Assembly (NCBI GenBank): GCA_024398495.1
Contig: JAKSJA010000017.1
Coordinates: 1 to 36,957, forward strand
Direction: 5' to 3'
DNA from: Bacteroidaceae bacterium
Lineage (GTDB): Bacteria; Bacteroidota; Bacteroidia; Bacteroidales; Bacteroidaceae
DNA: 36,957 nt
Position numbers and translations under genes: made by a program. Positions 1 to 36,957 of the stretch are shown here, in pieces. Positions within the stretch are counted from its first letter, which is position 1; each line of letters opens with the position of its first letter. The notes under the pieces are model-generated. The model ran no database searches and was not told the origin of the DNA. It was given only the letters and a program-made list of their open reading frames with translations.

Positions 1-2
1 AC

Positions 3-18
3 CGTCAGCTCTCTGACG
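3..18. other. Short perfect hairpin at left edge
   Basis: Arms CGTCAG (3-8) and CTGACG (13-18) enclose the loop CTCT. It is followed by an A/T-rich stretch but no long T run. It may be the end of a terminator for a gene left of the window, or a 5' UTR element of the gene starting at 81. The sequence alone does not decide. Confidence 0.35.
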
Positions 19-80
19 ATAATTAAAACTTGAATTTTGAAACATTATAACATAAAACAACAAACAAAAATTAAAACATT

Positions 81-473
81 ATGAAAACCAAACGCGGTCT
101 TATTAAGTTCATCCTTTTCAGTCTCATTACATTTGGAATATACCCTATCGTAGTGTATTCTCTCATCTCGGAAGAAATAAACGTGACAGCAACGCCTCAC
201 GATGGCAAGCATACCATGCACTACTGTTGGATTTTCTTCATCCTCTCATGGCTGACATTAGGTATCGCAACCCTTGTATGGTGGCACCGCATCTGCAACA
301 GGATAGGAAACGAGTTGAGTCACCGCAACCTGCAATACTCTTTCAGTGCTGCCGACTTCTGGCTTTGGGGTATCTTAGGTTCATTGATAGTGATAGGACC
401 ATTCGTATTTATCCACAAGCTGATGAAAGCGATGAACTTCATCAATGCCGACTGGAACAGAGGAAATAAATAG
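81..473 (+). CDS. DUF4234-like small membrane protein
   Basis: This 130-residue protein has a hydrophobic segment at about residues 7-28, a second at about 48-68 ending in WW, and a third at about 92-112. The short polar parts and the IWNRIGNE-like stretch (here HRICNRIGNEL, about 70-80) resemble DUF4234 inner-membrane proteins of unknown function. The A-rich leader before the ATG closely matches the leader of the large surface-protein gene at 1563. It lies 29 nt upstream of the DUF4160 remnant on the same strand. No catalytic residues are visible and no function is proposed. The family call rests on hydrophobicity pattern and a few conserved-looking residues. Confidence 0.6.
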   Translation: MKTKRGLIKFILFSLITFGIYPIVVYSLISEEINVTATPHDGKHTMHYCWIFFILSWLTLGIATLVWWHRICNRIGNELSHRNLQYSFSAADFWLWGILGSLIVIGPFVFIHKLMKAMNFINADWNRGNK

Positions 474-502
474 ATTAACACAATATAATAAACAAAGGGA
501 AA

Positions 503-793
503 ATGCCTAAAGTCCTTCTATACATAACAGCAAAATTGTTTTGGACGTTCCTTTTTTACAATAAGGATTACAATGAGAATCGTGCTCACGTTCACGTTGG
601 CAAAAAGGATACCCAAAATCTTTGTAAGATTTGGTTAGAACCTAATGTAAGTATTGCAACACAAGGCGACTTGACAGATGCATAGGCAAAACAAGTACTG
701 ATGTTAGCAGAGACTTATAGAGATAAATTGTTGTTTCAATGGAAGAACTTTAAGGAAGGAAAAACAATAAGAATAATTAAAATAATAAAATAA
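503..793 (+). pseudogene. DUF4160 family gene interrupted by in-frame TAG
   Basis: The first 60 codons read MPKVLLYITAK..., with the family's characteristic HVHV stretch (here AHVHVGKKD) and a KIWLEP segment, as in DUF4160 proteins. A TAG at 683-685 stops the frame. The same frame stays open for 35 more codons to TAA at 791-793, encoding AKQVLMLAETYRDKLLFQW..., which is the expected C-terminal helix of the family. One C-to-T change (CAG to TAG) explains the break, since Gln fits there. The next gene, a DUF2442 protein, is the usual partner of DUF4160, and such pairs are often discussed as toxin-antitoxin-like. A sequencing error or translational readthrough cannot be excluded. Confidence 0.7.
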
Positions 794-794
794 C

Positions 795-1073
795 ATGTTT
801 GCAAAAGAAGGATATTGGAACGTGACTCCGCAGATAAAGTCAATACTGTTCCCGATGCGTGGAAAGTGGCAGGTCAACCTTGTGGATGGTAGAAGTGTCG
901 TGATGCCGATAAGTGCTTTCCCGTCATTGAAGAAAGTTCCCGTAAGCCAACGCTCACAATGGTATCTTATGGGAGGAGGAGTGACGTGGGATTCCTGCCC
1001 GGAAGTGATACACATAGAACAGATATTAGGTGATTATCAAAAATACAATCACGAGGCAGATGTAAGAACATAG
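795..1073 (+). CDS. DUF2442 domain protein
   Basis: This 92-residue protein has a core of VNLVDGRSVVMPISAFPSL at about residues 28-46 and a conserved Trp-rich turn further on (WYLMGGGVTWD). That layout matches DUF2442, a small domain often encoded beside DUF4160 and sometimes treated as the antitoxin-like half of a pair. It starts 1 nt after the TAA of the DUF4160 remnant, so the two were probably one transcription unit. Its own frame is intact although the partner is broken. Function is unknown. Confidence 0.7.
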   Translation: MFAKEGYWNVTPQIKSILFPMRGKWQVNLVDGRSVVMPISAFPSLKKVPVSQRSQWYLMGGGVTWDSCPEVIHIEQILGDYQKYNHEADVRT

Positions 1074-1172
1074 TTAATTGATAATTGATAAAAAGAAATA
1101 ATAAGATGTGCTGAATTGCAATCTTTCATAAACATAATTAAACAAATAAATAGATGCTGACAAAAATTTAGT
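1073..1172. other. AT-rich spacer with short tandem motif
   Basis: Between the DUF2442 stop and the ORF6N remnant the DNA is AT-rich. ATTGATA occurs twice in tandem near 1078-1091, a 7-bp-unit motif of the same scale as the other short tandem repeats in this window. No promoter matching TAnnTTTG was found here. Confidence 0.3.
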
Positions 1173-1535
1173 ATGGCAGATGTAGTAAGATACGAAAATG
1201 TAAAGGATAAACTTTTGGTCATCCGCAAATAGCAGGTGATACTAGATTGTGATGTTGCCATGCTCTATGGGGTAGAAACAAGAGACATTAACAAGGCTGT
1301 AAAAAATAATCCTGATAAGTTTCCGAAAGATTCTATCTTTCAACTTAATAATCAAGAGTTTGCAGACTTGAAGTGGAAATTTTCCACATCAAGTTCTGGG
1401 TATTCCATCAGTTGCAACTACTCCATAGAGGAAAATCTCTGCGTAGCAATCACAGATTGCGTCTCTGCCACTTCGCTAGTCGAAGAAACAAAAAAAACGA
1501 GAAACAGAAAAGAAACAACTAAACAAAATATATAA
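1173..1535 (+). pseudogene. ORF6N/KilA-N-type DNA-binding domain remnant
   Basis: An ATG at 1173 opens MADVVRYENVKDKLLVIRK, followed by TAG at 1230-1232. The same frame then continues with QVILDCDVAMLYGVETRDINKAV..., the hallmark N-terminus of ORF6N proteins (family pattern: I-R-x-x-x-V-I-L-D-x-D-x-A-x-L-Y-G-V-E-T), through FPKDSIFQL and FSTSS. After FSTSS the sequence no longer looks like the family: the expected LPYAFTEQGVAML region and the C-terminal half are missing, and the frame runs out at 1535. Gln fits at the TAG position. It is broken at both the front (nonsense codon) and the back (truncation). ORF6N genes are typical accessory, phage-linked genes. Confidence 0.7.
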
Positions 1536-1562
1536 ACAACAAAAATAAAAATTAAAAACATT

Positions 1563-4500
1563 ATGAAAAAAACTTATCTTTATTCATTATTCGCAAGGTA
1601 CCTAACCTTGCTCATTCTCGCTCTTCTGAGCACAAACCTCGCGTGGGGAGAAGACACGTGGGAGAAATTAACAAGTGTACCTAAAGCCGGAGATGTTGTA
1701 ATCTTAGTCAACGAAACTGCTAAGAGAGAAATGACAGAGATTTCCACAACATCAACAAAGTATGGTCTTGCGACAACATATAAAACATCTCCTGCCGGCA
1801 GTTATCCATTGACAGTTTGTGCAGGTAATAGCGATGGATCATTAGCCTTTAAAACAAGAGACAATAAGTATTTATATTGGAATAGTGGCAATTCTCTTGA
1901 TGTCAATGCAACACTTGATAATAAGACTTCATGGACAGTAACAGTGTCAAATGGTAACTTTACTATTACAAATGTTGCTACTAATGCGCGCGTTATTAAA
2001 TATAATAAAAATAGTGGTCAAGAACGTTTTGCATGTTATGCATCTGGACAAGAAGCGGTTCAAATGTATAAGAAACAAAGTTCTACTCCAGTCGAGCCAG
2101 TTGCTCCTTCTATCACGACCCAACCAAAGGGTGCTTCTTACGAAAAAGATGCTACTGCAACAGCATTAACTATTGCAGCATCGGGAAATCCTACCCCAAC
2201 TTATCAATGGTATTCTAATACTACAGAAAGCACTTCTGGCGCATCTCTTATTTCTGGTGCAACCAATGCTTCTTATACCCCGAGTACAGCAACTATCGGT
2301 ACTAAGTATTATTATTGCGTTGCTACGAACACTCAAGGTTCTGCAACATCTGATATTGTCGCCGTAACCATAACGGCTGCTCTGCCAAAGATTACAATTA
2401 CAGCAGATAAAATTGCAGATTTTGGAAGTTCTTATAAGGAATATACTTGGACTGCTAATGATGTTTCAGGAAAATGTTGGGCATATCGTGGTGGTTCGGA
2501 AGGAAGTTATAACATCCAATTTAACAAAACAACTTACGTATATAACACAACTGCAGTTCCAGGAAGAATAACGTCTGTAAAGATGACCAAGGTCTCCGGA
2601 ACAACAAGAAGTTGGTCTATTTATGGTGCAGACGAGGCATTAACTGGAGATAATTACACAACTGCAGGAACTCAAATTGGAAGTGCGCAAGAAGTTTCAA
2701 ATGAAACAGGCACAACATGGAATGTTCCGAATGATAAAAATTATACCTATTTCTACATAACAAAAGCAGATGGTGGCACTAATATTGGTGAAATCGTCAT
2801 CACTTACGAAGAACCCAAAACACTCACATCTATCGCAGTAAAGACAGCTCCAAGTAAGACAACTTATAATGTCGGTGAAACCTTTAATCCCGCAGCTCTT
2901 GTAATCACAGCTACGTATGATGACGAATCTACTAAAGATATCGCTTATTCTGATGAAACAAAAGATGACTTCACTTTTAGTCCAGACCTTACTACTGCTC
3001 TTACAGCTGCAAACAATCAAGTTACTATCACTTATGGTGGTAAAACGTGTAGCCAAACAATCACTGTAAACAAGATTGCAACCTCTCTTGCATGGAGTGC
3101 TTCCTCTTATGAGGCAACTATCAGTGAGCAAAATGAATATCCAACCCTTACTACTACTCCTGAAAACTTGTCAGGCGTGACATATAGCAGTTCAAATCCT
3201 GATATAGCAAACATTGATGCAAACACTGGGGATATTGAGTTAATTGCTGCAGGCGAAACAACAATCAAAGCCTCTTTCGTAGGGGATGACACGTATCAAG
3301 CAGCAACAGATGCCACTTATACGCTGACTGTTAAAAAGAGTACTGATACTCGTGCATTTGTAAACATCACATCTGTTAGTGCGGAACAAACTACTATCAT
3401 AAAGGGTGGAACGACAACTCTTACGGTAACAAACGATCAACAAGACTGGACACCTTCTTATACGTACACGAGTGACAATAAAGATGTTGCCACAGTTACA
3501 GACGGTGTGATTACAGCTGTTGGCAAGGGTAAAGCCACAATAAAAGTTTCTGTAAATATTGCTGACGAAGACCCTAACTACCGTGTAGGTGACACACCAT
3601 CTAAAACAATTGAAATTACAGTAAACAACCCATCTCATACTGCACAGTTCTCTGTAGATGGTGCAATTGATGAGAAAGATAATGTCACCGCAGAGGAAGG
3701 GACTACAATAACCTTCCCTGCAGACCCAAGTACTACAGTAGAAAAGTATGTGTTTAAGGGTTGGGTAAAATATCCTATCACTGAGCCTCTACAAACCGCA
3801 CCAGACTTTGTCAATACAGAAACTGAGACAATGGGTACAGCAGACATCACTTACTATGCTGTATTTGCAGAGAAAGGCGGTGGTGAACCTGCCGAGGAAA
3901 AGACTCAGACTCTTAAGTATGACACATGGTCTTGTTCAGGTTCTACAACAGATAAAAGTACTTATCGTTTGTTCCATTCTGGAAGTTATATTGAATCCGC
4001 AGAATTTGACTTGAGCAAGTTGTTAAAGGTTATCGTCTATGGTGGTACTTTCGGTGGTGACTCATATAATTCTCTCACTATTGGTGACGGAACAAACACA
4101 TGGAAATCAGTAACAGTTTCTGGTAAGTCTGAAACAGGAACTAACACTTATACTGATGGAACTCCTCTCAGCGGAACAGGGAAACTTCGCATTACATCAA
4201 ACTCAGGTACCGCAACAGGCTCAGGTGTCCGTATTTCAAAAGTCGAAATCTTCACTATGGAAGGCGGTTACACTTACTCCAACTACCGTACAAATGTGAC
4301 TATTCATGTTACAGGTATTTCCGTTAATCCTGCCACGACGACGGTTCTTGCTGGACAAACAAAAAAATTAGAAGTGACAATCACACCTGCTGATGCCATG
4401 AATAAAAATGTGAAATGGACTTCAGACGACGAGAGTGTTGCTACTGTTGATGCAAACGGTTTAGTTACTACTCTCAAAGCAGGAACTGCGACAATCAAAG

Positions 4501-6869
4501 CCACTTCGGAAGATGGTGGATTTACCGATAATTGTGTGGTAACAGTAAAAGCTCTTAATGCTATCAGTGTGAAGACAGAGCCAAGAAAGGCTTATCTTGC
4601 TGGGGAAAAGTTTGATCCAACGGGACTTGTGATTACTGCAACTTATAGCGATACAAGTACAGAAGAGGTAACTTATTCTGACGAGACAAAAGATGATTTC
4701 ACATTTGAGCCAAATCTGGAAACTCCATTGAAGGCATCAAATGATAAGGTCACTATTGGATATGGTAACAAGGCTTGTGATTTGTCAATTACTGTTAGAG
4801 AACCGAATGTGTATCATCTGGTAACAGATGCAAGTCAGTTGTCTGTCGGTGATGTATGTATCATTGTTACAAAAGACAATACTCGTGCAATGAGCACAGA
4901 CCAAAAGCAAAACAATCGTGGATCTGTGGAGATTGTAAAAAATGATAACAAGATAACCGAAGTTAATGGACTTCAAGAATTGACATTGAAAACAGGAAAA
5001 AAAGAAAACACTTTTGCTTTCTATACAGGCAGTGGTTATCTGTACGCAGCAAGCAGCGGAAACAACTACTTGAATACAGAAGAAACACTTTCAGACAACA
5101 GCTCTTGGAGTATCAGCATATTAGATGGTACTGCGAATATAATTGCACAGGGAGAAAATTCTCATAAAGTGATGCAGTTCTATGATAATAGTGGAAGTCT
5201 TATTTTCTCTTGTTATGAAAATGCAAGTCACGATGCTTTGAGTATTTACAAGAAAGCAAAAGACTATACTGTAACCATCGAAACACCGGAAAACGGAACT
5301 CTTGTAGTAAAGAATGGTGAAACCGAAGTGACGAGTGGAAATTCGCTCCCAACAGGAACTACATTGACAATTGAACCAACTCCAGCTGACGGATATAAAT
5401 TTAAGAACTGGCAGTATAAAAAAGATATAGATGATAGTAAATGGACATCTAATACAACAACTTTCACTTATACAATCGGTCTTGAGAATGTTTCTTTTAG
5501 AGCTAATTTTGAGCCGAAACCATCATTTACAGTAACATACAATGTCTTCGGGAAGGGAATCTTTACAGAAAGTGTCTTGGAAGAAGAATCCATCAAGAAC
5601 GCTCCGACTCCAACCGCATTGAAGGATTGGACATTTGAAGGATGGACGGCAGATGAAACGTACACAACAGGCAATACAAAACCTGAGATCTTTGATGTTT
5701 CGACTCCGATAAAGGATAATTTACCACTATATGCTGTCTTCAAGAAGTCTGAAGGTGAAGATGCTTATCAAAAAGTTACCAAAGCTCAAGAGGATTGGCG
5801 AGGCAATTATTTAATAGCATATAGTAACGATGTCTTTATGGATGGTTCCCTCGCAGGAGGAACATCGGGTGTTGGGGCAGCTAATTCATCCGTTGCACCA
5901 GGAGGCGCTCTGTCAGAAGACAAATCAACTGTTACAGTTGCATGGGGTGATGAACACTATGTAACTATTGAGGCTATAAATGATGAAGATTTGTCTGGAG
6001 GTTATGTTATAAAGAGCCATTCAACAACCACTCCGTATTTCTATCAAACAAAAAATGAGAATGGTATGGTTGCTACCGACAAAAAAGAGACTGCGGCTGT
6101 GTATCCTATTACAATTACCTTTAACAATGCGAGTGATATAGCTATCGCATTAGGAGGTGGTGCAGCAGGTGCTATTCTCCATTATAATGCAACTAATACA
6201 GGAAACATGTTTCGTTTCTATAAGAATGGTGGTCAAAGTTCTATCTATCTGTACAAATTTACATCTAATACAACTTATACTACAGAAATGCCAGAGGGAG
6301 CGACTGTTTCTGTTACTGTAAATCCTATTGGTAATGGTTCATTCTGTTCGACTGTAGATTTGGACTTCACCGACAGGAAGGATGTTGAGGCGTATATTGC
6401 AACAAGTGATGAGGGCGACAAACTGATTCTTAACAAGAGAAACAAGATACCTGCTGGTACAGGATTCTTCTTAATAGGCACTGGTGGTACTTATGATGTC
6501 CCTGTTACATCTGATGAATGTGATGACTGTACAAATAATCTATTGTCTGGAACGATAGTACCATATACTGTTAAAGAAGCTGATGTAGATTTTGTTTGGG
6601 CATTGTCAAAGAGTGATGGCAAGTTACATCCTGTTAAAGCTGGTGTGAAAATAGGTGCTGGCAAGGCTTATCTGAATAAAAACATAAAAGCTTCTGCCTT
6701 GAGCCTGATGATTGCTTCAGAGCCGACAGGAGTTGAGGAGATAAAATCTCAGTCAACAGTCAACGGTCAACAGTCAACGGCTGTTTACAACCTGCAGGGT
6801 ATGAGAGTAACTACACCTAAGAAGGGTGAAGTTTATATCATGAATGGTAAAAAAATCCTTATGAAATAA
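1563..6869 (+). CDS. Large secreted multi-domain surface protein (Ig-like / InlB-like repeats)
   Basis: This 1768-residue protein begins with a signal peptide (about 1-29, ending LAWG). Visible modules in order: a beta-rich module with paired YLYWNSGN and ACYASG motifs (about 30-168); an Ig-like domain with the QWYSN...YYCVATN pattern (about 177-270); a beta-sandwich-like region (about 271-417); a bacterial Ig-like repeat with VGETFNPAALVITATYDD (about 418-505); a BIG2-like domain (about 593-680); an InlB/Listeria-Bacteroides-type repeat (about 690-775); a BIG2 domain with ATVDANGLVT (about 914-995); a second copy of the VITATYSD repeat (about 997-1080); a second copy of the first module (about 1083-1230); two more InlB-like repeats (about 1234-1395); a third, diverged copy of the module (about 1400-1565). 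The C-terminus has YNLQGMRV and YIMNGKKILMK, a tail common on exported Bacteroidales proteins and possibly a secretion signal. No catalytic site is recognised, so an adhesin or scaffold role is inferred. Confidence 0.8.
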   Translation: MKKTYLYSLFARYLTLLILALLSTNLAWGEDTWEKLTSVPKAGDVVILVNETAKREMTEISTTSTKYGLATTYKTSPAGSYPLTVCAGNSDGSLAFKTRDNKYLYWNSGNSLDVNATLDNKTSWTVTVSNGNFTITNVATNARVIKYNKNSGQERFACYASGQEAVQMYKKQSSTPVEPVAPSITTQPKGASYEKDATATALTIAASGNPTPTYQWYSNTTESTSGASLISGATNASYTPSTATIGTKYYYCVATNTQGSATSDIVAVTITAALPKITITADKIADFGSSYKEYTWTANDVSGKCWAYRGGSEGSYNIQFNKTTYVYNTTAVPGRITSVKMTKVSGTTRSWSIYGADEALTGDNYTTAGTQIGSAQEVSNETGTTWNVPNDKNYTYFYITKADGGTNIGEIVITYEEPKTLTSIAVKTAPSKTTYNVGETFNPAALVITATYDDESTKDIAYSDETKDDFTFSPDLTTALTAANNQVTITYGGKTCSQTITVNKIATSLAWSASSYEATISEQNEYPTLTTTPENLSGVTYSSSNPDIANIDANTGDIELIAAGETTIKASFVGDDTYQAATDATYTLTVKKSTDTRAFVNITSVSAEQTTIIKGGTTTLTVTNDQQDWTPSYTYTSDNKDVATVTDGVITAVGKGKATIKVSVNIADEDPNYRVGDTPSKTIEITVNNPSHTAQFSVDGAIDEKDNVTAEEGTTITFPADPSTTVEKYVFKGWVKYPITEPLQTAPDFVNTETETMGTADITYYAVFAEKGGGEPAEEKTQTLKYDTWSCSGSTTDKSTYRLFHSGSYIESAEFDLSKLLKVIVYGGTFGGDSYNSLTIGDGTNTWKSVTVSGKSETGTNTYTDGTPLSGTGKLRITSNSGTATGSGVRISKVEIFTMEGGYTYSNYRTNVTIHVTGISVNPATTTVLAGQTKKLEVTITPADAMNKNVKWTSDDESVATVDANGLVTTLKAGTATIKATSEDGGFTDNCVVTVKALNAISVKTEPRKAYLAGEKFDPTGLVITATYSDTSTEEVTYSDETKDDFTFEPNLETPLKASNDKVTIGYGNKACDLSITVREPNVYHLVTDASQLSVGDVCIIVTKDNTRAMSTDQKQNNRGSVEIVKNDNKITEVNGLQELTLKTGKKENTFAFYTGSGYLYAASSGNNYLNTEETLSDNSSWSISILDGTANIIAQGENSHKVMQFYDNSGSLIFSCYENASHDALSIYKKAKDYTVTIETPENGTLVVKNGETEVTSGNSLPTGTTLTIEPTPADGYKFKNWQYKKDIDDSKWTSNTTTFTYTIGLENVSFRANFEPKPSFTVTYNVFGKGIFTESVLEEESIKNAPTPTALKDWTFEGWTADETYTTGNTKPEIFDVSTPIKDNLPLYAVFKKSEGEDAYQKVTKAQEDWRGNYLIAYSNDVFMDGSLAGGTSGVGAANSSVAPGGALSEDKSTVTVAWGDEHYVTIEAINDEDLSGGYVIKSHSTTTPYFYQTKNENGMVATDKKETAAVYPITITFNNASDIAIALGGGAAGAILHYNATNTGNMFRFYKNGGQSSIYLYKFTSNTTYTTEMPEGATVSVTVNPIGNGSFCSTVDLDFTDRKDVEAYIATSDEGDKLILNKRNKIPAGTGFFLIGTGGTYDVPVTSDECDDCTNNLLSGTIVPYTVKEADVDFVWALSKSDGKLHPVKAGVKIGAGKAYLNKNIKASALSLMIASEPTGVEEIKSQSTVNGQQSTAVYNLQGMRVTTPKKGEVYIMNGKKILMK
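6753..6780 (+). repeat. 7-bp tandem repeat, 4 units, in coding sequence
   Basis: Four head-to-tail units read TCAACAG, TCAACGG, TCAACAG, TCAACGG. They sit inside the large surface-protein gene and encode the STVNGQQST stretch, just before the C-terminal YNLQG tail. The same unit recurs at 8123-8150 and 29129-29142. Confidence 0.85.
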
Positions 6870-6881
6870 AAAAATCCACTC

Positions 6882-6903
6882 CCCCTCCCACAAAAGGGAG
6901 GGG
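6882..6903. terminator. GC-rich hairpin after surface-protein gene
   Basis: CCCCTCCC (6882-6889) pairs perfectly with GGGAGGGG (6896-6903) around the loop ACAAAA, 12 nt after the stop of the large gene. There is no T-run, so termination is uncertain. It belongs to the same palindrome type as those at 7228-7319 and may be an intergenic repeat element instead. Confidence 0.45.
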
Positions 6904-6938
6904 ATGGAAAAGAAAAAGAACTGGAAAAAATTAGTATT

Positions 6939-7094
6939 ATGAAAAAACAATATATCATACCAGACATAGATGTATCAAACATCGGACCGATACAATTCTT
7001 TGCTGGATCAGGAAGTGATGAAAGGACAATCGAAGAAGTAATAGATCCAGAAGATCCGGGATATTACATTGATGATGAGGACGACATAGGCTAA
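6939..7094 (+). CDS. 51-residue acidic peptide ORF
   Basis: ATG at 6939, TAA at 7092-7094. It encodes MKKQYIIPDIDVSNIGPIQF, then FAGSGSDE and an acidic tail rich in Asp and Glu ending in a DDEDDIG stretch. The shape (MKKxYxxPxxxV, a short hydrophobic patch, then A-G-S-G and a polar acidic tail) resembles the many short unannotated Bacteroidales proteins found near exported proteins. It is followed by a proper hairpin terminator, so it is probably expressed, either with the surface protein or alone. No function is known to me. It is below usual length cut-offs and easily missed. Confidence 0.6.
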   Translation: MKKQYIIPDIDVSNIGPIQFFAGSGSDERTIEEVIDPEDPGYYIDDEDDIG

Positions 7095-7127
7095 CAAACA
7101 GCTTGTACACGAAGTTATACATACGTT

Positions 7128-7165
7128 AAGAGTGGGTGTGGCACTGACTGCATCCACTCTTTTTT
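7128..7165 (+). terminator. Rho-independent terminator after the 51-residue ORF
   Basis: The left arm AAGAGTGGGTG (7128-7138) pairs with CATCCACTCTT (7151-7161), 11 bp with one G-T pair and a 12-nt loop, followed by a T-run (7160-7165). It ends the surface-protein/51-residue-ORF unit. Confidence 0.85.
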
Positions 7166-7379
7166 ATATGTTCCTCGCAGAGTAGCCCCCTCTGTATTTT
7201 CCCCAGAAGAAGAAGCCTCTCCTAAATCCTCACCTCAAGGGGAGGACTTCTTGATTCCCTTCCCTTTAGGGAGGGGCTGGGAGTAGGCTTCTTTTTTCTC
7301 CCTTTCCTTCAGGAAAAGGCTGGGGAAAGATTCCATTGACCTTAGTCCTTTGACTTGATTTTTTTAGACATAGCCTTTT
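7166..7379. repeat. Gene-free spacer with a cluster of short palindromes
   Basis: This part of the 334-nt gap between 7095 and 7428 holds three C/T-then-A/G palindromes in a row: CCTCACCT/AGGGGAGG (7228-7245), CCCTTCCCT/AGGGAGGGG (7257-7276), and CCTTTCCT/AGGAAAAGG (7301-7319). The flanking CTGGG and GGCTTCTTT-like phrases also recur. No reading frame here looks protein-like. The last 50 nt lead into the promoter of the DUF2461 gene. Confidence 0.6.
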
Positions 7380-7410
7380 TTTGATTTTATGGAAAATTTC
7401 ATAATTTTGC
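7380..7410 (+). promoter_or_regulatory. Bacteroidota-type promoter for DUF2461 gene
   Basis: TTTG at 7380-7383 is followed after 18 nt by TAATTTTG at 7402-7409, a full match to the Bacteroidota -33/-7 consensus (TTTG ... TAnnTTTG). The start codon lies 19 nt downstream. Confidence 0.75.
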
Positions 7411-7428
7411 AAGAAAACAATTTGAGTG

Positions 7429-8163
7429 ATGAAGGAGATTGTTGACTTTTTGAATGAGCTGAGGGTGAACAACAACCGTGTGTGGTTTAATGAGCATAAG
7501 CAGCAGTATCTTGTGGCGAAGGCTGAGTTTGAGAAGATTACACAACAGCTCATTGACGGTTGTGAGAAGTTCGACTCCCGCATAAAAGGTCTGACGATAA
7601 AAGACTGCACGTACCGTATCTACCGTGATGTGCGTTTCAGTACTGACAAGAGTCCTTACAAGGTCCACATGGGAGCATATATTTGTCCTGAGGGTAAAAA
7701 GTCGGGGTATGCTGGATATTATTTCCATATCGGCACTGGTGTCAATGCAGAGGGCGTCGGTGATGGTTATCCGTACAGTCACATGCTTGCTGTGGGTGAC
7801 TACCGTTTTCAGCCAGAGGTGCTGAGGGTGTTGCGTGAGGATATCGTGGCTGATGATGGTGAACTGGACAGGATATTGAAGACAAAGGTGTCTCCGTTGT
7901 TCTGTATAGACTTGGAGAGTGCTCTGAAGAAGGTGCCGGCAGGGTTTCCTGCTGACTCGCCGTGGGCGGAATATCTGAAGTTGCGCACGTTCTGCTTGTG
8001 CTGGTGTCCTGACGACAAGTTCATGAGGAGCAAGGATGTGATAGAACGGTCACTGGAGTTGTTCCGTTCTGCTCAGCCTTTCCTCGAATACATCAACAGG
8101 GCTATTGAGTATGTAAGAGAAGTCAACGGTCAACAGCCAACGGACAACGGCAAAAAGCCGTAG
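7429..8163 (+). CDS. DUF2461 family protein (TIGR02453-type)
   Basis: This 244-residue protein fits DUF2461: an N-terminal FLNELRVNNNRVWFNEHKQQY (family NNxxWFxxN/H-K-xx-Y pattern), RIYRDVRFS(T)DKSPYKVHMGAYI at about residues 64-87, and a GYYFHIG stretch at about 98-104. The family is cytoplasmic and uncharacterised. The ATG at 7429 is chosen over a GTG at 7426 because of promoter distance and codon quality. The last 14 codons come from a 7-bp tandem repeat (VNGQQPTDNGKKP), so the C-terminus appears to have been extended by repeat DNA, ending in a small ACGGC/GCCGT hairpin at the stop codon. Confidence 0.85.
   Translation: MKEIVDFLNELRVNNNRVWFNEHKQQYLVAKAEFEKITQQLIDGCEKFDSRIKGLTIKDCTYRIYRDVRFSTDKSPYKVHMGAYICPEGKKSGYAGYYFHIGTGVNAEGVGDGYPYSHMLAVGDYRFQPEVLRVLREDIVADDGELDRILKTKVSPLFCIDLESALKKVPAGFPADSPWAEYLKLRTFCLCWCPDDKFMRSKDVIERSLELFRSAQPFLEYINRAIEYVREVNGQQPTDNGKKP
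8123..8150 (+). repeat. 7-bp tandem repeat, 4 units, at C-terminus of DUF2461 gene
   Basis: Units TCAACGG, TCAACAG, CCAACGG, ACAACGG. They are translated in the same frame as the copy at 6753-6780 (VNGQQ in both proteins), although the two proteins are unrelated. Confidence 0.85.
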
Positions 8164-8184
8164 ACTGTAGACAAAAAATTTGAA

Positions 8185-8988
8185 ATGATATTGAAACGAT
8201 TGTTGTTTTTTGTTATGATGATTATTGTCTGCGGTGGTGCGTGGGCGCAGGTAGAGAGTGTCACCAAGGTTGGGGACACCCTGCACATTGGCAATATTTC
8301 CACGGTGAAACCGTACGAAACAGTTGGCGATGCTGTCTCTCCGTATGGATTGGAACAGACGGACTTCGGCAGTTTTGAGAATAAGGAGAGGATGCCACTG
8401 GATTCTGTCAGACCTATGGCGATGACGTATAGGTTTGAAGGACAGAAGCCGATGACGGCATTGGGCAGATGGAATGGCGGCTGGGTGACGGGAGCCAACA
8501 ATATCTATTTCACTCCATTGGTGGGCTATACGGCTACGGCGAATGTGCTGGCTGTGGAGAACATAGGCAGATGGGAGTTTATGGGTAATGCGGGACTACA
8601 GAAGTATGGCGGTATGGCGAATACTTTTACATTTGATGCCAGTGCCATGTACAGAATAAATAACAATGTGTCAGCAACGGTGTTTGGAAATTATCAGAGT
8701 CCCAGCTTCTGGAGTACCTACAAGGCACCTTCCGGATATCAGTATGGTGGGTATCTGTCTTTTGAAACAAACAACCACAAATGGGGTATCGATGTGGGGG
8801 CGCGCCATGTTTTCAACCCATGGAACGGTCAGCATGCGGTGATACCGATAGTGATGCCGTATTACAAGATAGGAAAGAACAAACTGGGTATAGACCTTGG
8901 TGGACTATTCAACAGAAACGGTGCTAATGATGGTCCTCCGATGTTTGTGCCGAAACCACGTCCGATGCCACCTGCGCCGAGAAGATGA
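8185..8988 (+). CDS. Exported beta-rich protein, unknown function
   Basis: This 267-residue protein has a clear signal peptide (about 1-22, ending AWAQ). The mature part alternates aromatic and glycine residues (for example GRWEFMGNAGLQKYGG and YGGYLSFETNN), typical of outer-membrane beta-barrel strands or a periplasmic beta protein, and ends in a Pro/Arg-rich tail (PKPRPMPPAPRR). It follows the DUF2461 gene by 21 nt and is probably cotranscribed. I do not recognise the family beyond a general Bacteroidales exported protein. Outer-membrane or periplasmic location is inferred from composition. Confidence 0.65.
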   Translation: MILKRLLFFVMMIIVCGGAWAQVESVTKVGDTLHIGNISTVKPYETVGDAVSPYGLEQTDFGSFENKERMPLDSVRPMAMTYRFEGQKPMTALGRWNGGWVTGANNIYFTPLVGYTATANVLAVENIGRWEFMGNAGLQKYGGMANTFTFDASAMYRINNNVSATVFGNYQSPSFWSTYKAPSGYQYGGYLSFETNNHKWGIDVGARHVFNPWNGQHAVIPIVMPYYKIGKNKLGIDLGGLFNRNGANDGPPMFVPKPRPMPPAPRR

Positions 8989-9012
8989 GAAGGAAAAGGG
9001 AGAAATAAGGGG

Positions 9013-9059
9013 CTCTAGAAAAGCTAGAAATTCTAGCAGCTCTAGAAAATCTAGAAAAT
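9013..9059. repeat. 9-bp CTAG-centred tandem repeat
   Basis: CTAG cores occur at 9015, 9024, 9033, 9042 and 9051, exactly 9 bp apart, with the consensus CTAGAAAAT. The array fills the spacer between the exported protein and the C_GCAxxG gene. A related array in the opposite orientation lies at 14068-14130. Confidence 0.85.
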
Positions 9060-9068
9060 AGATGATAG

Positions 9069-9572
9069 ATGATGAGTAAATATAGAAAAAAAGCAAGAGA
9101 TTTGTTTCTGCAGGGATTTAACTGTTCACAGGCTGTGTTCTGTGCGTTTGCTGATGACTATGATATTCCACGTGAACTGGCTCTGAAGCTGTCGGCATCT
9201 TTCGGCGGTGGAATCGGCCGTATGCGTGAGACATGCGGGGCTTTATGTGGTGCCTGCATGTTGGCTGGCTTGGAAAAAGGACAGACAAAGGCTGGTGACA
9301 ATAAGGCAAAGCAGGAAAACTACAAGTTGGTACAGGACTTTGCTGGAAAATTCAAGGCAAGGAACGGAAGTATAAGGTGCGGAGATTTGTTGAAAAATGC
9401 TGCCGCAAATGCCAATAACCCAGTACCGGAAGAGAGGACGGCAGAATACTATAAAGAAAGACCTTGTCTGAGGATGGTAGATACTGCTGTAGAAATTTTT
9501 GAGGATTATTTGAATAATTCAAAAATAAATCATTACTTTTGCATTCCGAAAAATAAAAGCCGTCTGTTTTGA
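9069..9572 (+). CDS. C_GCAxxG_C_C family putative redox protein
   Basis: This 167-residue protein contains NCSQAVFCAF (Cys19, Cys25), FGGGIGRMRETCGALCGACMLAG cut by its cysteines (Cys56, Cys60, Cys63), then Cys104 and Cys133. That is the cysteine pattern of the C_GCAxxG_C_C family, small proteins predicted to be redox-active or metal-binding and often associated with electron-transfer genes. Two ATGs (9069 and 9072) are both usable. The final 20 or so residues (NNSKINHYFCIPKNKS...) are encoded by DNA that doubles as the promoter of the next operon, and they look unlike the family core. Confidence 0.85.
   Translation: MMSKYRKKARDLFLQGFNCSQAVFCAFADDYDIPRELALKLSASFGGGIGRMRETCGALCGACMLAGLEKGQTKAGDNKAKQENYKLVQDFAGKFKARNGSIRCGDLLKNAAANANNPVPEERTAEYYKERPCLRMVDTAVEIFEDYLNNSKINHYFCIPKNKSRLF
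9509..9541 (+). promoter_or_regulatory. Promoter of the FKBP operon, inside the preceding gene
   Basis: TTTG at 9509-9512, 21 nt spacer, then TACTTTTG at 9534-9541 (TAnnTTTG). It lies within the 3' end of the C_GCAxxG gene. The predicted 5' UTR includes the hairpin at 9558-9577. Confidence 0.65.
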
Positions 9573-9577
9573 CGGCT
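9558..9577 (+). other. Hairpin across the C_GCAxxG stop codon
   Basis: AGCCGTC (9558-9564) pairs with GACGGCT (9571-9577), loop TGTTTT. The TGA stop (9570-9572) is inside it. There is no T-run after it, so it is either a weak terminator or a 5' UTR structure of the FKBP mRNA. Confidence 0.5.
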
Positions 9578-9603
9578 ATAAGTGGTAAGAATTATTAAAA
9601 AAT

Positions 9604-10212
9604 ATGGACAAGTTAAGTTATTCATTGGGAATAGGAATCGGTCAGCAGTTGCTTGACATGGGACTTAAGGACACTCTTGCTGTCAAAGATTTTAGTGATG
9701 CTATTGATGACGTACTGAAACAGCGACAGTTGAAGATAAGCAATCAGGATGCTCAGAAGATTGCAAACGACTTTTTCCAGAAACTGGAGCAAGAGCGTAA
9801 GGCAGCTATGGATGAGAAAGGTGCCAAGGCTAAGGAAGATGGCGAAAAATATCTGGAAGAAAATGCAAAGAAGGAGGGCGTGATAACATTGCCTTCCGGT
9901 CTTCAGTACAAGGTGATAAAGGAAGGTACAGGCAAACAGCCTAAGGCTACGGATAAAGTGGAATGTCATTATGAGGGCTTCCTCATTGACGGTACGGTGT
10001 TTGATTCCAGTATCCAACGCGGCCAGACTGCTACATTCCCTCTTCAGGGTGTCATAGCAGGATGGACAGAAGGTCTGCAGCTGATGAAGGAAGGTGCTAA
10101 ATACCGCTTCTTCATCCCTTATACTTTAGGTTATGGTGCGCAGGGTGCAGGAGGTATGATTCCACCTTATGCCGCATTGATTTTTGATGTTGTATTAATA
10201 AAAGTATTATAA
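9604..10212 (+). CDS. FKBP-type peptidyl-prolyl isomerase, cytoplasmic
   Basis: This 202-residue protein has an N-terminal helical FKBP_N-type dimerisation region (about 1-95, starting DKLSYSLGIGIGQQL) and a C-terminal FKBP domain (about 105-202) with VITLPSGLQYKVI, GTVFDSS, GWTEGLQLMKEGAKYRFFIP and the YG...IPPYAALIFDV ending typical of FkpA/Mip-like isomerases. There is no signal peptide, so it should act in the cytoplasm. It is the first of three consecutive FKBP genes, with spacers of 22 nt and 9 nt between them, and is probably their operon leader because the promoter lies about 60 nt upstream. Confidence 0.9.
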   Translation: MDKLSYSLGIGIGQQLLDMGLKDTLAVKDFSDAIDDVLKQRQLKISNQDAQKIANDFFQKLEQERKAAMDEKGAKAKEDGEKYLEENAKKEGVITLPSGLQYKVIKEGTGKQPKATDKVECHYEGFLIDGTVFDSSIQRGQTATFPLQGVIAGWTEGLQLMKEGAKYRFFIPYTLGYGAQGAGGMIPPYAALIFDVVLIKVL

Positions 10213-10234
10213 ACGAAATAATAAATTGACTATT

Positions 10235-11101
10235 ATGAAAAAGATTTTTGGTATTTTGGCTGTTGGAATGATGATTCTTTCATCATGTGGTAACAGTACT
10301 CCAAGTGCTGACCTTAAGAACAAGGTTGACACATTGAGTTATGTAATGGGTATGGCTAATACTCAGGGACTGGAACAGTATCTCATTGAACAGCTTGGTG
10401 TTGACTCTGCTTATATGGGTGATGTGATCAGAGGTATCCAGGATGCAGTAAATGCAGGTGACAGCAAGAAGCAGCAGGCTTACTTCGCTGGTTTGCAGAT
10501 TGGTAGCCAGATCAGCAATCAGATGTTCAAGGGTATCAACCATCAGCTTGCTGGCAAGGACTCTGTAGAAGTTCTCAATACTAATGACTTCATGTCTGGA
10601 TTCATTGCAAAGGTGAAAAAAGAAGAGACAAAACTTAATGTTGATTCTATGGCTCCGATGATTCAGACTATGATGGACGAGGTTAGAGCTACTTATCTGG
10701 AAAAGGACTTTGGCAAGAATAAGGTTGCTGGTGAAAAGTTCCTCAAAGATAATGGTAAGAAGGCTGGTGTCGTAACTCTTCCTTCAGGTGTTCAGTACAA
10801 GGTACTTAAGGCTGCTGATGGTGTTAAGCCTACTAAGGAACAGAGAGTTAAGGTTATGTATGAAGGCAAAACCATTGATGGTAAGGTGTTTGACTCTAAC
10901 TGGGACAAAGAAGCAACTACAATGGGTGTTGGTCAGGTAATCCCTGGTTTCAGCGAAGCTCTTCAGTTGATGCCTGTCGGTTCTATATGGGAAATCTATA
11001 TCCCTCAGGACAAGGCTTACGGTTCTAACAACGCTGGACAGATTGAACCATTCTCAACACTTATCTTCAAGGTAGAATTGAAGGAAATAGTAGAAGATTA
11101 A
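10235..11101 (+). CDS. FKBP-type peptidyl-prolyl isomerase, lipoprotein
   Basis: Starting at ATG 10235, the 288-residue protein opens with a lipoprotein signal (MKKIFGILAVGMMILSSCGN, lipobox LSSC with Cys18). An FKBP_N-like helical region with LSYVMGMANTQGLEQYL follows, then an FKBP domain in the last 110 residues (VVTLPSGVQYKVL, GKVFDSN, PGFSEALQLMPVGSIWEIYIP, STLIFKVEL). The lipobox predicts attachment to a membrane facing the periplasm or the surface. An in-frame TTG at 10226 is rejected as start because it would put residues before the signal peptide. Confidence 0.9.
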   Translation: MKKIFGILAVGMMILSSCGNSTPSADLKNKVDTLSYVMGMANTQGLEQYLIEQLGVDSAYMGDVIRGIQDAVNAGDSKKQQAYFAGLQIGSQISNQMFKGINHQLAGKDSVEVLNTNDFMSGFIAKVKKEETKLNVDSMAPMIQTMMDEVRATYLEKDFGKNKVAGEKFLKDNGKKAGVVTLPSGVQYKVLKAADGVKPTKEQRVKVMYEGKTIDGKVFDSNWDKEATTMGVGQVIPGFSEALQLMPVGSIWEIYIPQDKAYGSNNAGQIEPFSTLIFKVELKEIVED

Positions 11102-11110
11102 AGATAAATT

Positions 11111-11821
11111 ATGAAGAGATTCTTTTTCGTTCTTGGTATCGCGATATTGTCGGTATCTTCAGTTTCTGCTCAGTCGCTGAAAACAGAGACGGACTCAATG
11201 AGTTACTCTGCAGGAATGCTCGTAGGAGCACAGATGATGGATATGATTCGCATGAACATATTACCACAAGTAAAGGGAGACTTGAATAATATCTATGACG
11301 AAACGAAGTTTTTTGACGGTGTTAAGGCTGCTGTGGCTGACGATAACACTATCATCAACAAGGACAGTGCCATGCGCTATTTCCAGACAAAGATAACAGC
11401 AATAAAGACAGCTGAAAAGGAAAGGGCACAGGCTGAAGGAAAAGAATTCTTGGCAAAAAATGCAAAACAGAAGGGGGTGGTATCGCTCCCTTCCGGTTTG
11501 CAATATAAGATATTGACAAAAGGTACGGGAGCAATCCCTACCAAAGATGATCTGTGTACTGTAAAATATGAAGGAAAACTGTTGAATGGAAAGGTATTTG
11601 ATTCCAGTTATACCCGTAATCCTCAGACAACAGATTTCAAACCGTCACAAGTGATAAAAGGGTGGACAGAAGCCTTGACGATGATGCCTGTAGGCAGCAA
11701 GTGGCAACTGTTTATCCCTGAAAATCTTGCTTATGGTGAACGTGGGGCAGGTAATAATATCCCACCGTATAGTACATTGATTTTTGAAGTGGAATTGGTT
11801 TCAATAAAAAGTGGAAAATGA
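11111..11821 (+). CDS. FKBP-type peptidyl-prolyl isomerase, periplasmic
   Basis: This 236-residue protein has a cleavable signal peptide (about 1-20, VSSVSAQ) without a lipobox. The helical dimerisation region with MSYSAGMLVGAQMMD is followed by an FKBP domain (VVSLPSGLQYKIL, GKVFDSSY, KGWTEALTMMPVGSKWQLFIP, YGERGAGNNIPPYSTLIFEVEL). It is probably a soluble periplasmic folding factor. Its last codons overlap the start of the Lrp-type regulator by 4 nt (ATGA), so translation is likely coupled. Confidence 0.9.
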   Translation: MKRFFFVLGIAILSVSSVSAQSLKTETDSMSYSAGMLVGAQMMDMIRMNILPQVKGDLNNIYDETKFFDGVKAAVADDNTIINKDSAMRYFQTKITAIKTAEKERAQAEGKEFLAKNAKQKGVVSLPSGLQYKILTKGTGAIPTKDDLCTVKYEGKLLNGKVFDSSYTRNPQTTDFKPSQVIKGWTEALTMMPVGSKWQLFIPENLAYGERGAGNNIPPYSTLIFEVELVSIKSGK

Positions 11822-12339
11822 AACACGACAGTACAAATAACAATTTGAAAATAGACGAGTTGGATAAAGATATTCTCCGACAGTTGTCGAAGAGTGCACG
11901 TACACCGTTTAAGGATATTGCAGAAGTTTGCAATGTGTCCAGGGCTGCTGTTCATCAGCGCGTACAGCGTATGATAGATAATGGTGTCATCCTTGGCAGT
12001 ATGTTCATCATCAATCCGAAATCAGTAGGATACATGACTTGTACGTATATAGGTATTCAGCTTGAAAAAGGTAGTTTTCAAGAAGTCGTTGCAAAAGAAC
12101 TTGAAAAGATTCCTGAAATAGTGGAATGTCATTTCACTACCGGTCCTTATTCCATGTTGGTAAAACTCTATGCAAGAGATAATGAGCATCTGCTGCATGT
12201 ACTCCGTGAAAGGATCTATCAGATAGACGGTGTTGCTTCAACGGAAACACTTATCTCTCTGGAGCAGGACTTTATACGTGAAGTGCCTATCGAGTTCGAC
12301 GAAAAGGCAAGGAAGAGAAGAAAGAAAAAGAATGAATAA
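11818..12339 (+). CDS. Lrp/AsnC family transcriptional regulator
   Basis: This 173-residue protein has an AsnC-type winged helix-turn-helix (about 12-70: ELDKDILRQLSKSARTPF, then DIAEVCNVSRAAVHQRVQRM) and a C-terminal RAM/AsnC ligand-binding domain (about 75-155: CTYIGIQLEKG, EIVECHFTTGPYSMLVKLYARDN). Such proteins usually sense amino acids. It overlaps the FKBP gene by 4 nt and the dipeptidase fusion gene by 8 nt, so it may respond to peptide- or amino-acid-derived signals and control the peptidase gene. The tail is a Lys/Arg-rich stretch. Confidence 0.9.
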   Translation: MKHDSTNNNLKIDELDKDILRQLSKSARTPFKDIAEVCNVSRAAVHQRVQRMIDNGVILGSMFIINPKSVGYMTCTYIGIQLEKGSFQEVVAKELEKIPEIVECHFTTGPYSMLVKLYARDNEHLLHVLRERIYQIDGVASTETLISLEQDFIREVPIEFDEKARKRRKKKNE

Positions 12340-14044
12340 TTACAACTGGAAGGAAAGGATTGCTGATATCTGCAAGTCATTTCCCGAAAGTGCAAGATGT
12401 CCCGTTATCGGTATAACGGGCAACTTTGGAGATAAGGGATGCGAACTGGCTGTCGGATATTATAAATCTGTCATCAGAGCAGGGGGCATCCCTATTATCA
12501 TACCTCCTTCTGATGATAAGGATGTCATTATCAACACTCTTGACAAGATTGACGGACTTATCCTGAGTGGCGGTGGTGATGCGGACCCTCGTTATTTTGG
12601 AGAGGAACCGTCTCCTCTGCTTCATACTATAAGCAAGGAAAGAGATCTTCCTGAGATATTGACAATACAGTTGGCTTATCATAGACAGATTCCGATACTC
12701 GGTATATGCCGTGGCATTCAGATGATGGTATCTGTGCTTGGTGGCAGTATCCATCAGGATATTGGACATATAGAGGGTGTCCTGCAACATTCTCAGGAAC
12801 AAGAACGCGACAAGACGAGCCATAGTGTGAATTTGAAGAAGGACTCTATTCTTTACTCATTATATAATAAGGAGAAGATTGAAGTAAATTCATTCCACCA
12901 TCAGGCAGTAAAGGAAGTCGGTGACAAGTTTCGGATAATCGGAACATCATCTGACGGAGTGATTGAAGCTGTCGAAAGTACGGAACATAAACCTATGATA
13001 GGTGTACAATGGCATCCGGAATGTCTTGAAAGCGGTGCTCCTATTTTTAAATGGTTTGTGGAACAGGCAAGCCTTTTCCAACAAACAAAAGAAACACACA
13101 GACATATTCTTACCCTTGATTCCCATTGTGATACGCCGATGTTCTTCCCTCAAGGGATAGATTTCGGTAGCCGTGATTCCAAGATTCTTGTTGACTTGCA
13201 TAAGATGGATGAAGGACGACAGGATGCAACGATAATGGTGGCATATCTGCCACAGAATGGAGAGTATGGAAAAGAATATGCAGACTCTATCTTTGACAAG
13301 ATAGAAGACATACAGAAGAAAAACAGTGATTTCATCGGTATTGCACGTACATCAACAGAACTCTATATCAATAAGGCAGAAGGAAAGAAATCCATCATGC
13401 TCGGAATAGAAAATGGTAAGGCTCTGGAGGGTGACATTAACAATATAAAACATTTTGCGGACAGAGGAGTGGTTTATATTACTCTTTGCCATAATGGCGA
13501 CAATGATATCTGTGACAGTGCAAAAGGTGCAACAACGCATAATGGTATAAGTCGTTTCGGACAGGATGTCATCCGTGAGATGAACCGTCTGGGAATCATA
13601 GTAGATATATCGCATGCAAGTGAAAAGAGTTTTTATGATGCCCTTCGGATGAGCGAAACGCCTATTGTATGCAGTCATTCTTCATGCAGGGCACTCTGTG
13701 ACCATCCACGCAATCTTACTGATGACCAGATGAAGGCCTTGGCTGAGGCTGGTGGCGTGATGCAGATAACGGCCTATCATGGTTTCCTGAAGAAAGATGG
13801 GGAGGCAACGATAATGACTTTGCTGGAACATCTTGAACATGCCATAAAGATAATGGGAATAGACCATGTGGGACTCGGCACTGATTTTGATGGCGATGGT
13901 GGGATAAAGGGTCTTGCCAATTCATCAGAGTTGCTGAACTTTACTCGTCATCTATTGGCAAGGAGATATTCTCTTGAAGATATTGAAAAGATATGGGGAC
14001 GTAATTTCCTCCGTGTCATGGACGAAGTGCAGGCGAGAGTTTAG
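12332..14044 (+). CDS. Fusion: C26 glutamyl-GABA hydrolase-like + M19 membrane dipeptidase
   Basis: This 571-residue protein has two complete-looking enzyme domains. Residues 24-245 form a class I glutamine-amidotransferase-like (PuuD, peptidase C26) domain with nucleophile Cys126 in GICRGIQ and the His228/Glu230 pair in VQWHPE. Residues 258-571 form a renal-dipeptidase (M19) domain with the metal ligands H265-x-D267, Glu360 (GIENG), His428 (DISHAS), His449 (CSHSSCR) and Asp518 (GTDFDGDGG). The first domain would hydrolyse gamma-glutamyl bonds and the second dipeptides, so the protein may finish gamma-glutamyl peptide (glutathione-type) breakdown in one chain. No signal peptide is visible. 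The ATG at 12332 overlaps the Lrp stop by 8 nt; longer frames upstream are out-of-frame shadow of the regulator. Confidence 0.85.
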   Translation: MNNYNWKERIADICKSFPESARCPVIGITGNFGDKGCELAVGYYKSVIRAGGIPIIIPPSDDKDVIINTLDKIDGLILSGGGDADPRYFGEEPSPLLHTISKERDLPEILTIQLAYHRQIPILGICRGIQMMVSVLGGSIHQDIGHIEGVLQHSQEQERDKTSHSVNLKKDSILYSLYNKEKIEVNSFHHQAVKEVGDKFRIIGTSSDGVIEAVESTEHKPMIGVQWHPECLESGAPIFKWFVEQASLFQQTKETHRHILTLDSHCDTPMFFPQGIDFGSRDSKILVDLHKMDEGRQDATIMVAYLPQNGEYGKEYADSIFDKIEDIQKKNSDFIGIARTSTELYINKAEGKKSIMLGIENGKALEGDINNIKHFADRGVVYITLCHNGDNDICDSAKGATTHNGISRFGQDVIREMNRLGIIVDISHASEKSFYDALRMSETPIVCSHSSCRALCDHPRNLTDDQMKALAEAGGVMQITAYHGFLKKDGEATIMTLLEHLEHAIKIMGIDHVGLGTDFDGDGGIKGLANSSELLNFTRHLLARRYSLEDIEKIWGRNFLRVMDEVQARV

Positions 14045-14067
14045 CGGAATTAGTGGGATAGAGGGTT

Positions 14068-14130
14068 TTCTAAGTTTTCTGGGATTTCTTGGGGTTCTGG
14101 AGTTTCTAGGTTTTCTAGGGGTTCTGGAGA
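14068..14130. repeat. 9-bp TTCT-phased tandem repeat
   Basis: TTCT cores at 14068, 14077, 14086, 14095, 14104, 14113 and 14122 are all exactly 9 bp apart, with consensus TTTTCTAGG. This is the reverse complement type of the array at 9013-9059. It fills the spacer after the C26-M19 gene. A short unrelated frame through it (FLGFLGVLEFLGF) is only the repeat being read as protein. Confidence 0.85.
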
Positions 14131-14219
14131 AATTTCATCTATGTTGCAACTATTTTTCTACTTAGTACGTCTAATACACAGAACACGGTAATAACGATAA
14201 CCAAAATAAAAATTTAGAT

Positions 14220-14918
14220 ATGAAGAAATCAGTAATCATTTTATTTGTTGCTCTTTTGGGGTTCGGCAACTGCTTTGCAGAAGATGTGTTGGAGAAAAAC
14301 ATAAAACATGCTGTCATGCAGGTGGATAAGGTGGTAAACAAATCTGTCAAGAAGGCTATTGGAAAAGCTAATGACAGCATAGCCATGTCGATGAAATCAA
14401 TGGATTCCATTGCTAATGCCATTGATACCATTGCCATAGCAGAGGATGAGGAAGACACTGCTTATTCCGAACCTCCACAGTTAAATGTGGATATTCATGA
14501 TATTGTGGAACGAGAAGATATTTTGGTGATTGCGATTGTGTGTTTCAGCATTTTCATTGCTCCGTTTGTCTGTCTTATCGTATTGATATATCTCTTCTTT
14601 AAGTATAAAAGAAGGAAGGAAGAACAGCGTATTGAAATGATGCGCATTGGAGCAGCAAACAATCAGGAAATATCGAAATTTGTTAAGGATACTGTACCAG
14701 AGGAAGATGATAATGAACAGAAAGACAAAGGTATAAAACAGATGTGTCTTGGTGTTGGTCTTGGAATCTTCTTATTTATCATCTTGGGAAGATTCGGCGC
14801 TGCAATAGGTCTGTTGATATTCTGCATTGGTGCCGGTAAGTATCTCACTGGCAGAAAAAAGAAGAATAATCCAATGCAGCATAATGATGAGGATACAGAA
14901 AATAATCTAAATTCATAA
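14220..14918 (+). CDS. DUF6249-like membrane protein
   Basis: This 232-residue protein has a signal peptide (about 1-20, NCFAE) and a coiled, Lys/Met/Ser-rich region (about 25-80: AVMQVDKVVNKSVKKAIGK...). A transmembrane segment at about 100-124 (IAIVCFSIFIAPFVCLIVLIYLFF) precedes a YKRRKEEQRIEMMRIG cytoplasmic stretch, and further membrane segments lie at about 178-212. The YKRRKEEQRIEMMR region with following Gly-rich membrane helices matches DUF6249 domain proteins. It sits 16 nt upstream of an ECF sigma factor, so it may belong to the envelope stress unit. Confidence 0.65.
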   Translation: MKKSVIILFVALLGFGNCFAEDVLEKNIKHAVMQVDKVVNKSVKKAIGKANDSIAMSMKSMDSIANAIDTIAIAEDEEDTAYSEPPQLNVDIHDIVEREDILVIAIVCFSIFIAPFVCLIVLIYLFFKYKRRKEEQRIEMMRIGAANNQEISKFVKDTVPEEDDNEQKDKGIKQMCLGVGLGIFLFIILGRFGAAIGLLIFCIGAGKYLTGRKKKNNPMQHNDEDTENNLNS

Positions 14919-14934
14919 TTACATAAGGGGCGCA

Positions 14935-15438
14935 ATGTTTTTTGGCGGGAAGATTAGTTTCGAAAAAGTTGTCAGAGAGCATCAAGCGTCGGTGAGACGC
15001 CTGATGCTCACCCTTACGAAAGGTGACGATATGCTGAGTGATGACCTTGCACAAGAGGTCTTCATTAAAGCATATATGTCATGGAACACTTTCCGTGGTA
15101 TGTCAAGTATGAAGACATGGCTCTTCAGAATTGCATATAATGTGTTTTATGATTATACGAGAGCAACCCATACAGACATCGTAGCTTATGACAATGAATA
15201 TGAGCATGAACAACATGTATATAGAGACAATTCAGATAAGCTTTTTGATATTAACAATGCCATGCAAATGTTGTCATTATCAGAACGGTTGTGTGTGACT
15301 CTTGCTTTGATAGAAGGGGAAAAGATAAAGGATGTTGCAAGAATCACCAAGATGAATGAAAACACGGTGAAATCGCACATAAAAAGAGGAAAAGAGAAGT
15401 TGGCCACATATTTGAAAAAGAATGGATATGGAAAATAA
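14935..15438 (+). CDS. ECF-type RNA polymerase sigma factor
   Basis: This 167-residue protein has a region 2 (about 12-85: DDLAQEVFIKAYMSWNTFRG, MKTWLFRIAYNVFYDYTR) and a region 4 (about 105-160: LSLSERLCVTLALIEGEKIKDVARITKMNENTVKSHIKRGKEKL cut here into its helix-turn-helix parts). Both are standard for ECF sigma-70 factors. It overlaps the next gene by 17 nt, which encodes a small membrane protein, a typical sigma/anti-sigma arrangement. The 5' coding part contains an exceptionally strong inverted repeat at 14977-15009. Confidence 0.9.
   Translation: MFFGGKISFEKVVREHQASVRRLMLTLTKGDDMLSDDLAQEVFIKAYMSWNTFRGMSSMKTWLFRIAYNVFYDYTRATHTDIVAYDNEYEHEQHVYRDNSDKLFDINNAMQMLSLSERLCVTLALIEGEKIKDVARITKMNENTVKSHIKRGKEKLATYLKKNGYGK
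14977..15009 (+). other. 14-bp inverted repeat inside the sigma-factor gene
   Basis: The left arm is 14977-14990 and the right arm 14996-15009, with a 5-nt loop (GGTGA). Thirteen of 14 positions pair; only one A/C mismatch interrupts the stem (GAGCATCA-A-GCGTC). It lies in codons 15-25, early in the mRNA, where it could slow or regulate translation. Confidence 0.8.
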
Positions 15439-15781
15439 AAAGCATCAGAATAAGAAGTGTGTCAGCAATGATGACATGCTTGTCAGTCGTTTTTTGAAGG
15501 ATATACAACCTGTCAAGGAGGATGATGGATTTACGGAACGTGTAATGGAAAGAATCCCTTCACGCCGTATCGAATGGGATTCATTGCTTTTCATGGTATG
15601 TGTTGTCGTTATAATGATTGCGCTGATGTTTACCGTCGGCAAAGATATAATAGTACATCTGCAGAATTTCCATGGGACAAGTGTCGATCTTGGTTCTTTC
15701 TTTGCAGCAAAAAGTATCTATATCATGCTGATATGTCTTTTGATGTCTGGGGTGGCATATTATAATTTGTACGAAAATTAG
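15422..15781 (+). CDS. Small membrane protein, candidate anti-sigma factor (DUF5056-like)
   Basis: This 119-residue protein has a soluble N-terminus (about 1-50, containing DDMLVSRFLKDIQPVKEDDGFTERVMERIP cut at its conserved FTERVM core) and two transmembrane segments (about 52-72 and 95-113). The short FxxRVMxxIP motif followed by two membrane helices resembles Bacteroidales DUF5056-type proteins encoded after ECF sigma factors. The overlap with the sigma gene supports an anti-sigma role, but no classic zinc-binding anti-sigma motif is present. Start could be ATG 15422 or 15428. Confidence 0.6.
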   Translation: MDMENKKHQNKKCVSNDDMLVSRFLKDIQPVKEDDGFTERVMERIPSRRIEWDSLLFMVCVVVIMIALMFTVGKDIIVHLQNFHGTSVDLGSFFAAKSIYIMLICLLMSGVAYYNLYEN

Positions 15782-15834
15782 CGAATACCAATATTTATCT
15801 TTTTGAATCCGAAATAAATGAAATTTCTTGCGCT

Positions 15835-15856
15835 CCAATTGGTGTCATCCAATTGG
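15835..15856. promoter_or_regulatory. Paired CCAATTGG palindromes, candidate operator
   Basis: Two identical 8-bp palindromes CCAATTGG lie at 15835-15842 and 15849-15856, 14 bp centre to centre, about 28 nt upstream of the -33 box. The spacing and identity suggest a dimeric or tandem regulator site for the M16-metK transcript. The binding protein is unknown. Confidence 0.45.
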
Positions 15857-15883
15857 TACTCAGGCGAGAAAAATCTCGGAATC

Positions 15884-15915
15884 TTTGGCATTGTCATTGA
15901 ATTGCTGTACTTTTG
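15884..15915 (+). promoter_or_regulatory. Promoter of the M16 peptidase-metK operon
   Basis: TTTG at 15884-15887, 20-nt spacer, TACTTTTG at 15908-15915, matching the Bacteroidota consensus. It leaves a 5' UTR of about 95 nt before the ATG at 16016. Confidence 0.7.
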
Positions 15916-16015
15916 CAATTTGAATGGATTTTGTTGGTACATTTTGTAGTTATCTGTCCACAAATGATGTCTAAATAAATGAAATTATAAACTTTAGATA
16001 AAATTTTTGATTGTT

Positions 16016-18835
16016 ATGAAAAAATTATTTATGATGTTTACTATGATGCTCGTGTGCATCGTAGCTGTTGCTCAGGATATGTCACAGATTCCTGACTTAC
16101 CTTTAGATCCTGATATCAAGAAGGGAAAATTGGATAACGGTCTTACTTATTACGTAAGAAAGAATGCTTATCCTGAAAAACGAGTAAACTTTTATATTGC
16201 TCAGAGAGTAGGTGCTATTCAGGAAGAAGAATCACAGAGAGGTCTTGCTCATTTCCTTGAGCATATGTGTTTCAATGGCACGAAAAACTTTCCTGGTAAT
16301 GGAGTTATCCGTTATTGCGAAAGTCTTGGTGTTCAGTTTGGCAGTGACCTTAATGCGTATACATCTATAGACCAGACTGTATATAGAATCTGTAATGTTC
16401 CTTCTACCCGTCAAGCAGCTCTTGACTCTTGTCTGCTTATCATTCATGACTGGGCTTGTGGCCTTCTGCTTGAAGGTGAGGAAATAGACAAGGAGCGTGG
16501 CGTTATCCATGAAGAATGGCGTCTGCGCACAGATGCTCAAAGCCGTATGCTGGAACGTAATCTTGAAAAATTATATGCAGGCAGCAAATATGGTAAACGT
16601 TATCCTATCGGTTTGATGTCTGTCATCGACAATTTCAAATATGATGAACTGCGCGCTTATTACAAGAAATGGTATCGTCCTGACAATCAGGCAGTAATTG
16701 TCATTGGTGATGTTGACGTTGACTACACTGTCAACAAGATCAAGGAGATGTTCGGTAATATCAAATTGCCGGAAAACTGCCCACAGGTTGTAAATGAGAA
16801 CGTACCAGACAATGCAGAACCAATCATCATCGTTGATAAGGACAAAGAACAGTCCTACAGTATCGTGCAAGCAATGTTCAAACATGATGCAACACCAGAA
16901 GCGATGAACAACAAGATGACATCATTGATTGAAAACTATGCAAAATTTGTTGTTGGCTATATGCTCGGTGCTCGTCTTGATGAGGTTGCTTTGAATGCTG
17001 ACTGTCCTTATCTTCAGGCAGGAGCTTATGATGGCCAGTACATCTTCTCAAAGACAAAAGATGCTTTCACAATGTATGCCCTTCCAAAAGAAGGGAAAAC
17101 AGAAGAAGCACTTGCAACTGTATATCGTGAGGCTTTGAGAGCTGCAAAGTTCGGTTTTACAGCAACTGAATATGCAAGAGCAAAATCTGAGTATCAGTCA
17201 CGAATTGAAAAGGAATATACTAATAAAGACAAGCGTAACAATCAAACATGGGGAGATGAATGTCGTGATAACTATCTTGAAAATCACGCTGTTCCTGCCA
17301 TGGAAGTACGCAATCAGTTTGCACAGATGGCTGTTCCACAGCTTCCGCTTGAGATGATAAACAGTTATATCAAAGAGCTTGTAAGTGAAACGGATTCTAA
17401 CCTTGTCATATTGAATTTCAATACTGAAAAAGAAGGTGCAGTATATCCTACTGAGGTTACCCTGCTTGGTGCCATTCAGGCTATACGCGCAGAAAATCTC
17501 ACTGCTTATGTAGATAATGTAAAGGATGAGCCACTGATGACATCACTGCCTAAGGCTGGTAAGATAAAGGCTGAAAACGACTATAAATTCGGTTATAAGC
17601 AACTGCTGCTGTCAAATGGTGTTACTGTATATATGAAGAAGACAGATTACAAGGCTGACCAAGTATTGGTAGAGGCTTATGCAAAGGGTGGCAGCGCAAC
17701 TCTTGACGCTCCAGACTTCAGCAATAGCAAGCTTTACAATCAGATTCTCGGTGTTAGTGGTGTGGGTAATTTCGACAGTCAGGAACTGCAGAAGGCACTT
17801 GCCGGAAAGCAGGTTTCAGCAAGTGTTTCAATGTCACACACTTCTGACGCCATCGAATGTTCATCTACTCCGAAGGATTTGGAAACTATGATGCAGTTGA
17901 TGTATCTGAATTTCACTAACGTGAAGAAAGACCAGAAGGCATTCGACAACCTTGTAAAGACTATGGAGGTTGCTTTGAAGAATCAGGCATTGAACCCACA
18001 GGTTGTATTCGCAGATTCACTACAGTCAACTCTCTATGCTCATAACCCACGTTTTGCTACGATGAAGGTTGAAGATCTGCAGGCATTGAATTATGACAGA
18101 TGTCTTGAGATTCAGAAGCAGAGATTTGCTAATGCAGCAAACTTTACTTTCGTCATCACAGGTAACTATGACGAGGAGACGATACGTCCACTCATAGCAA
18201 AGTATATTGCTTCTCTCCCATCAAAGAAGAAAGCTACTTCTAACTGGAAGGAGATCTCAACTGTTGTCAAGGGCGATGCTGTAAATCACTTCACAAGAAA
18301 GATGGAAACTCCTACAGCAAACTGCTACATGTTCTGGATAAACGAAGATGCTCCTGTTACTCTGGAAACACAGATCAAGGCATCTGTTGCCGGTCAGATC
18401 CTGGATATGATATATCTGAAGAAGATCAGAGAAGAAGCCAGTGCAGCATATTCAGCAGGTGCTATCGGCCGTTCTTCAAAGCAGGGTCTGAAAAATATGA
18501 CTCAGCTTGTAGGTATCTGTCCGTTCAAGTATGAAAAGAAAGACAGTGTCCTCCTCATCATGCGTCAGGAAGCAGAGGCACTCGGCAAGAATGTAGATGC
18601 TGACATGCTCACAAAGGTCAAAGAGTACATGATAAAGAATCTTGAAGATAATCAGAAGACTAATTCTCATTGGTCAAGTATTCTCTATGATGAGGTTATT
18701 TATGGCATTGACGGTGATACTGAATTCAGAAACATTGTCAATGGTCTTACTCCTGAAAGCATAGCAGATTATGTAAAGAATGTAATGCTTGCAGGTAAGA
18801 CGCGTGTTGAAGTTGTAATGACACCGGAGTTGTAA
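16016..18835 (+). CDS. M16 family (insulinase-type) zinc peptidase, exported
   Basis: This 939-residue protein has a signal peptide (about 1-20, [10 protein letters not shown]). The inverted zinc motif HxxEH is seen as H79-FL-E82-H83 ([12 protein letters not shown]), and the third-ligand region [13 protein letters not shown] lies about 75 residues later, as in M16 peptidases. The second half repeats the fold without a complete zinc site, the usual two-half architecture of the PqqL/M16B-like exported proteins. It likely degrades peptides in the periplasm. ATG 16016 is chosen over TTG 16007 because it starts the signal peptide directly. Its TAA overlaps the metK ATG by 1 nt. Confidence 0.9.
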
Positions 18836-20094
18836 TGTCATATCTATTTTCATCAGAATCAGTTTCAGAGGGGCATCCTGACAAGATGGCGGATCAGATT
18901 TCTGACGCCATACTTGATCAGTTCCTTGCCTACGATGATAAAGCACACTGTGCCATCGAAACCATTGTCACCACCGGTCAGGTGGTGATAATGGGAGAGG
19001 TGAGCTCATCAGAATATATTGACTTGCAGACAATAGCCCGCAAGACAATACAGAAGATAGGTTATACAAAATCAGAATATCAGTTTGAAAGCAATTCATG
19101 CGGTATTCTTTCTGCCATCCACGAACAGAGCAGCGATATTGCTCAGGGGGTAAACAGGGCAGAAGAAGACAATCAGGGTGCTGGTGATCAGGGCATGATG
19201 TTCGGTTATGCCACCAACGAAACTGAGAGTTTTATGCCGGTGACCCTCTATCTTGCTCATAAACTGATGACAGAACTTGCTGCCATACGCAGGGAGGGCA
19301 GACAGATGACATACCTGCGTCCTGATGCAAAGTCGCAGGTTACTGTAGAATACAGCGATGAGGGTATCCCTCAGCGTATAGATACCATCGTTGTATCAAC
19401 ACAACACGATGAATTTGACGCAGATGCAGACAGGATGCTGGCCAAGATACGTGAAGATGTGCTGACAATTCTCATCCCACGAGTCAAAGCACAGATAAAG
19501 AGCGACAAAGTGCTTGCATTGTTCAACGATGAAATCAAATATTTTGTTAATCCTACAGGTAAGTTTGTCATTGGTGGTCCTCATGGAGACACAGGACTTA
19601 CTGGTCGCAAAATAATTGTTGACACTTATGGTGGCAAGGGTGCTCATGGTGGTGGATGTTTCTCCGGTAAGGACCCATCAAAGGTTGACAGAAGTGCCGC
19701 ATACGCAGCACGCCATGTTGCCAAAAACCTTGTTGCAGCAGGTGTCTCAGATGAAATTTTGGTACAGTTATCCTATGCGATAGGAGTAGCAGAACCAGTA
19801 AGCGTATATGTCAATACCTTTGGCAAAAGTCATGTAAAGATTACTGACGGAGAGATTGCGGAGAAGATAAAAAATCTCTACGATTTCCGTCCAAAGGCCA
19901 TAGAACGCAGGTTAAAACTGCGTCAGCCGATGTACCTCGAGACTGCTGCCTATGGACACATGGGACGAACATGCGAAATAAAGAAAAAGACATTTACAAG
20001 TATGTACCATGAGACAAAGACCATTGATGTAGAACTGTTTACATGGGAGAAACTCGATCTCGTTGATACGATAAAGAAAGAATTCAATGTTTGA
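18835..20094 (+). CDS. metK: S-adenosylmethionine synthase
   Basis: MetK makes S-adenosylmethionine from ATP and methionine in the cytoplasm. The 419-residue protein shows [16 protein letters not shown] near the N-terminus (methionine/ATP-binding), [12 protein letters not shown] (about 116-127) and [19 protein letters not shown] (about 273-291), the signature motifs of the enzyme. The length is right for Bacteroidota MetK, which is longer than the Escherichia coli form. It starts on the last base of the M16 stop and overlaps the DUF4271 gene by 8 nt. Confidence 0.97.
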
Positions 20095-20758
20095 ACCTCT
20101 GCCGATAGCGTATAATGTACAAGATGACAATATGGTGACAATCCTTATTGTCATCTGTTTTATTTTATGCGCCGTTTCTTTGGCAGAGATATGGAAATAT
20201 CTCTTGCGAGAGTTTTCATGTATGTTCATCCGAAGGGACTATTCTTCATTTTTTGAAAGCCCATATATAATAAGGTATCAGATTTTGATGAATGTGCAGA
20301 CTGTCATCATATATCCACTGCTTGCCTATTTACTTTGTAACAGTTTCAGTTTTCTCTTTTGTCTGTGTCTGTTCGCAATATACTTCTTATTGAAGAGATT
20401 TCTGTACCTGTTGACGAATAAACTTTTTTTCAACAAGAAACAACACTATAACTGGAATCACGTGATATTGTTCAATGTGTCTATACAAGGTGTGTTCATT
20501 TTCTTTCTTACAGTATTGAAAGTATATGTGGACATGCCAGACAAGGTTATATTGATATTGATTGCAGTTGTCTTGATATGGACGAAATTATCTCTTTTCT
20601 ATAAGTCCTATGACATATTTTTCCGTAACATCGGTGGTTTTTTCCAAAATATTTTGTACCTTTGCGCGCTTGAAATAGCACCCCTTCTGACTTTGCTGGG
20701 AATCTTGCTGGGTTTCATAGATATGAGAGGTGTAATTGATATTATTGGTTTACAGTAG
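20087..20758 (+). CDS. DUF4271 membrane protein
   Basis: This 223-residue polytopic membrane protein has about five to six hydrophobic segments (for example about 16-40, 66-90, 126-146, 150-170 and 188-212) and short loops with FFxxPYIIRYQ. In Bacteroidota, DUF4271 proteins are regularly encoded directly before a uroporphyrinogen-III synthase-like gene, as here (6-nt gap). Function is unknown. The start overlaps metK by 8 nt. Confidence 0.8.
20657..20664 (+). promoter_or_regulatory. Possible internal -7 box upstream of hemD-like gene
   Basis: TACCTTTG matches TAnnTTTG and is followed by CGCGC, about 100 nt before the hemD-like ATG and within the DUF4271 gene. No good TTTG lies at the right distance upstream, so this is weak. 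Confidence 0.3.
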
Positions 20759-20764
20759 ACGCAG

Positions 20765-21511
20765 ATGATTAGGAAAATATTGGTATCGCAGCCTAAACCT
20801 GCAAGTGAGAAATCGCCTTATTATGCCTTGGCAGAGCAAAATAAAGTTGAAATAGTATTCAGACCATTTATTAAAGTGGTCGGTATTACTGAAACTGAGT
20901 TCAGGGCACAGCGTATCAATCTGCTTGACTATACCGCAGTGGTGTTTACCTCCCGTCATTCCATTGATAATTATTTCAAGATGGCAAAGGCTTCCAGAAT
21001 TAACATCCCGGAGTCAATGAAATACTTTTGTGTGACGGAAACAATATCATTGTATATTCAAAAATACGTGCAGTATAGAAAACGCAAGATTTTCTTCGGC
21101 ACTACGGGAAAACTCATTGACCTCATTCCTCTTATGGTAAAACATAAGACAGAGAAATATCTTATCCCTGTCAGCGATGTGCATTCAGATGATATAAACA
21201 AGACCTTTGATGCGGAAGGGCTGCACCATAAGGAGTGTGTCATGTACCGTACAGTAAGCAATAATTTCTCAAAAGGCGAAGTCTTTGATTATGATATGGT
21301 GGTATTATTCTCTCCTACCGGTGTCAACACCCTTATCAGTGATTTCCCCGACATCGCCGAGAAGAAAATTAAGATTGCCACATTTGGACCTGCAACAGCA
21401 AAGACAGCGGAAGATGCAGGACTCAACCTTGTTGTCAAGGCACCTTCATCTGAATATCCGTCAATGACGGCGGCGTTGCAGAAATACCTTGAAAAAGAAC
21501 AGACAAAATAA
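20765..21511 (+). CDS. hemD: Uroporphyrinogen-III synthase-like protein
   Basis: This 248-residue protein has the HemD layout: an N-terminal KILVSQPKP start, a VVFTSRHSIDNYF stretch (about 59-71), CVTETIS, and in the second half VVLFSPTGVNTLI (about 177-189) followed by IATFGPATAKTAEDAGL (about 201-217). HemD closes hydroxymethylbilane into uroporphyrinogen III in tetrapyrrole synthesis. The family is weakly conserved, so the call depends on overall pattern and the DUF4271 neighbour. Bacteroidota members of this type may have other roles, because the rest of the heme pathway is not in this window. Confidence 0.75.
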   Translation: MIRKILVSQPKPASEKSPYYALAEQNKVEIVFRPFIKVVGITETEFRAQRINLLDYTAVVFTSRHSIDNYFKMAKASRINIPESMKYFCVTETISLYIQKYVQYRKRKIFFGTTGKLIDLIPLMVKHKTEKYLIPVSDVHSDDINKTFDAEGLHHKECVMYRTVSNNFSKGEVFDYDMVVLFSPTGVNTLISDFPDIAEKKIKIATFGPATAKTAEDAGLNLVVKAPSSEYPSMTAALQKYLEKEQTK

Positions 21512-21519
21512 AATCTCTC

Positions 21520-21876
21520 ATGGCAGGTGCTACTCTTAAAAAGGAAGAACGTCTCAGTTCTTTTCGGCTTATAGAGAAGGTTTTTTGTAGGGATTGTTCC
21601 CGTTCCTTTTCTGTATATCCTCTGAGAGTATCATACATACCTTCCAATGACGGAACGCAGATATTGGTGACAGTACCGAAACATTGTTTCAAACATGCTG
21701 TTGACCGAAACAGAATAAAGCGTCATATTCGGGAAGCATACAGACGTAACAAAGGGTTGCTTGACAAGAGTGTCATCATGGCTTTCGTCTGGCTTTCTGA
21801 TGATATGCTCTCGAGTGCGGAGACGGAGTATAGAGTGAGAATGATATTGAAACGGATTAACAATGCAGACAATTAA
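21520..21876 (+). CDS. rnpA: Ribonuclease P protein component
   Basis: This 118-residue basic protein begins with [16 protein letters not shown] and carries the family signature [17 protein letters not shown] at about residues 65-81 (RNR motif). It binds RNase P RNA and helps process tRNA 5' ends. It follows hemD by 8 nt and overlaps yidD by 14 nt, the usual rnpA-yidD pairing. Confidence 0.95.
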
Positions 21877-22093
21877 GGGTGCCATCGTCTGGATACTTTG
21901 TCTGCCGATACATTTCTACAGAAGATGTATCTCGCCATTGCTTCCGCCTTCATGCCGATTCACTCCAACATGTTCAGAATATGCTTTGGAAGCATTGAGA
22001 AAACATGGACCGTTGAAAGGTACACTATTGGCAATATGGCGCATATTACGCTGTAACCCATGGGGAGGCTCCGGTTACGACCCCGTACCATAA
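21863..22093 (+). CDS. yidD: Membrane protein insertion efficiency factor
   Basis: This 76-residue protein has the conserved core [20 protein letters not shown], then [18 protein letters not shown] and a W[20 protein letters not shown] ending, diagnostic for YidD. It is peripheral to the inner membrane and aids YidC-dependent insertion. It starts within the rnpA 3' end. Confidence 0.96.
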
Positions 22094-22171
22094 AGAAAAG
22101 CCTATCCCTAATCCCTAAACAATAAGGGAGGGAAGTAATGAAGATAAATAATAAAAAGAAAAAATATAAAA
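22094..22171. other. Spacer with C/T-A/G palindromic sequence
   Basis: TCCCT (22112-22116) faces AGGGA (22125-22129) inside a CCCTAATCCCT...AAGGGAGGG phrase, like the palindromes at 6882 and 7228-7319. No TAnnTTTG promoter was found before tyrS. Confidence 0.45.
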
Positions 22172-23467
22172 ATGAAAAACTTTATTGAAGAACTGAAATG
22201 GCGTGGGATGTTGGCACAGATAATGCCAGGTACAGAAGAATTGTTACAGAAAGAGATGGTAACAGCATATCTCGGTACTGACCCAACAGCCGATTCATTG
22301 CATATCGGACATCTGTGTGGTATCATGATGCTCCGCCATCTGCAGAGATGCGGTCATAAACCTATCATCCTCGTTGGTGGGGCAACAGGTATGATTGGCG
22401 ACCCATCAGGAAAGTCACAGGAACGCAACCTTCTTGATGCCGACACCCTATATCACAATCAGGAATGCATAAAAGCACAGGTAGCAAAATTCCTCGACTT
22501 TGAAAGCAAGGAAAACAACGCTGCTGAGATGGTAAACAACTACGACTGGATGAAAGACTTTTCATTCCTCGACTTCGCCCGCACAGTGGGCAAGCATATC
22601 ACCGTCAATTATATGATGGCGAAAGACAGTGTTCAGCAACGTCTTAACGGTACTGCACGCGATGGACTTTCTTTCACTGAGTTTACATATCAGTTGCTTC
22701 AAGGCTACGACTTCCTGCATCTCTATCAGGCAAAAGGTTGCAAACTGCAGCTCGGTGGTAATGACCAGTGGGGCAACATGACGACAGGTACAGAACTCAT
22801 CCGCCGTACTCTCGGTAACGAGACAGAAGCCTATGCGCTCACCTGCCCTCTCATCACCAAGGCAGACGGAAAGAAGTTCGGCAAGACAGAAAGCGGAAAT
22901 ATATGGCTTGACCCTAAACGTACTACACCGTATAAGTTCTACCAGTTCTGGCTCAATGTCAGCGATGACGATGCAGAAAAATACATAAAGATATTTACAT
23001 CTCTGGATAAGGAAACTATCGACTCACTCATCGAGGAGCACCGCAAAGATCCGGGGTATCGTATTCTTCAGAAACGTCTTGCACAGGAGGTGACAGTCCT
23101 CGTTCATTCACAGGAAGACTATGAAACAGCCGTTGAGGCTTCTGGCATACTCTTCGGTAAGGGAACGAAAGAAAGCCTGCAGAAACTTGATGACGCTACA
23201 TTCCTCAGCGTCTTTGAAGGAGTACCGATGTATGAGATAACGAAAAGCCAACTCAATCAGCCGGCAGTAGAACTGTTTACACAGGATACGGACATCTTCC
23301 CAAGTAAGGGTGAGATGAGAAAACTTGTACAAGGCGGAGGCGTCTCGTTGAATAAAGAGAAACTGACGGCTTTTGACCGTACTGTGACAGCCGACGACCT
23401 CATCAACGGCAAATATCTTCTCGTCCAGCGTGGCAAGAAAAACTATTATCTTATAACAGTAAAATAA
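22172..23467 (+). CDS. tyrS: Tyrosyl-tRNA synthetase
   Basis: This 431-residue class I synthetase has HIGH as LHIGHLCG at residues 43-50, [12 protein letters not shown] at the N-terminus, the tyrosine-binding [10 protein letters not shown] and [10 protein letters not shown] stretches, KFGKT (the KMSKS counterpart) at about residue 236, and a C-terminal S4 RNA-binding domain (about 365-431: [12 protein letters not shown]). All parts are complete. It charges tRNA-Tyr in the cytoplasm. Confidence 0.97.
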
Positions 23468-23507
23468 AAAAATATCCGATTGCAAATCGTAAATCGTAAA
23501 TAATTAC

Positions 23508-23515
23508 TATCTTTG
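23508..23515 (+). promoter_or_regulatory. -7 box for the tRNA-Gln gene
   Basis: TATCTTTG matches TAnnTTTG and lies 12 nt upstream of the tRNA. The upstream AAATCGT tandem (about 23484-23500, a 7-bp unit) occupies the -33 region and no TTTG is seen. Confidence 0.55.
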
Positions 23516-23527
23516 CAGTCGCTTTCC

Positions 23528-23598
23528 TGTCCTATGGTGTAATGGTAGCACAACAGGTTTTGGTTCTGTTTGTAGTGGTTCGAATCCGCTTAGGACAA
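23528..23598 (+). tRNA. tRNA-Gln (anticodon TTG)
   Basis: The acceptor arms TGTCCTA (23528-23534) and TAGGACA (23591-23597) pair perfectly. The anticodon stem ACAGG/TCTGT encloses the 7-nt loop TTTTGGT, giving anticodon TTG. The T arm AGTGG-TTCGAAT-CCGCT is standard. Discriminator base A follows; CCA is not encoded. Confidence 0.95.
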
Positions 23599-23600
23599 CA

Positions 23601-23629
23601 AAAAGTCGGACATTTTGTCCGACTTTTTT
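23601..23629 (+). terminator. Terminator of the tRNA-Gln gene
   Basis: AAAAGTCGGACA (23601-23612) and TGTCCGACTTTT (23616-23627) form a 12-bp perfect stem with a 3-nt loop, followed by a T-run. Confidence 0.93.
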
Positions 23630-23772
23630 GTTTATACTAACTTTGACTTCGTCGAACTTAGGCTACACCAAGACAAAAACAAAAACTGCGTTTTAACGAT
23701 TTTCCTTGTTTGAAAACATTACAACAAGTTCTATGTTTTCCAACAATTAAAATCTAAAATAATTACATTATT

Positions 23773-23804
23773 TTTGTTTTTGTTCTTGGTTTGCACTAAC
23801 TTTG
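23773..23804 (+). promoter_or_regulatory. Promoter of the acid-sugar catabolic operon
   Basis: TTTG at 23773-23776, 20-nt spacer, TAACTTTG at 23797-23804, a full consensus match. The first gene starts at 23855. The 140 nt between the tRNA terminator and this promoter are AT-rich; a second TAACTTTG at 23638-23645 has no matching -33 box and I see nothing else there. Confidence 0.75.
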
Positions 23805-23854
23805 CGAAATAGAATGGCAACTTTTCATTACGAACCAATTATAAAACAACTTAC

Positions 23855-24757
23855 ATGAAACTTAAAAAACAATTTGGAGGTGTGGTAGTTCCCCTTGTGT
23901 CGCCGATGACTGCTGACGGAAAGGCCGATGTGGAAAGCGTGGAACGTCTAGTGAATAATCTTGCAAAGTATGGTGTTGCACCGCTGCTATTGGGCACTAC
24001 CGGTGAGGGTAACTCGGTGCCTGTGGAGGAAGGTGCAAAGATGATTACTGCTGCGAAGAAGGCTGCTGCTGGCAGAGTTACTGTCTATGTAGGACTTGGC
24101 GGATGTTGTGTCAGCGATTCTCATGCTGCTGCAAAGAAATTCATCGCTGCCGGTGCTGACGTGATTGCTGCTACCCTACCGAACTACTATGCTTTGACAC
24201 CTGAGCAGATGTATATATATTATAAAGAGTTGGCAGATGTACTTACTGTGCCTCTAATGCTTTACAACATAACGATAACCACGCACATGAGTATTCCTCT
24301 TGACATTGTGGAGAGACTTTCTCATCATCCAAACATTGTCGGTATGAAAGACTCTGAAAATAACATTCCTCGTATCGAGGAGTGCCTGAAGATGTTCAAA
24401 GACAGAGAGGACTTCTGCTATTTCTGCGGTTGTGCGGCAAACTCAGCTGTGGCTCTGAAGAATGGTGCTGACGGTATCGTGCCGTCTGTTGGCAACTTCA
24501 TCCCTAAAGCATACCAAGACCTTTTCGAGGCAGGTATCAATGGTGACGAGGAAAAAGCAGAAAGACTGCAGCAATGGACAATAGAGATAGGCAAGATAAA
24601 TACGGAAGGGCTTACTCTTGGTGAGAGTCTTGCCGGATTGAAGGTTATATGCAAGATGAAAGGTCTGTGCGACACATATATGTGGCCTCCTCTGACAGAA
24701 CTTGCTCCTGAAATTGTGGATAGAATACAGAAACAGGTGCTGAACGCAAAGATTTAA
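23855..24757 (+). CDS. DapA/NanA-family aldolase (lyase)
   Basis: This 300-residue TIM-barrel lyase has GTTGE at 47-51, the catalytic Tyr137 (LYN) and the Schiff-base Lys165 (GMKDSEN), the three marks of the dihydrodipicolinate synthase/N-acetylneuraminate lyase family. These enzymes make or cleave a pyruvate-derived carbon-carbon bond. The gene heads an operon with a transporter and PdxA/acid-sugar kinase genes, so a catabolic 2-keto-acid aldolase is more likely than lysine biosynthesis. Substrate cannot be read from sequence. It is 20 nt upstream of the transporter. Confidence 0.85.
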   Translation: MKLKKQFGGVVVPLVSPMTADGKADVESVERLVNNLAKYGVAPLLLGTTGEGNSVPVEEGAKMITAAKKAAAGRVTVYVGLGGCCVSDSHAAAKKFIAAGADVIAATLPNYYALTPEQMYIYYKELADVLTVPLMLYNITITTHMSIPLDIVERLSHHPNIVGMKDSENNIPRIEECLKMFKDREDFCYFCGCAANSAVALKNGADGIVPSVGNFIPKAYQDLFEAGINGDEEKAERLQQWTIEIGKINTEGLTLGESLAGLKVICKMKGLCDTYMWPPLTELAPEIVDRIQKQVLNAKI

Positions 24758-24777
24758 CAAAGTGAAATTTTAATATT

Positions 24778-26331
24778 ATGGAACCGACATTGCATTGGAT
24801 TGACATGCTTATCGTCATCATCTCCGTGGTGGCTGCGATAGGTGTAGGTGTATATTTCGCACGTCGTCAGAAATCAACGAGTGACTATTATAAAGCTGGT
24901 GGACATATCCCTGCCTGGGCAGTGGGAATGTCTATGTTTGCGACGATAATCAGTAGTGTGACTTTCCTTGCCTATCCGGGAAATGCGTATAAGGGTAACT
25001 GGATAAATCTGGTGCAAGGGCTTATGGTGCCAATCGTATTACTTGGTATGGTGTGGTTCATCGTACCACTTTTCCGCCGAGTGATAAAACTGAGTACATA
25101 CGAATATTTTGACCATCGTTTTGGCAAGGTGGCACGTTACTGGAGTTCTATAGCTTTCCTACTTGAACATTTTACAAAGATGGGTGCTGTGCTGTATCTT
25201 ATGGGGTTGGCGGCAACGACATTCCTCGGGGTGGATATAACACTCATCATCATAGTGATTGGTATTGTAGTCATATTGCTTACATTTCTCGGTGGAATGG
25301 AGGCAATTGTGTGGATGGACGTCGTGCAGGGCTTCCTCCTCATCCTCGGTGGTGTGTTGGCAGTAGGCATTCTTTTCTTCCTCATTGACGGCGGTGCAGG
25401 TACGGTGTTCAAGGTGGCTGGAGAGTTTAACAAGATAGATGTAGGACCTTATGACTGGGATTTCCAGCAAAAGACATTCTGGGTACTGGTGTTCAATGGA
25501 ATGTTTTATGCTCTGCAGAAATATGGTACAGACCAGAGTATGGTACAGAGGTATCTTGTTGCCAAAGATGAGAAAAGTGCAAAGAAGGCAACATATCTTG
25601 GTGTGGCAATGAGTGTTCCTACATGGGCACTGTTCATGTTCGTAGGCACATGTCTGTTCGTATATTACCAGACAAATCCGGGACTTCTTCCTGAGGGTAC
25701 GATGGCTGACAAGGTATTCCCACACTTCATCGCAACAGAGATGCCTGTAGGACTTGCGGGACTTATCGTCGCGGCTCTTGTGGCTGGTGCCATCTCTACC
25801 GTTGACGCAGACGTGAACTGTATCTCTGCTATCTTCGTGGAAGACTATTATGCAAAGATAAAAAAACATGCTACAGATAAGCAGAAACTATATGTTGGAC
25901 GTATTGCTGTGCTTGTAACAGGTGCAGCTTGTATATTGCTTGCATTGTGGTTCAATGAAATGGGCAATGAGAGTATTCTTGATTCATTATTCGTGCTTTA
26001 TGCAATCATCTCTGCAGGTATCGTGGGCATCCTCGTTCTCGGCATCTTTACCCGCAGGGCAAACTGGAAGGGTCTTTACATTGGTCTGGCAGCAACATTG
26101 CTGTTTACGATATATGCATTGCTTACCGGTGCTGCCGCAGGTGACAGTGAGCCGATATTAAACTTGGGCGAATGGAATTTCACTCATCACAAGATGATGT
26201 TAGGAGTGTATTCACATATCGTGGTTATTGTCGTAGGATATATTGCCAGCTTGTTCTTCAAAGAACCGCTTGCTGACAAGAATCTCACGGTGTATGGATT
26301 TATTGAAGCAAACAAAAAAGCAAAGGAATGA
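24778..26331 (+). CDS. Sodium:solute symporter (SSS family)
   Basis: This 517-residue membrane protein has about thirteen hydrophobic helices. Its N-terminal part has FARRQKSTSDYYKAGGHIPAWAVGMSMFAT cut at the family's YYxAGG..PAWA pattern, and the middle has KYGTDQSMVQRYLVAKD, the SSS signature. It imports an organic solute with sodium. Its place in the operon suggests it brings in the acid sugar or a related compound. Its stop overlaps the next gene's ATG by 4 nt (ATGA). Confidence 0.9.
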   Translation: MEPTLHWIDMLIVIISVVAAIGVGVYFARRQKSTSDYYKAGGHIPAWAVGMSMFATIISSVTFLAYPGNAYKGNWINLVQGLMVPIVLLGMVWFIVPLFRRVIKLSTYEYFDHRFGKVARYWSSIAFLLEHFTKMGAVLYLMGLAATTFLGVDITLIIIVIGIVVILLTFLGGMEAIVWMDVVQGFLLILGGVLAVGILFFLIDGGAGTVFKVAGEFNKIDVGPYDWDFQQKTFWVLVFNGMFYALQKYGTDQSMVQRYLVAKDEKSAKKATYLGVAMSVPTWALFMFVGTCLFVYYQTNPGLLPEGTMADKVFPHFIATEMPVGLAGLIVAALVAGAISTVDADVNCISAIFVEDYYAKIKKHATDKQKLYVGRIAVLVTGAACILLALWFNEMGNESILDSLFVLYAIISAGIVGILVLGIFTRRANWKGLYIGLAATLLFTIYALLTGAAAGDSEPILNLGEWNFTHHKMMLGVYSHIVVIVVGYIASLFFKEPLADKNLTVYGFIEANKKAKE

Positions 26332-27467
26332 AAGGAATCACATTGATGCAACCGCAGAAGATAGTCTTCGGCACTGGTTGCATGCAGCAGTTCTGCAAGG
26401 ATTATCTTGCAATGGGACATAAGAAATTGTTTATACTTACGGCTCCCATATTGAGACCTATGGTGGAAAAATCCATAAAGTCTCTCGATGGAATCGCTAT
26501 AAACATATATGATAATATCAATGCAGAACCTTCCGTGACTGATTTCAAAGAGGTATTGGCAAAAGCAAAGGCTTTCGGTGCTGACAGTGTTGTTGGTATC
26601 GGCGGAGGCAGTGTTCTTGACCTCGCAAAATTAGTTGCAACACTCCTTGACAGCGAACAGAAAGTTGAAGACCTTTTCGGTATCGGTTTCGTTGCAAGAC
26701 GCGGTGTGTGGTTTGCATGTGTTCCTACTACGTCAGGTACTGGTAGTGAGGTGTCACCAAATGCCATTCTGCTTGATGAAAGAGATAATCAGAAAAAAGG
26801 TATTGTCAGCGAACATTTGATGGCAAACGCTGCATATATAGACCCTGAATTTACATGGACAGTACCTGCCAAGGTTACTGCTGAGACGGGTATGGATGCC
26901 TTGACACATTGTATAGAGGCTTACACAAATAAGTTTGCTCATCCGTTAGTGGATATGTATGCCATGATGGGTATAAAACTCATTGCCGCCAATCTGCTGC
27001 GTGCTGTCAGGGATGGTAAAGATGTGGAGGCTCGCGAAGCAATGTCATTGGGCAGTATGTACGGTGGTCTTTGCCTTGGACCTGTGAACACAGCGGCAGT
27101 ACACGCTCTCTCCTATCCTATTGGCGGAGAGTTCCATAAAAGTCATGGATTATCAAATGCTGTACTGTTGCCGACTGTGATGCGTTTCAACATCCCTGCA
27201 AACACAAAGAAATATGCAGAGATAGCCATTGCCTGCGGTTGTGAACAGGGTAAGGACGATATGGGAACAGCAGAAAGAGGCGTAAGGTTTATTGAACAAC
27301 TGTCAAAGGATTGCGGAATACCTCAGACATTGGCAGAGATAGGCATCCCACAGACGGCTGTTGACGGGATGGCAAAGGCTGCTATGGATTGTCAGCGGTT
27401 GTTGAAGAACAACCCTCGTGAAGTGACGGAACAAGATTGCCGTGACATATATAATGCGTTGTACTAA
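26328..27467 (+). CDS. Iron-containing alcohol dehydrogenase
   Basis: This 379-residue protein has the NAD-binding GGGSVLDLAK (about 92-101), PTTSGTGSEVSP (about 133-144), and metal ligands Asp190, His194, His259 and His273, spaced as in the group III (FucO-type) enzymes. It would interconvert an alcohol and an aldehyde or ketone. In this operon it may reduce or oxidise the aldehyde released by the aldolase or a hydroxy acid intermediate. It is followed by an 8-bp repeat array. Confidence 0.9.
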   Translation: MKGITLMQPQKIVFGTGCMQQFCKDYLAMGHKKLFILTAPILRPMVEKSIKSLDGIAINIYDNINAEPSVTDFKEVLAKAKAFGADSVVGIGGGSVLDLAKLVATLLDSEQKVEDLFGIGFVARRGVWFACVPTTSGTGSEVSPNAILLDERDNQKKGIVSEHLMANAAYIDPEFTWTVPAKVTAETGMDALTHCIEAYTNKFAHPLVDMYAMMGIKLIAANLLRAVRDGKDVEAREAMSLGSMYGGLCLGPVNTAAVHALSYPIGGEFHKSHGLSNAVLLPTVMRFNIPANTKKYAEIAIACGCEQGKDDMGTAERGVRFIEQLSKDCGIPQTLAEIGIPQTAVDGMAKAAMDCQRLLKNNPREVTEQDCRDIYNALY

Positions 27468-27469
27468 TA

Positions 27470-27533
27470 AACCGTACAACCGTATAACCCCAAAACCGTA
27501 AAACCGTAAAACCGCAAAACCGTAAAACCGCAA
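27470..27533 (+). repeat. 8-bp tandem repeat AACCGYAN, 8 units, intergenic
   Basis: Eight contiguous 8-bp units (AACCGTAC, AACCGTAT, AACCCCAA, AACCGTAA, AACCGTAA, AACCGCAA, AACCGTAA, AACCGCAA) fill almost the whole gap between the alcohol dehydrogenase stop and the pdxA-like start. There are no spacers, so it is not a CRISPR array. Confidence 0.93.
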
Positions 27534-27543
27534 AAAGAAAAAT

Positions 27544-28584
27544 ATGTTGAAACCAAAGTTGGCTATTACCATGGGCGATCCCGCAGGGATAGGTCCTGAA
27601 ATCATAGTAAAGGCACTGAGTGAAAAGGCTGTTTATGACAAGTGTCTTCCGTTGGTGACTGGCGATGCAAAAGTAATGCAACAGGCAGCAAAACAGCTGG
27701 ATTCATCGCTTAATATACACCCTATAAAGAATGTCGCAGACGCAAAGTTTGAATATGGCACTATCGATGTCTATGACTTGGATTGTGTGGATATGACGAC
27801 ATTCCGACTGGGAGAGGTACAGGAACAATGCGGTCATGCTGCTTTTTTGTTTGTCACAAAGGCAATAGAACTGGCAATGGCAAACGAGGTGGATGGTACT
27901 GTTACTGCTCCGCTGAACAAGGAGGCGTTGAATCTTGCAGGTCATCATTTCGATGGACATACAGAGATTTATGCCAATTTCACCAATACGAAGAAATATG
28001 CCATGCTCTTGGCTGATGAATTTCTGAGAGTTATTCATGTATCTACTCATGTCCCATTGAGAGTAGCATGCGATAGAGTGAAAAAGGAACGCATCATAGA
28101 GGTGACGGAACTTATCAATGATGCCTGTCTGCAGTTTGGTATCGAAGTACCGCGAATAGGTATCGCAGGTCTTAACCCTCATGCCAGCGATGGAGGGTTG
28201 TTTGGAGATGAGGAGGAAAAAGAGATTATTCCTGCAGTGGAAGAACTGAAGTCACGTGGTTTCAACGTGACAGGTCCTGTGCCACCTGATTCTTTGTTTG
28301 CCAAAGCTCGTTGTGGACAGTTTGATGGTTGTGTAGCAATGTATCACGACCAGGGACATATCCCATTCAAGGTATGTGGTTTCCAATGGGATAAGACAAC
28401 AGGGAAGATGGAGAGTGCAGAGGGAGTAAACATCACTCTTGGACTTCCTATCATCCGCGTCAGCGTTGACCATGGTACGGCCTTTGACGTTGCAGGAAAA
28501 GGTGTTGCATCACCTTCTGCCATGCTGCTTTCAATAGATTATGCAACAAAGATGGCATGTTCACGACTGAAGGCAAAGGCATGA
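27544..28584 (+). CDS. pdxA: PdxA-family 4-phospho-hydroxyacid dehydrogenase
   Basis: This 346-residue protein has TMGDPAGIGPEI at 9-20, GHxxGHTE (GHHFDGHTEIYA), STHVPLRVA, LNPHASDGGLFGDEE, and MYHDQGHIPFKV with TLGLPIIRVSVDHGTAFDVAGKG, all characteristic of PdxA. PdxA oxidises 4-phosphohydroxy-threonine in pyridoxal-phosphate synthesis. Paralogues (PdxA2) oxidise 4-phospho-D-threonate or -erythronate and yield dihydroxyacetone phosphate plus CO2, and those pair with a four-carbon acid-sugar kinase, as here. The neighbouring kinase favours the PdxA2 role. ATG 28581 of the kinase overlaps its stop by 4 nt. Confidence 0.88.
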   Translation: MLKPKLAITMGDPAGIGPEIIVKALSEKAVYDKCLPLVTGDAKVMQQAAKQLDSSLNIHPIKNVADAKFEYGTIDVYDLDCVDMTTFRLGEVQEQCGHAAFLFVTKAIELAMANEVDGTVTAPLNKEALNLAGHHFDGHTEIYANFTNTKKYAMLLADEFLRVIHVSTHVPLRVACDRVKKERIIEVTELINDACLQFGIEVPRIGIAGLNPHASDGGLFGDEEEKEIIPAVEELKSRGFNVTGPVPPDSLFAKARCGQFDGCVAMYHDQGHIPFKVCGFQWDKTTGKMESAEGVNITLGLPIIRVSVDHGTAFDVAGKGVASPSAMLLSIDYATKMACSRLKAKA

Positions 28585-29870
28585 CAGTTATCGCTGACGA
28601 CCTTACGGGAGCGGCTGAAATAGCAGGCATGGCACCTGCGGGTACCGTTGTCATCGCTACCAATACGCGGTCATTGTCGGAGACAGAAGCTCAAGAAGAG
28701 ACGGTACGTGTAATCAGACATTATGCTCTCACAAAGGAACATATCATATTCAAAAAGACGGATTCTGCCATACGTGGTCATATTGTAGCAGAACTGCAAA
28801 CGATAATGCGGGAGTTGGGATACGAAAGATGTCTTCTGCTTCCGCAAAACCCATCAAAAGGAAGGGTGATAAAAGACGGAATGTACTATGTTAACGATGT
28901 CCCTTTGCATAATACATCATTCAGTTATGATCCGGAATTTCCTGCTGTTTCATCGGAAGTACAAGAAGTGCTGAAAGGTGCGTCTTATCTTTCTTTGAAT
29001 GACAGGATGAAAATGGGAATAAACATTGCTGAGGCAAAATCAAAGGAAGATATTGAACTACAGGTGGGTAAGGTTGAGAGAGATACACTTGTCGCTGGTG
29101 CTGCCGACCTCTTTGCTGCGATTAGAAGTCAACGGTCAACGGACTACCCTATAACCGTACAACCGCAAAACCGCATAACCGTAAAACCGCAAAACCGTAC
29201 AACCGCAAAACCGCAAAACCGCATAACCGTACAACCGCAAAACCGTACAACCGCAAAACCGCATAACCGTACAACCGTACAACCGCATAACCGCATAACC
29301 GTACAACCGCAAAACCGCATAACCGTACAACCGCAAAACCCTATAACCGCAAAAGGCCAACTGTCATTTGACGGATTTTCTTCAATAACCATTGTTCAGG
29401 GAAGCACGTTGAGTCAGGATTTGTCAACATTATCTTTCTTCAGTCAATACAACATACAGACGTGTCCGATGCCTGATGATGTCTTCGACGGTGCCGATAG
29501 GACGGATTGGTTGAAGAAAGGCAATATCTGTATGACCATTCCGCAGAAACGAAGCAATCCTGTATGGTGCAAGACTATCATGGCAAAAACTGTATGTGAA
29601 AGATTTGGCATCATTCCATCAGAAAAATCCTTGACATCAATAGAAATCATTCATACAACAGAGACAGATGTTTCTGACGCTGATTCTCTGTTGGTAATAG
29701 AAGGAGGGGCTACTGCATTTGCCATATTAACAGCGATGAATTGGGACAAATTACAGTTAATAGAACAGATTGCAGCGGGTGTCGTAGCATTAAAGCATGA
29801 CAATGTCATTGTTGTCCTGAAACCGGGAAGTTATCCTTGGGGAGGAATGTTTTCAAACTTCAAACTCTAA
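28581..29870 (+). CDS. Four-carbon acid-sugar kinase (DUF1537/OtnK-type) with repeat insertion
   Basis: This 429-residue protein has an N-terminal domain starting [15 protein letters not shown] and including [10 protein letters not shown] and [12 protein letters not shown], which matches the four-carbon acid-sugar kinase family. The C-terminal domain has [13 protein letters not shown] and [11 protein letters not shown], the nucleotide-binding half. These kinases phosphorylate threonate- or erythronate-type acids and hand the product to PdxA2. Residues about 183-258 are a low-complexity tract (period 8, [15 protein letters not shown] type) encoded by tandem repeat DNA at the domain boundary. 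Removing it leaves about 355 residues. Whether the enzyme still works is unknown, but both halves and the frame are intact. ATG 28581 is chosen over 28557 because of the ATGA overlap and the family N-terminus. Confidence 0.85.
29129..29142 (+). repeat. 7-bp tandem repeat, 2 units, in kinase gene
   Basis: TCAACGG TCAACGG lies directly before the 8-bp array and inside the kinase frame (SQRSTD). It is the same unit as at 6753 and 8123. Confidence 0.8.
29145..29352 (+). repeat. 8-bp tandem repeat AACCGYAN, 26 units, inside the kinase gene
   Basis: There are 208 nt of contiguous 8-bp units, 25 good matches to AACCGYAN-type units plus a first degenerate TACCCTAT. Three units (24 nt) make eight codons, so the array is translated as an 8-residue repeat ([24 protein letters not shown] and similar). 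The same unit forms the intergenic array at 27470-27533. Confidence 0.95.
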
Positions 29871-29889
29871 AAATAATCTTATTATTTTT

Positions 29890-29921
29890 TTTGTTTCTGT
29901 CTTCGATTTGCACTAATTTTG
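29890..29921 (+). promoter_or_regulatory. Promoter of leuS
   Basis: TTTG at 29890-29893, 20-nt spacer, TAATTTTG at 29914-29921, then the leuS ATG at 29951. It shows that leuS starts a new transcription unit and that the longer in-frame start at 29837 lies upstream of the transcript. Confidence 0.75.
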
Positions 29922-29950
29922 CACAAAAATCAAAAATAGTGACTTCATTT

Positions 29951-32710
29951 ATGGAATACAATTTCAATGATATTGAGAGTAAATGGCAGAGGTATTGGGT
30001 TGAAAACAAAACCTACAAAGTTGTAGAGGATGCGAATAAACAGAAATTTTATGTTCTGAACATGTTTCCTTATCCATCCGGAGCAGGCTTGCATGTAGGA
30101 CACCCTCTTGGCTATATTGCCTCTGACATATATGCTCGCTATAAACGTCTGCGTGGTTTCAATGTACTCAATCCTATGGGATATGACGCTTATGGCTTGC
30201 CAGCTGAACAGTATGCAATACAGACGGGGCAACATCCTGAAAAGACAACCAATGACAACATCGCACGCTATCGTGAACAACTGGATAAGATTGGTTTCTC
30301 TTTCGACTGGGACAGAGAGATACGCACATGCGACCCAGGCTATTATCATTGGACACAGTGGGCATTCCAAAAGATGTTCAACAGTTATTACGATGAAGAA
30401 CTGCAGAAAGCACAACCGATAGAGAAACTTATCTCCAAACTTGAACAGAATCCTGAATGGAATGCCTTGAGCGACAAGGAAAAGGAGCAGGATTTGATGA
30501 ACTATCGCATCGCATATATCGGTGAGACAATGGTAAACTGGTGCGCAGAACTGGGTACTGTCCTTGCCAACGATGAGGTTGTAGATGGCGTAAGTGTCAG
30601 AGGTGGTTATCCTGTGGTGCAGAAGAAGATGCGCCAGTGGTGCCTGCGTGTAAGTGCCTATGCACAACGACTTCTTGATGGACTTGACAAAATAGAATGG
30701 AGCGAAGCTCTCAAAGAAACACAGCGCAACTGGATAGGACGCAGCGAAGGTGCGGAAGTACGGTTTAAGGTGAAAGATTCTGATACGGAGTTTACTGTTT
30801 TCACCACCCGTGCTGACACGATGTTTGGTGTCACTTTCATGGTTCTTGCACCAGAGAGTGAATATGTTTCCATGGTCACGACAGCAGAACGCGAGTCGGA
30901 GGTAAGGGCATATCTGGAAGCAACGGCAAAACGTACAGAACGTGACCGTATCGCAAACAAGAAGGTAAGTGGTGTGTTTACCGGCAGTTATGCCATAAAC
31001 CCTGTTACAGGAAAGACCATACCAATTTGGGTTAGCGATTATGTATTGTCCGGTTATGGTACGGGAGCTATCATGGCTGTACCTGCTCATGACAGTCGCG
31101 ACTATGCTTTCGCGAAACATTTTGATTTGCCTATAATCCCACTCATTGAGGGAGCTGACGTGAGCGAAGAAAGTTTCGATGCGAAAGAAGGTATCGTCAT
31201 GAACAGTGGTTTCCTCAATGGTTTACAGGTCAAGGATGCCATCAAGAAAATGAAAGAATATATCGAGGAGACAGGTCTGGGACGGGTAAAGGTCAACTAC
31301 CGTCTACGTGATGCCATCTTCTCACGACAGAGATATTGGGGAGAACCATTCCCTGTATATTATGTTGACGGTATGCCAAAGATGATACCAGAAGAATGTC
31401 TGCCTGTTGAACTTCCGGAGATAGAAGAATATAAGCCTACGGAAAATGGCGAACCGCCGCTTGGAAGGGCAAAGACATGGGCGTGGGATACGGAAAAACG
31501 GCAGATTGTTGACAATGCACTCATAGACAATAAGACCGTCTTCCCTATCGATTTGTTCACCATGCCGGGCTTTGCCGGCAGTTCTGCATACTATCTCCGT
31601 TATATGGACGCACATAATGACACCGCTCTTGTCGGTAAAGAAACAGATGAGTACTGGCGTTCAGTGGATTTATATGTAGGTGGCATTGAACATGCTACCG
31701 GACATCTCATATACAGCCGTTTCTGGAATAAGTTTCTGTATGACTATGGATGCAGTTGTGATGATGAGCCATTCCATAAACTCATCAACCAAGGGATGAT
31801 ACAGGGACGTTCCAACTTCGTATATCGCATACAGAACACAAATACGTTTGTGTCGTATGGATTGAAAGACGAACATGCCACAACGCCTATCCATGTTGAT
31901 GTGAACATTGTTGACGGTGACGTATTGGATGTTGAAGCTTTCAAGGCATGGCGTCCGGAATATGCTGATGCAGAGTTTATCCTCGAAGATGGAAAATATG
32001 TCTGTGGATGGGCAATAGAGAAGATGAGCAAGAGTATGTTCAATGTTGTCAATCCGGATATGATAGTGGAAAAATACGGTGCTGATACTCTGCGTCTGTA
32101 CGAGATGTTTCTTGGTCCTGTAGAGCAGAGCAAACCGTGGAACACGAATGGTATTGACGGATGTCATAGGTTTTTGAAGAAGTTCTGGGGACTGTTCTAC
32201 GACCGTGAAGGCAACTACATACCGAATGAGGAACAACCGACACAGGAACAGTTGAAGAGTCTGCATCGACTGATAAAAAAGATTACCGAAGACATAGAGA
32301 ATTTCTCATACAATACTTGCGTCAGCGCATTTATGATTTGCGTCAATGAACTTACGCAGTTGAAATGCAAGAACAGAGATTTGCTTGAGAGTATAGTAAT
32401 ATGTATTGCTCCTTTTGCACCGCATATTGCGGAAGAACTGTGGCATACATTAGGCAATGCAACAAGTGTATGTGATGCTCCTTGGCCGAAATATGACGAG
32501 AAATATCTTGTAGAAAACGATATGCAGTTGACAATCAGTTTCAACGGCAAGGCACGTTTCCAGAAACAGTTCCCTGCAGACGCCGACAACGACTCCATCC
32601 AGAAGGCAGTACTGGCAGACGAACAGACTCAGAAATATATCGATGGAATGGAGATTCTGAAAATCATCATCGTTCCAAAGAAGATTGTAAACATAGTTTT
32701 GAAAAAGTAA
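29951..32710 (+). CDS. leuS: Leucyl-tRNA synthetase
   Basis: This 919-residue class I synthetase has [17 protein letters not shown] at residues 39-55 (HVGH for HIGH), an intact CP1 editing domain (about 220-420, with [17 protein letters not shown]), and KMSKS at about residues 691-695. The C-terminal anticodon-binding and tail regions are present. An in-frame ATG at 29837 would add 38 residues that resemble a signal peptide by chance; the start at 29951 is preferred because of the promoter and the family N-terminus. Confidence 0.97.
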
Positions 32711-32731
32711 AAAGACAAATAATCTGCGATT

Positions 32732-34252
32732 ATGGCACTGGATAAAATTCTTGACATTAAAATAAACAGGAAACTGTTTTTGGGCGAGATAAAGGAATAT
32801 CTGTTCATGACATTTGGACTGGCGATTTTTGCTGTATCGTACACCATATTCCTACTCCCTTACGAGATTGTAAGCGGTGGCGTGACAGGTATTGCCTCTA
32901 TCATATTCTATGCTACGCGAATACCAATGCAGTATCCGTACTTCATCATCAATGTCGTCCTGCTCGTATTGGCATTACGGTGGCTGGGGCGTAAGTTTGT
33001 CATACGCACCATATATTCCATCTTCGTACTTTCATTACTCCTGGCTCTGGCTCAGGAGTTGTATATGAAACCGGACGGTACGTTCCCGCTGATTCTTGGA
33101 GAACATCAGGAATTTATGTCCATCATCATCGCCTGTCTATTCAATGGATATGCACTGGCAATAGTCTTCCTCAACAATGGTAGCACGGGAGGTATGGATA
33201 TAGTCGCTGCTGCCATAAACAAATATAGGGACATCTCCATTGGCAGGGTGTTCATCATTATCGACTTCTGTATCATCAGCAGTACGCTTTTCATCTTCCA
33301 TGACCCGAAGAAACTCATCTTCGGCTTGTGTGTTGTCATACTTGAAGCATTGATTCTCGACTATGCCATGAATGCCATGCGCGAATCGGTACAGTTCTTG
33401 ATATTCTCAAAACGATACAAGGATATCGCTGAGGCGATAAATACCAAGACGAGGCGTGGTGTCACCATCCTTGATGGTCACGGATGGTACACGGGAAAAG
33501 ACATGAAGGTCATCGTCACTCTGGCAAAGAAAAGAGAGAGCCCAAACATCTTCCGATTGATAAAAATAATCGATCCCAACGCATTTGTATCGCAATCAAG
33601 CGTCATAGGTGTCTATGGAGAAGGCTTTGACAAGATAAAAGTCAAGATACCTAAGATAGATCGTCCAAAGTTGGTTTTTGCAACGCATAATACGAACAAA
33701 CTGGAAGAGGTCAGAGACATCCTCGGCGACCATATTGACATCCTTTCATTGAAAGACATACATTGTCATGAGGACATCCCAGAGACAGCAGAGACATTGG
33801 AAGGAAACTCACTGCAGAAAGCACAGTATGTCTATGAACATTATCATCTCGACTGTTTTGCTGATGATACAGGTCTTGAGGTAGATGCTCTGGGTGGTGC
33901 ACCGGGTGTGCATACTGCCCGCTATTCCGGTAAGGGACGTGATCCAGAAGCAAACATAGACAAACTGCTCAGCGAATTGGCAGACAAAGACGACCGTCAC
34001 GCACAGTTCCGTACATGTATCACCCTTGTCCAGGGCGGTGAGGTGAAACAGTTTGATGGCATAGTACGCGGTGAGATAACAAAAGAGCGTCAAGGTGTAG
34101 GCGGATTCGGATACGACCCAATCTTCGCACCGGAAGAATACGACAAACGCACCTTTGCTGAACTGGGTGTAAACATCAAAAACGAGATAAGCCACAGAGC
34201 AAGGGCAATACAAAAGTTGGCAGACTATCTGAACAGCAAAACAAAAGCATAG
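32732..34252 (+). CDS. Fusion: YitT-family membrane protein + RdgB/Ham1 NTP pyrophosphatase
   Basis: This 506-residue protein has an N-terminal YitT part (about 1-308: hydrophobic segments with [12 protein letters not shown] and [13 protein letters not shown], then the C-terminal cytoplasmic DUF2179-type region [20 protein letters not shown]). A short linker ([11 protein letters not shown]) joins it to a complete RdgB part (about 313-506: [55 protein letters not shown]). RdgB hydrolyses non-canonical purine nucleotides (ITP, XTP). In related bacteria these are expected as separate neighbours; here no start codon lies near the RdgB beginning, so the fusion looks real. It is 21 nt after leuS. 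Confidence 0.85.
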
Positions 34253-34256
34253 TGTT

Positions 34257-36290
34257 ATGAAACGGTTTATCTTTTTTTCGATACTCATCGTGACAGCAGT
34301 CGTGGTACGTGCCTCCGTTGGCACATGGAAGACGTATATGGCTTACGGAGAGATAATGGATATCTCCGCAGGAAGCACTCAGGTATTCGTCCTCGCCTCC
34401 AACGACTTGTACTCCTACAATACTGTGGACATGAGCATTACGGAATACAACAAGGTGAAAAACCTCAGTGACGTAAAGATATCACACATCTCATGGAACA
34501 AGTCTGCAAAACGCCTCACCGTCGTCTATGACAATTCCAACATAGACCTCATAACGGAAGATGAAGACGTGACGAATGTTGCAGATGTCTATACCAAATC
34601 CACCACAGACGATAAGACGATAAACCATATACATAACTATAGCCACTATGCTTATCTCTCTGCGAATTTCGGGATTATAAAACTCGATGTTAAGTCCGCA
34701 GAGATATCAGAGACGTATAATCTTGGACAAAAAGTCAGCAAAGTGGCAGTCAGCAATGGAGTTATCTTCGCCATGTTGTTTGACGGTTCCGTATTGTCAG
34801 CAATGCTGACGTCCAACCTTCTTGACAAAAGTAACTGGCAACTGACATCTTCCTACGACCCATCTATCTTCGATGATAATAAAGACGATTGGAATAAATG
34901 GTACCCCGTAGTATCACAACTCAAGTTGGATGCACCGAAGTACAATAACTTCGGTTTCATCAAGATATATGACAATAAATTGTATTCCTGCGGAGGAGGT
35001 TATTATCCCGCAATAGATTTTTTCCGCCCGGGAACAATACAGGTCATGGACAGCCGTGGACAATGGACATTCTTCCAGGAAGATTTGGAGTCTGTCACCG
35101 GTTACGCATGTGCCGACATACACGCCCTTGACATAGACCCTACAAATCCTCACAGAGTCATCGTTGGCGGAAGAACGGGAATGTACGAATTCTTGGACGG
35201 CAAGTTCATAAGAGCATATTCCAATGACGACGGCAGCATGTTGCAGACAGCAGCCCCAGTAAAGCCTACAGACAAGACATACGTCATCGTGAAGGCATTG
35301 AAATATGACGACAAGGGAAGCCTCTGGTGTTTCAACAGCATGGCACCGAAAGTAAACCTCCTTGAGATGCAGAGAGATAATGAAAACGTATCATGGAAAA
35401 ACCATTTCAACCAGGCGCTGGTATATAGCAATAGCATGGCACTGCAGAATGTAGTGTCGATGATGTTCGACAGCAGACATTATCTGTGGTTCTGCAACGA
35501 CCATTGGAACGTACCGTCATTGTACTGCTACATACCGTCAGAAGACAAACTGTATTCCTATAAGTCATTCATCAATGAGGACGGAACGAATGTACTGCCG
35601 AATTACGTCAAGTGCATCACCGAAGATAAAGATGGCAATATGTGGATAGGTACAGACAAAGGTCCTCTGATGTTTGAACCGTCAGAATTTGCCAATCCTA
35701 ACCCTGTCTTTCAGCAGATAAAAGTACCGCGTGGCGATGGCAGCGGACTTGCCGACTATCTGCTCAACGGTGTCAGCATCACGGGCATCGCCATTGACGG
35801 AGCAGGACGCAAATGGTTTGCAAGTGAGACAAACGGCGTCTATCTCATCAGCGAAGACAACTACGAACAACTGTTTCATTTCAAGTCCGACAACAGTCCT
35901 CTCCTGTCAAATAACATCGAATCCATCGCCATAAACAACACAACAGGAGAAGTATTCTTCGGTACAGACAAAGGACTGTGTTCCTTTATGGGTGACGCAA
36001 CGACACCGCAGGAAGAACTGGACGAAGACAACGTATGGGCATATCCTAATCCTGTGACACCTAACTACACAGGAGTCATCACCGTTACAGGACTCACGAA
36101 AAATGCACAGATAAAAATCGTTACGCCGACAGGCTACGTCATCGCAGAAGGCATAAGCAACGGAGGTACATTCATCTGGGACGGCAACGACAGGAAAGGC
36201 AGACGTGTCGCAAGTGGCGTATATAGCGTACTGGCAGCCACCGCTGATGGCGATGAAGGTGTGGTATGCAAGATTGCAATAATAAAATAG
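34257..36290 (+). CDS. porZ: PorZ-like type IX secretion system protein
   Basis: This 677-residue protein has a signal peptide (about 1-20) and a beta-propeller N-terminal half starting VGTWKTYMAYGEIMDISAG (the typical PorZ opening). Propeller repeats with GNMWIGTDKGPLMF and GRKWFASETNGVYLI follow. The C-terminal domain has YPNPVTPNYTGVITVTGL, KIVTPTGYV and GRRVASGVYSVL, the type IX sorting domain. PorZ is part of the surface attachment complex that transfers cargo to lipopolysaccharide. It is 4 nt after the YitT-RdgB gene. The large protein at 1563 may be among its cargo. Confidence 0.88.
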   Translation: MKRFIFFSILIVTAVVVRASVGTWKTYMAYGEIMDISAGSTQVFVLASNDLYSYNTVDMSITEYNKVKNLSDVKISHISWNKSAKRLTVVYDNSNIDLITEDEDVTNVADVYTKSTTDDKTINHIHNYSHYAYLSANFGIIKLDVKSAEISETYNLGQKVSKVAVSNGVIFAMLFDGSVLSAMLTSNLLDKSNWQLTSSYDPSIFDDNKDDWNKWYPVVSQLKLDAPKYNNFGFIKIYDNKLYSCGGGYYPAIDFFRPGTIQVMDSRGQWTFFQEDLESVTGYACADIHALDIDPTNPHRVIVGGRTGMYEFLDGKFIRAYSNDDGSMLQTAAPVKPTDKTYVIVKALKYDDKGSLWCFNSMAPKVNLLEMQRDNENVSWKNHFNQALVYSNSMALQNVVSMMFDSRHYLWFCNDHWNVPSLYCYIPSEDKLYSYKSFINEDGTNVLPNYVKCITEDKDGNMWIGTDKGPLMFEPSEFANPNPVFQQIKVPRGDGSGLADYLLNGVSITGIAIDGAGRKWFASETNGVYLISEDNYEQLFHFKSDNSPLLSNNIESIAINNTTGEVFFGTDKGLCSFMGDATTPQEELDEDNVWAYPNPVTPNYTGVITVTGLTKNAQIKIVTPTGYVIAEGISNGGTFIWDGNDRKGRRVASGVYSVLAATADGDEGVVCKIAIIK

Positions 36291-36298
36291 AGTACTCT

Positions 36299-36667
36299 AT
36301 GAACGGAATATATACAATTCTCCTTTTGATACTCAGCAATGTATTCATGACATTAGCATGGTACGGACATCTCAAACTGCAGCAGACAGGAACATCCAGC
36401 AACTGGCCACTGATAGGAGTCATCGCCTTCTCATGGGCGATAGCATTCTTTGAATACTGCTGTCAGGTACCGGCAAACAGGATTGGCTATGCCTCCAACG
36501 GAGGGCCTTTCACCCTTGTGCAGTTAAAGGTGTTGCAAGAGTGTATATCGTTGATAGTGTTTACCGTCATTGCCGCCATGATGTTCCAGGGAGAACAACT
36601 GCATTGGAATCACTTTGTCAGCTTCGCACTCCTCATCGCAGCAGTCTATTTCTGCTTTATGAAATAA
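36299..36667 (+). CDS. DUF486 (DMT-type) small membrane protein
   Basis: This 122-residue membrane protein starts MNGIYTILLLILSNVFMTLAW cut at the family's NxFMTxAWYGHLK pattern, and has EYCCQVPANRIGY and QLKVLQECISL, typical of DUF486 proteins. It has about four hydrophobic helices. Function is unknown; the family belongs to the drug/metabolite transporter clan. ATG 36299 is chosen because earlier in-frame codons add only a polar stretch within porZ. Confidence 0.85.
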   Translation: MNGIYTILLLILSNVFMTLAWYGHLKLQQTGTSSNWPLIGVIAFSWAIAFFEYCCQVPANRIGYASNGGPFTLVQLKVLQECISLIVFTVIAAMMFQGEQLHWNHFVSFALLIAAVYFCFMK

Positions 36668-36685
36668 GCAGATTTTTTGCTTATT
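36663..36685. terminator. Bidirectional terminator across both stop codons
   Basis: AATAAGCA (36663-36670) pairs with TGCTTATT (36678-36685) around GATTTTT. The plus-strand stop TAA (36665-36667) and the minus-strand stop (36681-36683) both lie in the stem, and short T-runs exist on both strands. Confidence 0.7.
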
Positions 36686-36957
36686 CAGGATTATACATAT
36701 TTTCAAAGGTATGTATTATTTCCTTGAATTCATCGGGGATATATTGCATTGCCTCGTCACGCATCGCCTGCGGAACACCATAGAATGCTTCTGCTATGCT
36801 GCCAGTGATGCAGCCGATGGTATCGCTGTCACCGCCTATGCTTATTGCGTTGCGGATGCAGTCCTCAAAGTCGTTACCGTCAAGAAAGGCTACAATGGCT
36901 TGCGGAACGCGGCTATGGCTATATCCAGACAGATGTTGAGTCGCCACAGCCAAATGT
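36681..36957 (-). CDS. ADP-ribosylglycohydrolase family protein, C-terminal part
   Basis: Only the last 92 residues are in the window; the frame runs off the right edge. The visible part has HSRVPQAIVAFLDGNDFEDCIRNAI cut at AIVAFL, then SIGGDSDTIGCITGSIAEAFYG, the metal-binding GGDSDT signature of the DraG/ADP-ribosylglycohydrolase family. Such enzymes remove ADP-ribose from proteins or small molecules. The gene is convergent with the DUF486 gene; the two stop codons share one hairpin. Confidence 0.85.
   Translation of the reverse strand, partial: HLAVATQHLSGYSHSRVPQAIVAFLDGNDFEDCIRNAISIGGDSDTIGCITGSIAEAFYGVPQAMRDEAMQYIPDEFKEIIHTFENMYNPE

Follow-up and report, generated by a model that had tools for sequence, protein, structure and literature searches.

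Tandem Repeats in Bacterial Leaders and Coding Regions

Several kinds of short tandem repeats have been described in prokaryotes. The heptamer TAACTGA forms dispersed tandem arrays, mostly in forward orientation and a few nucleotides before start codons (MacGregor, 2015; PMC4679880). According to the parts of that report used here, these repeats are found in some Bacteroidetes, are absent from close relatives, are mixed with other repeats, and precede genes that share no function (PMC4679880). Forward copies of TAACTGA are described as stopping all three reading frames, so that forward copies in coding regions are impossible, and the coding copies are either reversed or overlap the ends of ORFs (PMC4679880). 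A role in translation was proposed in the same report, where it is treated as unproven (PMC4679880). In H. influenzae, 7-bp repeats lie at the promoter of the surface adhesin gene hmw1A, whose expression is described as graded by the repeat number (PMC8262952). Long simple sequence repeats with units of 5–11 nt were reported from scattered prokaryotic lineages, and multiples of three are favoured in coding regions (Mrazek, 2007, as summarized in PMC4679880).

Here we analyze an octamer repeat, AACCGYAH, which is translated within a kinase gene of a Bacteroidaceae bacterium. The window is a stretch of 36,957 nucleotides (contig JAKSJA010000017.1 of assembly GCA_024398495.1), and the sister genome used for comparison was Candidatus Equicola stercoris E3_MB2_38 (hereafter G256; for the name Candidatus Equicola, see PMC8957277). 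No report of the AACCGYAN octamer was found in the open-licence literature by searching for repeat strings in full text and by topic. Judging from the comparison of features, the TAACTGA leader repeats are the closest of the described systems; the octamer differs from them in its unit and in sense coding. Like TAACTGA, the AACCGYAH arrays stand in forward orientation just before starts, are dispersed, are absent from relatives, and occur with other repeats mixed in and with diverse genes downstream. Unlike TAACTGA, the unit is of 8 bp, and forward coding copies exist, enriched in units that are safe from stops. As at contingency loci such as hmw1A, tandem units of 7–8 bp could alter expression or frame by their number; however, the units of the kinase array vary in sequence, its host gene is a metabolic one, and the unit numbers compared are those of the window's genome and its sister species. 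The genome-wide occurrence of 7–8-bp tandem arrays also resembles the repeats surveyed by Mrazek, although a coding unit of 8 bp is the disfavoured case, which is kept open here by the choice of units. We regard the octamer as probably a lineage-specific 5′-leader repeat and not as a switch; copies that have landed in frame would be tolerated as disordered linkers.

The Kinase Gene and Its Array

The array lies in a gene of the DUF1537 type (Table 1), which is preceded by genes for a DHDPS-family aldolase, a sodium symporter, an iron alcohol dehydrogenase, and PdxA. The product scores 101.8 bits against SBD_N (gathering cut-off 25) and 25.8 bits against NBD_C (cut-off 28.3), the latter over residues 376–425 only, and the profile alignment with relatives extends over both domains. 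The same two-domain architecture is seen in solved structures of DUF1537 or four-carbon acid sugar kinases (4xfm, 4xfr, 1yzy, 3dqq, and 5dmh). The kinase falls below the cut-offs of both equivalogs compared, D-threonate kinase (NF047819, 83.8 against 450) and 3-oxo-tetronate kinase (NF043035, 49.7 against 350). Values of dN/dS against the sister, 0.22 for the N-terminal and 0.12 for the C-terminal domain, show purifying selection on both. As a separate observation, the kinases of the window and the sister are without about 20 residues between a preceding motif and the ATNTRS motif (region 28557–28650), which several relatives have. Collinearity with the sister ends right behind the kinase, from 29871 onward, where the window has a leucyl-tRNA synthetase-like ORF and G256 a membrane-protein-like ORF (identities by eye).

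Table 1. Features of the kinase locus and of the preceding leader, in window coordinates.
Feature	Position	Strand	Remarks
Intergenic array, octamer family, 8 units	27470..27533	+	Ends 10 nt before the pdxA start
PdxA-like 4-phosphate dehydrogenase, 3′ of the intergenic array	27544..28584	+	ORF list and domain matches
Sugar-acid kinase ORF (SBD_N + NBD_C, DUF1537-type), 437 aa	28557..29870	+	Alternative in-frame ATG at 28581
N-terminal sugar-binding domain, to residue 188	28584..29120	+	SBD_N match at residues 10–143, E = 6.4e-29
Two GTCAACG heptamers, 5′ edge of the insertion	29128..29142	+	Heptamer family dispersed in the genome
Octamer array, 25 units, consensus AACCGYAH	29153..29352	+	Kinase residues 199–266
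C-terminal nucleotide-binding domain, from residue 269	29361..29867	+	NBD_C match at residues 376–425
Site of the sister's GTCAACA-type in-frame insert in the C-terminal domain	29640..29678	+	Absent in the window

The initial annotation had described 26 contiguous octamers preceded by two 7-bp units. The array itself is real and the two heptamers are present, but the unit scan gives 25 contiguous octamers, of which 24 are exact AACCGYAN and the remaining one is AACCCTAT; what had been counted as the 26th unit is a degenerate TACCCTAT directly 5′ of them. The period-8 peptide repeat in the open kinase frame, between the N- and C-terminal domains, was correctly recognized, and so was the intergenic copy 1.6 kb upstream. 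TRF called the array twice, at 29151–29349 with period 24 (8.3 copies, score 293) and at 29153–29354 with period 16. Because the array of about 200 bp comes from an assembly that is 62.7% complete in 37 contigs, its exact unit number is uncertain.

The 1.43-Mb genome contains 89 exact matches to about 2.6 AACCGYAN units and 0 to the reversed pattern, and this excludes a chance origin of the repeats. Within the array the kinase frame has no stop, and the other two sense frames have 7 and 2. The probability of an open kinase frame is 0.018 when the array's own units are shuffled and 0.0007 when units are drawn from noncoding arrays. Internal restart behind the array was considered and rejected, since the next in-frame ATG lies 116 nt downstream, unlike the situation at leader arrays. 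Stepwise growth by blocks of three units was likewise set aside. Its signs are weak: identity at frame-keeping offsets is 0.77–0.81, slightly above most other offsets, and units three apart are identical in 9 of 21 pairs (p = 0.06), but a perfect internal match of 37 bp, among the longest in the array, sits at an offset of seven units, which loses the frame.

The Linker in the Sister Species and in Orthologues

The kinase tract is an in-frame AACCGYAH array in the interdomain loop and is absent from the sister. G256 is the closest genome compared, and the N-terminal part of its kinase is 88% identical to that of the window; its interdomain linker has 12 residues, compared with 80 in the window. 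Both motifs that flank the insertion point, AGAADLF and GS, are conserved. A kinase match was present in 91 of 398 genomes of the genus, and linkers were compared in 34 orthologues. With a separate pair of anchors, these 34 DUF1537 kinases have linkers of 14–45 residues, none near the 94 that a further choice of anchors gives for the window, and for this reason the long linker is taken as the derived state. The initial proposal that the tract is an insertion at the linker is thus borne out by the sister and by the orthologues compared, none of which carries an equally long linker in its place.

Other repeats are found in the same loop. Unrelated TRF repeats of period 7 or 9 overlap the kinase linker in 8 of the 34 orthologues. 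Two of these linkers contain the 9-mer ACTATAGRN, which is scattered over the respective genomes (15 and 6 pattern matches) and gave 0 matches in a third genome tested; of 8 distinct arrays of this type, 3 lie within sense ORFs and 1 within an antisense ORF.

A Dispersed Family before Start Codons

The noncoding members of the octamer family stand on the sense strand. In most of them only a few nucleotides separate the array end from a start codon, and unit numbers differ between the sisters. The family was surveyed as arrays with at least three exact units at the loci of the window's genome and of G256, the latter represented by the first 100 of 108 matches. Among the matches listed there are 62 arrays in the two genomes: 6 in sense ORFs, 3 flagged in antisense ORFs, and 53 elsewhere. 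The three flags come from the ORF heuristic, and behind two of these arrays a sense ORF begins after only 5 and 7 nt. An ORF on the same strand starts within 60 nt of the array end in 38 of the 53 arrays outside ORFs, and within 30 nt in 31 of them (among the matches listed). A start on the opposite strand within 60 nt was seen for only one of the 53, an array with a sense start 10 nt away as well; the difference of 38 to 1 gives a two-sided binomial probability of 1.5e-10 (among the matches listed). The degeneracy of the unit is fixed. In 203 inner units, positions 1–4 and 7 are constant in at least 99%, G stands at position 5 in 189, position 6 always has T or C, and G occurs once at position 8.

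The genes behind the arrays include those for GroES, S1, RecR, a primary-sigma-like protein with sigma-70 region 2, and GldM, as judged by Pfam on 10 hand-chosen genes rather than a random sample; the genes for S1, FtsX, and a tRNA-deacylase start 75–140 nt from their arrays. Between the window's genome and the sister, orthologous leader arrays keep their position and have 7 and 6, 3 and 4, 9 and 7, 16 and 6, 10 and 5, or 5 and 5 units, the last pair with other variants. Some orthologous leaders carry other repeats instead of octamers. The sister lacks exactly these 66 bp of the pdxA leader, 27469–27534.

Outside these two genomes, the preference for sense holds less well. Of 12 arrays in other genomes, 2 are coding in sense and 4 are followed by a sense start no more than 60 nt away, and at one site (in genome G094) two long AACCG arrays stand antisense to a nearby ORF start, against the rule. 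A wide distribution of the arrays was rejected, since arrays of 3.6 units were found in 6 of 299 genomes of the genus and in 1 of 395 genomes of the phylum, which is the window's own. An origin from phages or plasmids was also rejected, as the kinase array had no match in the phage collection and none in the plasmid collection. The sense leaders are less folded than shuffled sequences (z = 1.0, 1.5, and 4.1). The antisense strand of the kinase array also folds less than its shuffles (z = 2.29), and in absolute terms it is the more stable one (-32 versus -11 kcal/mol).

Coding Arrays and the Avoidance of Stops

The degenerate unit of the octamer permits sense coding. It had initially been supposed that any array is readable, which turned out to be wrong: of the 512 possible unit triplets, 416 have at least one sense frame with a stop, while none has a stop in an antisense frame. 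Nevertheless, all 8 coding arrays with at least two exact units are read in sense (among the matches listed). Seven of the eight were used for the stop and Pfam tests, L147:2585 with its 2 exact units being dropped. The frame is open in all seven; their chances of being open, as calculated from noncoding units, multiply to 5e-8.

Units that are free of stops in every register are overrepresented in coding arrays. Of 52 coding units only 1 has TAA and 19 have TAC, compared with 81 and 18 of 285 noncoding units. Units safe in every register number 40 of 52 in coding arrays, where 22.9 would be expected from the open frame alone. Even in the stop-proof register, 11 of 17 coding units are safe versus 93 of 285 noncoding units (Fisher 0.015), although unit-level P values of this kind are too small because the units of one array are not independent of each other. 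Compared array by array, the share of safe units still differs between 8 coding and 58 noncoding arrays (Mann-Whitney p = 1.2e-4, among the matches listed); safe units make up at least half in 19 of the 58 noncoding arrays. The surplus hints at past residence of the units in other registers, or at coding arrays which seed coding arrays. Preference for certain amino acids would be another explanation.

Of the seven coding arrays, six fall outside the Pfam matches, as between GH2_C and malectin or between Metallophos and 5_nucleotid_C, and one (L067) lies inside a match to MacB_PCD. At four coding sites the lengths in the window's genome and the sister differ by multiples of three, as they must because the frames of both species are open. 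At one glycosidase linker (L062:2828-2875 and L147:1650-1780), in-frame AACCG octamers in the window's genome face in-frame CAGACCYCT 9-mers in the sister, a case of one repeat family having taken the place of another.

Possible Roles of the Repeat

Under the reading that we prefer, the family would supply the translation start with a region free of structure, to which an RNA-binding protein might bind, and its arrays may grow and shrink by slippage or ectopic copying. A copy that lands in frame in a domain linker could then be tolerated as a hydrophilic, disordered spacer, and the kinase tract would be such a passenger linker, its frame kept by selection. Bacteria of this kind have been reported to lack Shine-Dalgarno signals. 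If the leader arrays set translation levels, they would form a simple and evolvable rheostat of expression. The same octamer occurs before starts and inside proteins, in sense only and with differing unit composition, which makes the ecology of a repeat family testable. Its presence or absence at many sites between two sisters makes gain, loss, and replacement of repeats traceable at the base level, and the kinase linker is a natural replicate, as other Prevotella-like species hold other repeats in the same loop.

A neutral or selfish repeat without leader function, which spreads everywhere and survives where it does no harm, is an unlikely alternative but the strongest one. Lack of structure would make arrays harmless before starts, and the hydrophilic nature of the sense peptide would do so in linkers; antisense copies would be purged because the antisense peptide is Cys-rich and hydrophobic. 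Purging by peptide would indeed fit the finding that the antisense strand never stops and yet the coding arrays are in sense. Two more observations speak for this explanation: a site may be occupied by one repeat family in one sister and by another in the other, and unrelated repeats lie in the kinase linkers of orthologues. By itself, however, it leaves unexplained both the preference for sense over antisense near ORF starts (38 to 1 among the matches listed) and the fixed degeneracy of the unit, with its near-constant positions 1–4 and 7, C or T at position 6, and almost no G at position 8.

A stronger version of the leader hypothesis, which we think rather doubtful, is dual use: a single family would serve as mRNA leader and as translated linker on the same strand, its coding arrays would be built from a sub-alphabet of units with a stop in none of the three registers, and it would spread in a strand-aware manner (RNA- or transcription-linked). 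In this version, a coding array would stay readable whatever unit is gained or lost, and its signature would be that coding copies are in sense only, although antisense copies could be read far more easily.

The initial annotation suggested that the tract could act as a phase-variation switch, with the kinase broken by a change of one or two units and kept by a change of three. After a gain or loss of one or two octamers, translation would leave the kinase frame and end in the array or soon after it. The arithmetic is right. A unit of 8 bp is not a multiple of 3, only changes in threes restore the frame, and the stops in the other sense frames would end a shifted product. Orthologous leader arrays do differ in unit number between the sisters, and the 37-bp perfect match lies at a frame-losing offset. 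However, the tract is far from the near-perfect repeat of a contingency locus: neighbouring units are identical in 3 of 23 pairs, and identity is 75% at an offset of one unit and 81% at three. The composition of the array is biased towards the open frame, both kinase domains are under purifying selection, the host gene is metabolic, octamer arrays also precede groES, recR, and the primary-sigma-like gene, and the sister lives without the tract at its kinase. Thus, a switch is very unlikely. An assembly artefact, by which collapsed or mis-joined repeats of the metagenome produced the array or its unit number, is less credible still: the genome is incomplete and some 200 bp are near-repeats, but an open frame runs across the 25 units and on into a conserved domain, the flanks are collinear with the sister, and the nearby genes agree with the sister and other relatives.

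Other Repeats in the Genome

Of 28 distinct arrays examined from the heptamer family GTCAACR, 10 lie in sense ORFs and 0 in antisense ORFs; near starts, 6 are sense and 5 antisense, which weakens the orientation rule for this family too. Examples lie at 6752–6778 and 8122–8148 of the window and at loci L197, L202, L205, L209, and L221. Several share a position before a C-terminal segment (..KSQSTVNGQQSTAVYNLQGMRV), which resembles a type IX secretion sorting domain. Some leaders (L061, L064, L066, L074, L076, L139, L155, and L162) consist of several short repeat phrases in series, namely TTGATAA, GTTTAAR, GGGTAAAG, ACGATA, CTCAGACCY, and AACCG, with AACCG nearest to the start. Further tandem repeats of the window are TCTAGAAAA at 9014–9059 and a TTTCTGGGG-like repeat at 14063–14129.
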